From Tsukamurella asaccharolytica (GTDB lineage Bacteria > Actinomycetota > Actinomycetes > Mycobacteriales > Mycobacteriaceae), in NCBI RefSeq assembly GCF_007858435.1, contig NZ_VIGW01000013.1:20433-84432 (forward strand): a stretch of DNA of 64,000 bases, given 5' to 3'. The notes under the pieces are model-generated. The model had not been told where the DNA came from. It saw only the letters and a program-made list of their open reading frames with translations, and did no database searches. Made by a program: the position numbers and the translations under genes. Below, piece by piece: positions 1 to 64,000 of this stretch; within the stretch, counting starts at the first letter, position 1; every line of letters starts with the position of its first letter.

Positions 1-2
1 TC

Positions 3-1262
3 GAGGCGGCGGGTCGGCTCACGATCCTCGGCTCCAAGAACCGATGGTTCTGGGCTGCGGGCGCGGGGATGCTCGGGGTCGCCAAGATCATCGAGAACAT
101 GGAGCTCGGGCATAACGTCATGCACGGGCAGTGGGATTGGATGAACGATCCCGAGATCCACTCCACCACGTGGGAGTGGGACATGGCCTGTCCCGGTGCG
201 CACTGGAAGCATTCGCACAACTTCCTGCATCACAAGTACACGAACGTCGTGGGCAAGGACCTCGACGTGGGCTACGGCGTCCTCCGCGTGACCCGCGACG
301 AGCAGTGGGAGGCCAAGCGCTCCGCGCAGTTCCTCAACAACATCTTCCTCGGGCTCACCTTCGAGTGGGGCATCGCCCTGCACGACATCGAGCTGGCCGA
401 GGCGATCGCCGGCAACAAGCCCTGGCCGCAGACCCGCAAGCAGCTCCGCGAGCTGGGCGTCAAGGCGGCGCGTCAGCTGGGCAAGGATTTCCTCCTCTAC
501 CCGGCGATCAGTAAGGCTGTCGGAGGCTCCTTCGGGCGGACGCTCTCGGCGAACCTCACGGCCAACGTGGCCCGCAACATCTGGACGTACGTGGTCATCT
601 TCTGCGGCCACTTCCCCGACGGTGCGGAGAAGTTCACCACAGAGTCGATCGTCGACGAGACGCCCGGCGAGTGGTACCTGCGGCAGATGCTGGGCAGCGC
701 GAACATCTCCGGTGGGCCCGCCATGGATTTCATGACCGGCAATCTGAGCTACCAGATCGAGCACCACATGTTCCCGGACCTGCCCTCGAATCGGCTGTCC
801 GAGATCGCGGTCAAGGTGCGCGCGATCTGCGAGAAGTACGACATCCCGTACACCGAGGGGCCACTGCTGCGGCAGTACTACCTCTCGCAGCGCACCATCG
901 CCAAGCTCTCGCTGCCGGACCGCTGGCTGCGCGCCACGTCCGACGATGCGCCGGAGACCGCGTCCGAGCTGCGCTTCACTGCGGTGCGCGAGCGCCTGCA
1001 GCATGCGCAGGAGGTCGCCCACGAGCGGCTCACGCACGCCCAGGAGGCGGCGCAGGACCGGTTCGCGCACGCGCAGGAGAACGCGCACGAGCGGCTGGTG
1101 CACGCCCGGGAGGCGGCGCACGCCGCGCAGGAGGAGGTCGAGCGCGTGGGCCTGCGCTCCGCGATCGCCGAAGCCGCGCGGCACAAGGTGGAGGAGAAGC
1201 GGCTCGCGGTCGAGGCGAAGCGGGTGCGTCGCGCCCGCCGCCGGCGCTCGGGCGTGGCGTAG
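3..1262 (+). CDS. desA3: DesA3-like membrane fatty acid (acyl-CoA) desaturase, 5' end cut by window
   Basis: The reading frame is open to the left edge, so the true start is outside; the first in-window ATG (69) is internal. Three histidine clusters of the membrane desaturase family are visible: H-x4-H in LGHNVMHG, HSHNFLHH, and QIEHHMFP near the end of the catalytic domain; these bind the di-iron centre that inserts a double bond into a fatty acyl chain. DesA3 of mycobacteria makes oleoyl from stearoyl-CoA at the membrane. The last ~90 residues are unusual: four 11-residue tandem repeats followed by a very basic tail (RRARRRR). The ferredoxin reductase FprA follows directly and could supply electrons, although DesA3 has another known partner in M. 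tuberculosis. Confidence 0.93.
   Translation, partial: EAAGRLTILGSKNRWFWAAGAGMLGVAKIIENMELGHNVMHGQWDWMNDPEIHSTTWEWDMACPGAHWKHSHNFLHHKYTNVVGKDLDVGYGVLRVTRDEQWEAKRSAQFLNNIFLGLTFEWGIALHDIELAEAIAGNKPWPQTRKQLRELGVKAARQLGKDFLLYPAISKAVGGSFGRTLSANLTANVARNIWTYVVIFCGHFPDGAEKFTTESIVDETPGEWYLRQMLGSANISGGPAMDFMTGNLSYQIEHHMFPDLPSNRLSEIAVKVRAICEKYDIPYTEGPLLRQYYLSQRTIAKLSLPDRWLRATSDDAPETASELRFTAVRERLQHAQEVAHERLTHAQEAAQDRFAHAQENAHERLVHAREAAHAAQEEVERVGLRSAIAEAARHKVEEKRLAVEAKRVRRARRRRSGVA
996..1127 (+). repeat. Four 33-bp in-frame tandem repeats in the desaturase C-terminus
   Basis: Units begin at 996, 1029, 1062 and 1095. Each encodes 11 residues with consensus [L/F]-x-H-A-[Q/R]-E-x-A-[H/Q]-x-R. The 11-residue period with one large hydrophobic residue per unit is the hendecad pattern of long amphipathic helices. 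It lies outside the catalytic domain. Confidence 0.85.
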
Positions 1263-1322
1263 ACTCCGTACTTTGGGCAGCCTAAGGAGGCTGCTGCGCC
1301 GTCCGTTTCGGGAGTGTTGTTG

Positions 1323-2690
1323 ATGAAGCCCTTGCGCGTCGCGATCGTGGGTTCCGGGCCGTCGGGGTTCTTCGCCGCCGGGAACCTGCTGGAGCAGGAC
1401 GACCTCGAGATCCAGGTCGACGTCTTCGACCGGCTCCCGACGCCCTTCGGCCTGGTCCGCTACGGCGTCGCGCCCGATCATCCGGCGATCAAGTCGGTCA
1501 CCAAGATCTTCGACCGCACCGCGCAGCACGAGAACTTCCGCTACTTCGGCAATGTCGAAGTGGCGACCGACGTCCAGGCCGCCGAGCTGGCGCAGTGGTA
1601 CGACGCGGTGATCTACGCGATCGGCGCGTCGGGTGGCCGTCGCCTCGAGGTCGACGGTGCCTGGCTCCCCGGCAACCACCCGTCGAGCGACTTCGTGGGC
1701 TGGTACAACGGCCATCCCGATCGCCGCGACCTCGACGTCGACCTGGGGGTCGAGCGCGCTGTCGTGATCGGCAACGGCAACGTCGCGCTGGACGCGGCCC
1801 GCATCCTCGTCAGCGACGCCGACAAGCTCTCCGGCACCGACATGGCCGAGCACGCGCTGCACGCCCTGCGCGGCTCTGCGGTGCGCGAGGTCGTCGTCCT
1901 GGGCCGGCGCGGCGCCGAGCACGCCGCGTTCACGCCCGCCGAGGTCGCCGAGCTGGGCAAGCTGCCCGGCGTCGACGTGATCGTCGACCCCGCGGACGTG
2001 CCCGCCGAGGACAAGGAGCGCGACAAGGCGCGCCCGCCGGTCGAGCGCAACAACCTCAAGCAGCTGCGCAGGCTCGCCGCCCAGGAACCCACCGGTGCGG
2101 ACCGCCGGATCGTGCTGAAGTTCCTGCGCTCCGTGGTAGGCATCGGCGGCGACGACCGTGTGCGTACCGTCGCCGTCGCCACCAATGAGCTCGTGGCGGG
2201 CGAGGACGGCACGGTCGAGGCGCAGCCGACCGGCACCGTCGCCGAACACGAGGCGGGCCTCGTCATCCACGCCGTCGGGTACCACGGCACGCCCATCCCC
2301 GGCATCCCTTTCGACACGGAGCGGGGCGTCTTCCGCAACGCCGACAGCCGGATCGTCGGCTACGACGGTGCGCCCCTGCCGGGCCACTACGTGGTCGGCT
2401 GGATCAAGCGCGGACCGTCGGGCGTCATCCCCACCAACCGCGACTGCGCGCGCGATACCGTCTCGGTGCTGCTCGCCGACGTCGCCGCGGGCAGGCTGGC
2501 GCGCAGCGACTTCGACGGTGCGCAGGTCGAGAAGCTCATCGTCGACCGGGTGCCGAACCTCGTCGAGTACGACGGCTGGGTGGCCATCGACGCGCACGAG
2601 ACCGCCCTCGCCGAGGAGGACGTGCGTCCCCGGGTGAAGCTGACCAGCGTCGACGCGATGATCGACGCCGCGCAGGCCGCCGCGCAGTAG
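1323..2690 (+). CDS. fprA: NADPH-ferredoxin reductase FprA
   Basis: Soluble flavoprotein of the adrenodoxin-reductase family, which passes electrons from NADPH through FAD to ferredoxin for P450s, desaturases and similar enzymes. The N-terminus has the FAD-binding motif [14 protein letters not shown], followed by [19 protein letters not shown] typical of the family; a second nucleotide-binding motif [13 protein letters not shown] lies near residue 150, and the C-terminus has [15 protein letters not shown]. The length (~455 residues) matches the family. I chose ATG 1323 because GGAG at 1311-1314 is spaced 8 nt from it; a GTG at 1314 is possible but overlaps that ribosome-binding site. It follows the desaturase by 60 bp in the same direction. 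Confidence 0.95.
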
Positions 2691-2727
2691 TCTCGCGCCC
2701 GCCGACCTCGCCCATCCGAGTACCGTC

Positions 2728-2753
2728 GGAATCGTGCGAGGCACGGCGATGTT
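2728..2753 (+). promoter_or_regulatory. Predicted SigH/SigR-type promoter of msrA
   Basis: GGAAT at 2728-2732 and GTT at 2751-2753 are separated by exactly 18 nt, the consensus of the thiol-stress sigma factor SigR/SigH. Transcription would start near 2760, about 40 nt before the msrA ATG at 2800. Confidence 0.75.
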
Positions 2754-2799
2754 GAAGCGACTAGCGGGAGCACTCGTCTCCCGGCGGAAGGAGCTGCGC

Positions 2800-3336
2800 A
2801 TGACTGACAACGGCACCATCACCACGGCCCCCGGCCGCGAGACGGCGGTCCTGGCAGGCGGATGTTTCTGGGGCATGCAGGACCTGATCCGCAAGCAGCC
2901 GGGCATCGAGTCCACCCGCGTGGGCTACACGGGCGGCACCAATGACCACGCGACGTACCGCAACCATCCGGGCCACGCGGAGGCCGTCGAGATCGTCTTC
3001 GACCCGGCGAAGACCAGCTACCGCGACGTGCTGGAGTTCTTCTTCCAGATCCACGACCCGTCCACCAGGGACCGGCAGGGCAACGACGTGGGCTCGAGCT
3101 ACCGCTCGGCGATCTTCCCGCTCAGCGACGAGCAGGAGCGGGTCGCGCGCGACACCATCGCCGATGTCGACGCGTCGGGCCTGTGGCCGGGGAAGGCCGT
3201 GACCACGATCGAGGCGGCGGGCCCGTTCTGGCAGGCCGAGCCGGAGCACCAGGACTACCTGGAGAAGTACCCGGACGGCTACACCTGCCACTTCCCGCGG
3301 CCCGGCTGGAAGCTCCCCAAGCGCGCGTCCGCGTAG
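2800..3336 (+). CDS. msrA: Peptide methionine-S-sulfoxide reductase MsrA
   Basis: Cytosolic repair enzyme that reduces methionine-S-sulfoxide in proteins, with thioredoxin as final donor. The catalytic signature GGCFWGMQD is present near residue 25, followed by RVGYTGG, the HAEAVEI motif and [19 protein letters not shown], all MsrA hallmarks. The protein is 178 residues. The start at 2800 is set by AAGGAG at 2788-2793; an upstream in-frame GTG (2734) lies inside the predicted promoter and is unlikely to be used. A SigH-type promoter upstream fits an oxidative-stress regulon gene. The gene ends 1 bp before the convergent rsgA stop. Confidence 0.96.
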
Positions 3337-3337
3337 C

Positions 3338-4330
3338 TCAGGCCCAGTCGGGAGTGGCGGTCAGGTCGGCCAGCAGGCCCCGGACCGCCATCGCCCGACG
3401 GTGCGCCGTCCCCTCCAGACGATCCAGGGCGCACTCGGGATCGGCGGGCGGGCCCAGGTGAGCGCACCCGCGCGGGCAGTCCTCCACCGTCTCGGCGAGG
3501 TCGGGGAAGGCGGCGATCACGTCATCGGTGGAGATATGGGCGAGGCCGAAGCTGCGAATGCCCGGAGTGTCGACGACCCAGCCCCCGTCGGGCAGCCACA
3601 GCGCGACCGACTGGGTGGACGTGTGCCGCCCCTTGCCGACTCCTGAGACCACGCCGGTGGCCCGATTGGCGTCGGGGACGAGGCGGTTGACCAGCGTCGA
3701 CTTGCCGACGCCGCTGTGTCCGATGAGCGCGGTGAGGCGGCCGGTGAGAAGCTCGTGCGCGGCGTCGAGCGGGTCGTCGCGGCCGGCGGCGATCACGGTC
3801 AGGTCGAGGTCGGCGAACGCGGCGGTGAACTCCTCCGCGTCGGCGAGGTCTCCCTTGGTCAGGCACAGCACCGGCGTCAGGCCGCCGGCGTAGGCGGCGA
3901 TGAGGGTGCGCTCGACGAAACCGGTTCGCGGCGGGGGGTCGGCCAGGGCCGTCACGATGAGCAGCTGCTGCGCGTTCGCGACCACGATCCGCTCGTACGG
4001 GTCGGTGTCGTCGGCGGTGCGGCGCAGGACGGTCGACCGCTCGTCGACCCGGACGATGCGCGCGAGCGTGTCCTTGCGGCCCGTCAGATCGCCGACGACG
4101 CCCACGGAATCGCCCACGACGATGGGGGAGCGGCCCAGCTCACGGGCCCGCATGGCGACGATGACCCGCTCGGGGTCGCCGTCGAGCGCGCAGCCCCACC
4201 GGCCGCGGTCGACCGAGATCACCATCGCCGTCGCGGCGTCGCTGTGATCCGGGCGGTTCTTCGTGCGCGGCCGACTGCTCTTCCCGGGGCGCACCCGGAC
4301 GTCGGACTCGTCGTACTCGCGCTTACCCAA
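3338..4330 (-). CDS. rsgA: Ribosome small-subunit-dependent GTPase RsgA
   Basis: Circularly permuted GTPase that assists late maturation of the 30S ribosomal subunit. The permuted motif order is visible: TKGD (G4) at about residues 158-161, then the P-loop GHSGVGKST (204-212), then DTPG (G3) at 254-257. A C-terminal zinc site follows (Cys285, Cys289, His291, Cys300). The N-terminus holds an OB-fold-like region. Length 330 residues is normal. The gene starts 3 bp after the aroA stop, so the two are almost certainly co-transcribed, as in mycobacteria (Rv3228-Rv3227). Confidence 0.95.
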   Translation of the reverse strand: MGKREYDESDVRVRPGKSSRPRTKNRPDHSDAATAMVISVDRGRWGCALDGDPERVIVAMRARELGRSPIVVGDSVGVVGDLTGRKDTLARIVRVDERSTVLRRTADDTDPYERIVVANAQQLLIVTALADPPPRTGFVERTLIAAYAGGLTPVLCLTKGDLADAEEFTAAFADLDLTVIAAGRDDPLDAAHELLTGRLTALIGHSGVGKSTLVNRLVPDANRATGVVSGVGKGRHTSTQSVALWLPDGGWVVDTPGIRSFGLAHISTDDVIAAFPDLAETVEDCPRGCAHLGPPADPECALDRLEGTAHRRAMAVRGLLADLTATPDWA

Positions 4331-4333
4331 GGC

Positions 4334-5620
4334 TCACGATCCGCCGAGGAGCGCGTTCCACAGCGCGGGGAAGTCCGGCATCGTCTTGGCCGTGGTCGCG
4401 ATGTCCTCGACCTGCACGCCCGGGGTGACCAGGCCGAGGATGGCGCCGGCGGTGGCCATGCGGTGATCCGCGTAGCTGTGCCAGACGCCGCCGTGCAGGG
4501 TCGCGGGTTCGATGTGCAGTCCGTCCTCCGTCTCGGCACAGCGCCCGCCGAGGGCGGTGATCTCGGCCGTCAGCGCGGCGAGCCGGTCGGTCTCGTGGCC
4601 CCGCAGGTGGGCGATGCCGCGCAGGTGCGACGGGGTGTCCGCGAGCGCGGCGAGCGCGGCCACGGTGGGGGTGAGTTCGCCGATGTCGCGCAGGTCCCAG
4701 TCGAGGCCGTGCAGGTCGCCGGTGCCGCGCGCGGTGAGCGCGCCGGCGGCGTGCGTGACCTCGGCGCCCATCGCGGCGAGGATGTCGGCGAACTGGACGC
4801 CCGGCTGCGTGGACTCCGGATTCCAGTGCGGCACGGTCACGGCGCCGCCGGTGATCGCCGCTGCGGCGAGGAAGACGGTGGCGTTCGACAGGTCCGGTTC
4901 CACCGTCCACTCGTGCGCCCGGACACCGCCCGGAGCGACGCGCCAGGTGTTCGCCTCGGAGGTGTCGACCTCGGCGCCCGCGGCGCGCAGCATGTCGACG
5001 GTCATCTCGATGTGCGGCATCGACGGCACCGGCTTGCCGTCGTGGTGCACGGTGACGCCCTCGGCGAAGCTCGGGCCGCTGAGCAGCAGGCCGGAGACGA
5101 ACTGCGAGCTGGCGGACGCGTCGATGGTGACGGTGCCGCCGCGGATCGGGCCGTCGCCGCGCACGGTGAACGGCAGGCCGTCGCCGTCGATTCGGGCGCC
5201 GAGCCCGCGCAGCGCGTCGAGGACGGTGCCCAGCGGACGGGCCCGGGCCTGCGGGTCACCGTCGAAGGCGACGGTGCCGCGCGCCCCGGCGGCGAGTGGC
5301 GGGAGGAAGCGCATGACGGTGCCGGCGAGGCCGCAGTCGACGTCGCCGCCGTGCAAACGCCCGCCCGACACCGCAACCGTGGTGTCGGTAAGGAAGTCGA
5401 CGCGGGCGCCGAGCGTCTCGAGGGCGCGCGCCATGAGATCGGTGTCGCGGCTGCGGAGGGTGTTCGTCAGCGTGGACCGCGACGACGCTTGCGCCGCAAG
5501 GACGTACGCGCGATTGGTGATCGATTTCGAGCCCGGGAGGGCGACGGTTCCCGTCACCGGACCTGCGGCGAAGGGCGCGGGCCATAGCTCCAACTGCTCC
5601 ACGCGCACATCCTTGCACAT
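4334..5620 (-). CDS. aroA: 3-phosphoshikimate 1-carboxyvinyltransferase (EPSP synthase)
   Basis: Sixth step of the shikimate pathway: joins phosphoenolpyruvate to shikimate-3-phosphate. The active-site loop [11 protein letters not shown] sits near residue 30, and the region around residues 90-110 has the CGLAGTVMR motif; the second family signature appears as [12 protein letters not shown]. Length 428 residues is normal. ATG 5620 has GAGGT about 7 nt upstream; a GTG five codons later is also possible because homologues begin close to ELWPAP. First gene of an aroA-rsgA operon, divergent from the secreted-protein gene. Confidence 0.96.
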
Positions 5621-5690
5621 GAGACAGACCTCACCGCGTGCTACCTTGCTGGGCGGAACAGGTCAGGTCATCACCGCCGGGAGATCTTCG

Positions 5691-6587
5691 ATGAAGCGCA
5701 CTTCTACGTTCGTGGGCAGGACCGTCGTGTCCGTCGCCGCCGTCGCCACCCTTGCGGGTGTCCTCGCACCGGTCGCGTCGGCCGATCCGAAGCCCGGCGA
5801 TCCCAAGCCCGCCGGGGCCCCGGTCAACAGGGCGGGTGAGCTGGTGATCGGCTCCGGCAACCTCCCTGACGGCATGAACTTCGGCGGCGCGGTGCTCTCC
5901 GGTGCCGCCGCGAGCTGGAACGGCGCATGGGCGTCGCTGAACACCGCGGCCGTCACGCCGGCCGAGTGCAAGGTCCTGTACGCGGGCCTGCCCATCCCGA
6001 AGGGCACCGACACCGCGCAGACCAATGGCTCCGCCCGTGGCGTCAATTGGTCGATGGTCGTCTCGAAGTTCGCGATCGACGTCGCACCGCTCCGTGCGGC
6101 CCTCCCCAAGTGCGGCACCTTCAAGGCCGTCCGCGACGGCGCCACCTCCGAGGTCAGCGTGCGCTCGATCGCCGTCACCGGCGCCTCCGACGGCCTGGGC
6201 CTGGAGTTCACCACCAAGACCCGGCGCGGCAACCAGGTGGAGTACCTGCAGTCGCGGCAGTACACCGCGGTGGTCAACGGCGTCACGATGTCGCTGCGCG
6301 GCGGTCGCCAGTCCCGCGAGCCCGCGCCCTTCGTCGGCGCCGACGACCAGCTGGCCGTCGACCTGCTCGGCGTGCAGAGCTCGATCCTGAAGAACCCGCC
6401 GCAGCCCACCGCCGCCCCCGCCCCCGCTCCTGCGGCGAGCGGGTCCGCGAAGCCGGCCGCCCCGGCTCCGTCCGCGAAGCCGGGCGCTCCGTCGGCGAAG
6501 CCCGCCGCCCCCGCTGCTCCGGGCGCACCCGCCGCCCGCCCGGCACCGGCACCGGCCTCGTCGCCGGCGCCGCAGCCCGCACGCTGA
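5691..6587 (+). CDS. Secreted protein with Pro/Ala-rich C-terminal tail, function unknown
   Basis: The 298-residue product starts with a Sec signal peptide (KRT, hydrophobic stretch, APVASADP cleavage region near residue 30). A folded region of about 200 residues follows, with only two cysteines (in AECKVLY and LPKCGTF), which could form one disulfide; I do not recognise a catalytic motif. The last ~70 residues are almost only Pro, Ala, Ser, Lys and Gly, in PSAKP-like repeats, as in cell-wall-spanning linkers of actinobacteria. GGGAG lies 7 nt before the ATG. The layout recalls mycobacterial extracellular sensor-type proteins, but that is only an impression. Confidence 0.8.
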   Translation: MKRTSTFVGRTVVSVAAVATLAGVLAPVASADPKPGDPKPAGAPVNRAGELVIGSGNLPDGMNFGGAVLSGAAASWNGAWASLNTAAVTPAECKVLYAGLPIPKGTDTAQTNGSARGVNWSMVVSKFAIDVAPLRAALPKCGTFKAVRDGATSEVSVRSIAVTGASDGLGLEFTTKTRRGNQVEYLQSRQYTAVVNGVTMSLRGGRQSREPAPFVGADDQLAVDLLGVQSSILKNPPQPTAAPAPAPAASGSAKPAAPAPSAKPGAPSAKPAAPAAPGAPAARPAPAPASSPAPQPAR

Positions 6588-6589
6588 TC

Positions 6590-6607
6590 CCTGAACTATC
6601 GTTCAGG
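6590..6607. promoter_or_regulatory. 18-bp palindrome, probable SoxR operator
   Basis: CCTGAAC-TATC-GTTCAGG is a perfect 7-bp inverted repeat with the size and CCT-AA/TT-AGG edges of known SoxR boxes. It sits between the stop of the secreted-protein gene and soxR, just before a possible -10 (TAGTGT, 6608-6613). Confidence 0.7.
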
Positions 6608-6620
6608 TAGTGTTCGCGGG

Positions 6621-7073
6621 GTGGAGACCACCCGGGAGTTCAGCGTCGGCCAGTTGTCCGCGCGCAGCGGCGTCGCGGTCTCCGCGCTGCACTTCTACGA
6701 GCGCGAGGGGCTGATCTCCGCGCGGCGCACCACCGGCAACCAGCGGCGGTACCCGCGGGAGATGCTGCGTCGCGTGGCCTTCATCCGGATCAGCCATCGC
6801 GTGGGCATCCCGCTCGCGACGATCAGGGAGGCCCTGGAGACGCTGCCCGACGGCCGCACGCCGACGAAGGCCGACTGGGAGCGGCTGTCGCGCCACTGGC
6901 ACGACGACCTCTCGCACCGGATCGACGAGCTCACCCGGCTGCGCGACAACCTCACCGACTGCATCGGCTGCGGATGCCTGTCCATGGCCTCCTGTGCCCT
7001 CGCGAACCCGCACGACGCCCTCGCCACCACCGGTGTCGGCCCGCGTCGTCTCTTCGACGAGTTCGAGGCGTAG
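6621..7073 (+). CDS. soxR: Redox-sensing MerR-family activator SoxR
   Basis: MerR-type winged-helix domain at residues 8-75 (FSVGQLSARSGVAVSALHFYEREGL), a dimerisation helix, and the diagnostic [2Fe-2S] motif C-x2-C-x-C-x5-C formed by Cys114, Cys117, Cys119 and Cys125. SoxR activates targets when its cluster is oxidised by redox-cycling compounds; in actinobacteria these are usually oxidoreductases and efflux pumps rather than SoxS. The GTG start lies 7 nt after a TAGTGT hexamer, so the mRNA may be leaderless, with the palindrome at 6590-6607 placed for autoregulation. No adjacent gene is an obvious target apart from soxR itself. Confidence 0.95.
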   Translation: METTREFSVGQLSARSGVAVSALHFYEREGLISARRTTGNQRRYPREMLRRVAFIRISHRVGIPLATIREALETLPDGRTPTKADWERLSRHWHDDLSHRIDELTRLRDNLTDCIGCGCLSMASCALANPHDALATTGVGPRRLFDEFEA

Positions 7074-7122
7074 CGCGCCCCGACGAGCGGAACCTGTCGG
7101 TGTCCCGTCGTACGCTGAGGGC

Positions 7123-7881
7123 ATGTGCGGACGCTACGCGGTGACCACCGATCCGGCGCTGTTGGCGGCGGAGATCGACGCCGAGGACGAGACCGAGGGC
7201 GTGGAACTGGACGTGCCGGGCTTCAACGTCGCGCCCACGACGACCGTCGTCGCCGTCGTCTCCCGGCACTCGCGGGAGGCGCCGGACGATCCGGCCACCC
7301 GTCGGCTGCGCGCGATGCGCTGGGGTCTGCTGCCGCACTGGCAGAAGACCCTGGGCGGCCCGCCGCTGTTCAACGCGCGCGCCGAGTCCGTCGACGAGAA
7401 GCCCGCCTTCCGCACGGCGATCAAGTCCAAGCGCTGCCTGATCCCGATGGACGGCTGGTACGAGTGGCAGGTCCTCGACCCGGACGCCAAGAAGCCGCGC
7501 AAGCAGCCCACCTACCTCACCCCGGTGGACGGGACGCGCTTGTACATCGCAGGCCTGTGGTCGGTGTGGCGGCCGGCCGGGGCGGGAGTCGACGTGCCGC
7601 CGACCCTGTCGGCGACGGTGCTGACCACCGACGCGGTCGGCCCGCTCCGCGCCGTGCACGACCGGATGCCACTGATCCTCACCCCGGAATCCTTCGACGA
7701 GTGGCTGAACCCGGACGCCCCCGTCGACCCGGTACTGCTGCGCCCGCCCGCCCTCGACGTGGCCGAGCGGATTGAGATCCGCCCGGTGTCCAGCCTGGTC
7801 AACGCCGTCGCCAACACGGGCCCCGAGCTGATCGAGCGCGTCGAGCCCGGGAGCGAGCCGGGTCAACTGAGCCTGCTGTAG
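7123..7881 (+). CDS. SRAP-domain protein (HMCES/YedK family)
   Basis: Begins MCGRYAVT, so Cys2 becomes the N-terminal residue after methionine removal; this cysteine forms the thiazolidine crosslink that shields abasic sites in single-stranded DNA. Other family residues are visible: FNARAESV (conserved Asn and Glu), MDGWYEW, and VHDRMPLIL carrying the active-site His. The protein is 252 residues. It matches M. tuberculosis Rv3226c in position. A TACGCT hexamer at 7111-7116 ends 6 nt before the ATG, suggesting a leaderless mRNA. Confidence 0.93.
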   Translation: MCGRYAVTTDPALLAAEIDAEDETEGVELDVPGFNVAPTTTVVAVVSRHSREAPDDPATRRLRAMRWGLLPHWQKTLGGPPLFNARAESVDEKPAFRTAIKSKRCLIPMDGWYEWQVLDPDAKKPRKQPTYLTPVDGTRLYIAGLWSVWRPAGAGVDVPPTLSATVLTTDAVGPLRAVHDRMPLILTPESFDEWLNPDAPVDPVLLRPPALDVAERIEIRPVSSLVNAVANTGPELIERVEPGSEPGQLSLL

Positions 7882-7947
7882 CCGCTGCGCTGCGCCGCGG
7901 GTGCGGGCCCTCGCCGGAGGAACGGGGCGAGTACACGTCATGATCGT

Positions 7948-8020
7948 CATACAGAAAATGAATAACGCCTGGTCGTCCACGTGATGTGGTGCCGACCAGG
8001 CGTTATTCATTTTCTGTATG
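7948..8020. repeat. Perfect 28-bp inverted repeat with AT-rich arms
   Basis: Arms 7948-7975 and 7993-8020 are exact reverse complements over 28 bp; the 17-nt loop holds a further 4-bp stem (CCAC at 7977-7980, GTGG at 7986-7989). The outer part of the arms (ATACAGAAAATGAATAA) is strikingly AT-rich for this genome. It lies between the convergent SRAP and aldehyde dehydrogenase genes. It could be a bidirectional terminator, but it is much longer than the other terminators here and not GC-rich at the base. Confidence 0.9.
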
Positions 8021-8070
8021 GAGTTCTCGAGGCGCGACCTCATGTACGCCCCTGCGGAAGCCCCGTCGGC

Positions 8071-9423
8071 CTACGCGATCGTGCGGATCAGCTTCTTGTT
8101 GAGGAACTCCTCGATGCCCAGGGGGCCCATCTCGCGGCCGAAGCCGGAGCGCTTCACGCCACCGAAGGGAAGCTCCGCCCCCTCGGCGAGCACGCCGTTG
8201 ACGAAGACCATTCCCGCCTGGATGCCGTTCGCGAGGCGGGCTGCCTGCTCCGGGTCGGTGGTGAAGACGTAGGAGCCGAGACCGAAGGGGGTGTCGTTGG
8301 CGAGAGCGAGGGCCTCGCCTTCGCCCTCCACCCGGTAGACCGTGGCGACGGGCCCGAACAGCTCCTGCCCGAATGCCGGGTTGTCCTCGGTGACGTTGGT
8401 GAGTACGGCGGGCGGGTAGAAGGCGCCGTCGCGCCGGCCCTCGATGGCGAGGCGCGCGCCCGCTTCCACAGCCTGGTTGACCTGCGTCTCGAGGGTGATC
8501 GCGGCGCGCTCCGAGGAGAGCGGCGCGATCCCGTCGCCGGCGGCGAGGAGTTTGCCGGTGAACTTCGTGAGGAAGTCGTCGTAGAGTTCCGCGGTCACGA
8601 TGAACCGCTTCGCCGCATTGCAGGACTGGCCGGTGTTGTCGAGGCGAGCGGCCACGGCGGCGTCGACGGTGGCGTCGAGGTCGTCGGTCGAGAGGACGAT
8701 GAACGGATCCGAGCCGCCCAGCTCCAGTACGCACTTCTTCAGGTTCCGTCCGGCGACCTCGGCGACGGCCGCGCCCGCCCGCTCCGAGCCGGTCAGGGAG
8801 ACCGCGGCCACCCGCGGGTCGGCGATGATGTCGGCCGCCTGCTCGTTGGTGACCCGGATGTTGACGTACGCGCCCGACGGCAGGCCCGCCTCGTTGAAGA
8901 TCACCTGCATCGCCTCGGCCGACTCGGGGCACTGCGGCGCGTGCTTGAGCAGGATCGTGTTGCCCGCGACCAGGTTCGGGCCGGCGAACCGGGCCACCTG
9001 GTAGTACGGGAAGTTCCACGGCATGATTCCGAACAGCACCCCGATGGGGGAGCGGCGGATCACCGCGGTGCCGTCACCCTCGAGTAGATCCAGCGGCTGG
9101 TCGGCGAGGAGCTTCTCGGCGTTGTCGGCGTAGTAGGTGTAGATCGCGGCGGAGAAGTCGACCTCGCCGAGCGCGTCCTCGAGCGGCTTGCCCATCTCCC
9201 GCTGGATGATCCGGGCGAGCGTCTCGCGGCGCTCGGTGTGCAGCTCGGCGACGCGACGCACCAGCGCGGCCCGCTCCGCGACCGTCGACTGCTGCGGCCA
9301 CGTCCGCGCGGCCCGCGACGCCGCGTCGATCGCCGCCTCGATCTCGGCGGGCTCGGCGGTGGGGTAGGTCTGCAGCACCTCGCCGGTGGCGGGGTCGGTG
9401 ACCGCGTACTGGATCTCGGGCAT
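8071..9423 (-). CDS. NAD(P)-dependent aldehyde dehydrogenase, succinate-semialdehyde type
   Basis: Aldehyde dehydrogenase superfamily, 450 residues. The catalytic cysteine is Cys268 in NTGQSCNA and the general base Glu235 in LELGGSDPF; PWNFPYYQV and the SLTGSERAG coenzyme motif are also present. The sequence is closest in style to GabD1/GabD-like succinate-semialdehyde dehydrogenases, but the acyl-CoA reductase gene upstream raises the option that it oxidises long-chain aldehydes. Start at 9423 is supported by AAGGAG 8 nt upstream; a longer frame upstream is not needed. It follows the reductase by 119 bp on the same strand. Confidence 0.92.
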   Translation of the reverse strand: MPEIQYAVTDPATGEVLQTYPTAEPAEIEAAIDAASRAARTWPQQSTVAERAALVRRVAELHTERRETLARIIQREMGKPLEDALGEVDFSAAIYTYYADNAEKLLADQPLDLLEGDGTAVIRRSPIGVLFGIMPWNFPYYQVARFAGPNLVAGNTILLKHAPQCPESAEAMQVIFNEAGLPSGAYVNIRVTNEQAADIIADPRVAAVSLTGSERAGAAVAEVAGRNLKKCVLELGGSDPFIVLSTDDLDATVDAAVAARLDNTGQSCNAAKRFIVTAELYDDFLTKFTGKLLAAGDGIAPLSSERAAITLETQVNQAVEAGARLAIEGRRDGAFYPPAVLTNVTEDNPAFGQELFGPVATVYRVEGEGEALALANDTPFGLGSYVFTTDPEQAARLANGIQAGMVFVNGVLAEGAELPFGGVKRSGFGREMGPLGIEEFLNKKLIRTIA

Positions 9424-9542
9424 CGTCGGATCTCCTTGTGGGGGATGGGAACGGTTCACTCCCCACGATAGGCAGATTCGACGGCGCTCGCGCCCGGTCC
9501 GCGGTTACTGCTGTGCGAAGTGCTGTACGGCACTGCGCGCAC

Positions 9543-11642
9543 CTACCAGTTGATGCCGGGCAGGCGGTTGAGGGTCTTGCGGGCGAGGCGTCGCAGTCCC
9601 TGATCGCCGGAGATGCCGAACAGCGGGCTGACGGCGGCGGTGGAGATGTCCTTCGAGAGGTCCTTGGTGGCCGCGAGCCGCCCGCGCGGTGTATCCACCT
9701 CGGCCACATCGACGTCCAGCACCTTCGCCGCGCCCTCTCCGCCGCCCTCGGGCTCCGGGAACAGGAGGTAGCCCTGGTGCTGGGCCGCGGCCGCGATGCG
9801 CGGAGAGAGGAACTGGCCGAACTGGGCGAGGGTGCCGAGCGGGGTGTCGATGCGCCGGGGCCGCTCGACGATCGCGCGCACCACGATCTGGCCGGCCTTC
9901 TCCACGGACAGCGCCATCGCGTTGTCGTACGCCTCGGTCGGCGCGATCATCCGCGTGCGAGTGAGCGGCATGTGGATGTTGGTGAAGGTCACGTGATCCG
10001 ACATGGTCTCGGCCGCCGTGATGTCGCTGAAGGCCTCGAGTGCCGACTTCGACGCGATGTACGCCGCGAACCGCGGGCCGCGCACCTGCACCCCGATCGA
10101 GGACACGTTGACCACGTGACCCGACTTGCGGGCGATCATGTGCGGCAACAGCTCCAGGATCAGGTAGACGGCGCCGAAGTAGTTGACCGCCATGGTGCGC
10201 TGGTAGTCGTGCGCGCGGTCGACGGAGTCGACCGTGGCCCGCCGGATGGACCTTCCGGCGCTGTTGACCAGCACGTCCACGTGGCCGTGCTCGGCGAGGA
10301 TCTGAGCGACGGTGGTGCGCACGGCCTCCGGATCGGTGACGTCGCACTGGTACGCGCGGATGATTCCCTTGGGCACGCCCGGAGTTCCGGGCTCGGCCTC
10401 GATCCGGTGTACGGCGTCGGCCAGGTCCTCGGGCTTGCGGGCGACGATGAAGACGTTGGCGCCCTTGACAACCGCCTGCTTCGCGGCCTCGCGGCCGATG
10501 CCGGAGGAGCCGCCCGTCAGCAGGATGTGCTTGCCCACGAGCGGGCCGCGGGGGTCGTCGCGGCGGTTGCGCGACGGGTCGAGGTGTCCGGCCCAGTAGT
10601 GGAACAGTCTCGGACCGTACGACTTCAGGCGCGGCAGCGCCACGCCGTACCGGCTCAGCACGCGGTGCGTCGCCTCCGAGTCGAACCGGGTGTTGTAGAA
10701 CGGGTGGTCCAGCAGCGACGGCGGGATGCCGAGCTGGCGCGCGATGGTGTCGCGCAGCGCCCGCACCTCGCCTCGGCGGCCGATCCGCGCCGCGAACTCG
10801 CCCAGCGGCGCGCTCGGCACCGGCAGCGTCTTCGGGCCGGAGAAGGCGGGCGCGATCGCCTCGTAGATCGTCGCCATGCTCTGACCCTTGGGGTCGGCCA
10901 GGTGGTAGACGGTGCCCGGCGCCGGTGGCGCGGTGACCAGCGCGACGATCGCAGCCGCCACGAAGTCCACCGGCACGACGTTGGTGTAGCCCAGATTCGC
11001 GAACGGCACGTGCAGGTGGTGCGGGATGGTCCCCATGAGCCGCAGGAACGGGAAGAAGTAGTAGGGGCCGTCGATCTTGTCGATCGCGCCCGTCATCGAG
11101 TCGCCCACCACGATCGACGGCCGGTAGATCTGCCACGGCACCGTCGACTCGCGCACGAGGCGCTCGGATTCGTACTTGGTGCGGTGGTACGGGGTGGGGA
11201 GGAACTGCGCGACGTCGAAGTCGGACTCGGCGAACCAACCCTCGTGGTTGCCGGCCACCGCCAGCGAGGAGACGTGGTGGATCGTGGCGCCGAGCCGGTC
11301 CGCGAGCTCCAGCACGTTCCGCGTGCCGTCGACGTTGGTCAGCTGCTGGAGCTCCTCGGGGGCGTCCATGTCGTAGACCGCCGCAAGGTGGATCACGTGG
11401 TCGACGTGCTCCGGGAGGTCGCCGGGGGTGATGCCGAGGCCGGGCCGCGTGACGTCGCCGGCGACGGGCACGACCTGCGGGGCGAGCTCGTGGCCCAGAT
11501 CCGCGATGAGCCGCTCGAACCGGGGGAGCGAGGCGTCGCGCACCAGCAGGTAGATCGGGCTGTCGCGGTCCGCAGCGGCGAGCCGCGCCACGACGGCACG
11601 GCCGATGAAGCCCGTCCCGCCCGTGACGAAGTAGCTGGCCAT
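9543..11642 (-). CDS. Two-domain SDR fatty acyl-CoA reductase (Acr/FcrA type)
   Basis: A 699-residue fusion of two Rossmann domains. The N-terminal extended SDR has GGTGFIG at residues 8-14, the active-site YHRTK at 152-156 and the family's YRPSIVVGDS; the C-terminal classical SDR has TGGSSGIG near 376-383 and a Y-x-A-S-K motif. This arrangement is that of bacterial fatty acyl-CoA reductases, which make fatty aldehydes and alcohols for wax esters (mycobacterial Rv3391 and Rv1543 type). The ATG directly precedes the N-terminal fold. Co-oriented with the aldehyde dehydrogenase downstream, so the pair may make and dispose of aldehydes. Confidence 0.9.
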   Translation of the reverse strand: MASYFVTGGTGFIGRAVVARLAAADRDSPIYLLVRDASLPRFERLIADLGHELAPQVVPVAGDVTRPGLGITPGDLPEHVDHVIHLAAVYDMDAPEELQQLTNVDGTRNVLELADRLGATIHHVSSLAVAGNHEGWFAESDFDVAQFLPTPYHRTKYESERLVRESTVPWQIYRPSIVVGDSMTGAIDKIDGPYYFFPFLRLMGTIPHHLHVPFANLGYTNVVPVDFVAAAIVALVTAPPAPGTVYHLADPKGQSMATIYEAIAPAFSGPKTLPVPSAPLGEFAARIGRRGEVRALRDTIARQLGIPPSLLDHPFYNTRFDSEATHRVLSRYGVALPRLKSYGPRLFHYWAGHLDPSRNRRDDPRGPLVGKHILLTGGSSGIGREAAKQAVVKGANVFIVARKPEDLADAVHRIEAEPGTPGVPKGIIRAYQCDVTDPEAVRTTVAQILAEHGHVDVLVNSAGRSIRRATVDSVDRAHDYQRTMAVNYFGAVYLILELLPHMIARKSGHVVNVSSIGVQVRGPRFAAYIASKSALEAFSDITAAETMSDHVTFTNIHMPLTRTRMIAPTEAYDNAMALSVEKAGQIVVRAIVERPRRIDTPLGTLAQFGQFLSPRIAAAAQHQGYLLFPEPEGGGEGAAKVLDVDVAEVDTPRGRLAATKDLSKDISTAAVSPLFGISGDQGLRRLARKTLNRLPGINW

Positions 11643-11709
11643 ATCACGAACCTACTTTCCACTGCGTCCGCCGCCAAAACCGGGCGGGTCGCCCATCATC
11701 CCCTGCGTA

Positions 11710-12198
11710 TCACGGCGCGGCGAGCGGCGCCACTGTCGCGGAGGTCACAGCCACCAGGTCCGACGGTGCCAGCTCGACCTCCAGGCCCCGTCGGCCGGCG
11801 GAGCAGAAGACGGTATCGAAGCCGAGCGCGGACTCGTCGATCGCCGTCGGCAGGCGCTTGCGCTGCCCGAGCGGGGAGACGCCGCCGAGCACGTAGCCGG
11901 TGACGCGCCGCACGTCGGCGGGGTCGGCCATCGCCGGCCGGTGCAGACGCAGCGCGGCGCCCGCGGCTTTGAGGCTGAGCTTGCCGGAGGTGGGGACGAT
12001 CGCGACGGCGAGCTGCTTCCCGTCGTCGATCACCAGCGTCTTGAAGACGCGCGCCGGGTCGTGGCCGAGCGCCCGCGCCGCCTCGCCCCCGAACGACTCC
12101 GCCCGCGGATCGTGCGCGTACTCGTGCACGCGGAACTCGATCCCCGCGGCCTGCAGCGCCGCGATCGCCGGCGTCGCCGCGGCGTTCTTCTTGCCCAT
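11710..12198 (-). CDS. ybaK: YbaK/EbsC-family Cys-tRNA(Pro) deacylase
   Basis: 162-residue trans-editing domain that hydrolyses Cys-tRNA(Pro), cytosolic. The family's catalytic Lys lies in RVFKTLVI (near residue 50), with GKLSLKAAGAAL and the YVLGGVSPLGQRKRLP signature. It begins MGKKNAAATPA as in many homologues. The ribosome-binding site is weak. It is divergent from sigH with about 250 bp between the starts. Confidence 0.93.
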   Translation of the reverse strand: MGKKNAAATPAIAALQAAGIEFRVHEYAHDPRAESFGGEAARALGHDPARVFKTLVIDDGKQLAVAIVPTSGKLSLKAAGAALRLHRPAMADPADVRRVTGYVLGGVSPLGQRKRLPTAIDESALGFDTVFCSAGRRGLEVELAPSDLVAVTSATVAPLAAP

Positions 12199-12361
12199 GC
12201 GGCCAGTCAAGCAGGCGGGCACGGGCGCCGGACGACAGGCCCGCGGCTGTTCACACCCGGTGTGCCCGGCGCTGCCGATCCGCTGAGTGGGGCGATCGAG
12301 CACGCCGGGGGCACAGGCCTGCCCAGGGTTCGGCTCCGCCTGCGCTGATCCGGACACCGCG

Positions 12362-12387
12362 GGAACAAGCCGACGGGCAGCGCTGTT
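12362..12387 (+). promoter_or_regulatory. Predicted SigH-dependent autoregulatory promoter of sigH
   Basis: GGAAC at 12362-12366 and GTT at 12385-12387 with exactly 18 nt between them. A start of transcription about 12 nt downstream coincides with the GTG at 12397, which opens an 18-codon N-terminal extension of SigH. A second, ordinary -10-like hexamer (TAGCCT, 12437-12442) precedes the short-form ATG at 12451. Confidence 0.78.
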
Positions 12388-12450
12388 GCAGAGGTCGTGA
12401 ATGCAGGTAGCGGCGCAGCGGTCCTCGAGCGACCGGTAGCCTTCGACGGT

Positions 12451-13125
12451 ATGACGGACGGGGACATCACGCACGTGGCGGATCTGGACTCGGCCCCCGA
12501 CGAGGTGACCGAGACGCCGGAACAGCTCACGGCCCGCTTCGAGGCCGAGGCGCTGCCGCTGCTCGATCAGCTGTACGGCGCCGCGCTGCGGATGACCCGC
12601 AATCCGGCGGACGCCGAGGACCTCGTCCAGGAGACCTACGTGAAGGCCTACAGTGCCTTCCGCAGCTTCAAGAAGGGCACCAACCTCAAGGCCTGGCTGT
12701 ACCGGATTCTCACCAACACCTACATCAACGGCTACCGCAAGAAGCAGCGGCAGCCCGCGCAGTACCCCACCGACGAGATCACCGACTGGCAGCTCGCGGC
12801 CACGGCGGAGCACAGCTCCACCGGCCTGCGCTCGGCGGAGATCGAGGCGCTGGACGCGCTGCCCGACGACGAGATCAAGCAGGCTCTCGCGCAGCTCCCC
12901 GAGGACTTCCGGATGGCGGTGTACTACGCCGACGTGGAGGGATTCCCCTACAAGGAGATCGCCGAGATCATGGGTACCCCCATCGGCACGGTCATGTCGC
13001 GGCTGCACCGCGGCCGGCGGCAGCTCCGTGCCGAGCTCGAGGGCGTCGCGCGGGAGCGCGGCTTCCTCCGGGGGCAGGATTCCGACGGTGCCGAGGGCCC
13101 CGCCGATCAGGAGGTCGAGAAGTGA
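12451..13125 (+). CDS. sigH: ECF sigma factor SigH (SigR orthologue)
   Basis: Group IV sigma factor of the thiol-oxidative and heat stress response. Region 2 ([24 protein letters not shown], then [19 protein letters not shown]) and region 4 ([37 protein letters not shown]) are almost identical to mycobacterial SigH. The ATG at 12451 gives 224 residues, like M. tuberculosis SigH. The frame continues upstream to GTG 12397, giving a possible 242-residue long form, as known for SigR' in Streptomyces. The stop overlaps the rshA start (GTGA at 13122-13125), so sigma and anti-sigma are translationally coupled. Confidence 0.96.
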
Positions 13126-13403
13126 CGTACTCATCGGACGGCAATCCGGACCTGGAGCTCGACTGCTCCGCCGTGATGGCGGACATCTGGCTGCTCCTGG
13201 ACAACGAGTGCGACTCGGCCGCCAAGGAGCGTCTCAAGGCGCACATCGACGGCTGTTCGCAGTGCCTGTCGCACTACGGCATCGAGCAGCAGATCAAGTC
13301 GCTCGTGAACCGCAAGTGCGGCGGCGAACGCGCGCCCGAGGGGCTGCGCGAGCGGCTCACCATCAGCATTCGGCACACCGAGGTGCGTTTCCGCGCGGAG
13401 TAG
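13122..13403 (+). CDS. rshA: Anti-sigma factor RshA (zinc-binding, ZAS family)
   Basis: 93-residue cytosolic anti-sigma factor that holds SigH inactive until its cysteines are oxidised. The ZAS motif H-x3-C-x2-C is seen in HIDGCSQC (near residues 41-48), and a further cysteine lies upstream in LDCSAV; a second pair-like Cys is in RKCGGE. Starts with GTG overlapping the sigH stop by 4 bp. Followed by a strong bidirectional terminator. Confidence 0.95.
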
Positions 13404-13436
13404 CTGCGCGCCGCGCCACCGCCAGCGCAGACAGGA

Positions 13437-13473
13437 CGAGGGCCCGTCGACGATCATCGTCGACGGGCCCTCG
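13437..13473. terminator. Bidirectional terminator between rshA and the bL37 gene
   Basis: Two perfectly complementary 18-bp arms (13437-13454 and 13456-13473) around a single base, between convergent genes. Very GC-rich with no T-run, as common for actinobacterial terminators. Confidence 0.8.
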
Positions 13474-13500
13474 CGCGCAAGTCACATGAAACCTGAGGGA

Positions 13501-13575
13501 TCAGGAGTTCGGGCGCTTGCCGTGGTTCGCAGCGTTCTTCTTCCGCGAGCGCTTCTTACGTCCACGCTTGCCCAT
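13501..13575 (-). CDS. 50S ribosomal protein bL37, 24 residues
   Basis: The reverse strand encodes a 24-residue product (MGKRGRKKRSRKK, then NAANHGKRPNS) with 11 Lys/Arg residues. It matches the tiny mycobacterial-type ribosomal protein bL37, known from ribosome structures and encoded next to rshA. GGAG lies 6 nt before the ATG (13575). It falls below usual ORF length cut-offs but has a strong ribosome-binding site, a terminator behind it and a divergent neighbour (pdtaS). Confidence 0.88.
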   Translation of the reverse strand: MGKRGRKKRSRKKNAANHGKRPNS

Positions 13576-13661
13576 GGCGGTCTCCTTCCTGTCCGTCAAC
13601 CACACACGCAGTACCCGCTATTGTTTCACGACGGCACCGACGACGACAAAAAGGCGATCCC

Positions 13662-15155
13662 ATGGCCTCCCTCGCCGACCTCCTGGCGATCCACACCGAC
13701 CTCCCGGGGCGGGCCGCCCGGCACCTGCAGCGGATCGCCGGCGAGTGGCAGCTGCTGGCCGATCTTTCGTTCGCCGACCTGCGGTTGTGGGTCCGCGACG
13801 ACCCGGCGGGTGACACCACGGACCCCGTGTACATCTGCATCGCCCAGTGCCGGCCCAACACCACCTCCACGGTGTACGACTCCGACGGGGTCGGCGTCGT
13901 CGTCCCGCCGTGGGAGGCGCCCACGCTGCACGCCGCGTTCGAAGGCGGGGTGGTGGTGCGCGGGGTGACCCCGGCGTGGACCGGTCCCGCCCGGGTGCGG
14001 CGCGAGGCCGTCCCGGTGCCCTCCGACGGCGACGTGGTCGCCGTCCTCACGCGCGACTTCAACGTCACCCACCCGCGCACCCCGAGTCCCCTCGAGGTGG
14101 CGTACACCGAGTGCGCCGACGACCTGTGCACGATGGTCGCGGAGGGTACCTTCCCCGAGCGCGAGGAACTGCCCACGGGCGAGGCGGAGCCCCGGGCGGG
14201 CGACGGCTTCATCCGGCTCGACGGGGCCGGCCGCGTGGTCTTCGCGAGCCCCAACGCGCAGTCCGCCTACCGCCGGATGGGCGCGCACACCGACCTCGAG
14301 AGCAGCGAGCTCGCCGAGGCGACCGCCGAGCTCGTCGGTGACAGCTTCGAGTCCGAGGACCTCGCCACCGCCCTCGAGGGTGCGCTGCGGCGCGGCGAGG
14401 GCTCGCGGATCGAGCTCACGAAGGGCGGCGTCACCGTCGTCCTCCGGGTTCTGGGCCTGCATCCGGGCGGTCGGCACGACGGTGCGGTGGTCCTGCTCCG
14501 CGACGTCACCGAGCTCAAGCGCCGCGACCGCGCCCTCATCTCCAAGGATGCGACGATCCGCGAGATCCATCACCGGGTCAAGAACAACCTGCAGTCGGTC
14601 TCGGCGCTGCTGCGCCTGCAGGCCCGGCGTACCCGCAACGACGAGGCCAAGCGGGCCCTGCTGGAGTCGGTGCGGCGCGTGGCCTCCATCGCGCTGGTCC
14701 ACGAGACCCTGTCCATGAGCGTCGACGAGCACGTCGACATCGACGAGGTCGTCGACCGGCTCATCCCGATCATGGGGGACGTGACCCCGGGCGGCGGCTC
14801 GGCGGCGGTCACCGTCGTCCGCCGGGGCGATGTCGGCCCGCTCGACGCCGACCGCGCGATGCCGCTGGTCATGGTCGTCACCGAGCTGATCCAGAACGCC
14901 ATGGAGCACGCGTACGCGCCGGGGGAATCGGGCACCATCGAGCTGCTCGCGCAGCGGTCGACGAGGATGCTGGAGGTCACCGTCCGGGACGACGGTGCCG
15001 GACTGCCGCCCGGCTTCAGCCTCGGGAGCTCGGACCGGCTGGGGCTGCAGATCGTGCAGACGCTGGTGAAGTCCGAGCTGGGCGGCACGCTGAGCCTGAC
15101 CTCGCGGCACGGGGGTACGGACGCGGTGCTCCACGTCCCGCTGCAGCCCGTCTGA
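13662..15155 (+). CDS. pdtaS: Sensor histidine kinase PdtaS
   Basis: 497-residue cytosolic kinase without membrane segments. An N-terminal GAF-type domain (about 5-160), a PAS domain (about 180-290), a HisKA_2 dimerisation domain with the phospho-acceptor in EIHHRVKNNLQS (His303/304), and a HATPase domain (ELIQNAMEHAY as N-box, DDGAGLP as G1 box). In mycobacteria PdtaS phosphorylates the antiterminator PdtaR, whose ANTAR domain binds RNA; PdtaR is not in this window. Gene position matches Rv3220c. Confidence 0.95.
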   Translation: MASLADLLAIHTDLPGRAARHLQRIAGEWQLLADLSFADLRLWVRDDPAGDTTDPVYICIAQCRPNTTSTVYDSDGVGVVVPPWEAPTLHAAFEGGVVVRGVTPAWTGPARVRREAVPVPSDGDVVAVLTRDFNVTHPRTPSPLEVAYTECADDLCTMVAEGTFPEREELPTGEAEPRAGDGFIRLDGAGRVVFASPNAQSAYRRMGAHTDLESSELAEATAELVGDSFESEDLATALEGALRRGEGSRIELTKGGVTVVLRVLGLHPGGRHDGAVVLLRDVTELKRRDRALISKDATIREIHHRVKNNLQSVSALLRLQARRTRNDEAKRALLESVRRVASIALVHETLSMSVDEHVDIDEVVDRLIPIMGDVTPGGGSAAVTVVRRGDVGPLDADRAMPLVMVVTELIQNAMEHAYAPGESGTIELLAQRSTRMLEVTVRDDGAGLPPGFSLGSSDRLGLQIVQTLVKSELGGTLSLTSRHGGTDAVLHVPLQPV

Positions 15156-15174
15156 GCCGGCCCGGCCCGCGCAC

Positions 15175-15210
15175 GACGAAGGCCCGGTGGAGATCCACCG
15201 GGCCTTCGTC
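15175..15210. terminator. Bidirectional terminator between pdtaS and whiB1
   Basis: Perfect 16-bp arms (15175-15190 and 15195-15210) with an AGAT loop, between convergent genes. Confidence 0.85.
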
Positions 15211-15226
15211 CAAGGCGGTCCGCTTC

Positions 15227-15481
15227 TCAGACAGCGGTGCGCGTGCGCGTCCGCGCATTGCGGCGCTTGAGCGCGCGGCGCTCGTCCTCGCTCATGCCGC
15301 CCCACACGCCGGCGTCCTGGCCCGACTCGAGGGCCCAGGACAGGCACTCGGCGGTCACGGGGCAGCGATTGCAGACCAGCTTGGCGTCAGCGATCTGCGC
15401 GATGGCCGGACCGCTGTTGCCCACGGGGAAGAACAGCTCAGGATCCTCGTCGCGACAGATGGCCTTGTGGCGCCAATCCAT
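15227..15481 (-). CDS. whiB1: Iron-sulfur transcription regulator WhiB1
   Basis: 84-residue WhiB protein, near identical to M. tuberculosis WhiB1. Four cysteines (Cys9, Cys37, Cys40, Cys46) bind a nitric-oxide-sensitive [4Fe-4S] cluster; the GVWGG turn and the basic tail KRRNARTRTRTAV are typical. WhiB1 is essential in mycobacteria and binds the primary sigma factor. ATG 15481 is chosen over the longer frame because it matches the family N-terminus (MDWRHKA) and has AAGGAG 9 nt upstream. Its 5' region holds two hairpins and a SigH-like promoter candidate. Confidence 0.96.
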   Translation of the reverse strand: MDWRHKAICRDEDPELFFPVGNSGPAIAQIADAKLVCNRCPVTAECLSWALESGQDAGVWGGMSEDERRALKRRNARTRTRTAV

Positions 15482-15856
15482 GTCAGTACACTCCTTCAGG
15501 CGCGCGTGCGCGCCACTCATCACAGGTGCCGATCAGGCACCGAATTTCCAGACTGTTAACGCGGAGGGAACCCAACTGTTTCCGCGCTGTTACGTCATGA
15601 ATAGTTCCACGTTCCCGACAGGAGTCAAGAGATTCCGACTCGGGGGTGGGGGATCTCACAGCGGGGGCGGTGAGAACCCGGTTCCGAGGGGTGTACTAAG
15701 CTCCTGCCGGTTCAACGGCGTGCCCGCAAGAATATCCTCACACGCTGCGGCTTTGCAATAGATTTCTGTGGACACGTGACAAACTGCTCACTTCGCCCTG
15801 CCGGATCTGGTCACGGGGAGTCCACGGGAAGCGCCGCCGCGGTGCGGATGCGGGAG
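15482..15856 (-). promoter_or_regulatory. Non-coding upstream region of whiB1 (375 bp)
   Basis: No credible gene in this stretch. Read on the minus strand it holds GGAAA (15579-15583) and GTT (15558-15560) spaced 18 nt, a possible SigH-type promoter 70-80 nt before whiB1. The predicted leader contains two hairpins: GGTGCC/GGCACC at 15525-15541 and a 7-bp GC-only stem at 15499-15514, just upstream of the ribosome-binding site. The left half (about 15600-15856) is unusually AT-rich in places and shows nothing I can name. Confidence 0.5.
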
Positions 15857-16852
15857 TCAGCGCACTCGCGGCAGTGGCGGCAGATCGGCCACCACCCGGA
15901 TCCGCTCCGGGGAGTACCAGAACCGCACCTCGGTGCGGTCGCCGAGGTGGTCGCCGTCCACCTGCGCGGGCACCGGGACGGCGCTGCTCACACGCAGTTC
16001 GGGCAGGTCGTCGTGGCGGAGGAGGTGACGCACCGTCGGGCCGTCGGTACGCCGGGCGGAGAGCATCTGGCGCACCAGCAGGAGGTTCGGGATCGTCCGC
16101 ATCGAGCGCGAGGCGAAGATCCCCAGCCCGGTGCCGTAATCCGTCCCCGGGTTGGTGAACACCGCGCGGTTGTTGACGAAGGTCCACGGGCTCGCGTTCG
16201 AGACGAAGGCGAAGTGCACCCCGTCGACGTCCTCCCAGGTGCCCGGCTCCGCGCCGGGCAGGTGGACGGTGAGTTGCGGCTCCCGCCGGGCGGCCGAGAA
16301 GAAGGTGCGGATCGCGGTGCGCACGTAGCGCGACGGGGTGGCCGGCTTGCCCTTGTCGCGCAGCGACTCCATGGTGGCGATCACCTCGGCGTCCACGCCC
16401 ACGCCCGCGTTGAACAGGAAGTAGCGCTCGTCGGCGCAGCCGAGCCCGATGGTGCGGAAACTGCGCCGTGCCAGCAGGTCCGTGAGGTGGACGGTGGCCT
16501 GCAGGGGATCGCGGGGTACCGCGAGCGAGCGGGCGAAGACGTTCGCGCTGCCGCCGGGGATCACCGCGATGGCGGGCAGGGTGTCGGCGCCGACGGGGGC
16601 AGCGCCCCCGGGCAGGCCCTCGCGGCCGAGGATCCCGCACACGACCTCGTTGACGGTCCCGTCGCCGCCGTGGATGATCACCAGATCCGTGCCGTCGTCG
16701 CGGGCCGCGGCGGCGAGCTCGGCGGCGTGACCACGCCGTTCCGTCTGCGCCAGTGTGACGTCGAGCGCGGACGCCAAGGCCATCGCCACGAGGTCTCGCC
16801 CCGCGGGAGTGATGGACGTGGCGTTGGGGTTGACGATCAACAGGGCGCGCAC
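15857..16852 (-). CDS. Diacylglycerol/lipid kinase family protein
   Basis: 331-residue protein with the DAGK catalytic domain: LLIVNPNATS at the N-terminus, the nucleotide-binding IIHGGDGTVNEV near residue 75, and IPGGSANVFARSL. The family phosphorylates diacylglycerol or similar lipids at the membrane surface; the substrate here is unknown. The GTG at 16852 begins the protein right at the conserved NPNA strand; the longer upstream frame runs through the divergent gene. Corresponds in position to Rv3218. Confidence 0.88.
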   Translation of the reverse strand: MRALLIVNPNATSITPAGRDLVAMALASALDVTLAQTERRGHAAELAAAARDDGTDLVIIHGGDGTVNEVVCGILGREGLPGGAAPVGADTLPAIAVIPGGSANVFARSLAVPRDPLQATVHLTDLLARRSFRTIGLGCADERYFLFNAGVGVDAEVIATMESLRDKGKPATPSRYVRTAIRTFFSAARREPQLTVHLPGAEPGTWEDVDGVHFAFVSNASPWTFVNNRAVFTNPGTDYGTGLGIFASRSMRTIPNLLLVRQMLSARRTDGPTVRHLLRHDDLPELRVSSAVPVPAQVDGDHLGDRTEVRFWYSPERIRVVADLPPLPRVR

Positions 16853-16892
16853 ACCGAGCAGCCTACCCAGGCCGCCCCGATACCCTGGGGTC

Positions 16893-17363
16893 GTGACATC
16901 CACCAACGGAAGCGGCGACGATTCCCGCCCCGCCGCCACCCGCTCCCGCACGAAGCGCTCCGGCGCGACCCGCACCGCCGCGCCCGGCACCGTCGTGGCC
17001 GCGGGGTGGCTCGTCGCGTTCGAGGGTGCGGCCGCGCTGGCGGTGGGCGTCGTCGAGCTGATCCGTGGCATCGCCGGGACCGCCTCCACGACCACGGGCG
17101 CCTACGGTCTGGCCTTCTGGATGATCCCGATGGGCTCCGCGGTACTCGCGGGCGGCATCGCCCTGCTGCGCGGCAAGCGGTGGGGCCGCACCGTCGGCGT
17201 GCTCACCAACGTGCTCCTCGGCTTCACCGGCATCAGCGGTGCCTTCGCCCAGAGCTCGCCGCTGCTCGGGTACCCGCTGCTGGTGCCCGCGATCGTCGTG
17301 CTCGTGTTGCTGTTCTCCCCGCCGACGGTGGCCTGGCTCGAGGGCGAGTACCGCCGGGACTGA
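16893..17363 (+). CDS. Small integral membrane protein (Rv3217c-like)
   Basis: 156 residues: a ~25-residue basic, Ser/Thr-rich cytoplasmic head, then four hydrophobic segments (about 33-58, 68-90, 96-117, 125-145). No catalytic motif. The GTG lies 6 nt after TACCCT (16881-16886), so the mRNA is probably leaderless. It diverges from the lipid kinase and meets the phosphatase gene tail to tail. Confidence 0.85.
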   Translation: MTSTNGSGDDSRPAATRSRTKRSGATRTAAPGTVVAAGWLVAFEGAAALAVGVVELIRGIAGTASTTTGAYGLAFWMIPMGSAVLAGGIALLRGKRWGRTVGVLTNVLLGFTGISGAFAQSSPLLGYPLLVPAIVVLVLLFSPPTVAWLEGEYRRD

Positions 17364-17369
17364 CCGGGC

Positions 17370-17984
17370 CTACCGCCCCGCGTAGTGCGCGGCGGCGTAG
17401 CCGGTCAGGCCGAAGCGGCTGATCTGCGGGATGCCGTCGCGGTCGTCGCCGAAGACGGCCGCGGAGGCGGGCAGGATCAGCACGTGCCGCCCGAACTCGG
17501 GCGGCTGCTCCAGCACCCGCGCGGTGAGCACGCGGCCCAGGTGGCCGTGCGCGACGAGGACGACGTCACCGTCGGCCATCGCCGCCCGCGCTCGCGTCAG
17601 CACCCGGTCCACCCGCTCCGTCACCTGCGCGAGCGACTCGCCGCCGGGCGCGCCGCGATCCCACACCGTCCAGCCCGGATCGTCGACGCGGATCTCAGCG
17701 CTGGTGCGGCCCTCGTAGTCCCCGTAGTCCCACTCGGCCAGGTCCTCGTCGACGGCCGTGACCGTCAGGCCCGCCAGTTCCGCGGTGGTCGCCGCCCGCG
17801 CCCGCGGGCTGACCAGCACGGTCGGGTTCGCCAGGGCCAGGTCCGCGAGGACGGGGCCGAGGGCTCGCGCCTGTTCGATCCCGGTCTCGGTCAACGGGAC
17901 GTCGGTGGTGCCGGTGTGGCGGCCCGAGCGCGACCATGCGGTCTCGCCGTGGCGGATGTACACGAGGCGGTGTCCGGTGCTCAT
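17370..17984 (-). CDS. Phosphoglycerate-mutase-like phosphatase (Rv3214/Gpm2 family)
   Basis: 204-residue histidine phosphatase. The catalytic RHGET motif is at residues 11-15, the Arg-containing SPRARA at 59-64, and the second His in [10 protein letters not shown] near 145. Homologue Rv3214 was annotated as a mutase (gpm2/entD) but behaves as an acid phosphatase. The start at 17984 gives the family N-terminus; the ribosome-binding site is weak. Divergent from the ParA-like gene, with 36 bp between starts. Confidence 0.9.
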
Positions 17985-18020
17985 CCGTTCATCGTGGTGC
18001 ACGGTGGGTACCCTCGCAGC

Positions 18021-18824
18021 ATGACCGGTGACACGCCCTTCGTCCTCGCCGTCGCCAACCAGAAGGGCGGCGTCGCGAAGACCACCACCGTCGCCAGCCT
18101 GGGGGCGGCCCTCGTCGAACTGGGCGCCCGCGTGCTCGTCGTCGACCTCGACCCGCAGGGCTGCCTGACCTTCTCCCTCGGGCACAACCCCGACCGCATC
18201 GAGCGGAGCGTGCACGACGTCCTTCTGGGGGACAAGAAGATCGACGAGGTGCTGCTCGAGACCGAGGACGGGGTCACCGTGCTCCCCGCCACCCTCGACC
18301 TCGCCGGCGCCGAGGCGCTGCTGCTCATGCGCGCCGGCCGCGAGTACGCGCTCAAGCGGGCCCTCGCCGAGGTGAATGAGACGTTCGACGTGGTGATCAT
18401 CGACTGCCCGCCCAGCCTGGGCGTGCTGACCCTCAACGGCCTCACCGCCGCCGACGCCGTCGCGATCCCGCTGCAGTGCGAGACCCTCGCACACCGCGGC
18501 GTCGGGCAGCTGCTCAAGACGGTCCGTGACGTGCAGACCATCACCAACCCCGAGCTGAGCATGCTCGGTGCCATCGCCACTCTCTACGACGCGCGCACCA
18601 CGCACAGCCGCGACATCCTCTCCGACGTCGCCGACCGCTACGACCTCGCCGTGCTGTCGCCGCCGATCCCGCGCACCGTGCGGTTCGCCGAGGCGAACGC
18701 GGCCGGCCGCACCGTGCTCGCCGGCCGGAAGAACAAGGGCGCCACCGCCTACCGCGAGCTCGCGCAGAGCATTAAGGCGCACGTCTCCGACGGTGCGCCG
18801 CTGGTCACCTGGGTTCCCGAGTAG
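18021..18824 (+). CDS. ParA/Soj-family ATPase (Rv3213c-like)
   Basis: 267-residue deviant-Walker ATPase: [11 protein letters not shown] at residues 13-23, [10 protein letters not shown] (Walker A'), [16 protein letters not shown] (Walker B). This is an orphan ParA away from the oriC parAB pair, with no ParB-like gene nearby; its cargo is unknown. TACCCT (18009-18014) ends 6 nt before the ATG, so it is probably leaderless. Confidence 0.92.
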
Positions 18825-18873
18825 CGGCCGAGGGGGAGCGTCGCGGGCTCGCGCCGCGCCGGAGTCGCGTGCG

Positions 18874-19533
18874 TCAGCGGCCGTGGGGCGCGTCGATGCC
18901 GTCCGCGGCGGGGCCCCGATCGACCCCGCGGCCGGTATCGCCGAGTTCGCGGGCACAGACGAGGAGGGTCGTCGCCGTTCCCGGCCCGACCGGGGCGCAT
19001 CGGTGGGGAGTGGTGCCCGCATGGTGCACGGTGTCTCCCGCGTCGAGGCGCACCGGCGGCTCGCCCTGGAGTTCCAGTGTGATCGAGCCCGAGAGCACGT
19101 AGATGAAGTCCTCGCCGGGGTGGCAGAACCAGCCCCGCTCCGGGGCCGCGGGATCGAACGTGTGCAGGTAGGCGGTGAGCCGCGCGTCGGCACCGGCGCG
19201 GGTGAGGGACTCCCCCTGGGGGCCCTGATCGTCGATCACGGCGAACCGCTCGCGCGTGACGGGCGTGGTGACCGCGGTCTCGATCGCGGGCGGATCCGCG
19301 GGCTCCGACCCCGGCGACGGTGTCAGGAGGTCGCCGGGTTCCACGCTGAGGGCGCGTGCGACGGTGATGAGCGTGGCCAGGCTGGGGCTGGCCGTCGCGT
19401 TCTCGAGCTGGCTCAGGTACGGCTGGGAGATGCCGGCCAACTGCGCGAGATAGCTCATCGAGTAACCGCGGGCGGTCCTGAGCCCGCGGATTCTTCGGCC
19501 TACCGCGACGGTCTCAGGTCTGGGCGTGCGCAC
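18874..19533 (-). CDS. XRE-family regulator with C-terminal cupin domain
   Basis: 219 residues from GTG 19533 (an in-frame GTG at 19614 could add 27). Helix-turn-helix at about 10-65 ([34 protein letters not shown]), then a linker, then a cupin barrel ([30 protein letters not shown]) that usually binds a small effector. Such HTH-cupin proteins control adjacent transport or catabolic genes. It is divergent from the ABC importer, with a TTATTGAC/GTCAATAA palindrome in between. The cassette is absent from the mycobacterial order. Confidence 0.9.
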
Positions 19534-19648
19534 TGCTGCGATGTTAGCCGCCGCTCGATGCGGCACCGGTGCGGCGCCCACTCCGCGAGGGGCCGGCGGC
19601 AGGAAGCTTTTCACTCAGGGTGATGCGAAATACCGCTCTGACTTGTGA

Positions 19649-19667
19649 TTATTGACGGTGTCAATAA
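19649..19667. promoter_or_regulatory. Palindromic operator candidate TTATTGAC-GGT-GTCAATAA
   Basis: Perfect 8-bp AT-rich arms (19649-19656 and 19660-19667) around GGT, 10 nt before the likely permease start (19678) and between divergent regulator and transporter genes. Its placement on the promoter suggests binding by the XRE/cupin protein. Confidence 0.65.
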
Positions 19668-19677
19668 CTCTGATGGC

Positions 19678-20478
19678 GTGACGAGAACAGAAGTCGGGCG
19701 CCCCGGCCGTGGGTATTCGGTGCTGCGCGTGCTCGACAACGGAGTGACGGCGGCGCTGGCAGGCCTCGCGGTCGTGCTGATCGCCTGGACGGCGGTGTCC
19801 GCCAGCGGGGTCGTCGACTCGACGCTGTTCCCGTCGCCGGCCCGCACCGCCCGAGCGGCCCTCGCGATGATCCAGTCCGGCGTCCTCGCCGATGATCTCG
19901 CCATGAGCCTGCAGCGCGCGGCCATCGGGTTCCTGATCGGCGCATCGCTGGGCATCCTGCTGGGATTCATCACCGGGCGGAATCCGCTGATCGCGCGTCT
20001 CGTCTCGCCGATCGTGTCGTTCCTGCGGCCGATCCCCGCGATCGCGTTGATCCCGCTGGTCACCGCGTGGTTCGGCATCGGGGAGGAGGCGAAACGCATC
20101 GTCATCGCGTACGCGGTGTTCCTCGCGGTGTGGCTCTACGTGCACGACGCCGTGCACCGGACCCCGCAGATCTACCTGCGCGTGTCGGACATGTTCGGCA
20201 TCGGGCGACTCCGTACGTGGCTCACGGTTCTCATTCCCTCGGCGGCGCCCGCGATCGTCACGGCTCTGCGCTACGGCAGCAGCATCGCCTACCTCGCCCT
20301 GGTCGCGGCCGAACTCGGCGGAACCCAGCAGGGCGTGGCCTACCGCATTCAGGTCGACGGCCAATTCATGCAGACCGACCGGATGTTCGTCGGCCTGATC
20401 GTCCTCGGGATCCTCGGCGCCGTCACGGATGTCGTGATCGCCGCGATCGGCCGCCGCGTCATCAATTGGAGCGAGTGA
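19678..20478 (+). CDS. ABC importer permease, SsuC/TauC/NrtB type
   Basis: 266-residue BPD_transp_1 membrane protein with six hydrophobic segments and the coupling-loop region EEAKRIVIAYAVF...VAAELGGTQQG (the EAA-like contact with the ATPase). The class imports sulfonates, nitrate, taurine, thiamine precursors or similar small molecules. GTG 19678 is preferred over GTG 19645, because the latter would place the palindrome inside the coding region. First gene of a four-gene unit. Confidence 0.9.
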   Translation: MTRTEVGRPGRGYSVLRVLDNGVTAALAGLAVVLIAWTAVSASGVVDSTLFPSPARTARAALAMIQSGVLADDLAMSLQRAAIGFLIGASLGILLGFITGRNPLIARLVSPIVSFLRPIPAIALIPLVTAWFGIGEEAKRIVIAYAVFLAVWLYVHDAVHRTPQIYLRVSDMFGIGRLRTWLTVLIPSAAPAIVTALRYGSSIAYLALVAAELGGTQQGVAYRIQVDGQFMQTDRMFVGLIVLGILGAVTDVVIAAIGRRVINWSE

Positions 20479-20479
20479 T

Positions 20480-21241
20480 ATGACCGACGATCACCCCGAC
20501 CGCCGCGGCGTCGTGGACATCCGTGAGCTCGGCGTGGAGTACCGGAAGGCGAGGAGCCGGGAGCCGGTGATCGCGCTCAGCGAGACCACGGCGCACATCG
20601 ACGCCGGCGCGTTCGTGACCCTGCTCGGGGCGAGCGGCTGCGGCAAATCCACGCTCCTCAACGCCATCGCGGGGTTCGTCCTGCCGTCGCACGGGTCGAT
20701 CGAGGTCGACGGTCGGCCCGTGCGTGGGCCCGGCCCGGACCGCGCGGTGGTCTTCCAGCAGTACGCACTCCTCCCGTGGCTCACCGCCCGCGCGAACATC
20801 GAATTCGCGCTCAAGCGCTTCGCATTGCCCCGTGCCGAGCAGCGCGAGCGCGCCCTCGCAGCGCTCGAGGCGGTGAACCTGGGGCATGCGGCGGACTCGC
20901 TGCCGGCGGAACTCTCCGGTGGCATGCAGCAGCGGGTGTCGATGGCCCGGGCGCTGGCCGCCGAACCGGACGTGCTGCTGATGGACGAGCCGTTCGGGGC
21001 TCTCGACGCCATCACCCGCGCGGTGATGCAAGAGCTCATCCTCGAGATCTGGGAGCGTACGTCCACCACGATCCTGTTCGTCACGCACGACGTGGACGAG
21101 GCGCTCTTCCTGTCGCAGCGGATCCTGCTGATGTCCGCGCAGCCAGGCCGGGTCACCGAGGACATCTCGCTCATCGGCGCCGACGAGCCCGCGCTGGCGG
21201 AGACCCGCAGGCGCATCGTCAGTCACCTCGGCGGGCACTGA
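20480..21241 (+). CDS. ABC importer ATP-binding protein, SsuB/TauB type
   Basis: 253-residue ATPase: Walker A GASGCGKST near residue 51, Q-loop VVFQQYALLPW, signature LSGGMQQRVSMARAL, Walker B VLLMDEPFGALD, H-loop FVTHDVDEAL. It starts 1 bp after the permease stop, so it is translationally coupled. It energises the permease at the inner face of the membrane. Confidence 0.95.
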   Translation: MTDDHPDRRGVVDIRELGVEYRKARSREPVIALSETTAHIDAGAFVTLLGASGCGKSTLLNAIAGFVLPSHGSIEVDGRPVRGPGPDRAVVFQQYALLPWLTARANIEFALKRFALPRAEQRERALAALEAVNLGHAADSLPAELSGGMQQRVSMARALAAEPDVLLMDEPFGALDAITRAVMQELILEIWERTSTTILFVTHDVDEALFLSQRILLMSAQPGRVTEDISLIGADEPALAETRRRIVSHLGGH

Positions 21242-21278
21242 CCAACCCACAACGATCCAACGAGAAAGGAGACACATC

Positions 21279-22298
21279 GTGATGGAGTCATCGGGTGTCA
21301 CACGGAGATTCGGTCGCTGGCAGCGCGTAGCGCTGGCGATCGCGACGATCGGGGTGCTCACCGCGGGATGCTCGAACGGTTCCGGCGGTGGCACCGGTTC
21401 GACGGAGAGGGTCACCATCGCCGGCGGTGATCAAGTCGGCGCGGCGCAATTCCTCGTCGCCGAGGCGCAGCAGCTGTGGACGGCCGAATCGCTGGAGGCC
21501 GCCCGGCAGTCGTTCCCGAGTGGACGCGACGCCCTCAACGCACTCATCGGTGGTCAGGCCCAGTTCGCCACGATCGGCGACCTGCCCACGGTGACCGCGG
21601 TGCTGAGCGGCAGGAAGCTCAACATCGTCGCGAACCTCTCCTGGGGCGTGAGCTGGCGTTTGCTGACCACCACGTCATCCGGGGTCAACGCGTTCCCGGA
21701 TCTCCGCGGGAAGCGCATCGGCGTCACCGAGGGGACGAACACCCAGTACCTCTTGAGCAAGGTGTTGGCCGACGGCGGCCTCACGCCGTCGGACGTCACG
21801 GTGGTGAACCTGGCGGCGAGCCAGATCCCGGCCTCGCTGTCGGCGGGCGACATCGACGCCGGATTCACCTTCCCCAGCTTCTACGCTGCGACGAAGAAGG
21901 CGCTCGGGCCGAGGTATCGCGAACTGGTCTACCCGGGCTACCAGAGCCCCACCCTGCTCGTCGCGCGCACGGACGTCTCCGATGCGCAGATCAGCAAGGT
22001 GCTGACGGTCCTGAACAGGGCCCAGAAGGTCGTCGACGACGACCCCGCGAAGGCGCGCGCAGACGTGGTCGCCGCCTCGAACAACACCCTGACCGCGGAC
22101 AACGTCAACGAGCTGTGGCCGCTCTACCAGGTGAAGCTGGGGCTCGACGTCCCGCTGCGCGACGCGCTGGTCGCCGAGGCCGAGTGGGCTACCACGTCGC
22201 TGCCGATCACCGTCACGGGCCGACCGGCGGATCTCGCCGCATCCCTGTATCCGGCGCCGCTGCGCTCGGTGTCGCCCGGCCTCGTCTCTCTTCCTTAG
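21279..22298 (+). CDS. ABC importer substrate-binding lipoprotein
   Basis: 339 residues. The N-terminus is basic, then hydrophobic, with the lipobox LTAGC near residue 31 and a Gly/Ser spacer after it. The mature part is of the SsuA/TauA/NMT1 type (QFATIGDLPTV, SSGVNAFPDLRGKRIGVTEGTNTQYLL, AGDIDAGFTFPSFYA). GAT and GLT-like motifs do not fix the ligand. AAAGGAG at 21265-21271 supports GTG 21279 or ATG 21282. It captures the substrate outside the membrane for the upstream permease and ATPase. Confidence 0.92.
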   Translation: MMESSGVTRRFGRWQRVALAIATIGVLTAGCSNGSGGGTGSTERVTIAGGDQVGAAQFLVAEAQQLWTAESLEAARQSFPSGRDALNALIGGQAQFATIGDLPTVTAVLSGRKLNIVANLSWGVSWRLLTTTSSGVNAFPDLRGKRIGVTEGTNTQYLLSKVLADGGLTPSDVTVVNLAASQIPASLSAGDIDAGFTFPSFYAATKKALGPRYRELVYPGYQSPTLLVARTDVSDAQISKVLTVLNRAQKVVDDDPAKARADVVAASNNTLTADNVNELWPLYQVKLGLDVPLRDALVAEAEWATTSLPITVTGRPADLAASLYPAPLRSVSPGLVSLP

Positions 22299-22308
22299 GA
22301 GTATCACC

Positions 22309-23436
22309 GTGTCCACTGACCTTTCCCGGAACACTCTGGCGCGGCGGGGCGTCGGGCTGCGGCATCTCGACCGCGATGCCGCGTACGACGGCTACACCCT
22401 GTACACGCCGATCGCCGGAGCCGGCGAGACCTACCTGATCGACCTCGACGGCGTGGTCGTGCACACCTGGCGGCTGCCCTTCCCGCCGGGCAGGCACGCC
22501 CGCATCCTCGACACCGGAAATCTGCTCTTCAACGGCAAGCTCGACCAGGACGAGCCGCTGTTCCCGATCTGGGGCGTCTACCACGGCGGGATCGTCGCCG
22601 AGGTGGCACCGGATTCGACGATCCTGCGGCGCCTGGACCATCCCTTCCAGCACCACGACGCCATCGTGCTCAGGAACGGCAACCTGGCGCTGCTCACCGT
22701 CGAGCGACTCACCCCCGAGCAGGCGGAACGGGTCCGGGGAGGGGTACCCGGGTCGGAGGCGGCCGGCGGCGCCATCTACGGCGACGTCGTCGTCGAGGTC
22801 ACATGGGACGGCGAGCAGGTGTGGCGATGGTCGGCCGCGGAGAACCTCGACCCCGACGAGGCCGTGCTCGATCGACACTTCGCGCGGGACCACTGGCCGA
22901 TGGCCAACACCATCTCGGAGACTCCGGACGGCGACCTGATCGTGGGATTCCGCAGCACCTCGCAGGTGGTCCTGATCCGGCGCGGGACCGGCGAGATCGG
23001 CTGGACCTTGGGCGCACCGCACGTCGCGCAGCAGCACTACCCGCATCAGCTGGACAACGGGAACATCCTGGTGTTCGACAACGGTAGCTTCCGCGATCCC
23101 ATCAGCTTCCCCTATTCCCGAGCGGTCGAGTGGAATCCCGCCTCGGGCGAGGAGGTGTGGGTGTACCAGGACAACCCGCCGCAGAACTTCTACAGCCCGT
23201 ACATGGGGTCCGCGCAGCGGCTTCCCAACGGCAACACCCTGATCGCGGAGGGAAGCTTCGGCCGCATCTTCGAGGTCACGACCGACGGGAGAGTCGTGTG
23301 GGAGTACCGGGTGCCCGAGTTCGGGGCCTTCGGCGCCGGGGTCGGCCTGGATTCCTCTCAGGGCCCGAACAATTCGATCTTCCGGGCGTATCGGTACCCG
23401 CGAGAGGCCGTCGCGCACCTTCTCCCGCCGTCGTAA
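22309..23436 (+). CDS. Arylsulfotransferase-like (ASST, Arylsulfotransf_2) beta-propeller protein
   Basis: 375 residues with the features of the ASST group: an N-terminal GYTLYTPIAG...TYLIDLDGVVVHTW, repeated W-and-G rich blades (NGNLALLTVERL, PDGDLIVGFRSTS, LDNGNILVFDNGS, LPNGNTLIAEGSFGRIFEV) and paired histidines (HHDAIV, HYPHQLDNGN). Classic enzymes move sulfate between phenolic compounds. Unusually for the family, I see no signal peptide or lipobox, so this one appears cytoplasmic. AGGAG lies 7 nt before the GTG, 10 bp after the binding protein, so it is the last gene of the importer operon. Confidence 0.8.
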   Translation: MSTDLSRNTLARRGVGLRHLDRDAAYDGYTLYTPIAGAGETYLIDLDGVVVHTWRLPFPPGRHARILDTGNLLFNGKLDQDEPLFPIWGVYHGGIVAEVAPDSTILRRLDHPFQHHDAIVLRNGNLALLTVERLTPEQAERVRGGVPGSEAAGGAIYGDVVVEVTWDGEQVWRWSAAENLDPDEAVLDRHFARDHWPMANTISETPDGDLIVGFRSTSQVVLIRRGTGEIGWTLGAPHVAQQHYPHQLDNGNILVFDNGSFRDPISFPYSRAVEWNPASGEEVWVYQDNPPQNFYSPYMGSAQRLPNGNTLIAEGSFGRIFEVTTDGRVVWEYRVPEFGAFGAGVGLDSSQGPNNSIFRAYRYPREAVAHLLPPS

Positions 23437-23449
23437 CAACCGCGGCCGG

Positions 23450-24688
23450 CTACGCCGCGCGGTAGGCCTGGACCGTCGATCCCCACTGCGCGATCATCGT
23501 GGTGCCCACCTCGGCCAGCAGCACGGGTCCGTCGGTGTAGCCGGGCTTGGCGATCGGGGTCGAGCGCGTCATGGCCCGCGTGTTGAGGTCGTACGCGGTG
23601 AGCGACGTCGGCCCCGGCACCACGAGCTGGCCGCCGACCACGGCGCCGGGCCCGAGGGTCCCCGGGATGACCATCGCCGCGGCCAGCGAGGCGGCGTCGA
23701 CCACCACCGTCGACGTGCCGGTGAAGAAGGCGGCGATGCCCGCCTCGGTGACGACGGGAACCTCGCGTGGGGCGCCGCCCGGACCGGTGGTCACGTCGAC
23801 GGAGCGCAGCGTGCGGCCCTGCGGGTCGACGGTGGTCACCCGCGCGGGACGTCCGTCCTGGGCGGGCACGTACACCACCGCGCCGTTGGCCGTGGCGGTG
23901 ATGAGTCGGGCGCGGTCGCCGCCCTCGGGCGCGGCGTCGCCCAGGTCCGGGCTGACGACCGACGAGGTCTCCTGCGGCTCGGAGGCCTCCTTGGGGGAGG
24001 CGCCGATCACGGTGAGCCGGGGGTAGGGCTCCGTCGGGCAGGCCTCGAGGATGGTGATCGACGCACCGGCGGGCAGCGCCGAGCCGATCGTGCACCCGGA
24101 CCGCGGCTGCACGCCGGGGTTCACGGGCACGTCGGGCTTGCCGTATTCGACGGTGCGCACGAGGTCCGAGCGGAAGACGTCGACGCGCGTCGGCCCCTGG
24201 ACGACCGCGTAGTTGCCGTCGCCGGTGAGGGTCACGTCGTGGTCCTCGCGGCTGGTGCGGCTCGCGCGCCGCTGCCCGGTGCCCGGGTCGAGCGCCATCA
24301 CCTCGCCGCAGCCGCGGACGTCGCGGTAGAACGCGAGCACGAGCCCGGCATTGTCCGTGAGCCCGCAGACATCACTGTCGCGCTGGTAGCGCCAGGTGCG
24401 CTGCCCCGTCGCGGGATCGTGTCCGGCGACCTCGCCGCCCCGGCTCAGGACGAGGGAGCCGCCGAGGGCCAGCGGGGGACGGTCGGACTGCGCGGTCCAC
24501 GCCTCGCGGAGCGCGGCGGGCAGCTCGACGAGGGCGGACGGCGCCGTCGACGGTGCGGGGGCGGTCTCGCTCACCGTCTTGCTGGCGGAGCCGGTGTTCC
24601 ACGCCACGAAGCCCGCGACGACGACCGCGACCAGGATCGCGGCCGAGACCGCCAGATCGACGCGGGTCCTGCGTTCGGGTTTCACCAC
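23450..24688 (-). CDS. Membrane-anchored PQQ-like beta-propeller protein (Rv3212-like)
   Basis: 412 residues: one N-terminal transmembrane helix (about 10-30), a Thr/Ala/Pro-rich linker, then an extracytoplasmic region with propeller-type repeats (GGEVAGHDPATGQRTWRYQR, EVMALDPGTGQRRA, LTAYDLNTRAMTRS). Four to six cysteines could form disulfides outside the cell. Matches Rv3212 in position; role not known to me. GTG 24688 or the next GTG may be the start. Convergent with the arylsulfotransferase-like gene. Confidence 0.82.
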   Translation of the reverse strand: MVKPERRTRVDLAVSAAILVAVVVAGFVAWNTGSASKTVSETAPAPSTAPSALVELPAALREAWTAQSDRPPLALGGSLVLSRGGEVAGHDPATGQRTWRYQRDSDVCGLTDNAGLVLAFYRDVRGCGEVMALDPGTGQRRASRTSREDHDVTLTGDGNYAVVQGPTRVDVFRSDLVRTVEYGKPDVPVNPGVQPRSGCTIGSALPAGASITILEACPTEPYPRLTVIGASPKEASEPQETSSVVSPDLGDAAPEGGDRARLITATANGAVVYVPAQDGRPARVTTVDPQGRTLRSVDVTTGPGGAPREVPVVTEAGIAAFFTGTSTVVVDAASLAAAMVIPGTLGPGAVVGGQLVVPGPTSLTAYDLNTRAMTRSTPIAKPGYTDGPVLLAEVGTTMIAQWGSTVQAYRAA

Positions 24689-24724
24689 GCGCCTGAGCCT
24701 ACTGGCGGTCGGTGCCGCGGACGG

Positions 24725-24952
24725 TCAGCTGGCGTTGAAGCCGACCGAGCGGCTCTCGCTCGTGCCGACCTCGACGTAGGAGACGCGGGCGGAGGGCACC
24801 AGGTACTGCTTGCCCTTCTCGTCCGTCAGCTCCAGCAGTTCCGCGCGGCCGGCCAGCGCGTCGGCGACGGTCTTCTTGACGTCCTCCGCCGAGTCCTTGC
24901 TCTGCAGCACGAGTTCACGGTTCGAGTCCGCGATTCCGATCTTGATCTCCAT
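24725..24952 (-). CDS. DUF3107 family protein (TB9.4-like)
   Basis: 75-residue acidic cytosolic protein (MEIKIGIADSNRELVLQS...), matching the actinobacterial DUF3107 family that includes M. tuberculosis Rv3208A/TB9.4. No known activity. Sits between the propeller protein and a ferritin-like protein, all on the minus strand. Confidence 0.88.
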   Translation of the reverse strand: MEIKIGIADSNRELVLQSKDSAEDVKKTVADALAGRAELLELTDEKGKQYLVPSARVSYVEVGTSESRSVGFNAS

Positions 24953-25017
24953 GGCACGAGGTTATCCGCCGGTGCCGTGCCGGCGCGGGGCGAGGGCGCC
25001 GATTCTGCTGAGGGCAG

Positions 25018-25689
25018 TCAGCCCAGGCCGAGCGTCGCCATCCGCTCGGCGTGCCGGGTCTGTAGCGATTCGAAGAACTGGGCCACGCCCGGGAGTTCGC
25101 CGGAGTGCTCGAACAGCAGCGCGGCCAGCTCGTCGCGCGTGGCGAGCACCTCCTGCGCCTGCGTGATGGCCTCGGACAGCAGCCGCCGGCCCCACAGAGT
25201 GAGCGGCGAGCGCAGCGCCGGGTTCGTGGAGACGGCGTCGCGCACCCGGTCCACCGCGAAGTCGGACTCGCGGGTGTCGGAGAGCACCGTCGCGACGACC
25301 GTGGCCGGTTCGACGGGGAGCGCGCGGGCGACCTCGGAGTAGAAGTCGGCGGCGAGGCCTTCGCCGATGTAGGCCTTGACCAGCGATTCGTTCCAGTTCC
25401 GCGGCGTCGTGCGCTCGTGATACCGGGTGATCACCGGCGCGAAGGGCGCGGTCGCGCTCCCGACGTCCTGCCCTCGCCGGTCGAGCTCCGTCTCCAACAG
25501 CTCGAAGTTGCGCATCTGCGCCGCGGCCATCGACGAGACGGCGATCCGGCCGCTAAGGTCCGGCGCGAGCTCGGCCTCCTTGGCCAGCCGCTCGAAGGCG
25601 GCGAGTTCGCCGTACGCCAGCACCGCGAGCAGGGCCGCGACGCCCGGGTGCTCGGCGGTGATTCCCCGGTCCTGCGGCTCTTCGCTCAT
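25018..25689 (-). CDS. Ferritin-like domain protein (Rv3210c-like)
   Basis: 223-residue all-helical protein. Glu/His pairs at regular spacing (YGELAAFERLAKE, SSMAAAQMRNFELLETEL, YIGEGLAADFYSEVA, HAERMATLGLG) fit a ferritin-like four-helix bundle, perhaps with a di-metal site. The ATG at 25689 follows a region rich in stops in the other frames. The function of the family is unknown; divergent from rhlE. Confidence 0.85.
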   Translation of the reverse strand: MSEEPQDRGITAEHPGVAALLAVLAYGELAAFERLAKEAELAPDLSGRIAVSSMAAAQMRNFELLETELDRRGQDVGSATAPFAPVITRYHERTTPRNWNESLVKAYIGEGLAADFYSEVARALPVEPATVVATVLSDTRESDFAVDRVRDAVSTNPALRSPLTLWGRRLLSEAITQAQEVLATRDELAALLFEHSGELPGVAQFFESLQTRHAERMATLGLG

Positions 25690-25734
25690 GGTGCACATGC
25701 TAGTGCGGGCCGCTGCGGGGGGTAGGATGGTCGG

Positions 25735-25756
25735 CAGCGACCGAGTTCGGTCGCTG
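25735..25756 (+). promoter_or_regulatory. 5'-leader hairpin upstream of rhlE
   Basis: Perfect 10-bp arms (25735-25744 and 25747-25756) around GT. A TAGGAT hexamer at 25723-25728 would start transcription at about 25735, so the hairpin would form the very 5' end of an mRNA with a leader of roughly 130 nt. Confidence 0.5.
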
Positions 25757-25868
25757 GTAGTTGTGCGCGCACTCCGCCCCACCGTCGAACGGCAGGGCGT
25801 CGAGGCGAGGATGACGGTCCGAAACCCGGGCCGGGGATTCATTGGCCGGAACAGTGCGCGCGTGAGAA

Positions 25869-27512
25869 GTGAACGCGACGCATTCGCCGCCGATGAAAGG
25901 CAGAACCATCACCACTGCGAACAACGACATCCACACCGAGCCCGCCACCGTAGAGGGCATGCCCGACGTCCACGTGATCGGCGACGACCACGTCTCGCCC
26001 AGCTTCGCCGAGCTCGGCGTCGACCAGGCCATCGTCGATGCTCTCGGCAAGCGGGGCATCGAGCGCACCTTCGCGATCCAGGAGCTGACCCTCCCGCTCG
26101 CGCTCGCCGGCAACGACCTCATCGGCCAGGCCCGCACGGGCATGGGCAAGACCTACGGTTTCGGCGTCCCGCTGCTCAACCGCCTGATCACGCAGGCCCG
26201 CGCCGACGTCGGCGAGGACGGCCTCCGCGCACTCGACGGCACCCCGCGCGCGCTCATCATCGTCCCGACCCGCGAGCTGTGCGTGCAGGTCACCGAGGAC
26301 CTGGAGCGCGCCTCCGACGGTGTTCGCGTGCAGACCACCAAGGGCGAGCGCGACCTGAAGATCACCTCGATCTACGGCGGCCGCCCGTACGAGGCGCAGA
26401 TCGAGGCGCTGCAGAAGGGCGTCGACGTGGTCGTCGGAACCCCCGGTCGCCTCCTCGACCTCGCCAACCAGGGCCACCTCGTGCTCGGCAAGATCCAGAT
26501 CCTCGTGCTCGACGAGGCCGACGAGATGCTCGACCTGGGCTTCCTGCCCGACATCGAGCGCATCCTCACCATGGTGCCCACCGAGCGACAGACGATGCTG
26601 TTCTCGGCCACCATGCCGGGCCCGATCATCACCCTGGCCCGCACCTTCCTCAAGCAGCCGACGCACGTGCGCGCCGAACACCACGACGACTCCGCGGTGC
26701 ACGAGCGCACCACGCAGTACGTCTACCGCGCCCACGCCCTCGACAAGGTCGAGATGGTCGCGAAGATCCTGCAGGCCGAGGGCCGCGGCGCGACGATGAT
26801 CTTCACCCGCACCAAGCGCACCGCGCAGAAGGTGGCCGACGAGCTGGCCGAGCGCGGCTTCAAGGTGGGCGCCGTGCACGGCGACCTCGGCCAGGTCGCG
26901 CGCGAGAAGGCGCTCGGCAAGTTCCGCGACGGCTCCATCGACGTACTCGTCGCCACCGATGTCGCGGCACGTGGCATCGACATCGACGACGTCACCCACG
27001 TCATCAACTTCCAGTGCCCCGAGGACGACAAGACCTATGTGCACCGCATCGGCCGTACCGGCCGCGCGGGCAAGACCGGTACCGCCGTCACCTTCGTCGA
27101 CTGGGACGAGCTGCACCGCTGGGAGCTCATCGACAAGGCCCTCGGCCTCGGCAAGCCCGAGCCCGCGGAGACCTACAGCTCCAGCGAGCACCTGTTCACC
27201 GACCTCGGCATCGACCCGAAGGTCAAGGGCAGCCTGCCCGGCGTGCGCACGCGCGCCGAGGGCGAGGTCGTCGAGCGCAAGCCGCGCGAGAAGCGCGAGA
27301 GCACCCGCACGCGGTCGCGTACCCGCACCCGTGGGGGGCGTCAGTCCGACGGTGCCACCGCCCCTGCCGGCGACGCCGCGGAGGCTCCCAAGGCCGACGG
27401 TGCACCGTCGGACATCGGTGCCGAGGGCGACGCCCCGGCCCGCAAGCGCCGCCGTCGCCGCCGCTCCGGCGCGAAGAAGCCCGAGGGCGCCGCGCCGGCC
27501 TCGGCCGAATGA
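25869..27512 (+). CDS. rhlE: DEAD-box ATP-dependent RNA helicase RhlE
   Basis: 547 residues. Q-motif (SFAELGVDQAIVDAL...TFAIQ), Walker A ARTGMGKT, PTREL, DEAD box VLDEADEML, SAT (LFSATMP), and the C-terminal RecA motifs (ARGIDIDDVTHVINF, HRIGRTGRAG). The tail of ~90 residues is rich in Arg/Lys and typical for RNA binding (TRTRSRTRTRGG, RKRRRRRRS). Roles are in RNA unwinding, ribosome assembly and mRNA decay. The exact start is uncertain: GTG 25869 or ATG 25893; neither has a good ribosome-binding site. Confidence 0.93.
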   Translation: MNATHSPPMKGRTITTANNDIHTEPATVEGMPDVHVIGDDHVSPSFAELGVDQAIVDALGKRGIERTFAIQELTLPLALAGNDLIGQARTGMGKTYGFGVPLLNRLITQARADVGEDGLRALDGTPRALIIVPTRELCVQVTEDLERASDGVRVQTTKGERDLKITSIYGGRPYEAQIEALQKGVDVVVGTPGRLLDLANQGHLVLGKIQILVLDEADEMLDLGFLPDIERILTMVPTERQTMLFSATMPGPIITLARTFLKQPTHVRAEHHDDSAVHERTTQYVYRAHALDKVEMVAKILQAEGRGATMIFTRTKRTAQKVADELAERGFKVGAVHGDLGQVAREKALGKFRDGSIDVLVATDVAARGIDIDDVTHVINFQCPEDDKTYVHRIGRTGRAGKTGTAVTFVDWDELHRWELIDKALGLGKPEPAETYSSSEHLFTDLGIDPKVKGSLPGVRTRAEGEVVERKPREKRESTRTRSRTRTRGGRQSDGATAPAGDAAEAPKADGAPSDIGAEGDAPARKRRRRRRSGAKKPEGAAPASAE

Positions 27513-27563
27513 TCTCGGCCGAGTAGATCCCCACGACGAACGAGATCGGATCGCCACGCGATG

Positions 27564-27597
27564 AGACTAGTCAGACTGGTCTGAACGGACGTATGGT
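27564..27597 (+). promoter_or_regulatory. Toxin-antitoxin promoter and operator
   Basis: AGACTAGT-CAG-ACTGGTCT at 27564-27582 is an inverted repeat with one mismatch per arm. It is followed by TATGGT (27592-27597), 6 nt before the antitoxin ATG. The repeat would overlie the -35 region, as expected for antitoxin autorepression. Confidence 0.6.
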
Positions 27598-27603
27598 GTG
27601 CTC

Positions 27604-27837
27604 ATGCGCACCATCACGAGCACTGAGGCGAAAGCCAAGTTCAACGCGATCATCGCCGAGGTCGAGAAGACGGGGAGCCCGGTCACTGTCACCTCGCATG
27701 GCCGCGCGGCGGTCATCATCACGCCGGTGACCCCGCGGAGCCGGACATTCGGACAGTTCCCCGGCCTGGAGATCCCCGACGACTTCGACGCCCCGCTCCC
27801 CGACGCTGAGCTGGCGGCCTGGGACGCCGTCTCGTGA
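27604..27837 (+). CDS. Phd/YefM-family antitoxin
   Basis: 77 residues beginning MRTITSTEAKAKFNAIIAEVEKTGSPVTVTSHGRAAVII, the DNA-binding fold of Phd/YefM antitoxins; the C-terminus (DFDAPLPDAELAAW) is the acidic, probably disordered toxin-neutralising part. The ATG at 27604 is probably the first base of the mRNA; GTG 27598 is an alternative. Overlaps the toxin gene by 4 bp (GTGA). Confidence 0.93.
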   Translation: MRTITSTEAKAKFNAIIAEVEKTGSPVTVTSHGRAAVIITPVTPRSRTFGQFPGLEIPDDFDAPLPDAELAAWDAVS

Positions 27838-28229
27838 CCGCCGTGCTCCTCGACACTAACGCGCTGCTCTGGCTCGCGAAATCGCCCGAACTGGTGGCGG
27901 CGTCGGCCCGCGAGGTGCTCGAAAACCCGGCCAACGAGCTATTCATCTCGGCGGCCTCAGCGTGGGAGATCGCGATCAAAACTCGTCTGGGGCGTCTCGA
28001 CGGCGCGGCGATCCTGTCGAGCTGGACGGACACCCTGGAAGCGATGACCGCGCAGGAGCTGGTCATGGACTCGGCAGACGCCACGCTGGCCGGGCAGCTG
28101 AACTGGGACCACCGGGACCCGTTCGACCGCATGATCGTCGCCCAAGCCACACGTCGCGGGCTCGCCATCGCCACCAGCGACCGTGCGATCCACGCGGGGG
28201 CGATGACGCCGGTCATCGTCACGAAATAG
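27834..28229 (+). CDS. PIN-domain RNase toxin (VapC-like)
   Basis: 131 residues. The four acidic metal-binding residues of PIN nucleases are visible: Asp in LLDTNALLW (residue 7), Glu in SAWEIAIK, Asp in HRDPFDRMIVAQA and Asp in ATSDRAI. Such toxins cut tRNA or rRNA. It pairs with a Phd/YefM rather than a VapB antitoxin, a common mixed arrangement. Translationally coupled to the antitoxin. Confidence 0.93.
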   Translation: MTAVLLDTNALLWLAKSPELVAASAREVLENPANELFISAASAWEIAIKTRLGRLDGAAILSSWTDTLEAMTAQELVMDSADATLAGQLNWDHRDPFDRMIVAQATRRGLAIATSDRAIHAGAMTPVIVTK

Positions 28230-28298
28230 GTCCACGAATCGAACGCTCGGCGAGACTCAACGACGCGGCGGTCGAGGTCGCTACAAGCGCAGTCGTCC

Positions 28299-28357
28299 CC
28301 CGAACGACGGACCCCGCTCCCGCCATCCGATGGTCGCGGGGTCCTCGTGTGTTCGGG
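28299..28357. terminator. Three-part stem-loop between the toxin gene and the DUF418 gene
   Basis: Nested complementary segments: CCCGAAC (28299-28305) with GTTCGGG (28351-28357), GGACCCCGC (28309-28317) with GCGGGGTCC (28336-28344), and CCAT/ATGG at the tip. It may end toxin-antitoxin transcription or lie in the leader of the downstream gene, whose ATG is only 11 nt away. Confidence 0.5.
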
Positions 28358-28368
28358 AGGGTAGGGCC

Positions 28369-29529
28369 ATGACCTCGACTCCCGCTCCGGCCGGCACCGC
28401 GCGCATCCCCGCGCCGCCGACGCGCCGCATCGCCTCCCTCGACGTGGCCCGCGGCGTCGCGATCCTCGGCACCTTCGGCACCAACGTGTGGATCTTCACC
28501 GAGCCCCGCGGGATGGTCGGCTACCTCGACTCGGTGGGCACCGAGTCGCTGCCGATCCGCGTGCTCCAGACCCTCGCGCAGGGCAAGTTCCTGGGCCTGC
28601 TCAGCCTGATGTTCGGTGTGGGCCTGGCGATTCAACAGGCTTCGGCGGCCCGTCACGAGCGCCCCTGGCCCGGCCGCTACTGGCGCCGCGCGCTGGTGCT
28701 GTTCCTCGACGGCCTGGTGCACTTCCTGTTGGTCGCCGAGTTCGACGTGCTCATGGGCTACGCCCTGGTGTCCTTCGTGGTCTCGGCGATGCTGATCCTG
28801 CGACCCCGGGTGCGGCTGTGGTGGGCGGTCGGCTTCGCCGCGCTGCACCTGTCGGCGGTGGCGCTGGTGTCGATCGGAATGGCGCTGTCGTCCGGCAGCG
28901 GCACGGCCTCGGCGCCCGCCGGCGCGAATCCGTATGCCGACGGCTCGTTCTGGGACCTGGTGCTCTTCCGCGTGGACCACGCGCTACTCTTCCGCGCGGA
29001 GACGATCTTCCTGATCCCGCTGACGATCACGATGTTCCTCACCGGCGCGGCGCTCTTCCAGGGAGGGCTGTTCGGCCCCGACGGCGCGCGCCTGCGCCGC
29101 CGCATGCTGTGGATCGGCGGGATCGCGGCGCCGGTGGACCTCGCGATCGGGATCGCCGGTGCGCCGCTGGGACTCGCGGGCCCGGCCGTCTTCGTCGGGC
29201 GGTACGCGGTGGCCCCACTGGTGGCGCTGGGCCTGCTCGCGCTCGTCGCCGAGTTCTACCAGCGGCGCGCGGTGGGCCGGGCGGGTGCCGCGCTGAGCAA
29301 GGTGGGGAAGACCGCGCTGAGCTGCTACGTCCTGCAAAACGCGATCGCCTCGGTGCTCTGCTACGGCTGGGGCCTCGGGCTCGCCGCGCGGTACGGCGCC
29401 GAGCACCGGCTCGCCTTCACCGTCGCCGTGTACCTCGCGGTGATGGCCTTCCTGCTCGCCGCGTCGGCGCTGTGGACCCGGCGGTTCTCCCGCGGCCCCA
29501 TCGAGATGCTGATGCACCGCGCGGCCTGA
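28369..29529 (+). CDS. DUF418 family integral membrane protein
   Basis: 386 residues with about 9-10 transmembrane segments. The family pattern is clear: an N-terminal RIASLDVARGVAILGTFGTNV and a C-terminal segment with GKTALSCYVLQNAIASVLCYGWGLGL followed by WTRRFSRGPIEMLMHR. DUF418 proteins (YeiB type) have no firmly known function. GGGAGGG lies before the ATG at 28369. Ends before a terminator shared with the convergent phosphoesterase gene. Confidence 0.9.
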   Translation: MTSTPAPAGTARIPAPPTRRIASLDVARGVAILGTFGTNVWIFTEPRGMVGYLDSVGTESLPIRVLQTLAQGKFLGLLSLMFGVGLAIQQASAARHERPWPGRYWRRALVLFLDGLVHFLLVAEFDVLMGYALVSFVVSAMLILRPRVRLWWAVGFAALHLSAVALVSIGMALSSGSGTASAPAGANPYADGSFWDLVLFRVDHALLFRAETIFLIPLTITMFLTGAALFQGGLFGPDGARLRRRMLWIGGIAAPVDLAIGIAGAPLGLAGPAVFVGRYAVAPLVALGLLALVAEFYQRRAVGRAGAALSKVGKTALSCYVLQNAIASVLCYGWGLGLAARYGAEHRLAFTVAVYLAVMAFLLAASALWTRRFSRGPIEMLMHRAA

Positions 29530-29536
29530 CCGCGAA

Positions 29537-29577
29537 TGCGGTCGGTCTCCCACGGATTCCGCAGGAGGCCGACCGCA
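29537..29577. terminator. Terminator between the DUF418 and phosphoesterase genes
   Basis: Stem formed by TGCGGTCGG-CTCC (29537-29550) and GGAG-CCGACCGCA (29564-29577) with one internal T/G position and a 13-nt loop, between convergent genes. Confidence 0.8.
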
Positions 29578-29589
29578 CTCTGCTCCGGA

Positions 29590-31458
29590 CTACGACTCCG
29601 ATCGACGGTTGCGCAGGGCCCAAACGCCCACGCCGACGAGTACGACGACCACCACGGGAATGCCCACCCAGAGCCAGGTCTTCGACGACGAGCCCGCCGA
29701 CTCGCCCGCGGCCTGCGTCGAGGTCGGCGAGGGAGTCGCCGCGGAGCTCGACGGTGCGCCCTTCACGGCGGCGGCCTGCGCGCCCTGATCGGCGGGCGGA
29801 GGCGTGGCCTCGACGGCGCCGGTGACCTGGTTCAGCCACACCTTGTCGGCGCGCGCGGCCCCGAAGTCGAAGAGGCCGTCCAGCTTTCCGGACCGCTCGT
29901 CGGCGGAGTCGGTGATCCGGCCGGTGCGCCAGTTGTCCTCGAGGAACTTGGTGATGGACGCCTGCTCGATCGGGTCGTGGTTCACCGTGTTCTTGCGGGC
30001 GAACGGCGAGATCAGCAGGAAGGGCTGGCGCGTACCGGGGCCGCAGCGCACCGACTGCCCGGCGAGGGCGGGCGCGGCGGCGGAGGCGCAGATCGTCCGG
30101 TCCAGCGTGGGATCCTTGCTGCCGGAGAGGATCACGGGCGCCTGGTGGTCGTACCAGCCGTCCGAATCGTCGTAGGCGAGGATCACGGCGGTGGACGCCC
30201 AGTCCTTGGACTGCTGAAGGCGGTTCACGTAGGTGGTGACGAAGGTCTGCTCGTCGAGCGGATCCGAGTAGGCCGCGTGGCCGTCCTGGTACTCGCCGGC
30301 CTTGAGGAAGCTCACGGCGGGCAGCTTGTCCGCCTTCAGCGCCGCGTCGAAGTCGGTGAGGTCGTAGTTGTGGTTCGCCACGCCGCCGTGGCCGATCTCG
30401 TCGATGCCGGACGGCGCGACGTGGTGCTCGTTCGCGGTGGAACGGTAGTAGGCGAACGGGTTGTGGTGCGGGCTGTAGTCGACGGACGCGTTCCCGGCGA
30501 CGTTGCGGTGCGTCGTGTTGCACAGCGCACGTGCATCGCCCGCTGCGGCGGTCGACGGGCGGAAGCCACCCTGGAACCAGCCCCAGGTCACGGACTTCTC
30601 GTTGAGCAGGTCGCCGATGTTCTTGCCCTGCATGGCCGCGAGCGCGTCCTTGCCGGTGCGGTTCTTGTTCGAGCAGTCGTCGTACAGCGGGTCCGGATCC
30701 TCGTACATCGTGCCGACACCCTCGGCGGTCGGTGCGCCGACGGTGTACTTGTCCGGCGCGGAGGTCTTCTTCCCGGTCGCGGCGTCGTAGGACTCCACGC
30801 CGAAGGTCTGCCCCGAGACGAGGTTGATCGCGCCGGGCGTCGACGGCCCGAACTGGGTGGACCAGAAGTTGTCGTTCAGGGTGTAGTTCTGCGCGTAGTT
30901 CCACAGGCCGGTGACGGTGTTGCCGTCGTAGTAGCCCATCACCGAACCGGGGTGCTCGAACATGCCGGGGCCGGACGAGGCGCACTTGTCCTTGGTGGTG
31001 AACTCCACGAACTTGTCCATCGCACCGCCGTTCGCGGCCTCCTGCTCCGCCGTGTACTCGTGGTTCTGATCGCACGTGACGGCCTGGCCGGGGGTGAACC
31101 GGAAGGGCTTGTACTTGTTGGGGTTCGCCTCGCCCGCGAGGCCGGCGCGGGTGAAGGTGTTGACGTCTTCGGGGGTTCCCGGCGCCGCGGTGAAGCTCGG
31201 CGCGTCCAGGCCCGAGCCCTGCAGCTTCTCGCCGGGCGTGTTCGCGGCCACCGGGTAGGTGCCGAAGTAGTGGTCGAAGGAGATGTTCTCGTTGAAGATC
31301 ACCACCACGTGCTTGATCGGGGTGGCGGTGTCGCCCGGGTCGGCGAGTACCGACGGTGCGCCGATCGCGCCGGCCGCCAGCGCGATCGCCGCAGCGCCCG
31401 CGAGCGCTGCGGCCCGAGTCGTGTGGGAACGAGTTCCCCGGTAGCGGAAGGGATTCAC
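29590..31458 (-). CDS. Secreted phospholipase C / acid phosphatase-type phosphoesterase, membrane anchored
   Basis: 622 residues. Signal peptide (about 1-40), then KHVVVIFNENISFDHYFGTYP, the metal-site signature of the phosphoesterase family that includes phospholipases C and AcpA; further motifs include YDDSDGWYDHQ and PFLLISPFARKN. A Ser/Thr/Ala-rich stretch precedes a single C-terminal transmembrane helix (about 595-615) with a basic end, so the enzyme is held at the outer face. GTG 31458 has GGAGG 6 nt upstream and overlaps the efeB stop by 4 bp, so it is the third gene of the efeO-efeB unit. Confidence 0.88.
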   Translation of the reverse strand: MNPFRYRGTRSHTTRAAALAGAAAIALAAGAIGAPSVLADPGDTATPIKHVVVIFNENISFDHYFGTYPVAANTPGEKLQGSGLDAPSFTAAPGTPEDVNTFTRAGLAGEANPNKYKPFRFTPGQAVTCDQNHEYTAEQEAANGGAMDKFVEFTTKDKCASSGPGMFEHPGSVMGYYDGNTVTGLWNYAQNYTLNDNFWSTQFGPSTPGAINLVSGQTFGVESYDAATGKKTSAPDKYTVGAPTAEGVGTMYEDPDPLYDDCSNKNRTGKDALAAMQGKNIGDLLNEKSVTWGWFQGGFRPSTAAAGDARALCNTTHRNVAGNASVDYSPHHNPFAYYRSTANEHHVAPSGIDEIGHGGVANHNYDLTDFDAALKADKLPAVSFLKAGEYQDGHAAYSDPLDEQTFVTTYVNRLQQSKDWASTAVILAYDDSDGWYDHQAPVILSGSKDPTLDRTICASAAAPALAGQSVRCGPGTRQPFLLISPFARKNTVNHDPIEQASITKFLEDNWRTGRITDSADERSGKLDGLFDFGAARADKVWLNQVTGAVEATPPPADQGAQAAAVKGAPSSSAATPSPTSTQAAGESAGSSSKTWLWVGIPVVVVVLVGVGVWALRNRRSES

Positions 31459-32597
31459 AGTATGCCTCCTGTCGTGGAGCAGTCCGTTCCCGCGTCGCGG
31501 GGCGGAAGATAGAAGTAGCCGCCCCCGAACGGGGCGATGTAGTCGGTGAGCGGTTCGCCGCTCAGCCGCTGCTGGACGGCCTCGAACTGCGCGACGATGT
31601 CGCGTTGCAGGCAGGTGAAGACGAGCCCCAGGTCGAGATTGCCGTTCATGTCGAGGCCGCCCGCGTAGTTGTAGGCGCGCCGGAAGATCCGCGAGCCCTC
31701 GGTTTCGGCGGTGCGTGGGTTCGCGAGCCGGATGTGGCTGGTCAGCGGGATCACGTCGCCGCCCGGGTCGTCGGCGTACTGCGGCGCGTCGAGGTCGGTG
31801 CTCCCGTCGAGCGGTGCGCCGCTCGCGCGGTCGCGGCCGATGATGTTCTCCTGCTCGGCGAGCGAGATCCGGTCCCAGAACTCCGTGAGCATCCGGATCA
31901 GGCGCACCACGAGGAAGGTGCCGCCACGGGTCCACGGCTGAGTGGCGCCGTCGAGCAGGACGAGACTGTCGAACTCCTCGGGCCGGACGTTCGAGGTTCC
32001 GTCCTTGAATCCGAAGTGGTTCCGCGGTGCGCCGTCGGGCCGGGGCGCCGGCTGGGAGCCGTCCTGGCGCCAGCGGGGCGCGAGGCCACCGCGCCCGGCG
32101 CGGCTGAGGTCGCGGAGCGTGTGCAGCACGGTGTCCTGCTCGGCGGCCCGGATCTCCAGCAGCAGGTCGCCGTGGCACCGCGCCGGATCGAGTCGGTCGT
32201 CGTCGAACTCGCGCATCGGACGGATGCCGTCCGGGCGCTTGTCGGCGTGCCAGCGATCGAAGAAGCTCGCGCCGTACCCGAGGTTCACGGTGAGATCGGG
32301 GGCGCCGCCGAGGTCGGGGCCCAGCGTCCCGGAGTCGTTCGGGGGCGCGGTGATGGCCGTGGAGACGGGCGTGTGCGGCTGCTTGAGCGCCCGGATCCGC
32401 TCGGAGAGAGTGCGCAGGAGCGCGTCGGTCTCGGCGGGGGAGTCGCACGTGATGTCGAAGGCCGCGTAGGTCGCGTGCCGCTGCTCCGCCGGTGCGGCCG
32501 CGGGCGCCGGGACGTCGTCGCGCGTGCACGCAGCCAGTCCCACCAGGCCCGCGGCGGCGGCCGTGCCGCCGAGGAAGCCGCGCCGCGAGGCCCTCAT
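31455..32597 (-). CDS. efeB: EfeB, Dyp-type heme peroxidase / deferrochelatase, TAT-exported
   Basis: 380 residues. Twin-arginine signal (RRGFLGG, then a hydrophobic stretch to AAC) and the Dyp peroxidase signature GFKDGTSN near residue 200, whose Asp acts in peroxide cleavage; the distal Arg and proximal His regions are present (VRLIRMLTEFWDR, SHIRLANPR). EfeB is the periplasmic peroxidase of the EfeUOB ferrous-iron system. ATG overlaps the efeO stop by 4 bp (ATGA). Confidence 0.92.
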   Translation of the reverse strand: MRASRRGFLGGTAAAAGLVGLAACTRDDVPAPAAAPAEQRHATYAAFDITCDSPAETDALLRTLSERIRALKQPHTPVSTAITAPPNDSGTLGPDLGGAPDLTVNLGYGASFFDRWHADKRPDGIRPMREFDDDRLDPARCHGDLLLEIRAAEQDTVLHTLRDLSRAGRGGLAPRWRQDGSQPAPRPDGAPRNHFGFKDGTSNVRPEEFDSLVLLDGATQPWTRGGTFLVVRLIRMLTEFWDRISLAEQENIIGRDRASGAPLDGSTDLDAPQYADDPGGDVIPLTSHIRLANPRTAETEGSRIFRRAYNYAGGLDMNGNLDLGLVFTCLQRDIVAQFEAVQQRLSGEPLTDYIAPFGGGYFYLPPRDAGTDCSTTGGIL

Positions 32598-33745
32598 TTC
32601 GTCCGCCGGACGTCGGCGATCGCGGCGATCGGGGCGAGCAGTTCGACGAGGCCGCCGAAGGCGGTGGTGAGCCGCTGCCGGTCGGCGAGCGGGAGCTCGG
32701 ACAGTGGGCGGTCCGGGAACCGGGCGGCCAGGTCGGCGCACACGTGGTCGGCGCGGTCGAGCGCGGCCCGCGTCGCCGGGAGCTTGGGGTAGCGGGTGGC
32801 GAGCACGGCGTTCAGGGAGTCCAGGACCCGCCGGGTGCCCTCGAGATTGGCCCGCGCGATGTCGAGCCCCGAGTGGGATCCGGCGTCGTCGGCGCCCGTG
32901 AGAGTGAATTCGATCGTGTTCTCGGTGATCTCGTGCGCGCGCAGACCGATCTGCAGCGGGTCCACCGCCAGCGACGGATAGTCGGCGAGCAGCCCGTCGA
33001 CGTCGCGGGTGAGGGTCCGCTCGAGTTCGACGGGCACCGTGGGCACCGGCCCCCACAGTGCCGCCTCGATCGCGTGGAAGCCTGTCGCGTCCCCGGTGGT
33101 GCGCCGGCCGTTGAGCTTGCGGTCCCAGTCGCCGAAGGCGTCGTAGGCGGCGCCGAGCGTCTCGTAGAGCCGGTGCGCCGCCCGCCACGCTGTGCGCTGC
33201 GCCTCGATCCCGGATGCGGCCGCGAGGGCGGCGACGGCGTCGCGGAGCGCGGGCAGGCGGCCGCCGATCCACGCCTGGTAGTCGAGCGTCGCGGGGGTGA
33301 GGTCCTGGATCGAGGTCGGGATCACCGCGGGGCCGCGGGGTGCCTCGCCCGGGACGCGGAACGCCGGGCCGCTCACGGCGTCGGTCTCGGCGAAGTAGCA
33401 CTCGAAGTGGTATTCGCCGGACCCGAGCGCGACGCGCAGCAGGCGGGTCGCGCTCGGCGCGAGGGCGTCGAGCTCGGCGTACACCGCGCCGTCGGGTCCG
33501 GCGAGCGCCAGTTCGAGCGGCCTGGTGGAGGTGTTGGTGACGGCGAAGACCCGGTTCCCGGCGTCGACGGCGCCGGCGGGTGCCGCGCAGCCGTCGAGCT
33601 TCGCGGTGACTCCGACGGCGTGCGCCGCCGCGCCGCGCGCCGGCGCGGGGCCGGGCGCCGTCAGGAGGTACGCGCCGCCGGCCACGGCGACCACCGCGGC
33701 GAGGGCGAACGCGGTGGGCGCGACCCACCTTCCCGGAGTTGGCAC
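32594..33745 (-). CDS. efeO: EfeO, cupredoxin plus imelysin iron-binding protein
   Basis: 383 residues with an N-terminal membrane segment or uncleaved signal (about 8-32), a cupredoxin-like domain (about 45-130) and an imelysin/M75 domain (about 145-380) with the G-x-H-x-x-E metal motif in GFHAIEAALWG. EfeO binds iron outside the membrane and passes it to EfeU. No EfeU (FTR1-type) permease gene follows or precedes. GTG 33745 is 6 nt after TAGCGT (minus strand), so the operon mRNA is probably leaderless. Confidence 0.9.
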   Translation of the reverse strand: MPTPGRWVAPTAFALAAVVAVAGGAYLLTAPGPAPARGAAAHAVGVTAKLDGCAAPAGAVDAGNRVFAVTNTSTRPLELALAGPDGAVYAELDALAPSATRLLRVALGSGEYHFECYFAETDAVSGPAFRVPGEAPRGPAVIPTSIQDLTPATLDYQAWIGGRLPALRDAVAALAAASGIEAQRTAWRAAHRLYETLGAAYDAFGDWDRKLNGRRTTGDATGFHAIEAALWGPVPTVPVELERTLTRDVDGLLADYPSLAVDPLQIGLRAHEITENTIEFTLTGADDAGSHSGLDIARANLEGTRRVLDSLNAVLATRYPKLPATRAALDRADHVCADLAARFPDRPLSELPLADRQRLTTAFGGLVELLAPIAAIADVRRTK

Positions 33746-33876
33746 CCTCTGACGCTAGCCAGTGCGAACTGGGCAAACCGGGACTTGATACTGCGGCTTC
33801 CGAATGACTTCATGCAGCGTTCACGGCTGCAAGAGCAGCCGGTGACACGGTCTTGGCGAGGACTTGGAACGGCGCG

Positions 33877-35609
<1,733 letters not shown>

Positions 35610-35663
35610 CCAGGCGCGTGTCGGTTCCACTCCGCGCGCGCCGACCGTGGAATTGTTGACGAC

Positions 35664-36677
35664 GTGAGTAGTCCTTCGAACCCGAAGCGTCCCCGTCCGG
35701 ACGGGCGTGCGCCGCTACGGGCTGAGTGGGACCCCATCAACTCCACCACCGCGACGTCGGGCGAGCACCGCACGCGGCCGCCGCGCGAGCGGGTCTACGC
35801 GAAAGAGGGCCGGGTCGGCCGCCTGCTGCGTACCTACGGCTGGCGTGCCTACGCGGTGCCCGTGCTCGCAGTCCTCACCGTGGTGGCCCTGGTACTGACG
35901 TTCAGCGGCGACACCCTGCGGACCACGGAGACCGCCGACACCTCGCCCGAGGGGCAGCTCTCCCGCAACCCGACGCCGGGAAAGACGATCGTCGGCGCAC
36001 CGTCGAAGACGGTGCCGGGCCCGGTGCCCCCGGCCGGTGTACTGCCCGAGGGCGGGCCGTTCACGGAGAAGGGGCAGGGGATCTGGCACGTCGTTCCCGG
36101 CGCGACGCCCCGGATCGGCAAGCAGTCCGAAGCAAAGCAGCAGCTGTTCACCTACATGGTCGCGGTCGAGGACGGCGTCGACATGGGCGCGCTGGGAGGC
36201 GACCAGCCCTTCGCCACGATGATCGACCGCACCCTCGCCGACCCCCGCAGCTGGATCCACGACCCCGCCGTCGCCTTCCAGCGGATCGACAGGGGCACGC
36301 CCTCCTTCACCATCTCGCTGACCTCGCCGATGACCACCCGCTCGGCCTGCGGCTACACGATCCAACTGGAGTCGTCCTGCTACAACGGCGAGCTCGGCCG
36401 GGTGATCATCAACCTGGCCCGCTGGGTGCGCGGCGCGACGGCCTTCGAGGGGGACCTCACCGCCTACCGGCAGTACGCCATCAACCACGAGGTCGGCCAC
36501 GCCATCGGCTACCCGCAGCACGTCCCGTGCCCCGCGCAGGGCGCGCTCGCGCCGATCATGATGCAGCAGTCCTTCGGCGTGAAGAACCGCGACATCTTCG
36601 ACCTCGACAAGTCCGACGGCTTCGGCAACGACCTCGCCTGCCGGCCCAACGCCTGGGTCGCGCCCGTCCTCAAGTGA
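35664..36677 (+). CDS. DUF3152 membrane-anchored putative metalloprotease (Rv3207c-like)
   Basis: 337 residues: a ~65-residue basic cytoplasmic part, one transmembrane helix (about 68-86), then an extracellular domain with HEVGHAIGYPQH, the zinc-binding H-E-x-x-H of metallopeptidases with a third His. Two pairs of cysteines flank it (CGYTIQLESSCYNGE, CPAQ...LACRP). Family activity is unproven. Starts with GTG. Confidence 0.9.
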   Translation: MSSPSNPKRPRPDGRAPLRAEWDPINSTTATSGEHRTRPPRERVYAKEGRVGRLLRTYGWRAYAVPVLAVLTVVALVLTFSGDTLRTTETADTSPEGQLSRNPTPGKTIVGAPSKTVPGPVPPAGVLPEGGPFTEKGQGIWHVVPGATPRIGKQSEAKQQLFTYMVAVEDGVDMGALGGDQPFATMIDRTLADPRSWIHDPAVAFQRIDRGTPSFTISLTSPMTTRSACGYTIQLESSCYNGELGRVIINLARWVRGATAFEGDLTAYRQYAINHEVGHAIGYPQHVPCPAQGALAPIMMQQSFGVKNRDIFDLDKSDGFGNDLACRPNAWVAPVLK

Positions 36678-36708
36678 CGGTTCCCGCGGCCCGACGGTGA
36701 CGGGCCAG

Positions 36709-36734
36709 GGAATGGTGCCGGGCGCACCGTCGTT
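36709..36734 (+). promoter_or_regulatory. Predicted SigH/SigR-type promoter of moeZ
   Basis: GGAAT at 36709-36713 and GTT at 36732-36734, exactly 18 nt apart. The expected start of transcription is at about 36741-36744, coinciding with the moeZ GTG. Confidence 0.75.
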
Positions 36735-36743
36735 GAGCAGTGT

Positions 36744-37934
36744 GTGAGCACGCTGCCCCCGCTTGTGGAACCCGCCGCCGAACTGACCCGCGACGAGGTC
36801 GCGCGCTACTCGCGGCATCTCATCATCCCCGAGATGGGGGTCACCGGGCAGAAGCGCCTCAAGAACGCGAAGGTGCTGGTCATCGGCGCCGGCGGGCTCG
36901 GCAGCCCGGCGCTGCTGTACCTCGCCGCCGCCGGCGTCGGCACCATCGGCATCGTCGAGTTCGACGAGGTCGACGAGTCCAACCTGCAGCGCCAGGTGAT
37001 CCACGGCGTCTCCGACCTGGGGCGGCCCAAGGGCGAGAGCGCGCGGGACTCGATCGCCGAGATCAACCCGCTGGTCACCGTGAACCTGCACCCGGTCCGC
37101 CTCGAGCCCGAGAACGCCGTCGAACTCTTCGAGCAGTACGACCTGATCCTCGACGGCACCGACAACTTCGCCACTCGCTACCTCGTCAACGACGCCGCGG
37201 TCCTGGCGCACAAGCCCTACGTGTGGGGTTCGATCTTCCGGTTCGAGGGCCAGGTGTCGGTCTTCTGGGAGGACGCGCCCGATGGCCCGAACGGCGAGAA
37301 GCGCGGCCTGAACTACCGCGACCTGTACCCCGTGGCGCCGCCTCCCGGAATGGTGCCCTCGTGCGCCGAGGGCGGCGTGCTCGGCATCCTCTGCGCCTCG
37401 ATCGGTTCGATCATGGGCACCGAGGCGGTCAAGCTCATCACCGGCATCGGCGAGTCGCTGCTGGGCCGGCTCATGGTCTACGACGCCCTGGAGATGAGCT
37501 ACCGCACCCTGTCGATCCGCAAGGACCCCGCCGCCCCGCGCATCACCGGGCTCATCGATTACGACGAGTTCTGCGGCGTCGTCTCCGACGAGGCCGAGCG
37601 CGCCGCCGCCGGCAGTACCATCACGCCGAAGGAGCTGGTGGAGATGGGTTCCGCCGGCGTCGACTACGAGTTGGTCGATGTCCGCGAGCCCGTCGAATGG
37701 GAGATCGTTCACCTCGACGGCGCGAAGCTGGTGCCCAAGGGCGCCTTCGAGACCGGCGAGGGGCTCGCGCAGGTCTCCGCCGACAAGAAGCTGGTGCTCT
37801 ACTGCAAGACCGGCATCCGCTCCGCGGAGGTCCTCGCCGCCGTCCAGGGCGCGGGCTACCGCGACGCGGTGCACCTGCAGGGCGGCATCACCGCCTACGC
37901 CCGTCAGGTGGATCCGTCGCTGCCCGTCTACTGA
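36744..37934 (+). CDS. moeZ: MoeZ/MoeBR adenylyltransferase-sulfurtransferase
   Basis: 396 residues: an E1-like adenylation domain (GAGGLGSPALLYLAAAG near residue 50, DGTDNFATRYLVND, PSCAEGGVLG) and a C-terminal rhodanese domain (ELVDVREPVEWE, active Cys in LYCKTGIRS). It activates the C-terminal Gly of small sulfur carriers (CysO, MoaD) and forms the thiocarboxylate, feeding cysteine and molybdenum-cofactor synthesis. CysO-route cysteine is favoured under oxidative stress, which fits a SigH-type promoter upstream. Confidence 0.95.
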   Translation: MSTLPPLVEPAAELTRDEVARYSRHLIIPEMGVTGQKRLKNAKVLVIGAGGLGSPALLYLAAAGVGTIGIVEFDEVDESNLQRQVIHGVSDLGRPKGESARDSIAEINPLVTVNLHPVRLEPENAVELFEQYDLILDGTDNFATRYLVNDAAVLAHKPYVWGSIFRFEGQVSVFWEDAPDGPNGEKRGLNYRDLYPVAPPPGMVPSCAEGGVLGILCASIGSIMGTEAVKLITGIGESLLGRLMVYDALEMSYRTLSIRKDPAAPRITGLIDYDEFCGVVSDEAERAAAGSTITPKELVEMGSAGVDYELVDVREPVEWEIVHLDGAKLVPKGAFETGEGLAQVSADKKLVLYCKTGIRSAEVLAAVQGAGYRDAVHLQGGITAYARQVDPSLPVY

Positions 37935-37956
37935 TCGCGGGCCAAGCGCGGCGGTG

Positions 37957-38556
37957 TCACCGGGGAGGGTGCGCCGTGAGCCAGCCCGCGTAGTCGTGGA
38001 GCAGCGCCAGCAGGGGCAGGGCGTCGACGGTGCTGACCGGCTCGCCCCGCAGGGCGGCGCGGATGCCCGGCATGCGGGCGGCGATGCGGGAGCGCTCGGA
38101 CAGCTCGTGATGGCTCAGGCCCTCCTGCTCGCCGAGCACGATCCGCCGCGAGTGCGCGACGCGCAGCGACTCCGCGAGCGCGGCGAACTCGTCGCGGTCG
38201 AGCGCCGGCAGGTGCGCCGAGAAGCTCATGATCGGGCCGGGTTCGGCGTCGTCGATGTCCTCCGATTCTTCGAGCCAATCCGCGTACTCCTGGCTGAGGT
38301 CGTCGAGGGCCTCCTCGTCGTCGAAGGAGAGCTTCCGGCCTTCGACCACCGCCCGGAGCGCCGACACCAACGCGCGGACGGTCTCCGGGTCCGAGGCCGC
38401 CGCGTACCATCGGTGCGCCTCGTGGGGCACGACGATCCTGCCCGGGCGGGCCGCGACGAGGCGGGACCGGACACCGTCGAACTCGGCGACGGACAGGTCG
38501 GGGAACTGGACGGAGACGGTCACGACGGGGCGGGAGTCGGGCACGCCCTCCATCAT
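37957..38556 (-). CDS. Hypothetical acidic protein
   Basis: About 199 residues from ATG 38556 (a second ATG follows at once). Two similar halves: VTVSVQFPDLSVAEFDGVRSRLVAARPGRIVVP and MSFSAHLPALDRDEFAALAESLRVAHSRRIVLG share the pattern F-x-x-L-P-x-L-x-x-x-E-F, so it may be a tandem duplication. No known motif and no membrane segment. The ribosome-binding site is weak. Divergent from the Ddn-like gene by 27 bp. Confidence 0.7.
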   Translation of the reverse strand: MMEGVPDSRPVVTVSVQFPDLSVAEFDGVRSRLVAARPGRIVVPHEAHRWYAAASDPETVRALVSALRAVVEGRKLSFDDEEALDDLSQEYADWLEESEDIDDAEPGPIMSFSAHLPALDRDEFAALAESLRVAHSRRIVLGEQEGLSHHELSERSRIAARMPGIRAALRGEPVSTVDALPLLALLHDYAGWLTAHPPR

Positions 38557-38583
38557 CCCGGAGAAAAGTCCTAGGGTGGGAGC

Positions 38584-39024
38584 ATGGCCCTCGAAGGTGA
38601 ATACGCAACGGAGAAGGCCGGCTGGGTCGCGGACCAGCTGGCGAAGATCGACGAGACCGGCACCACCGACTCGGTGGCGGTCGCGGGAATGGCGGTGGTG
38701 GTCTTCACCTACCGCGGCCCCAAGTCGGGCAAGCTGTACCGCCGGCCGCTGATGCGGGTCGAGCACGACGGGGTGTACGCGGCGTTCGCGTCCAAGGGTG
38801 GCGCGCCCGACAACCCCGTCTGGTACTCGGCGCTGCTGTCGAACGACGAGGTCGAGGTGCAGGACGGCACCACCGTGGTCTCCGGTCCGGTGCGCGAGAT
38901 CCACGGCGCCGAGCGCGACGAGTGGTGGGCGCGCGGCGTCGCCGCGTACCCGCCCTACGCCGAGTACCAGGAGAAGACGGACCGCCTGATCCCGATCCTC
39001 CTCGTCGAGCCGGGCCGCGCCTAG
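38584..39024 (+). CDS. Deazaflavin (F420)-dependent nitroreductase-family protein, Ddn-like
   Basis: 146 residues with the FDOR/Ddn split-barrel pattern: TYRGPKSGKLYRRPLMRVEHDGVYAAFASKGGAPDNPVWYSALL, in which the residues after the barrel strand bind F420 phosphate and SKGG-x-x-x-NP-x-WY is diagnostic. Such enzymes reduce quinones and activate nitroimidazoles. TAGGGT ends 6 nt before the ATG, so leaderless initiation is possible. Confidence 0.9.
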   Translation: MALEGEYATEKAGWVADQLAKIDETGTTDSVAVAGMAVVVFTYRGPKSGKLYRRPLMRVEHDGVYAAFASKGGAPDNPVWYSALLSNDEVEVQDGTTVVSGPVREIHGAERDEWWARGVAAYPPYAEYQEKTDRLIPILLVEPGRA

Positions 39025-39060
39025 CGACCCGATCGCCCGCGCGCGGGTAGATTTCATCAG

Positions 39061-39915
39061 GTGAGCCCTGTCGAACCCCCCGCGCACGTTCTGTCGACCT
39101 TCGGCCTGGACGAGACCGAGCCGATCGCCTTGGGCGGAGAATGGGACGGCGGCTGGCGCTGCGGCGAGGTGGTGCTCTCGCTCATCGCCGACCACGCCCG
39201 CGCGGCGTGGTCGGCCACGGTGCGTGAGGACCTCTTCGTCGAGGGCATGCGCCTGGCCCGGCCCTTCCGCGCCACCGACGGCCGGTACGTGGTCTCCGGC
39301 TGGCGCGCCGACACCTTCATCGCAGGCTCGGCCGAGCCGCGGTTCGACGAGATCATCTCCATGGCGAACCGCCTCCACGAGGTCACGGCGAAGCTCGAGC
39401 GGCCCCGCTTCCTCGCCGCGCCCGTCGTCGCACCGTTCACCGACGTCGACTACTTCGGCTTCGCCGACCGCGCCGCGTGGGAGGACAAGCCCCTCGCGAC
39501 GGCCCGCAAGCTCGGCGCGCTCGACGAGACGGTCGAGCACCGGCAGCGGGCCGTGGAGCTGGTGAACGAGCTCGCAGCGCGACGCACGCCCGTGGAGGCC
39601 GCGCCGCAGCTGGTCCACGGCGACCTCGCCAGCTCCGTTCTGTTCGCCGGTGCCGCCGCGCCCGGGATCACCGACTTCACCCCGTACTGGCGTCCCGCGG
39701 CGTGGGCCGCCGCGGTCGTCGCCGTCGACGGGCTGTCGTGGGGTGGCGCCGACGACGGTCTCCTCATGCGCTGGAGCGACCTGCCCGAGTGGCCGCAGAT
39801 GGTGCTGCGCGCCCTCATCTTCCGGCTCGCCGTGCATGCGGTGCACCCGCGTTCGGAGGCCGAGGCGCTGCCGGGGCTCGAGCACATCGTCGAGATCGGC
39901 CGCTGGCTGCTCTGA
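39061..39915 (+). CDS. TIGR02569-family protein, aminoglycoside-phosphotransferase-like
   Basis: 284 residues. A kinase-like fold is suggested by LVHGDLASSVLF...GITDFTPYWRPAAW (position of the catalytic loop and metal-binding Asp of APH proteins), but the usual Asn after HGDL is absent. Family of unknown function conserved in mycolata (Rv3205c in position). TAGATT (39048-39053) is 7 nt before the GTG, so probably leaderless. Confidence 0.82.
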   Translation: MSPVEPPAHVLSTFGLDETEPIALGGEWDGGWRCGEVVLSLIADHARAAWSATVREDLFVEGMRLARPFRATDGRYVVSGWRADTFIAGSAEPRFDEIISMANRLHEVTAKLERPRFLAAPVVAPFTDVDYFGFADRAAWEDKPLATARKLGALDETVEHRQRAVELVNELAARRTPVEAAPQLVHGDLASSVLFAGAAAPGITDFTPYWRPAAWAAAVVAVDGLSWGGADDGLLMRWSDLPEWPQMVLRALIFRLAVHAVHPRSEAEALPGLEHIVEIGRWLL

Positions 39916-39920
39916 TTCGC

Positions 39921-40211
39921 TCAGAGGCGGTAATCGCGCAACGGGATCCGGTCGCCGTCGGCGAGCACGCCCTCGGCCCGCAGCCGTTCCAGCTGGCGCG
40001 TCGCGAGGTGCACCGCGGGGCGCCCGCTGGCCGGGACCACGCGGTGCCAGGGTAGGTCGGAGGCGTCGGTGCGCATCACCCAGCCCACGATCCGCGGCGA
40101 ACTCAGGCCCAGCTCGCCGGCGATGTCGCCGTAGGTGCGCACCCGGCCGGGCGGGATCGCCTCGATCAGCGCCCGCACCGCCTCGACCTGCTCCTCGGTG
40201 ACCTTCGCCAC
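39921..40211 (-). CDS. Alkyltransferase-like (ATL) DNA-binding protein without catalytic Cys
   Basis: 96 residues, the C-terminal MGMT domain alone. The HTH region (PPGRVRTYGDIAGELGLSSPRIVGWVMRT) and the active-site strand are present, but the usual PCHRV reads PWHRVVP: Trp replaces the methyl-accepting Cys, the hallmark of ATL proteins, which flip O6-alkylguanine and hand it to nucleotide excision repair. Corresponds to Rv3204. Starts right after the lipV stop on the same strand. Confidence 0.93.
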   Translation of the reverse strand: MAKVTEEQVEAVRALIEAIPPGRVRTYGDIAGELGLSSPRIVGWVMRTDASDLPWHRVVPASGRPAVHLATRQLERLRAEGVLADGDRIPLRDYRL

Positions 40212-40215
40212 GGGC

Positions 40216-40989
40216 CTATCCGATCAGGCGGCGCGCGTACTCGCCGACCGTCGCCGGGATCTCCTGCGCCACCATGTGATCCGATGGCACCGCGATCACC
40301 TCGACGCCGTCGGGCATCGCCGCGAGCTGTGCGTCGGTGACGAAGTGGGCGCGGTCGGCGCGGAGCAGCACCGCTGGGATCGCCGACGGTGCCCCGACGG
40401 CCGGGCGGGCGAGCTCGCCCCACAGTGCGGTCACGGCGGCGCAGCTGATGTTCCACTCCCAGCGGCCGGAGTCGCGGCGCACGAGGTGCTCGGCGATCTC
40501 GTCGTCGATCACCGCCTCGGGGACCCGCGCCCAGGCCCCGGAACGCTTGTCCTGCTTCGCCTCCTCGGGCGAGGTGAAGTCGAAGAACTCGATCGTCTGG
40601 TCGGCGATGGTGCCGCACGTCTCGGGGTCCAGCTCCTGCGCCGGATCCACGAGCAGGAGCGCGCGCACGAGTTCGGGACGGGCCGCGGCGAGCCGGCAGG
40701 CCAGCGCGCCGCCCAGGGAGTGGCCGATCACGGTGACGGGGCCGCCGCCGTGCCGCTCGATCACCTCGGCCAGATCCGCGACGTGCCGCTCGAGGTGCCA
40801 GGGCGGCGCCCACGTCGAGCGGGCGTGGCCGCGCAGGTCCGGGGCCAGCACGCGCACGCCCGGCAGCTCGTCGTCGGCGAACCGCCGCCAGCGGGCGCCG
40901 TGGCCGGTGACGCCGTGGATCGCGAGCACGGTGGCAGCGCCGGGGGTGCCGGGGCCGTAGACGTGGGTGTTGAGCATGCTCCCGATCAT
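40216..40989 (-). CDS. lipV: Alpha/beta hydrolase LipV
   Basis: 257 residues (or 253 from ATG 40977). Oxyanion region AIHGVTGHGARW, nucleophile GHSLGGALA, and catalytic Asp and His further on (VLLRADRAHFV, VPSDHMVAQE). M. tuberculosis LipV (Rv3203) is an esterase/lipase. Precedes the ATL gene by 4 bp, so the two form an operon; divergent from adnA. Confidence 0.88.
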   Translation of the reverse strand: MIGSMLNTHVYGPGTPGAATVLAIHGVTGHGARWRRFADDELPGVRVLAPDLRGHARSTWAPPWHLERHVADLAEVIERHGGGPVTVIGHSLGGALACRLAAARPELVRALLLVDPAQELDPETCGTIADQTIEFFDFTSPEEAKQDKRSGAWARVPEAVIDDEIAEHLVRRDSGRWEWNISCAAVTALWGELARPAVGAPSAIPAVLLRADRAHFVTDAQLAAMPDGVEVIAVPSDHMVAQEIPATVGEYARRLIG

Positions 40990-41065
40990 GCCCTGTGCCG
41001 TGCCGCCGCGAGACTGTCAGTGGGCTGTGATGTGATCGTCGGACGTGGTCGGAGAGGGGGCGCGG

Positions 41066-44000
41066 GTGAACGCCGGAACCGGAAATCGAGGGGCCGACGG
41101 TGCGGGGAAGCACCGTCGGCCTTCCCTCCGCCTGCAGTACACGCCGCCCGAGCCGCCCGTCGCCCGCGAATGGGTCGGCCCGATCGCCGCGCTCGCCTCG
41201 CCGGCCACGGGGGAGCTGCCGCTCGACGTGGGCGGCTGGGCGCCGTACCGGATCCGCGGCGGGCCGGGCACCGGCAAGACCTCGGCGCTCGTCGACATCG
41301 CGGTGGCGAAGCTGACCGATCCGTTCGTCGAGCCCGAGTCCGTGCTGGTCCTGACCGGCAACAAGCGGGCCGCTGCCGCGCTGCGGCGCGAGCTGTCCGC
41401 GCGGGTCCTCGCGGGGAGCGAGGGGGTGCACGCTTCGGGCGAGCCGCTCGTGCGCACCGTGCACTCGCTGGCCTTCGCGGTGCTGCGGCTGCAGGCCTCC
41501 ACCACGGGCAGCCCGCCGCCGCGGCTCATCACCGGCTCGGAGCAGGACGCGGTGGTGCGGGAGCTGCTGCGCGGCAACCTCGAGGACGGCGGCGCGCACT
41601 GGCCGGAGCGGCTGCGCGCCGCGCTGGTCACGCACGGCTTCGCGGGGGCGTTGCGCGACCTCTTCGCGCAGGCGGCGCAGCGGGGCGCGGGCCCGGACGA
41701 GATCGAGGACCTGGCGCGCCGGTACAACCGCGGGGAGTGGCTCGCCGCGGCGACCGCGCTGCGCGAGTACCAGGAGACCACGCTGCTGCGCGGCTCCGTC
41801 GGCCTCGCTGGGGAGCGGGCCGTCGCTCCGGCGGTCGACGCCGCGGAGCTCATCGACGCCGCCGTCACGGCCCTGGCCTCCGACGACGCGCTGCTCGCCC
41901 AGCAGCGCGAGCGGATCCGGTTCCTGTTGGTCGACGATGCGCAGAACCTGGACCCGCTGGCCTCGGCGTTGATCCGGCTGCTGGGCACGGGCACCGAACT
42001 CACCGTGATCGCGGGCGATCCCGATCAGGCGGTCAACTCCTTCCGCGGCGCCAGCACCCGGTTCCTGCAGAACCTCGACGTCACGCCCGACCGGGACGTG
42101 CTCCTCGAGCGCAGCTTCCGCTTCGGGGAGGAGGTGGCGGGAGCCGTGAACCGCATCTCTGCGCGCCTGCCGCACCGGTTCGGGGCGGTTGCGCCCGAGC
42201 GGCCGCGGCCCGGGACCGCGGCGGTCCGGTTGTTCTCCACTCCGGCGAAGGAGGCCGACGCGATCGCCGCGATGCTGCGCCGCGAACACGTCCTGGGCGG
42301 CGTCCCGTGGGAGGACATGGCCGTCGTCGTCCGGTCGGTCTCCGCGTCGATCGCGCCGCTGCGTCGCGCGCTGGCCTACGCGGGGGTGCCGGTCACGGTC
42401 CCCGCCGACGACGTGCCCCTGGCCCGGCAGCGCGCCGTGCACGCGCTGCTCCTCGTGCTCCGCGCGGCCGTCGCGCCGGGAGGGCTCGACCCGGCGGAGG
42501 CCGTCACCCTGCTGTCCGGCCCCGTCGGCGGGGGTGATCCGCTCACGCTGCGTCGGGTGCGGCGGGCGGTGCGCCGCGCCGACCCGGCGGACGACCGCGG
42601 CTCCGCCGAGATCCTCACTGCCGTGCTCACCGGCGCGGCCGAGTTCGCGCCCTACAAAGCGGTACTCACCGGGCTGGAGGCCGAGCCCGTGGAGCGGGTA
42701 CTCGCCGCCGTGCGCGCGGCCGCCACCGCGGCCGAGCACGGCACCGTCGAGGAGGTGCTGTGGGCGGCATGGGCCGCCACCGGCCTCGCGACCCGCTGGG
42801 GCGCGCTCGCGCTCCGCGGTGGCACGCTGGGCGAGCAGGCCGATCGCGACCTCGACGCGGTGATGGGCCTCTTCGATTCCGCCGCCGACTTCACCGACAC
42901 CCTGCCCACCGCCTCCGTGAGCGCCTTCGTCGAATACCTGGAGCAGCTGCAGATCCCGCGGTCCGACCGTGCGCGCGGCCGCAGCGGGCAGGCCACCGTC
43001 CCGGGGGTGACGCTGCTGTCGGCGCACAGCACCGTCGGGCGGGAGTGGGACGTCGTGGCCGTCGCCGGCGTGCAGGAGGGGCGCTGGCCCAACCTGCGGC
43101 GCCGCGGCGGCCTGCTCGGGACCGATGAGCTGCTGGACGCGCTCGACGGGATGGATCCCGCGGCGCTGCCCACCGTCTCGCGGTCGCTGCCGCTCCTCGC
43201 GGAGGAGCGGCGACTGCTGCTCGTCGCCTGCTCGCGGGCCCGGCGCACGCTGCTCATCACGGCGGTCGACACCGCGGACGGCGACGGCGACCTGGTGCCC
43301 TCCCGGTTCCTGCAGGGCATCGCCCCGTCGGGCGACGAGGATCCGGAGACCTACACGCCGGCGGTGGAGAGCGCACCGTCGGCCTCCCTGGACCTGCGGA
43401 CCCTGGTCGCCGTCCTGCGCACCGCCGCCTGCGATCCCGAGCGCGAGCCGGAGGAACGCGGCCACGCGGCGCGCCAGCTCGCCCGCCTCGCCGCCGATCG
43501 CGTCCCGGGGGCGCACCCCGACAGCTGGTACGGCGTGGCCGGGGCGAGCACCGACGACCCGCTGTGGTCGCCGGAGGACGGGCCGGTGGCGCTGTCCCCG
43601 TCGAACGTCGAGTCGTTGTCGGCCTGCGCGCTGCGCTGGATGCTGGAACGCTTCGGCGGCAGCGACGGCGACTCGGCCAAGCAGGCCACCGGCAACCTCG
43701 TGCACACCCTGGTGCAGGCCGTCGCGGGCCGGATCCCGAAGGACGAGGTGACGCGGTCGCTGGAGAAGGTCTGGGACCGCGTCGACCTCGAGGCGGACTG
43801 GTTCGCGCAGCGGGAGCTGGCGCGCACCGAGGAGATGCTGGAGTCCTTCCGGTCCTGGCTCGCGGGCAGCCGCGGCGAGCTCACCGAGGCGGGCGTGGAG
43901 ATCGGCGTCGACGCGGTGATCGAGGGTTCGGGAGACGATCCTGACGTGCGGATCCGCGGCCGGATCGACCGGCTCGAACGGGACCCGCTCGGCCGGGCCG

Positions 44001-44362
44001 TCGTGGTGGATGTGAAAACGGGACGCACCGTCCCGACCCAGGCGGACGGGCAGGCCCAGGCGCAGCTGCGGACCTACCAGGTGGCGCTCGCGCACGGAGG
44101 GATCGGGGGCGTCCCGGAGACGCCCGGTGGCGGCAAGCTGGTGTACGTCGCGAAGGCGAACACCAAGACGGGCGCGACGGTCCGCGACCAGGACGCCCTC
44201 ACCCCCGCCGACGTGGACGAGTGGCTCGGCGTGATCCGGGAGGCCGCGCGACGCACCCGCGGGCCGCAGTTCGCCGCCACGCTCAACGCGTCCTGTCAGT
44301 ACTGCGCGGTGGCGTCGTGCTGCCCGGTCGTGGACAAGGGGAGGAGCGTCACCGATGACTGA
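41066..44362 (+). CDS. adnA: AdnA subunit of the AdnAB helicase-nuclease
   Basis: About 1098 residues. UvrD-like motor with intact Walker A (GPGTGKTS) but a motif II that reads LLVDDAQN rather than the DExx box, fitting the view that AdnA is the weaker motor. The C-terminal RecB-type nuclease has VVDVKTG and a cysteine set (SACALRW ... CQYCAVASCCP) placed as in [4Fe-4S] AddB-like nucleases. AdnAB resects double-strand breaks in mycobacteria. GTG 41066 follows GGAGAGGGG; GTG 41045 is an alternative. Overlaps adnB by 8 bp. Confidence 0.94.
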   Translation: MNAGTGNRGADGAGKHRRPSLRLQYTPPEPPVAREWVGPIAALASPATGELPLDVGGWAPYRIRGGPGTGKTSALVDIAVAKLTDPFVEPESVLVLTGNKRAAAALRRELSARVLAGSEGVHASGEPLVRTVHSLAFAVLRLQASTTGSPPPRLITGSEQDAVVRELLRGNLEDGGAHWPERLRAALVTHGFAGALRDLFAQAAQRGAGPDEIEDLARRYNRGEWLAAATALREYQETTLLRGSVGLAGERAVAPAVDAAELIDAAVTALASDDALLAQQRERIRFLLVDDAQNLDPLASALIRLLGTGTELTVIAGDPDQAVNSFRGASTRFLQNLDVTPDRDVLLERSFRFGEEVAGAVNRISARLPHRFGAVAPERPRPGTAAVRLFSTPAKEADAIAAMLRREHVLGGVPWEDMAVVVRSVSASIAPLRRALAYAGVPVTVPADDVPLARQRAVHALLLVLRAAVAPGGLDPAEAVTLLSGPVGGGDPLTLRRVRRAVRRADPADDRGSAEILTAVLTGAAEFAPYKAVLTGLEAEPVERVLAAVRAAATAAEHGTVEEVLWAAWAATGLATRWGALALRGGTLGEQADRDLDAVMGLFDSAADFTDTLPTASVSAFVEYLEQLQIPRSDRARGRSGQATVPGVTLLSAHSTVGREWDVVAVAGVQEGRWPNLRRRGGLLGTDELLDALDGMDPAALPTVSRSLPLLAEERRLLLVACSRARRTLLITAVDTADGDGDLVPSRFLQGIAPSGDEDPETYTPAVESAPSASLDLRTLVAVLRTAACDPEREPEERGHAARQLARLAADRVPGAHPDSWYGVAGASTDDPLWSPEDGPVALSPSNVESLSACALRWMLERFGGSDGDSAKQATGNLVHTLVQAVAGRIPKDEVTRSLEKVWDRVDLEADWFAQRELARTEEMLESFRSWLAGSRGELTEAGVEIGVDAVIEGSGDDPDVRIRGRIDRLERDPLGRAVVVDVKTGRTVPTQADGQAQAQLRTYQVALAHGGIGGVPETPGGGKLVYVAKANTKTGATVRDQDALTPADVDEWLGVIREAARRTRGPQFAATLNASCQYCAVASCCPVVDKGRSVTDD

Positions 44363-47300
44363 GGGGATGACCGACCGGTTTCCGCACGCGCCGCTGATCT
44401 CGGCCGTCGACCTGGCCCGGGAACTGGGCCAGGCCTTCGCGCCGACGGACGAGCAGCGCGCCGTCATCGAGGCTCCGCTCGGGCCGTGCCTCGTGGTCGC
44501 GGGCGCGGGCGCGGGCAAGACGGAGACGATGGCCGGTCGCGTCGTCTGGCTCATCGCCAACCGCTACGTGACGCCCGACCAGGTGCTCGGCCTCACCTTC
44601 ACGCGCAAGGCCGCGCAACAGCTGATGATCCGCGTGCGTAAACGGCTCGCCCGGCTCGCCGGGGCGCCCGTCGTCGACCGGATCGACCCGTCGGGCGAGC
44701 TGCGGGCGTCGCTGCGCACCGTCGAGCCGGAGATCAGCACGTACCACGCCTACGCGGGGCGGCTGCTCGGCGACTACGGCATGTTGCTGCCGGTCGAGCC
44801 GTCGGTGCGTCTGGTCTCGGAGACCGAGCGGTGGCAGATCGCGTACGACGTGGTCACCGGGTGGGACGAGGCCCTGGAGCTGGACCGGAACCCGGCGAAC
44901 CTCACCGAATGGGTGCTCGGACTGTCGGGGGCGCTCGCCGACCACCTCGTCATGCCCGACCAGCTGGAGGCCGACGACGACGAGCTGGAGCGGCTCATCG
45001 GCCTGCTCCCGCCCGGGCCGCGGCAGCGGGCCGCCCCCACCGCGGCGCTGCTCAAGGCCGCGGAGGTGCAGGAGCAGCGGCGCCGGTTGATCCCGCTGGT
45101 GCGGGCCGTCGCGGCCGAGATGCGGGCGCGGGAGGTGCTCGACTTCGGCAGCCAGATGGGGCTCGCCGCGCAGCTCGCGCTCGCCAACCCCGACGTCGCG
45201 GCCCTCGAGCGGGCGCGGTTCGGCGCCGTCCTGCTCGACGAGTACCAGGACACCGGGCACGCGCAGCGGATGCTGCTCGCGTCGCTGTTCGGCGGACCGT
45301 CGGGTGCCGCCGCCGTGACCGCGGTGGGCGACCCGATCCAGTCGATCTACGGCTGGCGCGGCGCCTCGGCGGCGAACCTGCCGCGCTTCGCCACGGACTT
45401 CCCCCGGACGGACGGGAGCCCGGCACCGCGACGGGAACTGCTCACCAGCTGGCGCAACCCGACGAGCGCGCTGAGCCTCGCGAACGCGGTCTCCGAGGAC
45501 CTGCGCAGCCGCGGCGTGCCCGTCTCCGAGCTGAAGGCGCGGCCGGACGCGCCGGAAGGCGACCTGCGGATCGCTTTGCACTCGACGGTGATCGACGAGC
45601 GGGACTGGGCCGCCGATGCTATCGCGGAACAGTGGCGCGGCCGGATCGAGGCGGGGCAGGAGCCGCCGACCGTCGCGGTGCTCGTGCGCCGCAACGCCGA
45701 CTCCGCCGGCATCGCCGCCGCCCTCTCCGAGCGCGGCGTGCCCGTCGAGGTGGTGGGGCTCGGCGGCCTGCTGAGCACGCCCGAGGTGCAGGACGTCGTG
45801 GCGCTGCTGCGGCTGGCCGTCGAACCGCTCGCCGGGACCGCCGCGATGCGGCTCCTGACCGGGCCGCGGTGGCAACTCGGCGCCGCTGACCTGCGGGCCC
45901 TGTGGAATCGCGCACGCCGGATCGCGCATACCACCGGCCGGGCGGCCGCGGGCGCCGTCGCCACGCCGGAGCAGCTCGACGCCGCCCTGGACGCGACGCT
46001 GCCCTCGGAGAGCCTCGACGCGGCCGGGCTCGGCGATGCGATCGCCGACCCCGGGCCGGACGCCGACTACTCGGCCGCGGGCCTGGCGAAGATCCGCTCC
46101 CTCGATCGCGAGGTGCGGCACGTCCGGGAGCGCCTCGGGCACCCGCTGCCCGAGGTCGTGGCCGAGGCCGAGCGCGTGCTGGACGTGAGCATCGAGACCC
46201 GCATCCGCGCGTCCCGGCAGCTCGGCGGCCGCGCGACCGGCCGAGAGCACCTCGACGCCTTCGCCGACGTCGTCGTGTCCTACGCCGAGCGGCCCACCGC
46301 CACCCTGCCGGGCCTGCTCGCCTTCCTCGCGGCCGCCGAGAAGGTGGAGGGCGGCCTCACCCCGGGCGACGTGGAAGTCGCCACCGACCGGGTGCAGGTG
46401 CTCACCGTGCACTCCGCGAAGGGCCTCGAGTGGGACGTGGTGGCGGTGCCGCACCTGTCGGAGGGCATCTTCCCCTCGAACCGGGCGCTGCCCACCTGGC
46501 TCTCGACGCCCGCCGAGCTGCAGCCGAACCTGCGCGGGGACCTGGCCGAGCCGGGGGAGACCGACGGCGTGCCCGGCCTCGACCTCGACGGCTGCAACAA
46601 CCGCAAGGACCTGGAAGAGGCGCTCGAGGCGCACCGCAAGGCGCTCAAGGGCATGAACATGCACGAGGACGAGCGCCTGTTCTACGTCGCCGTCACCCGC
46701 ACTCAGTCGGTGCTCCTGCTGTCCGGCCACTACTGGAGCGAGGACGTCAAGACCCCGAAGGCACCGTCGCGGTTCCTCGTCGCGGCGCGCGACCACGCCC
46801 CGGACGCGGTGACCGAGTGGGCGGGCGAACCCCTGGACGACGCGCCGAACCCGCTCGAGACCGAGCCGATCCGGCTGCCCTGGCCCCGCGATTTCCTCGG
46901 TGCGCACCGCGCCGACGTGGACGCCGGCGCGGAGCTGGTGCTCGCGGAGCTCGACCGCGTCGCGGAACCCGATCGGGACGAGCCCGACCCGTTCGGCTGG
47001 GCCGCCGAGGTGACTGCGCTGCTCGCCGAGCGCGCCCGCCAGGCGGAGGCGGAGCTCGACGTGGCCGTCCCCCGCGAGGTCTCGGTGAGCGAGCTGGTGG
47101 AGTTGCGTCGCAGCCCCGCCACGTTCGCGAGTCGGCTGCGGCGGCCGGTGCCGTTCAAGCCGAACCCGTACGCGCGGCGCGGCACCGCCTTCCATGCCTG
47201 GCTCGAGCGCCGGTACGGGGCGTCGCGGCTGCTCGACCTCGACGAGCTGCCCGGCGCGGCCGACGGTGACGCCGGCGCCGACGAGAACCTCGCGCTGCTG

Positions 47301-47666
47301 CAGCGGCGGTTCGAGGAGAGCGAATGGGCGGCGCGCACCCCCGTCGACATCGAGGTGCCGTTCGAGATCGCCGCCGCCGGCACCGTCGTGCGCGGGCGGA
47401 TGGACGCGGTCTTCCGCGACCCGGGCGGCGGCTTCACCGTCGTCGACTGGAAGACGGGGGTGCGCCCCACCGAGCCCGCGGACGAGCGCGCCGCGGCGGT
47501 GCAGCTCGCGGCGTACCGGCTAGCGTGGGCCCGCCTGCGCGACGTGCCGATCGACGACGTGCGGGCGGCCTTCTTCTACGTGCGCTCGGGGGAGACGGTG
47601 GCACCGTCGGACCTGCTCGACCATCCGGGACTCGCGAGCCTGATCACGAGCGCCGGCGAGGACTAG
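44355..47666 (+). CDS. adnB: AdnB subunit of the AdnAB helicase-nuclease
   Basis: 1103 residues. Complete UvrD motor: Walker A AGAGAGKTET, LGLTFTRKAA, motif II LLDEYQD, GDPIQSIYGWRGA, and the VHSAKGLEWDVV motif; C-terminal RecB-like nuclease with VDWKTGVRP. AdnB is the lead ATPase of the heterodimer. The ATG lies inside the 3' end of adnA (ATGACTGA), giving coupled translation. The stop overlaps the convergent membrane-protein stop (CTAG at 47663-47666). Confidence 0.95.
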   Translation: MTEGMTDRFPHAPLISAVDLARELGQAFAPTDEQRAVIEAPLGPCLVVAGAGAGKTETMAGRVVWLIANRYVTPDQVLGLTFTRKAAQQLMIRVRKRLARLAGAPVVDRIDPSGELRASLRTVEPEISTYHAYAGRLLGDYGMLLPVEPSVRLVSETERWQIAYDVVTGWDEALELDRNPANLTEWVLGLSGALADHLVMPDQLEADDDELERLIGLLPPGPRQRAAPTAALLKAAEVQEQRRRLIPLVRAVAAEMRAREVLDFGSQMGLAAQLALANPDVAALERARFGAVLLDEYQDTGHAQRMLLASLFGGPSGAAAVTAVGDPIQSIYGWRGASAANLPRFATDFPRTDGSPAPRRELLTSWRNPTSALSLANAVSEDLRSRGVPVSELKARPDAPEGDLRIALHSTVIDERDWAADAIAEQWRGRIEAGQEPPTVAVLVRRNADSAGIAAALSERGVPVEVVGLGGLLSTPEVQDVVALLRLAVEPLAGTAAMRLLTGPRWQLGAADLRALWNRARRIAHTTGRAAAGAVATPEQLDAALDATLPSESLDAAGLGDAIADPGPDADYSAAGLAKIRSLDREVRHVRERLGHPLPEVVAEAERVLDVSIETRIRASRQLGGRATGREHLDAFADVVVSYAERPTATLPGLLAFLAAAEKVEGGLTPGDVEVATDRVQVLTVHSAKGLEWDVVAVPHLSEGIFPSNRALPTWLSTPAELQPNLRGDLAEPGETDGVPGLDLDGCNNRKDLEEALEAHRKALKGMNMHEDERLFYVAVTRTQSVLLLSGHYWSEDVKTPKAPSRFLVAARDHAPDAVTEWAGEPLDDAPNPLETEPIRLPWPRDFLGAHRADVDAGAELVLAELDRVAEPDRDEPDPFGWAAEVTALLAERARQAEAELDVAVPREVSVSELVELRRSPATFASRLRRPVPFKPNPYARRGTAFHAWLERRYGASRLLDLDELPGAADGDAGADENLALLQRRFEESEWAARTPVDIEVPFEIAAAGTVVRGRMDAVFRDPGGGFTVVDWKTGVRPTEPADERAAAVQLAAYRLAWARLRDVPIDDVRAAFFYVRSGETVAPSDLLDHPGLASLITSAGED

Positions 47667-48070
47667 TCGGTCGCGCCCGTGTCGCGCGCGATCTTCACGG
47701 CGGAGGCGATCATCGGCACCTGGAGGGGCAGGCGCGCGTAGGCGCCCAGCCTCAGCGGCAGTGGCTTGTCGGACCACTGCCGCGCCATGTGGATGTTCGC
47801 CGGGAAGACGGCGGTGAACAGCGCGGCCGCGGCGACGCCGCCGAGCCGGCGGGTCTGCGGTGCGGCGAGCAGCGCGGCGGTGGCCAGCTCAGCCACCCCC
47901 GAGAGGTGCGTCGCGCGCCGGGGCGTGAGGCCCAGCGGGAGGTTCGGCGGGACGATCGAGTCGAAGGGCTTCGGCGCGACGAAGTGCAGTGCGCCCATCC
48001 CGGCGAGCGCGAAAGCCATGCCGCGGGCGAGCTTGTCGGTACGACGGGCGGTCGGGTCTGTGGACACCAT
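47663..48070 (-). CDS. DoxX-like small membrane protein
   Basis: 135 residues with about four hydrophobic segments (GMAFALAGMGALHFVAPKPFD, LSGVAELATAALLA, LGGVAAAALFTAVFPANIHMA, LPLQVPMIASAV). The pattern of F-x-x-P-x-P-F and a Glu in the second segment resembles DoxX family proteins. Function not known. Its stop overlaps that of adnB on the other strand. Confidence 0.85.
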   Translation of the reverse strand: MVSTDPTARRTDKLARGMAFALAGMGALHFVAPKPFDSIVPPNLPLGLTPRRATHLSGVAELATAALLAAPQTRRLGGVAAAALFTAVFPANIHMARQWSDKPLPLRLGAYARLPLQVPMIASAVKIARDTGATD

Positions 48071-48166
48071 CTGTAGATTGTGGCAGATTGCACGTCGGCT
48101 CCGCCGGACGTGCTAGACCGGACGGGTAATGACCAGTAGTCCTCGCGAGGAATCTTCCAGGTAGGT

Positions 48167-49270
48167 ATGTCCGCACGCAGAACGTTCCGCAGACGGAGCA
48201 AGTCCGAACTGACGGACCTCCCTGACCACGCGCTGGTCAGTATCCTCCGTATCCCGGCGGGCGACTCCACCAATCCGTGGCGTGCCATCGGCGTCCGGGT
48301 CCTGCTCGCGTTGGGTGCGCTGTTCCTGGCCGTGTTCATCGTCTACCTCGAGCGCGACGGCTATCGGGACTCCGCGATCGAAGCGGGGCTCGGGGGCAAG
48401 ACGTCGCTGACCTTCCTCGACTGCCTCTACTACGCCACCGTCTCCCTCTCGACCACGGGTTACGGCGACATCACCCCGGTGACCCAATCCGCGCGCCTGA
48501 TCAACGTCCTGCTGATCACTCCGCTGCGCATCCTCTTCCTCATCGTCTTGGTCGGCACCACGCTCCAGGTCCTCACGGAGCGGTCCCGCCAGGCGTTCAA
48601 GATCCAACGCTGGAGGTCTGCTGTGCACAACCACACGATCGTCGTGGGCTACGGCACGAAGGGCCGGACCGCGGTGAGCGCGATGATCAACGACGGCATC
48701 GAGCCGAGCAAGATCGTCGTCGTCGACACCGACCCGTCCGCCCTCGAACTCGCCGAGATCGACGGCCTCGTGACGGTCCGCGGCGACGCCACGAAGGCCG
48801 ACGTGCTCCGGCTCGCGGGCGCGCCGCGCGCCGCGTCGATCATCATCGGCGCCAACCGCGACGACGCCGCGGTGATGGTCACGCTGACCGCCCGCGAGCT
48901 CGCGCCGCGCGCCAAGATCGTGGTGTCGATCCGCGAGTCGGAGAACACGCACTTGCTGCGCCAGTCCGGCGCCGATTCGGTGGTCGTCTCCTCGGAGACG
49001 GCGGGCCGCCTGCTGGGCATGGCGACCACCACCCCGTCGGTGGTGGAGATGATCGAGGACCTGCTCTCGCCCGGCGACGGCTTCAACATCGCCGAGCGCG
49101 AGGTGACCCGCGTCGAGGTGGGCCGCTCGCCGCGGCACCTGCCGAACATCGTGTTGGGCGTGGTCCGCAAGGGCAACCTGTACCGCGTCGACTCGCCCGC
49201 GGTCGCGGTCGTCGAGGCCGGCGACCGGCTGCTGTTCGTCCGCAACGCCGACGCGAAGGCGTCCGGCTAG
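48167..49270 (+). CDS. Potassium channel with RCK (TrkA-N) domain (Rv3200c-like)
   Basis: 367 residues. Two transmembrane helices (about 40-62 and 110-135) bracket a pore loop with the selectivity filter TTGYGD. The cytoplasmic part has a Rossmann RCK domain (HTIVVGYGTKGRTAVSAM, acid at VVVDTDP) and a C-terminal TrkA-C-like domain. Forms tetrameric gated K+ channels at the membrane. Position matches Rv3200c. Confidence 0.93.
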   Translation: MSARRTFRRRSKSELTDLPDHALVSILRIPAGDSTNPWRAIGVRVLLALGALFLAVFIVYLERDGYRDSAIEAGLGGKTSLTFLDCLYYATVSLSTTGYGDITPVTQSARLINVLLITPLRILFLIVLVGTTLQVLTERSRQAFKIQRWRSAVHNHTIVVGYGTKGRTAVSAMINDGIEPSKIVVVDTDPSALELAEIDGLVTVRGDATKADVLRLAGAPRAASIIIGANRDDAAVMVTLTARELAPRAKIVVSIRESENTHLLRQSGADSVVVSSETAGRLLGMATTTPSVVEMIEDLLSPGDGFNIAEREVTRVEVGRSPRHLPNIVLGVVRKGNLYRVDSPAVAVVEAGDRLLFVRNADAKASG

Positions 49271-49289
49271 CGGTCACCGCACCCGCGCG

Positions 49290-50084
49290 TCAGTCGCCGG
49301 TCGCGGCGGGCCGGTCGGTGGCCGCGTACTGCGACCACGAGCCCGGGTAGAGCCGGCCGCCCGGGAACCCCGCGTGCTCGGAGGTGAGCAGGTCGTGGCA
49401 CGCGGTGACGCCGGAGCCGCAGTAGGCGATGAAGTCCTCGCCCCGCCGCAGGCCGGCCTCCTCGAACCGCGCACGGAGGGTCGCGCGGGGGAGCAGCGCA
49501 CCGTCGGACACGTTCTCCCGACACGGCACGCTGACCGCGCCGGGGATGTGACCCGCGCGCGGGTCGACGGTCTCGTTCTCGCCGCGGAAGCGGTCCGCGG
49601 GGCGCGCGTCGATCACGGGGACCGCGCCGCTGGCAGCCTCGTCGATCGTGGCCAGACGGTCCGCCGGCCACGCCCGCGGCGTGAACGTCGCGGGCGCGGG
49701 CTCGACGGTGCCGGTGTCCTCGAGGGGGCCGAGCGGACCGTCGAGGAGCGCGGCCGATTCGCCGAGCGCCCGCAGCAGCCAGACCAGGCGTGCAGCCATG
49801 ACGCCGCCCGCGTCGTCGTAGGCGACCACCGTCGCGCCGTCGCCGATCCCGGCGGCGGAGAGCCCGGCGGCGAAGGCCTCCGGCGAGGGCAGCGGGTGCC
49901 GGCCCGCGGCGGGCGACGGGGGCGCGGCGAGGAAACCGTCGAGGTCGATGTACACCGCGCCCGGGAGGTGGCCGGCGTCGTAGGCCTCGCGGGTGGAGCG
50001 CCCGTCCAGGTAGCAGCGGGTATCGGCCAGGATCACTCCGGGATTGGCCCGCACCCAGGCGGCGTCGACGAACGGTTCGATCAT
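49290..50084 (-). CDS. Sulfurtransferase (tandem rhodanese, SseA-like)
   Basis: 264 residues with two rhodanese domains; only the second has the active-site loop, YCGSGVTACHD, whose Cys takes the sulfur, preceded by IDARPADRFRGENE and AGHIPGAVSVP. CGSG-type loops occur in 3-mercaptopyruvate and thiosulfate sulfurtransferases. Divergent from nudC by 23 bp. Confidence 0.92.
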   Translation of the reverse strand: MIEPFVDAAWVRANPGVILADTRCYLDGRSTREAYDAGHLPGAVYIDLDGFLAAPPSPAAGRHPLPSPEAFAAGLSAAGIGDGATVVAYDDAGGVMAARLVWLLRALGESAALLDGPLGPLEDTGTVEPAPATFTPRAWPADRLATIDEAASGAVPVIDARPADRFRGENETVDPRAGHIPGAVSVPCRENVSDGALLPRATLRARFEEAGLRRGEDFIAYCGSGVTACHDLLTSEHAGFPGGRLYPGSWSQYAATDRPAATGD

Positions 50085-50107
50085 GCGGTCAGCCTACGAT
50101 GACGAGC

Positions 50108-51001
50108 GTGGCGAAGCTCAGTCTGACCGTGCCCCCGCTCCTCTCCCGCTATCACGTGGACCGCGCCGACGAACTGCGCGCGGACGAGACCGCGCTCGAC
50201 GCGGCGTGGGCGACCGCGAGGGTGCTGCGCATCGACCCGCGCGGCCGCTTCGACCTCGACGGCACCGCCCTCGTCTTCGCCCGCGGGCACGAGGTCGCGC
50301 CGTCGCGCCCCGCCGACGCGGTGCTGCTCGGCCGGGTCGACGGGGCGGTCGTCTTCGCGCTGCGCGTCGATAAGTTCGACGGTGCCGACCTGCGCATGCG
50401 CGGCCACCTGCTCTCGCCCGTCGATTCCGCGCTGCTCGCGGAGGCGCTCGGGATGCTCAACTGGCACGCCACCGCCGGGTTCTCGCCCGTCGACGGTGCG
50501 CCGACCGTCCCCTCGAAAGCGGGCTGGGTGCGGGCCACGGCAGCCGGCCGCGAGGAATTCCCTCGCACCGACAGCGCCATGATCACCCTGGTGCACGACG
50601 GTGGCGATCACGTCCTCCTGGGGCGCCAGCATCAGTGGCCGGAGCGACTGTTCTCCCTGTTCGCGGGCTTCGTGGAGCCGGGCGAATCGCTGGAGCAGTG
50701 CGTCGCGCGGGAACTGCACGAGGAGGCGGGGATCGAGGTCGACGAGATCACGTACGTCGCCAGCCAGCCCTGGCCCTTCCCGCGCTCGCTGATGCTGGGC
50801 TTCACCGCCCGCGCCTCGCGGGACGCGGTCGTCGACTTCCGGGACGGCGAGATCGCCGAGGCGCACTGGTTCAGCCGGACGCAGGTTCGGGACGCGCTGG
50901 AGGCGGGGGACTGGAGCACCGATGCGCCCGATGCGCCGCTCCTGCTGCCCAATTCCATCTCCATCGCCCGCGCGATCACCGAGGCGTGGGCGGCGATGTA
51001 G
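50108..51001 (+). CDS. nudC: NADH pyrophosphatase / RNA-deNADding Nudix hydrolase NudC
   Basis: 297 residues. Nudix box GFVEPGESLEQCVARELHEEAGI and the NudC-specific SQPWPFPRS motif are intact. The zinc ribbon usually placed before the Nudix domain has no cysteines here (the segment around FSPVDGAPT carries none of the four). NudC cleaves NADH and NAD-capped RNA. GTG 50108 is chosen because TACGAT (50095-50100) lies 7 nt upstream, a leaderless arrangement; ATG 50099 overlaps that hexamer. Confidence 0.93.
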   Translation: MAKLSLTVPPLLSRYHVDRADELRADETALDAAWATARVLRIDPRGRFDLDGTALVFARGHEVAPSRPADAVLLGRVDGAVVFALRVDKFDGADLRMRGHLLSPVDSALLAEALGMLNWHATAGFSPVDGAPTVPSKAGWVRATAAGREEFPRTDSAMITLVHDGGDHVLLGRQHQWPERLFSLFAGFVEPGESLEQCVARELHEEAGIEVDEITYVASQPWPFPRSLMLGFTARASRDAVVDFRDGEIAEAHWFSRTQVRDALEAGDWSTDAPDAPLLLPNSISIARAITEAWAAM

Positions 51002-51067
51002 CTCTCCACCCGGATCTCCACCCGCGGGCCGACGACGTCCGGGCGTGCTCGGCATAGTTTCCTTGCC

Positions 51068-51625
51068 ATGACTTACGTACGCGGATTCCTTCCCTGGATC
51101 GTTCTCGCAATCGCATCGTCGACCGTCGGTTGGCAGTGGGGCGCCCTGGCCGCGCTGGCGGTCACCGCCGGGCTCCTCGTGCAGGACCGGCGCGCCGGAC
51201 GGGAGGCGGGCGCGCTCGAACTCGGCGGGGCGGTCTACTTCGCCGCACTCGCGGTGCTCGCGTTCGTCGCGCCGCACTCGCCGCTCGAGGCCTACGACGG
51301 CGCGCTCTCCTCGGCGTGGCTCGCGGTGATCGCCGGGATCGGGCTCGCGACGGGCCGCCCGTTCACGCTGGCCGTCGCGCGCCGTTCGGTCGACGAGGAG
51401 ACTGCCCGGCACCCGATGTTCCTGCATGTCAACACGGTGATCACCGGGGTCTGGATGGGATCCTTCGCGACGACAGCACTGCTCGGCGCGGCATGCGTGG
51501 CGCTGGGCGAGCCGGAGCCGGTCCGGATCGCCGCCCAGGCGCTCGGCTTCGCGCTGCCGGCGCTGTTCACGCGGGCGTACGTGGCGCGGGTCGGCGACCG
51601 GCGGGCCGTGCTCGCGGCGGTGTGA
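51068..51625 (+). CDS. Integral membrane protein of unknown function
   Basis: 185 residues, about five to six transmembrane segments (FLPWIVLAIASSTVGWQWG, LGGAVYFAALAVLAFVAP, AWLAVIAGIGLATGRPF, a segment around HVNTVITGVWMGSF). No recognised domain. TAGTTT (51055-51060) is 7 nt before the ATG. A strong terminator follows. Confidence 0.82.
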   Translation: MTYVRGFLPWIVLAIASSTVGWQWGALAALAVTAGLLVQDRRAGREAGALELGGAVYFAALAVLAFVAPHSPLEAYDGALSSAWLAVIAGIGLATGRPFTLAVARRSVDEETARHPMFLHVNTVITGVWMGSFATTALLGAACVALGEPEPVRIAAQALGFALPALFTRAYVARVGDRRAVLAAV

Positions 51626-51636
51626 GCGCGGAACGA

Positions 51637-51688
51637 GAAAGTCCGGTCATCCGTCTCAGGGATCGCCGAGACGGATGACCGGACTTTC
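51637..51688. terminator. Bidirectional terminator between the membrane-protein gene and mrx1
   Basis: Perfect 21-bp arms (51637-51657 and 51668-51688) with a 10-nt loop; GAAAG/CTTTC at the base gives T-runs in both directions. Confidence 0.88.
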
Positions 51689-51702
51689 GGCGGTCGGAAG
51701 AC

Positions 51703-51942
51703 TCAGACGCCCAGCTTGCGCTTGACGTCGGCGAGCGACGGGTTCGTCGCGGTGGAACCGTCCTCGTACTTGACGGTGGGCACCGTCTGGTTGCCGCCGT
51801 TGACCCCCTCCACGAACTCGGCGGCCGCGGGATCCTCCTCGATGTTGATCTCGGTCCACTCGATCCCGTTGGCCTTGAGGCCCGTCTTGAGGCGGTTGCA
51901 GTAACCGCACCACGTGGTGGTGTACATCGTCAGCTGGCTCAT
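51703..51942 (-). CDS. mrx1: Mycoredoxin-1 (mycothiol-dependent glutaredoxin)
   Basis: 79-residue thioredoxin fold: [22 protein letters not shown] with the W-C-x-x-C active site near residue 11, then cis-Pro region [11 protein letters not shown]. It removes mycothiol from mixed disulfides. Start 51942 gives the usual family length. A SigH-type promoter on the minus strand ends 10 nt upstream. Corresponds to Rv3198A, divergent from uvrD2. Confidence 0.95.
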
Positions 51943-51952
51943 GCTCCGACTC

Positions 51953-51978
51953 AACCACGCCGCGCCCGCACTTCTTCC
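51953..51978 (-). promoter_or_regulatory. Predicted SigH/SigR-type promoter of mrx1
   Basis: On the minus strand GGAAG (51978-51974) and GTT (51955-51953) are exactly 18 nt apart; the start of transcription would be within a few bases of the mrx1 ATG. Confidence 0.68.
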
Positions 51979-52019
51979 CCGGCCCCGATCTGTCGGACCC
52001 GGCTGGAATACTCGACGGT

Positions 52020-54110
52020 GTGATCGAAGCACTGGACCCGGAACAGCAGGAGGCCGTTCTCGCGCCGCGCGGACCGGTGTGCGTGCTGGCGGGCGCGGGC
52101 ACGGGCAAGACCCGCACCATCACTCACCGCATCGCGCACCAGGTGTCCACGGGGCACGTCGCCGCAGGTCAGGTCCTCGCCGTCACGTTCACCTCGCGGG
52201 CCGCGGGGGAGATGCGTGCCCGGCTGCGCAGCCTCGGCATCGGCGGGGGCGACGGGCAGCCGGGCGTGCAGGCCGTCACCTTCCACGCGGCCGCGATGCG
52301 GCAGTTGCGCTACTTCTGGCCCCGGGCCATCGGCGACACCCGCTGGGAGCTGCTCGACAACAAGTTCCCCGTGATCGGCCGCGCCGCCCGCGACTGCGAC
52401 CTGCGGCCCGAGACCGACACCATCCGCGACCTGCTCAGCGAGATCGACTGGGCGAAGGCCTCCCTCGTCACCCCCGAGACCTACGCGAAGGCCGTCGAGG
52501 ACGCGGGCCGCACGGCACCCCTGGCGCCGGGCACCGTCGCCGACGTCTACGCGGCCTACGAGCGGCGCAAGACCGACCAGGACGGCAACCGCCTGCTCGA
52601 CTTCGACGACCTGATCCTCGTCACGGCCGCGATCCTCGAGGACAACCACGTGGTCGCCGAGGAGTTCCGCGACCGGTACCGCAGCTTCGTCGTCGACGAG
52701 TACCAGGACGTCACGCCCCTGCAGCAGCGGCTGCTCAACGCGTGGCTCGGCGACCGCGATGACCTCACCGTGGTGGGCGACGCGAATCAGACCATCTACT
52801 CCTTCACCGGCGCCACCCCGGACTACCTGCTCGGCTTCACCCGACGGTTCGAGGACGCCACGATCGTCCGGCTGCAGCGCGACTACCGCTCGACCCCGCA
52901 GGTCGTGGCGCTGGCCAACAAGGTGATCGGCGCCGCGCAGGGCCGCGTCGCCGGTACCCGCCTCGAACTCGTCGGCCAGCGACCCGACGGGCCCGGCCCG
53001 GTCTACGCCGAGGTCGACGACGAGCCGGCGGAGGCGAAGCTCGTCGCGGGGCGCATCCGCGAACTGCTGGCCACGGGCGTCCCCGCCAGCGAGATCGCCA
53101 TCCTGTACCGGATCAACGCCCAGTCGGCGGTGCACGAAGCCGCCCTCACCGAGGCGGGCGTCCCGTACCAGGTGCGCGGGGGCAGCGCCTTCTTCGAGCG
53201 GCCCGAGATCGGCCAGGCCGTGCGGGCACTCATGGAGCGCGCGGGCCAGTTCGGCGGTGTCGCGGACGCGGAGCTGCTCTCCCTGGTCAAGGGGGCGCTG
53301 GAGCCGCTGGGCCTCACCCCGGAGCCGCCCGACGGTGCGCGGGCCCTCGAGCGCTGGCAGGCGCTCGGCGCGCTGGTCGAGCTGACGGCCGATCTCGCCA
53401 AGGAGCGGCCCGGCCTCACGCTGGCGGAGCTGATCGGCGAGCTGCGCGCCCGCGCCGAGGCCAAGCACCCGCCCACGATGCAAGGCGTCACGCTCTCGTC
53501 GCTGCACGCGGCGAAGGGCCTGGAGTGGGACGCGGTCTTCCTGGTCGGCCTCACCGAGGGCTCGGTGCCGATCTCGCAGGCCATCGCCAAGGGCGATCCC
53601 GAGCCGATCGAGGAGGAGCGCCGGCTGCTGTACGTCGGCGTCACGCGTGCCCGGGAGCACCTGCACCTGTCGTGGGCGCTCGCCCGCAACGAGGGCGGCC
53701 GGAAGACGCGCAAGCGCACCCGGTTCCTCGACGTCGTCGCCGAGCAGGCGGACGGGGGCCGCCCGCGCGTCGACTCCGGCCCCGCGAAGGGCAAGCGCCG
53801 CTCGTCGGACGTCTGCCGCGTCTGCGGCGGCATCCTCGACACCCGCGAGGAGAAGCTGCGCTCGCGCTGCGAGGACTGCCCGTCGGACCTCAACGACGCG
53901 CTCGTCGAGGCCCTGAAGATCTGGCGTACCGGGCAGGCCCGCGACCAGCAGGTCCCGCCGTACACGATCTTCTCCAACGCCACGCTGTTCGCGATCGCCG
54001 AGCACGAGCCGCGCACCCGCGCGCAGCTCGTGCGAATCAACGGCATCGGCTCGACCAAGGTGGAGAAGTACGGTGACGACGTGCTCGCGCTCGTTTCCGA
54101 GCACGCCTGA
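52020..54110 (+). CDS. uvrD2: ATP-dependent DNA helicase UvrD2
   Basis: 696 residues. SF1 motor: Walker [22 protein letters not shown], motif [35 protein letters not shown]. Distinctive C-terminus: a tetracysteine module (CRVCGG ... CEDC) then an HRDC domain ([25 protein letters not shown]), as in mycobacterial UvrD2, which is essential there. Starts with GTG next to the divergent mycoredoxin gene. Confidence 0.95.
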
Positions 54111-54130
54111 ACTCCGCGAAACCGCAGGTC

Positions 54131-54168
54131 AAAAATAACTTGTGCGGATACTTTCGTGCGCATACTGT
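54131..54168 (+). promoter_or_regulatory. WhiB7-type promoter of whiB7
   Basis: AAAAATAA (54131-54138) lies directly upstream of a -35 TTGTGC (54140-54145), then a 17-nt spacer and the -10 TACTGT (54163-54168). The AT-tract beside the -35 is the binding site of the WhiB7 AT-hook in known autoregulated promoters. Transcription would start near 54175, giving a leader of about 490 nt. Confidence 0.72.
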
Positions 54169-54253
54169 GGAACACGACCGCACGGGATGACGCGCGAGGT
54201 ACTGCCTCGCCGCCGGACCGTGATTGACCAGCGCGCGAAAGGAGGCAATCGAC

Positions 54254-54457
54254 ATGAACAACGCAATTTTCACCGCAAGCAAGCAGTTCACCGCAGCAGA
54301 GGGTGGAGTGTTCGCCGCCGTAGCGGTTCGTCTCGAGGCCTCCCACGCCCTGCCCGGCACGACGCCGCCTCTGTGGCGACTGCGTCAGGAGCAGGCGATG
54401 TACGCCGTCGATCACGAACCGCTCACGCGCCCCGTGTGTCTTTCGCGACGAGGTTAG
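54254..54457 (+). CDS. Upstream ORF in the whiB7 leader (possible leader peptide)
   Basis: 67 codons (MNNAIFTASKQFTAAEGG...), preceded by a strong AAAGGAGG 8 nt upstream of the ATG. It lies inside the predicted whiB7 leader and ends 205 nt before whiB7. In mycobacteria and Streptomyces, translation of a short ORF in this leader couples ribosome stalling by antibiotics to whiB7 transcription. No protein family is recognised, and the amino-acid sequence may matter less than its translation. Confidence 0.6.
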   Translation: MNNAIFTASKQFTAAEGGVFAAVAVRLEASHALPGTTPPLWRLRQEQAMYAVDHEPLTRPVCLSRRG

Positions 54458-54661
54458 GTCTCAAGACCCACCTCTTCACATTCACCACGGGACCCGCAGC
54501 CGCGCGGAACCCGTGGATTCGCGGTCACTCGACACCCCCCGCACCGTCGGGGATCGAGGACCGCCACACGGTTCGCGCACCCACCCGGAAGAGAATCCCG
54601 TGCGCCTGACCGGGCGCCGCTACCGAGGCCACCTGAATCACAGGTGGAATGGTGACCAGAA
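54458..54661 (+). promoter_or_regulatory. whiB7 leader, probable attenuator region
   Basis: Non-coding. Hairpins: CCACGGG (54485-54491) with CCCGTGG (54510-54516); a C-run/G-run pair around 54536-54552; and CCACCTG (54629-54635) with CAGGTGG (54641-54647), which ends 2 nt before the likely whiB7 ribosome-binding site GGTGA (54650-54654). Together they could give attenuation and translation control of whiB7. Confidence 0.55.
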
Positions 54662-54952
54662 GTGCCGACCATCATGGACGAACGACCCGTCGTCCGGAGC
54701 ATCGAATCCGTCAGTATCGACAGCCGCGTGCCGTGTCGCGCAGGCGATCCCGACCTGTGGTTCGCCGAGGCCCCGTCGGACCTCGAGCGGGCCAAGTCCC
54801 TCTGCGAGACCTGCCCCCTCCAGCGCGCCTGCCTGGCCGCCGCCCTCGAGCGCGGCGAGCCCTGGGGCGTGTGGGGAGGTCAGATCTTCGAGCAGGGGGT
54901 CGTGATCGCGCGCAAGCGCCCGCGCGGCCGGCCGCGGAAGAATGCGGCCTGA
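54662..54952 (+). CDS. whiB7: Antibiotic-resistance regulator WhiB7
   Basis: 96 residues from GTG 54662 (ATG 54674 is possible). Cys25, Cys48, Cys51 and Cys57 bind the [4Fe-4S] cluster; EPWGVWGG and the C-terminal AT-hook RGRPRK are the WhiB7 hallmarks. It activates ribosome-protection, efflux and modification genes after translation-blocking antibiotics, together with the primary sigma factor. Promoter and leader features upstream match autoregulation. The ABC1-kinase gene next door (Rv3197) is a known member of the mycobacterial regulon. Confidence 0.95.
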   Translation: MPTIMDERPVVRSIESVSIDSRVPCRAGDPDLWFAEAPSDLERAKSLCETCPLQRACLAAALERGEPWGVWGGQIFEQGVVIARKRPRGRPRKNAA

Positions 54953-54956
54953 GCGC

Positions 54957-54990
54957 AGTGAGCCCCGATCCGTGCGGATCGGGGCTCACT
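54957..54990. terminator. Terminator downstream of whiB7
   Basis: Perfect 16-bp arms (54957-54972, 54975-54990) with a TG loop, followed by CGTTTCC. It separates whiB7 from the convergent ABC1 kinase gene. Confidence 0.88.
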
Positions 54991-55001
54991 CGTTTCCGGG
55001 G

Positions 55002-56318
55002 TCAGTCGTCGCCGTCGAGCAGCGGGATCCAGTGCTCGACGATCGCGCGGTAGGGCGCCTCCGCCTCCATCTGCGAACAGATGCCGACCATGCCCAGGAG
55101 CACGCGGAAGAGCATCACGTACTCGGGCGGCAGCGCGAGCTTGCGGCCGGTCTGGAACTGCTCGCCGCGTACGTCGGTCGCGGTGTACGCGGCCTTCATC
55201 AGCCACTTCCTGGTGAAGTGGAAGCTCTCCGACCGCAACGGGTCGACGTACGGCGCGAGGTAGCTGCGGATGTCCTCGGGCGTGATCGCCAGCCGTGACG
55301 GGATGAAGCCCTGGCTGCGCAGCAGCGGGAAGAGCGCCTCGTAGTCCTCGTCGCGCGCGAGCCGCAGGATCTTGCCCACCGCCGGCGGGATGCCGCCCGG
55401 GTATTCGGCGACGGCGCCGAAGTCGAGGGCCACCAGACGCCCGTCGGGCGCGATCATGAAGTTGCCGGGGTGCGGGTCGCCGTGCAGCAGGCCGGTCCGA
55501 GCGGGGGCGCTGACCTCGAACTCGGTGAGACGCGACGCGGCGTGGTTCCGCTCCTCCTGCGTGCCGTTCGCGATGACGTCGCGCAGCGGCCGGCCGGTGA
55601 CCCACTCGCTGATGATCACGGTCGGCGAGCTCGCGAACACCTTCGGCACGTGGACGTTCGGGTCGCCGTCGAAGGCCTTGGCGAACTTGCGCTGGTTGGT
55701 GGCTTCGTAGCGGTAGTCGAGCTCGGCTTCCGTGCGGTCGGTGAGCTCCTGCACCAGGGACTTGACGTCGGCGCCCGGCGTGAGCGGCTTGAGCACCGAG
55801 CTGAGCCGGCCCAGGGCCTTGAGGTCGGCGCGCAGCGCCTCGTCGGCGCCGGGGTACTGGACCTTGACCGCGACCTCGCGGCCGTCGGACCACACGCCGC
55901 GGTGCACCTGTCCGATGGACGCCGACGCGGCGGCCTCGTCGTCGAAGGAGCTGAACCGCTCGCGCCAGCCGGTGCCCAGTTGCTGGTCGAGGACCTTGTG
56001 CACGGTGGCCGCAGGCATCGGCGGCGCCTCGTTCTGCAGCTTCGCGAGCGCGTCGCGGTACGGGGCCGCGAACTCCGGCGGGACGGCCGCCTCCATCACG
56101 CTCATGGCCTGGCCGAGTTTCATCGCGCCGCCCTTGAGCTGGCCCAGCACCTCGAAGAGCTGCTCGGCCGCCTTGGCCTGCAGCTCCGCGTTCACCTCGT
56201 CCTTGTCGGCACCGGTGAGCCGCTTGCCCCAGCCCACCGCGGTGCGGCTCGCCATGCCCAGCGGCAGCCCCGCGAGCTTGGCCGTGCGCTTCGCGCTGCC
56301 ACGGGTGATCTCGGACAC
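55002..56318 (-). CDS. ABC1/UbiB-family atypical kinase (Rv3197-like)
   Basis: 438 residues. UbiB signatures: GGAMKLGQAMS (the KxGQ motif), AAASASIGQVHRG (the A-rich loop), VAVKVQYPG with the lysine, and LLHGDPHPGNFM then LDFGAVAEY for metal binding. No quinone-biosynthesis genes nearby; the M. tuberculosis homologue is tied to macrolide tolerance. GTG 56318 is supported by AGGGGG 5 nt upstream. Operon with the cyclodehydratase-like gene, 14 bp apart. Confidence 0.92.
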   Translation of the reverse strand: MSEITRGSAKRTAKLAGLPLGMASRTAVGWGKRLTGADKDEVNAELQAKAAEQLFEVLGQLKGGAMKLGQAMSVMEAAVPPEFAAPYRDALAKLQNEAPPMPAATVHKVLDQQLGTGWRERFSSFDDEAAASASIGQVHRGVWSDGREVAVKVQYPGADEALRADLKALGRLSSVLKPLTPGADVKSLVQELTDRTEAELDYRYEATNQRKFAKAFDGDPNVHVPKVFASSPTVIISEWVTGRPLRDVIANGTQEERNHAASRLTEFEVSAPARTGLLHGDPHPGNFMIAPDGRLVALDFGAVAEYPGGIPPAVGKILRLARDEDYEALFPLLRSQGFIPSRLAITPEDIRSYLAPYVDPLRSESFHFTRKWLMKAAYTATDVRGEQFQTGRKLALPPEYVMLFRVLLGMVGICSQMEAEAPYRAIVEHWIPLLDGDD

Positions 56319-56332
56319 CTGGCCCCCTGTAG

Positions 56333-57178
56333 TCAACCGGCATCCTCGGTGGCGGAGGCGGTGACCCCGCATCCGCACCCGGGGTGCATGAACCATCGTC
56401 GGACGGCGATCGCGCTGCCCTCGACCTCCAAAGTACAGCCGAGGACGTCCGGAGGGGCCGCCGCGTCCCACCGTCCCGCGGCGACGGCCGCGACCTGTTG
56501 GGTCGCGACCGCCGCGGTCATGCGCAGGATCTGCGCCGACGCGCGGCCCGCCCGGCCGAACAACTGGCAGGCTAGCGTGGGCCACCCGGGGTCCGCCTCG
56601 GCCCGGACGCGGTCCAGGCAGCGCAGGCACGGTCCCGCGCCGGGCAGCACCAGCGGCCCGACGATCCCGGTGCCGTCGCGCAGGACCACCGGCAGGTGCG
56701 GCACCCGCTCCCGCATCAGCCGCGCCACCAGCACGGGGTCGGGGGAGAGGGCGTCGGCGAGGACGACGAGGTCGATGCCGCGACCGACGGGCGACCAGCT
56801 GCGCGCGGTCCCCGCGGTCACCCGGACCGCGTCGAGCGCGGCGAGCTCGCCGAGCACGGAGTCCGCGACCGGGCCACGGCCGTGCAGGTGCACCTGCAGG
56901 GGCGAGCGGGGCGGCTCGGATTCGAGGAGGCCGTGGCCGCGGAGCGCGTCGAGCAGTTCGGCGACGTCGGCCGCCGTCATACCGAGGTCGGCGGCGCGGC
57001 GCTCCAGTTCGCGCGGGGTGCGGAAGGACTGCAGCCAGCGCAGCAGCCCCGCGGCCGCATCGGGCGCGAGCCACGGGGGCGGCCGCAGGACGGGCGCCCC
57101 GGTCGCCGACGCGCCGAGTTGCACGAGCGTGGGCGGGCGCACGACCACGGTGAGGAAGGGGTTCAGACGGTGCCGCAT
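56333..57178 (-). CDS. Orphan cyclodehydratase-like (TOMM E1-like, ThiF-related) protein (Rv3196-like)
   Basis: 281 residues. The C-terminal half resembles the E1-like partner proteins of azoline-forming peptide clusters: PGAGPCLRCLDRVRAEADPGW holds one Cys pair and HPGCGCG the second, together a likely zinc site. No ATP-binding GxGxxG motif is clear, and no YcaO, precursor peptide or dehydrogenase gene lies in the window. The N-terminal part (QLGASATGAPVLRPPPW...) may be the peptide-recognition domain. Start ATG 57178. Confidence 0.72.
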   Translation of the reverse strand: MRHRLNPFLTVVVRPPTLVQLGASATGAPVLRPPPWLAPDAAAGLLRWLQSFRTPRELERRAADLGMTAADVAELLDALRGHGLLESEPPRSPLQVHLHGRGPVADSVLGELAALDAVRVTAGTARSWSPVGRGIDLVVLADALSPDPVLVARLMRERVPHLPVVLRDGTGIVGPLVLPGAGPCLRCLDRVRAEADPGWPTLACQLFGRAGRASAQILRMTAAVATQQVAAVAAGRWDAAAPPDVLGCTLEVEGSAIAVRRWFMHPGCGCGVTASATEDAG

Positions 57179-57281
57179 GGCTCCAGTCGAGCACGCCCGC
57201 GCGCCGCCACAGCGCGGAAAGGCCCGGTTATCCACAGGGGATGACCGGGCCTGACCAGGCGTGATGCACGCCCAGAGAGAT

Positions 57282-58628
57282 TTACTCGTCGCCGGACTCG
57301 CGCCCCAGCCGCTCGATCGCGCCGATCGGGTCGTCGAGGTCCGAGGCGGCCGCGCCGGACGCGTCTCCCAGCATGCGGTCGATGAAGGCCGCGGGCGCGT
57401 CCAGATCGGACGCGTCGGGGATCAGGTCCGGGTGCGCCCACACCGCGTCGCGCGCCTCCATCGAGGTCGCGTTCAGGATCCGGTCCCACAGGTCGGCGGC
57501 CTCGCGCACCTTGCGGGGGCGCAGCTCCAGGCCGACGAGCGTGGCGAAGGTCTGCTCCGCGGGGCCGCCCGAGGCGCGGCGGCGGCGCATCGTCTCGCGC
57601 AGCGCGGCGGCGCTGGGGAGTCGATCGGCGATCGCCGCGTGCACGACGGTCTCGACCCAGCCCTCGATGAGGGCCAGCAGCGTCTCCAGGCGCTCGAGCG
57701 CGGCGGTCTGCTCCGGCGTGGCCTTGGGCTGCAGCGCGGCCCCCTGCGCGGCCATCAGCTCCTCGAGCTTCGAGGGATCCTGCAGCGAGGTCGGGTCCAG
57801 GTTGCGGGAGAGCTCCTCGATGCCCGACATGTCGATGGTGATGCCGCGGGCGTACTGCTCGACCGTGTCGAGTACGCGGGCCCGCAGCCACGGCACGTGC
57901 GAGAACAGCCGCTGGTGTGCGGCCTCGCGCGCGGCCAGGAAGACGAGGATCTCCTGGTTCTTGACATCGAGGTCCTTGCTGAACGCCTCGATCGCCTCGG
58001 GCAGCAGCGCCGCCGTGTCGTCCGGTCCCAGCGGCAGGCCGATGTCGGTGCTGGTGAGCACCTCCTTCGACAGCGAGCCGAGCGCCTGGCCGAGCTGCGT
58101 ACCGAAGGACATCGAGCCGATCTGGCTGAACATCCCCATCATCGGCGCGGCCATCTCGCGCGCCTCCTCGGGCATGCTCTGCATCCACGATCCGGAGATC
58201 TTCTCCGCGACCGGGTTCACGAGCCGCTTCCAGGTGGGCAGGGTCTTCTCCTGCCAGTCGACGGGGGTCCACGCGGCCGTCCGCTGCGGGCCGGCCGGGA
58301 GCACCGTGGCGCCGTCGAGCCAGAGCTGTGCGAGGTGCGTCGACTCCTCGACCGCCGTGCGCTGGCTCTCGGAGACGGACTCGTGCTTGCCGAGCGTCTG
58401 GCGCGCGAGCTGCGCCGCGATCGTGTAGTTGACGGGCTCGCCGGTGCCGGCGCCCGGCCCGGTCATGCCCGAGCCCATGCCGGAGATCATCTGGCCGAGC
58501 TGGCTCAGCATGTCGCCCAGCTGCGACATGTCGAAGGGCTGACCGGCGCCGAAGGGCTGGTCCCGTCGGCCTTTGCCGTCGTCACCACCGTCGTCGCCGG
58601 AGGAGAATCCGAAGGGCAGGTCATTCAT
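57282..58628 (-). CDS. Zincin-like putative hydrolase, TIGR03624/DUF2342 type (Rv3195-like)
   Basis: 448 residues. Gly/Asp/Met-rich N-terminus (MSQLGDMLSQLGQMISGMGSGM), then a conserved helical domain. FLAAREAAHQRLFSHVPWL has the Glu/His pattern of the family's presumed zinc site. Function unproven. A minus-strand gene next to the Lon-like protease, as in mycobacteria. Confidence 0.88.
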   Translation of the reverse strand: MNDLPFGFSSGDDGGDDGKGRRDQPFGAGQPFDMSQLGDMLSQLGQMISGMGSGMTGPGAGTGEPVNYTIAAQLARQTLGKHESVSESQRTAVEESTHLAQLWLDGATVLPAGPQRTAAWTPVDWQEKTLPTWKRLVNPVAEKISGSWMQSMPEEAREMAAPMMGMFSQIGSMSFGTQLGQALGSLSKEVLTSTDIGLPLGPDDTAALLPEAIEAFSKDLDVKNQEILVFLAAREAAHQRLFSHVPWLRARVLDTVEQYARGITIDMSGIEELSRNLDPTSLQDPSKLEELMAAQGAALQPKATPEQTAALERLETLLALIEGWVETVVHAAIADRLPSAAALRETMRRRRASGGPAEQTFATLVGLELRPRKVREAADLWDRILNATSMEARDAVWAHPDLIPDASDLDAPAAFIDRMLGDASGAAASDLDDPIGAIERLGRESGDE

Positions 58629-58713
58629 GACTCCACGGTACTTGCCCGGCTCCGCTCGTGGCGGCACCGTGCGTCACGCTCTGCGCGAACACACGGCGGC
58701 TACGCTGTGGCCC

Positions 58714-59757
58714 GTGACGGAACGCAGGATCACGACAGCTCTCGCCGCTCTGGTGCCGCTCCTGGTACTCGTGTTGCTGGGGATGTTCGTGACGGTCCCG
58801 TACGTCGCCGTCGGCCCGGGCGACACCGCCGACACGCTCGCCACCTACGGCGAGCGCGACGCCGACGGCAAGGTCACCGACCGCAAGGTCATCACCATCG
58901 ACGGCCTGCCCGTGCACCAGCCCGCCGGCCAGCTGCGCTTCACCACCATCGCCGTGACCGACGGCCTCAACCTCTTCGGCGCGCTCGGCAAGTGGATCGG
59001 CGGCGAGCAGATCGCGCCGCGCGACATCTACTACCCGCCCGGGGCCACCCGGGAGCAGATCGAGGCGGGCAACCGGGAACAGTTCACCGGCTCCGAGTCG
59101 TCCGCCACGATCGCCGCGCTGCGATACCTGAAGATCCCGACCGCCGCCGGCGTCGTCGGTCTGAGCGAGGGCGGGCCCGCGCAGGGCAAGCTGCGCGAGG
59201 GCGACGTCCTCGAGTCCGTCGACGGCGCGCCCGTCGCCACCCCCGACCAGGTCGCCAAGGGGCTCGAGGGCAAGAAGAAGGGCGACGTGGTCACCGTCGC
59301 CGTCCGCCGGCCCGACGGTGTCGCGCAGGTACCCGTCACGCTCGGCGAGACGGAGGGCAAGCCGCGACTCGGGATCGTCGTCGGGCAGGTGCCCGCGGAC
59401 CCGAAGGTCCGGATCGGCTTCGGCGTGCAGAAGGTGGGCGGCCCGTCGGCGGGCCTGATGCTCTCCCTCGGCATCGTGGACCTGGTCGAGCCGGGCGACC
59501 TCACGGGCGGGAAGAACGTCGCCGGGACGGGCGAGATCGCCTCCGACGGCAGGGTCGGTCCCATCGGCGGCATCGAGCACAAGCTGCAGGGCGCCAAGCG
59601 CGACGGTGCCACCGTCTTCCTGGTGCCCGCCGCCAACTGCGATGCGGCGAAGTCCTCGCCGCCCGCGGGGCTGCAACTGGTCAGGGTCGAATCGCTCGAC
59701 GGTGCCGTGGAGGCCCTCGCCGACGTCCGCGAGGGGAGGCCCGCGCCCTCCTGCTGA
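58714..59757 (+). CDS. PDZ and Lon-type S16 protease, YlbL-like (Rv3194c-like)
   Basis: 347 residues. One N-terminal transmembrane helix (about 8-30), a PDZ domain (about 145-215: GVVGLSEGGPAQGKLREGDVLESVDG) and a Lon catalytic domain with the Ser-Lys dyad: Ser245 in GGPSAGLML and Lys290 in GGIEHKLQGAKRDGA. The active site faces outward. TACGCT ends 7 nt before GTG 58714, so it is probably leaderless. Confidence 0.92.
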   Translation: MTERRITTALAALVPLLVLVLLGMFVTVPYVAVGPGDTADTLATYGERDADGKVTDRKVITIDGLPVHQPAGQLRFTTIAVTDGLNLFGALGKWIGGEQIAPRDIYYPPGATREQIEAGNREQFTGSESSATIAALRYLKIPTAAGVVGLSEGGPAQGKLREGDVLESVDGAPVATPDQVAKGLEGKKKGDVVTVAVRRPDGVAQVPVTLGETEGKPRLGIVVGQVPADPKVRIGFGVQKVGGPSAGLMLSLGIVDLVEPGDLTGGKNVAGTGEIASDGRVGPIGGIEHKLQGAKRDGATVFLVPAANCDAAKSSPPAGLQLVRVESLDGAVEALADVREGRPAPSC

Positions 59758-59773
59758 CGTCCGCCCCCGGGAC

Positions 59774-60370
59774 TCAGACCTCGTCGAAGGTGGCGAGCAG
59801 GCCCTGGATCAGGCCGGGCGCGAGCTGGTCGGCACGCAGCAGCTCGGCATCCGCGAAGGGTTCGTCGTCGGCGGGCTGCAGCATGAGCAGCGTGATCCGG
59901 TGGCCGTCGCGCAGTACGGCGGCGACCATCCGCGCGGTGCGCCGCCCGGGGTGGCTCTCGGCTGCGGCGCGGCCGGCCCGGTCGGCGGCGTCGACGTCGG
60001 CCAGGTGCGGCTCGAGCGCCCCGTCGAGGTCGGCCTCGGCGTTCGGCGGCAGCACGATGATCTCCTGCACCAGGGCGCACCCGACCACCTCGTCGGGCCA
60101 GGTGGTGGTGGCGAGGACGTTGTTCAGCTCGGAGCTCCCGCCCTGCGGGTCGCCGGGGAGCGGCTCCTGCTCGATCACGGTCAGCGAGGCGCCGTCGTCG
60201 AGGATGTCGGCCCACTCGGGCTGGCTGGTGGCGAGCAGGGAGGTCGGGACCAGTCCGAACAGCTGGGGCGGCTGGCCCCAGCCCTGCGGTTCCACGAACT
60301 CGATGGCCTCGCGGGCCGCGCGGCCGAGGGCCGCCTCGTCGAATACCTGCTCCGGCTCGTCGTAGGTCAC
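59774..60370 (-). CDS. PPA1309-family protein
   Basis: 198 residues from GTG 60370 (MTYDEPEQVFDEAALGRAAREAIEFVEPQGWGQPPQLFGLVPT...). It matches an actinobacterial family of unknown function; no signal peptide or motif. Convergent with the Lon-like protease and divergent from the UPF0182 gene. Confidence 0.85.
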   Translation of the reverse strand: MTYDEPEQVFDEAALGRAAREAIEFVEPQGWGQPPQLFGLVPTSLLATSQPEWADILDDGASLTVIEQEPLPGDPQGGSSELNNVLATTTWPDEVVGCALVQEIIVLPPNAEADLDGALEPHLADVDAADRAGRAAAESHPGRRTARMVAAVLRDGHRITLLMLQPADDEPFADAELLRADQLAPGLIQGLLATFDEV

Positions 60371-60459
60371 GCGCCCATGATCGCATCCGCGCCGCGTGCG
60401 GTACCACTCTCGGTGAGCACACGCCGGTCCCACGTCGGGCAATCCGTACACTGGCCGTC

Positions 60460-63426
60460 GTGACGACACCTCGTGCCGCGGGCATCCCCACGCTCTCCCG
60501 CCGGGCAAAGATCCTCATCGCGCTGGCCGTGGTGATTCTGGCGCTGCTCCTCATCGGGCCGCGGGTGGTGGACGTGATCACCGCCTTCCTCTGGTACGGC
60601 TCGCTGGGCCACGCCGGCGTGCTGCAGACCGTGCTGCTCTCGCGCTTCGGCCTGTTCGTCGTGATGGGCTTGGTCCTCGCGGCCTTCACCTTCGCCGGCA
60701 TGTGGCTGGCGTACCGGGTGCGGCCCGCCTTCCTGCCCTCGCCCACGGACGATCCGGTCGTGCGCTACCGCGCCGTGGTGACGAGCCAGCTCAAGACCTT
60801 CGCGATCGTGCCCCCGCTGCTCATCGGCCTCATCGCCGGCATCTTCGGGCAGGCGTCGTGGCAGCAGGTGCTGCTGTTCTTCAACCGCCAGCCCTTCGGT
60901 CAGACCGACGCCGAGTTCGGCATGGACATCGGCTTCTACGCCTTCACGCTGCCGTTCATCGAATTCGTGCTCGGCTTCCTGTTCGCCGGCCTGATCGTCA
61001 TGTTCCTGGCGAACCTGTTCGCGCACTACATTTTCGGTGGCATTCACCTCGCGGGCCGCGAGGGCTCGCTCTCGCGCGGCGCGCGCATCCAGCTCGCCGC
61101 GATCGCGGGGGTCTTCCTGCTGACGAAGGCCGTCGCGTACTGGTTCGACCGTTACGCGCTGGTGTACTCGAACCGGTCGCCGATGCTGACCGGTGCCAGC
61201 TACACCGACATTCACGCCATGCTCCCGGCGAAGGCGATCCTCACCGGCATCGCCATCATCTGCGCCGCGGCGTTCTTCTTCGGCATCGTGCTGCGCGACC
61301 TGCGGGTGCCGGCGGTGGCGACGGTGCTGATGCTGTTCTCGTCGCTCGTGGTCGGCGTCGGCTGGCCCACCGCGGTGCAGACCTTCTCCGTCGGCCCCAA
61401 CGCGGAGAAGGAGCTGCCGTACATCGCGCGGAACATCGCCGCGACCAGGGAGGCGTACGGGCTGACGGACGCGAAGTACGAGACCTCTGATTCCAAGGCG
61501 ACGCCGGAGGCGCTGCAGACGATCACCGCGAAGGACGCGCCGTCGCTGCAGAACGTCCGGCTGTTGGACCCGAACGTCGTCTCGCCGGCGTTCTCCAACT
61601 TCGGCAAGCTCAAGGATTACTACAAGCTCACCGACAACCTGTCCGTGGACCGCTACGAGGTCGGCGGCAACCCCACGAACGTGCTGCTCGCGCCGATCGA
61701 GCTGAACCCGGCGACGACGCCGACCGACTGGACCTCGCGGCACATGGTCTACACCCACGGCAACGGCCTGCTCACCGCGCCTGCGGGCCAGGTCGACCAG
61801 GTCGTGAGCGAAAGCGGCAGGGACGCGGTGGCCAACGCCAACGCGGGCGGCCAGCCCGTGTTCACCCGCAACGGCATCGCGGGTAAGGCGACCGTGACGC
61901 AGCCGCGCATCTACTTCGGCGAGATCATCGGCTCGGACCCGAACTTCTACTCGGTCGTGGGGAGCACCGGCGACCCGCGCGAGCTCGACAGCGACACCGA
62001 GCGCTCGCGGTACGAGGGCAGCGGCGGCGTGGGCATCGGCAACTGGTTCACCCGGCTGGCGTACGCCATCAAGTTCACCGAGCGGAACATCCTGCTCAAC
62101 GGCAACATCGGCCCGGATTCGAAGATCATCTACCAGCGGGACCCGCGTGACCGCGTCAAGCAGCTCGCGCCCTTCCTGACGGTCGACACCAAGACCTACC
62201 CGATGGTCGACTCGCGTACCGGCCGCATCCTCTGGATGGTCGACGGGTACACCACGCTGCCCCGGTACCCGTACGCGCAGCAGACCTCGCTCTCCGACGC
62301 TACCGGGAGCCGGCAGCAGGTCGTGCCCGGTCAGCAGGCGCAACGACGCCAGGTGGACGAGAAGGTCGGCTACATCCGCAACTCGGTCAAGGCGACCGTC
62401 GACGCTTACGACGGAACGGTGCGCCTGTACCAGGTCGACGACCAGGATCCGGTGCTCAACGCCTGGAAGAGTGTCTTCCCGGGCGTGATCGAGCCGAGGA
62501 GCGCGGTACCTGCCGAGGTGGCGCAGCAGTTCCGCTACCCGCAGGATCTGTTCGAGGTCCAGCGCTTCCTGCTGCAGAAGTACCACACGACGGACGCGAA
62601 CACGTTCCGGCAGCAGAACGACCTGTGGCAGGTCGCAGCGGCGCCGAAGGAGACGCCCGACAAGGACGGCCTCCAGTCGCCCTACTACTCGGTGGCGGCC
62701 GGCCCCGGCGGCGGCGACGCCCGGTTCCAGCTGACCTCCATCCTCCAGGCGAAGGACCAGCCCTACATGGCCGCCTACGTCTCGGTCGCGTCGGAGGGTG
62801 AGGACGCGGGCCGGCTCGTGGTGCGCGACGTCCGCGGGCTGCCCGGGCGGCAGACGCCGGGCCCGGTCTGGGCCGTCGACCTGATCAAGGGTTCGCCCCC
62901 GTACACCGCCGACAACGCCAACATCCAGGCGTTGAACCCCAAGTTCGGCAACCTGCAGGCGATCAGTCTCGCCAACGGCGGGCTGACCTACGTCTGGCCG
63001 ATGTACGCCCAGGCGCAGGGGGGCAACACGGCGCCGAAGCTGATCAAGGTGCTCAGCCTCAACCCGGTCACGGGCGGCGCGGGTTACCGCACGACCGTCG
63101 CGGCCTCGCTCTCCGACGCGGGCTACCGGGGTGTCGACGCGGCGCTCGCGACGGCGGCGACCGGCGTCTCCGGTCCCACCCAGGGCCAGACGGTGCCCGG
63201 CGGCCAGCAGCCCGGTGCGGCCGGGCCCCCCACGCAGGCGACGGTGCCCGGCGGAGACACTCCCGAGGTGCAGGCCGCTGTGAAGGGTGTCTCGGATGCC
63301 TGGGGCTCGGTGCTGTCCGCGCAGCGCTCCGGCGATCAGGTCGCGGTCGGCCAGGCCATGAAGCAGCTCGGTGACGCGATCACCGCGCTGCAGGCGGCCG
63401 AGTCGAAGGCGCGGGGCGGCAACTGA
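60460..63426 (+). CDS. UPF0182 (COG1615) large membrane protein (Rv3193c-like)
   Basis: 988 residues. Seven transmembrane segments in the first ~330 residues, then a large extracytoplasmic domain (GPNAEKELPYIARNIAATREAYGL, and FTERNILLNGNIGPDSKIIYQRDPRDRVKQLAPFL). The C-terminus has a Gly/Pro/Gln-rich linker and a short helical end. Conserved throughout actinobacteria, function unknown. TACACT (60447-60452) is 7 nt before the GTG. Confidence 0.94.
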   Translation: MTTPRAAGIPTLSRRAKILIALAVVILALLLIGPRVVDVITAFLWYGSLGHAGVLQTVLLSRFGLFVVMGLVLAAFTFAGMWLAYRVRPAFLPSPTDDPVVRYRAVVTSQLKTFAIVPPLLIGLIAGIFGQASWQQVLLFFNRQPFGQTDAEFGMDIGFYAFTLPFIEFVLGFLFAGLIVMFLANLFAHYIFGGIHLAGREGSLSRGARIQLAAIAGVFLLTKAVAYWFDRYALVYSNRSPMLTGASYTDIHAMLPAKAILTGIAIICAAAFFFGIVLRDLRVPAVATVLMLFSSLVVGVGWPTAVQTFSVGPNAEKELPYIARNIAATREAYGLTDAKYETSDSKATPEALQTITAKDAPSLQNVRLLDPNVVSPAFSNFGKLKDYYKLTDNLSVDRYEVGGNPTNVLLAPIELNPATTPTDWTSRHMVYTHGNGLLTAPAGQVDQVVSESGRDAVANANAGGQPVFTRNGIAGKATVTQPRIYFGEIIGSDPNFYSVVGSTGDPRELDSDTERSRYEGSGGVGIGNWFTRLAYAIKFTERNILLNGNIGPDSKIIYQRDPRDRVKQLAPFLTVDTKTYPMVDSRTGRILWMVDGYTTLPRYPYAQQTSLSDATGSRQQVVPGQQAQRRQVDEKVGYIRNSVKATVDAYDGTVRLYQVDDQDPVLNAWKSVFPGVIEPRSAVPAEVAQQFRYPQDLFEVQRFLLQKYHTTDANTFRQQNDLWQVAAAPKETPDKDGLQSPYYSVAAGPGGGDARFQLTSILQAKDQPYMAAYVSVASEGEDAGRLVVRDVRGLPGRQTPGPVWAVDLIKGSPPYTADNANIQALNPKFGNLQAISLANGGLTYVWPMYAQAQGGNTAPKLIKVLSLNPVTGGAGYRTTVAASLSDAGYRGVDAALATAATGVSGPTQGQTVPGGQQPGAAGPPTQATVPGGDTPEVQAAVKGVSDAWGSVLSAQRSGDQVAVGQAMKQLGDAITALQAAESKARGGN

Positions 63427-63432
63427 TCTCAG

Positions 63433-63472
63433 CTCCCGGGACGGGGCGGCACCGTCCGGCCCGACCCGGGAG
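63433..63472. terminator. Terminator after the UPF0182 gene
   Basis: CTCCCGGG (63433-63440) pairs with CCCGGGAG (63465-63472), and after one A-A mismatch CGGG pairs with CCCG inside. Confidence 0.7.
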
Positions 63473-63494
63473 ACGAGCGTCACGTTCAACTGAT

Positions 63495-63524
63495 TTGCGC
63501 ATCGTGAGCGCATTCCAGTAACGT
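63495..63524 (+). promoter_or_regulatory. Promoter of the initiator tRNA gene
   Basis: -35 TTGCGC (63495-63500), 18-nt spacer, -10 TAACGT (63519-63524), 13 nt before the mature tRNA 5' end. Confidence 0.7.
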
Positions 63525-63537
63525 GGTGTTCACCCGA

Positions 63538-63611
63538 CGCGGGGTGGAGCAGCTCGGTAGCTCGCTGGGCTCATAACCCAGAGGTCGCAGGTTCAAATCC
63601 TGTCCCCGCTA
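63538..63611 (+). tRNA. tRNA-fMet (initiator, anticodon CAT)
   Basis: 74 nt without encoded CCA. Anticodon CAT in CTCATAA; the anticodon stem has the three G-C pairs GGG/CCC of initiators, and the first acceptor pair is mismatched (C1 against T72), the other initiator hallmark. T-loop GTTCAAATC is normal. Followed by a strong terminator. Confidence 0.95.
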
Positions 63612-63617
63612 CTAGGT

Positions 63618-63657
63618 AACAGGCCCTGACCGGCAGAAATGCCGGTCAGGGCCTGTT
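63618..63657 (+). terminator. Terminator of the tRNA gene
   Basis: Perfect 18-bp arms (63618-63635, 63640-63657) with a GAAA tetraloop, followed by TTCATTCTC. Confidence 0.88.
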
Positions 63658-63855
63658 TCATTCTCTGAACCTGTTGTCGCGCCCCTCCTCAGCGGGCCCC
63701 TCCTCAGCGGGCCCCTCCCCAGCGGGCGTCTCATCCGCCCCCGCCCGCCCCTTCCGAGGCGTGGTGATCATAGTTAAGGGCCGTCCGAGGTCGTACGCCC
63801 ATCGCTCCTGGATGGTGAGGGTTCTCTTCGCCTCGCGAGGGTTGTCGTCGGCCAT
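63658..63855 (-). CDS. Small hypothetical protein with acidic Gly-Pro-Ala-Glu repeats
   Basis: 65 residues from ATG 63855 (GAGGTGA about 6 nt upstream). The first part (REAKRTLTIQERWAYDLGRPLTMITTPRK) is unfamiliar; the tail has GPAEE repeats encoded by 15-bp tandem units. Its stop adjoins the tRNA terminator. Possibly cargo or a flank of the mobile element at the window's edge. Confidence 0.6.
   Translation of the reverse strand: MADDNPREAKRTLTIQERWAYDLGRPLTMITTPRKGRAGADETPAGEGPAEEGPAEEGRDNRFRE
63681..63725. repeat. Three 15-bp tandem repeats
   Basis: Unit GCCCCTCCTCAGCGG at 63681 and 63696, and once with one substitution at 63711. On the minus strand they encode repeats of the five-residue type G-P-A-E-E. 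Confidence 0.85.
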
Positions 63856-63913
63856 GATGGTCACCTCTCTAGATGTGATGTCCAGGGACGTTGTCCTGAT
63901 GCTGATCGGTGAG

Positions 63914-63987
63914 TTCACCTGACAGGTGAAGGCCTCCGGTTGTGAAGTGGAGCTGTCGAGGAACCACACCACAGCCAGGAGGCCTTC
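63914..63987. repeat. Inverted repeats upstream of the possible transposase start
   Basis: TTCACCTG-A-CAGGTGAA (63914-63930) is a perfect palindrome. GAAGGCCTCC (63928-63937) and GGAGGCCTTC (63978-63987) are perfect 10-bp arms whose right arm ends at the ATG and contains the ribosome-binding site. They could be an element end plus a leader hairpin. Confidence 0.6.
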
Positions 63988-64000
63988 ATGTCCCACGCTA
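63988..64000 (+). CDS. Start of a gene cut by the window, possibly an IS481-family transposase
   Basis: ATG-TCC-CAC-GCT (Met-Ser-His-Ala) after AGGAGG spaced 5 nt. MSHA is a frequent start of IS481-type transposases in actinobacteria, but only four codons are visible. Confidence 0.35.

Follow-up and report, generated by a model that had tools for sequence, protein, structure and literature searches.

According to a 2026 review, more than 40 years have brought no identified natural substrate of an arylsulfotransferase (AST), and the role of these enzymes in bacterial cells is poorly understood; the exception given there is Cpz4, which acts in antibiotic synthesis (PMC13426309). Cpz4 (PDB 9kf4, 9kf6) is a PAPS-independent sulfotransferase of caprazamycin synthesis, with a biosynthetic setting and without a link to an importer. 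AssT (EcAST) of E. coli CFT073 (PDB 3elq) is described in the same review as a periplasmic protein with a disulfide, whose chain of 571 residues includes an N-terminal beta-sandwich domain (PMC13426309). For the ASSTs of Sutterella wadsworthensis (449–615 aa), another report gives predicted signal peptides in 16/17, LysR nearby in 7/17, and an ABC transporter or TonB gene in single cases (PMC10932419). At the locus described here, from a stretch of 64,000 nucleotides of an actinobacterium (the window), the AST-like protein has 375 aa, carries no evident signal stretch and is encoded beside an importer. Judged from the gene content, the cassette looks like a small-molecule importer with its own switch and an AST-like enzyme placed inside the cell. 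Its features and flanks are as follows.

18021..18824, + strand: ParA-like gene, left flank, conserved in the genus
18874..19614, - strand: XRE (HTH_3)-Cupin_2 regulator, divergent from the operon (Pfam HTH_3 3e-13, Cupin_2 2e-11)
19649..19667, no strand: palindrome TTATTGAC-GGT-GTCAATAA, perfect 8-nt arms, 3-nt spacer
19678..20478, + strand: ABC importer permease, TauC/SsuC-like (Pfam BPD_transp_1 1e-15)
20480..21241, + strand: ABC importer ATPase, TauB/NrtCD/SaoA-like (Pfam ABC_tran 1e-30)
21279..22298, + strand: lipoprotein substrate-binding protein (SBP), NMT1/SsuA family (NMT1 1e-16; lipobox LTAGC read by eye)
22309..23436, + strand: AST-like six-bladed propeller, 375 aa (H116, N200, R215 and H243 kept; M198 for AssT His356)
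23450..24688, - strand: Rv3212-family gene, right flank (NF050114, 359 bits versus a cut-off of 150; 16/16 genus genomes)

All five cassette genes (18874–23436) were confirmed where the first-pass annotation had placed them; the gaps between the operon genes on the + strand are 1, 37 and 10 bp. The view that this 4.6-kb block is an extra, accessory cassette was also upheld, since in 14 of the 15 other genus genomes the ParA-like gene directly meets the Rv3212-like gene, tail to tail and with a spacing of some tens of bases at most, and the remaining one (G007) has another ORF, of about 304 aa, between them. Of the genus genomes compared, only that of the window has the AST cassette at this site. 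Within the window, no sulfur gene lies next to the cassette. A search for a four-gene neighbourhood had been proposed; the recurring unit comprises five genes, and these do stand together in Streptomyces. The statement that no system of this composition has been described agrees with the open-access literature searched, although the cassette itself is not unique.

The Streptomyces-group cassettes also carry a divergent XRE-cupin gene, and a palindrome with the same half-sites was present in the same intergenic place in 7/7 loci examined of this group. In the 4.12-Mb genome of the window the palindrome is the sole site, allowing up to two mismatches. It is therefore likely the operator of the XRE-cupin regulator, as far as can be judged from position and conservation. 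The longest ORF of the permease starts at 19645 and overlaps the palindrome, so that the in-frame GTG at 19678 would be the likelier start.

The importer was assigned previously to the sulfonate/taurine type, and it does belong to the NMT1/SsuA class; permease, ATPase and SBP are of the same classes as in SsuABC and TauABC. However, all three stay under the family or equivalog cut-offs: 111.9 bits for the SBP (SsuA_fam TIGR01728, cut-off 163.5), 121 of 342 (TauC) and 120 of 347 (SsuC) for the permease, and 240 for the ATPase (TauB, cut-off 357; NCBIfam models), and the cassette contains no SsuD, SsuE or TauD. The best solved relatives of the SBP are SsuA and TauA. At the sulfonate site of TauA it retains Gln, Gly and Gly, but Asn replaces Thr132; since Thr132 contacts the sulfonate via its main-chain amine (PMC6906117), this exchange need not abolish the site. 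Among the 12 SBPs of the window type, Gln30 of TauA is found in one (that of the window), Gly79 in three and Thr132 in none, all having Asn, which speaks against an organosulfur ligand.

The AST-like protein has the six-bladed propeller fold of AssT and Cpz4, with Cpz4 as the closest solved fold. On reading its N-terminus (MSTDLSRNTLARRGVG...), no hydrophobic signal stretch was evident, in agreement with the missing export signal noted earlier. H243 aligns with the sulfated His436 of AssT, and H116, N200 and R215 correspond to His252, Asn358 and Arg374, which surround the sulfuryl group; each of the four is invariant in 70/70 rows. The position of AssT His356 is different: it is His in Cpz4 and Met198 in the window, and in the 70 rows it is M (24), L (24), H (19), Y (2) or V (1), within the clade being Met, Leu or rarely another residue. 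Thr501 of AssT is replaced by Met299; it is not diagnostic, since Cpz4 has Gln there in the alignment.

In many bacteria the same clade of AST-like enzymes has importers of quite other kinds as neighbours, and gene order together with the tree shows that the enzyme stays constant while the importer is replaceable. Many of these intracellular proteins are accompanied by an importer and a regulator of their own. An enzyme with such varied importers offers a way to find what this family does: standard binding assays for the ligand of the lipoprotein, or for the inducer of the regulator, would reveal the substrate, making the role of an AST directly testable, and since the enzyme is served by unrelated importer families, the ligand could be narrowed by intersection.

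We consider the cassette to be perhaps a ligand-induced system for import and processing of an organosulfur compound with AST-like sulfuryl transfer, with a rough probability of 0.44 for the whole reading. The XRE-cupin protein would bind the palindrome of the divergent promoter, leaving it once its cupin pocket is occupied by the imported ligand or by the product of that ligand. Lipoprotein and ABC importer would take in a small organosulfur compound, probably planar or aromatic, as is suggested by the sulfur neighbours of relatives and the partly kept sulfonate site. Inside the cell, His243 of the propeller could take over the sulfuryl group, surrounded by His116, Asn200 and Arg215, and pass it to water or an acceptor, a step suggested by the AST fold and residues; the cell would gain sulfur or the freed scaffold. 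Observations which do not favour an organosulfur compound are the replaced His356, the NCS2 and THI5-like partners, the scores under cut-off and the small number of sulfur neighbours.

Several of these points would fit a doubtful, but not negligible, alternative, namely a ligand free of sulfur: a nucleobase-like or pyrimidine/pyridine-like heterocycle would serve as N or C source, and the propeller would have been recruited to some other histidine-based chemistry, for example hydrolysis or ring opening. NCS2 nucleobase-type permeases are partners in 13/56 labelled rows, their best subfamily model being the pbuX xanthine permease (under cut-off), and 7/7 aligned NCS2 partners keep Glu241 and Glu290 of UraA, which bind uracil (PMC5539350). 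In the ABC2-type group the SBP is THI5/ThiY-like, and a few loci (L012, L016, L017, L043) have amidohydrolase genes no more than about 4 kb away. The NCS2 and THI5-like partners lean partly towards the riboflavin or pyrimidine precursor which the first-pass annotation had named as counter-example. However, the sulfonate site is complete in the Pseudomonas partner SBPs and partial in the window, the position of the sulfated His is invariant, and SsuD-like, MsuE, SfnB-like, TauD and NtaA/DmoA genes are neighbours of several relatives. Against an organosulfur ligand, in turn, stands that most relatives have no sulfur gene near: TauD is present in 2/7 loci with THI5-like ABC importers, and of 62 clade loci 7 have LLM genes at a distance of up to 9 kb, though for five of the 62 (L099-L103) the flanks cover just 1.5 kb and some others run into the end of a contig.

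An imported aryl sulfate could also serve as donor for sulfating a metabolite of the cell or a toxic compound, in the way that caprazamycin is sulfated by Cpz4, a Streptomyces AST with a biosynthetic role (PMC13426309). That Cpz4 has the closest solved fold would fit this; the recurring unit of regulator, importer and enzyme lacks biosynthetic genes, which makes this direction improbable. Even less probable is a non-catalytic role, in which the propeller would bind or sense the imported ligand within the cell. An active-site His known from AssT is indeed replaced, and the dedicated regulator of most cassettes makes signalling plausible, but 52/65 rows already possess a divergent regulator of ligand-sensing type, and 40 polar or aromatic positions, including those of the catalytic His and the residues around it, are conserved in 49/50 clade rows or more, as expected of an enzyme.

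Returning to the organosulfur reading, a more specific version appears unlikely: the HWP clade would be a cytosolic, metal-free sulfohistidine enzyme which removes sulfate from (hetero)aromatic sulfate esters after their import, with importers of at least five interchangeable types in front of it. The changes in its active site (Arg62, His195, Met198, Met299) would tune an ancestral transferase towards water as acceptor. If true, the clade would represent a sulfatase of a new kind and a new way for organosulfur to be assimilated. Upstream of the AST gene of the window an AGGAG, resembling a ribosome-binding site, was read by eye. A truncated copy (L025), outside the 70 rows, has Lys in place of the active-site Asn.

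The block comprises the following features, the five genes all lying where the first-pass annotation had placed them:

18874..23436, the cassette block as a whole
Divergent from the other cassette genes, an XRE-cupin regulator
19649-19667, a palindrome
Plus strand, an importer permease, start probably at 19678
Plus strand, an ATPase
Plus strand, an NMT1/SsuA-type lipoprotein (substrate-binding protein, SBP)
22309..23436, plus strand, an arylsulfotransferase-like (AST-like) protein

Since the gaps between the four plus-strand genes are only 1, 37 and 10 bp, these genes are likely to be on one transcript. A permease start at 19678 is probably to be preferred to 19645, because the palindrome lies between the two positions.

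The view that the cassette is an extra block, inserted between the ParA-like and Rv3212-like genes, was borne out in the genus, where no genome but that of the window has it at this site. All 16 genomes, the window genome counted, contain the Rv3212-like gene, and in 14 of the 15 others it abuts the ParA-like gene, with a spacer of at most some tens of bases. In the remaining congener, G007, the gap is filled by another ORF, some 304 aa long (locus L119, 486-1400) and phosphotransferase-like by eye; the spot may therefore be prone to insertion. The G+C content of the block is 69.1%, versus 71.5% for the window, and no transposase or integrase was among the genes recognised within it. AST-like genes with 46-47% identity, adjoined by an NCS2 permease, occur in two congeners (G010, G011), where they are located away from this site, and in a family member (G021). 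Further along the window, at 27598-28229 (plus strand), a Phd/YefM-type antitoxin ORF is followed by a PIN-domain ORF, likely a type II toxin-antitoxin pair.

A search of relatives for the proposed four-gene neighbourhood showed that the cassette recurs in the Streptomyces group, the recurring unit being five genes, not four. Streptomyces sp. NBC_01001 has the identical order (XRE, permease, ATPase, SBP, AST-like), with an AST-like protein 62% identical, and the seven group loci whose AST gene is complete (L011 and L019-L024, L020 bearing the title Actinobacteria bacterium) contain all five genes. In L099-L102, with flanks of 1.5 kb, the SBP gene is upstream of the AST gene in 4/4. L025 and L098 have truncated AST genes, and no cassette was found there. 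The shortened gene of L025 (Streptomyces sp. CBMA123, 10031-10834), near which no importer genes were found, has Lys at the active-site Asn200 position and is perhaps a decaying copy; that of L098 (Kitasatospora aureofaciens, about 9161-10552) abuts, on the opposite strand, an SsuD-like gene whose product shares 53% identity with the SsuD of E. coli. In the seven loci the palindrome core of the intergenic region is GTCAATTATTGAC, the window palindrome has the identical half-site reversed (ATTGAC-GGT-GTCAAT), and Nocardia-type loci have CTGAATATTCAG instead. The palindrome would serve as an operator for the cassette regulator and, since the window palindrome is the sole site in its genome at up to 2 mismatches, control looks local.

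The AST-like genes were sorted by active-site signature: of 93 loci, 62 have HWP, 27 have WTH and the other 4 match neither form. Residues co-vary: rows with His198 mostly read E195-W-T/S-H, and those with Met/Leu198 read H195-W-P-M/L, with R62 in 50/50 and M299 in 49/50. These 50 HWP rows form a new clade: in a quick maximum-likelihood analysis of 70 rows, one branch (SH-aLRT 100) separates them from the rest, on a tree that was unrooted, briefly searched and kept the signature columns; the window protein clusters there with Streptomyces rows (support 99).

The most surprising result was that one enzyme is accompanied by many importers. Of 65 HWP rows (the 62 loci, the window, L002 and L003), 56 could be labelled by tblastn: window-type ABC 25, NCS2 13, THI5-like ABC 7, orphan Bug protein 6, SBP with TonB receptor 3 and APC permease 2. 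Regulators, labelled in 52 rows, were XRE-cupin (17), LysR (16), LacI (14) and GATR (5). LysR rows pair with THI5-like ABC (6), Bug (5), NCS2 (4) and window-type ABC (1), XRE-cupin rows with window-type ABC (8) and NCS2 (7), and LacI rows with window-type ABC (11), THI5-like ABC (1) and NCS2 (1). On a quick tree the importer label needs to change 12 times (shuffled mean 28.2) and the regulator label 3 times, counts obtained with 15 of 62 inner branches open, automatic labels and reference neighbours drawn from the same loci. As the importer varies but the regulator stays, these systems probably have their ligand in common, the importer being exchangeable.

An organosulfur ligand is the preferred reading, at a probability of roughly 0.44. 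Of the residues that form the sulfonate site in TauA (PMC6906117, PMC3839906), the window SBP retains Gln30, Gly61 and Gly79, and it has Asn at Thr132. Both Pseudomonas partner SBPs retain Gln, Gly, Gly and Ser, and that of L039 scores above the SsuA-family cut-off. An NtaA/DmoA-family gene (over cut-off; 1-3 listed per genome) lies 1.6-5.4 kb off in 3 of 4 genomes of genus g63, presumably Streptomyces, with a window-type gene; no such link was seen in the fourth (G387, about 820 contigs) or in a fifth with an NCS2-type gene (G325). Behind the annotated plasmid copy come genes for an ABC system (its SBP best matched, below cut-off, by a cystine-binding model), for a GNAT protein and for a number of LLM monooxygenases, a set resembling the alkyl-cysteine operon of Bacillus. 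Variovorax L016 has MsuE, SfnB-like and SsuD-like genes (the latter two below cut-off), SsuD stands alongside the truncated gene of L098, and a TauD-family dioxygenase gene lies immediately behind the permease in L051 and L084; the best solved relative of the L051 enzyme is taurine dioxygenase, and its score with the taurine dioxygenase model is below cut-off.

Against sulfur, and in favour of a sulfur-free heterocycle, the second and less likely reading, stand the NCS2 partners: they are xanthine-permease-like (below cut-off), and 7/7 retain Glu241 and Glu290, which hold uracil in UraA (PMC5539350). The ABC2-type SBP is nearest to THI5/ThiY-like proteins. Among 12 window-type SBPs, Gln30 occurs in 1, Gly79 in 3 and Thr132 in none (all Asn). 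One alignment gives all 12 an Arg at the position of TauA Glu106, which contacts the amine of taurine (PMC6906117); this might argue against a taurine-like ligand, which is unsure because a second alignment shifts the Arg. No sulfur gene adjoins the cassette in the window, LLM genes lie within 9 kb in only 7 of 62 HWP loci (five, L099-L103, having 1.5-kb flanks only), and TauD occurs in 2 of 7 THI5-like ABC loci. A planar, sulfo-bearing ligand would fit both sets of observations.

Predicted fold and core residues place the window protein in the AST superfamily. It differs from classical ASTs in having no equivalent of AssT His356 (M198 in the window) and no export signal recognisable by eye, as had been noted earlier; it has 375 aa versus 571 in AssT, whose N-terminal domain seems absent. 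On the organosulfur reading, the sulfuryl group would be transferred to H243, with water or a metabolite as acceptor. That the imported compound is a donor used to sulfate a metabolite is improbable, and a binding role of the AST-like protein still more so. The importer resembles SsuABC and TauABC, the proposed sulfonate/taurine class, with scores below both sets of cut-offs. The open-access literature searched contained no description of the cassette, in agreement with the earlier statement that no described system of exactly this make-up is known; what comes closest is a study of the gene neighbourhoods of Sutterella ASSTs, most of them exported (PMC10932419).

Other gene arrangements were noted around AST-like genes. 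In three Chloroflexota loci (L068, L069, L073) a WTH-form gene lies between MtnA-like (IF-2B) and MtnP-like phosphorylase genes, near AdoHcyase and a rhodanese-like ORF, a methionine-salvage-like cluster (Pfam on L069 only). Of the 10 Nostocales loci (L026-L034, L038), 9 have a glutathione S-transferase gene no more than about 0.35 kb downstream of the WTH-form gene, and 8 have an aldo/keto reductase gene at most 1.4 kb upstream of it. In L091, L092 and L093, AST-like genes or gene pieces occur as tandem pairs.
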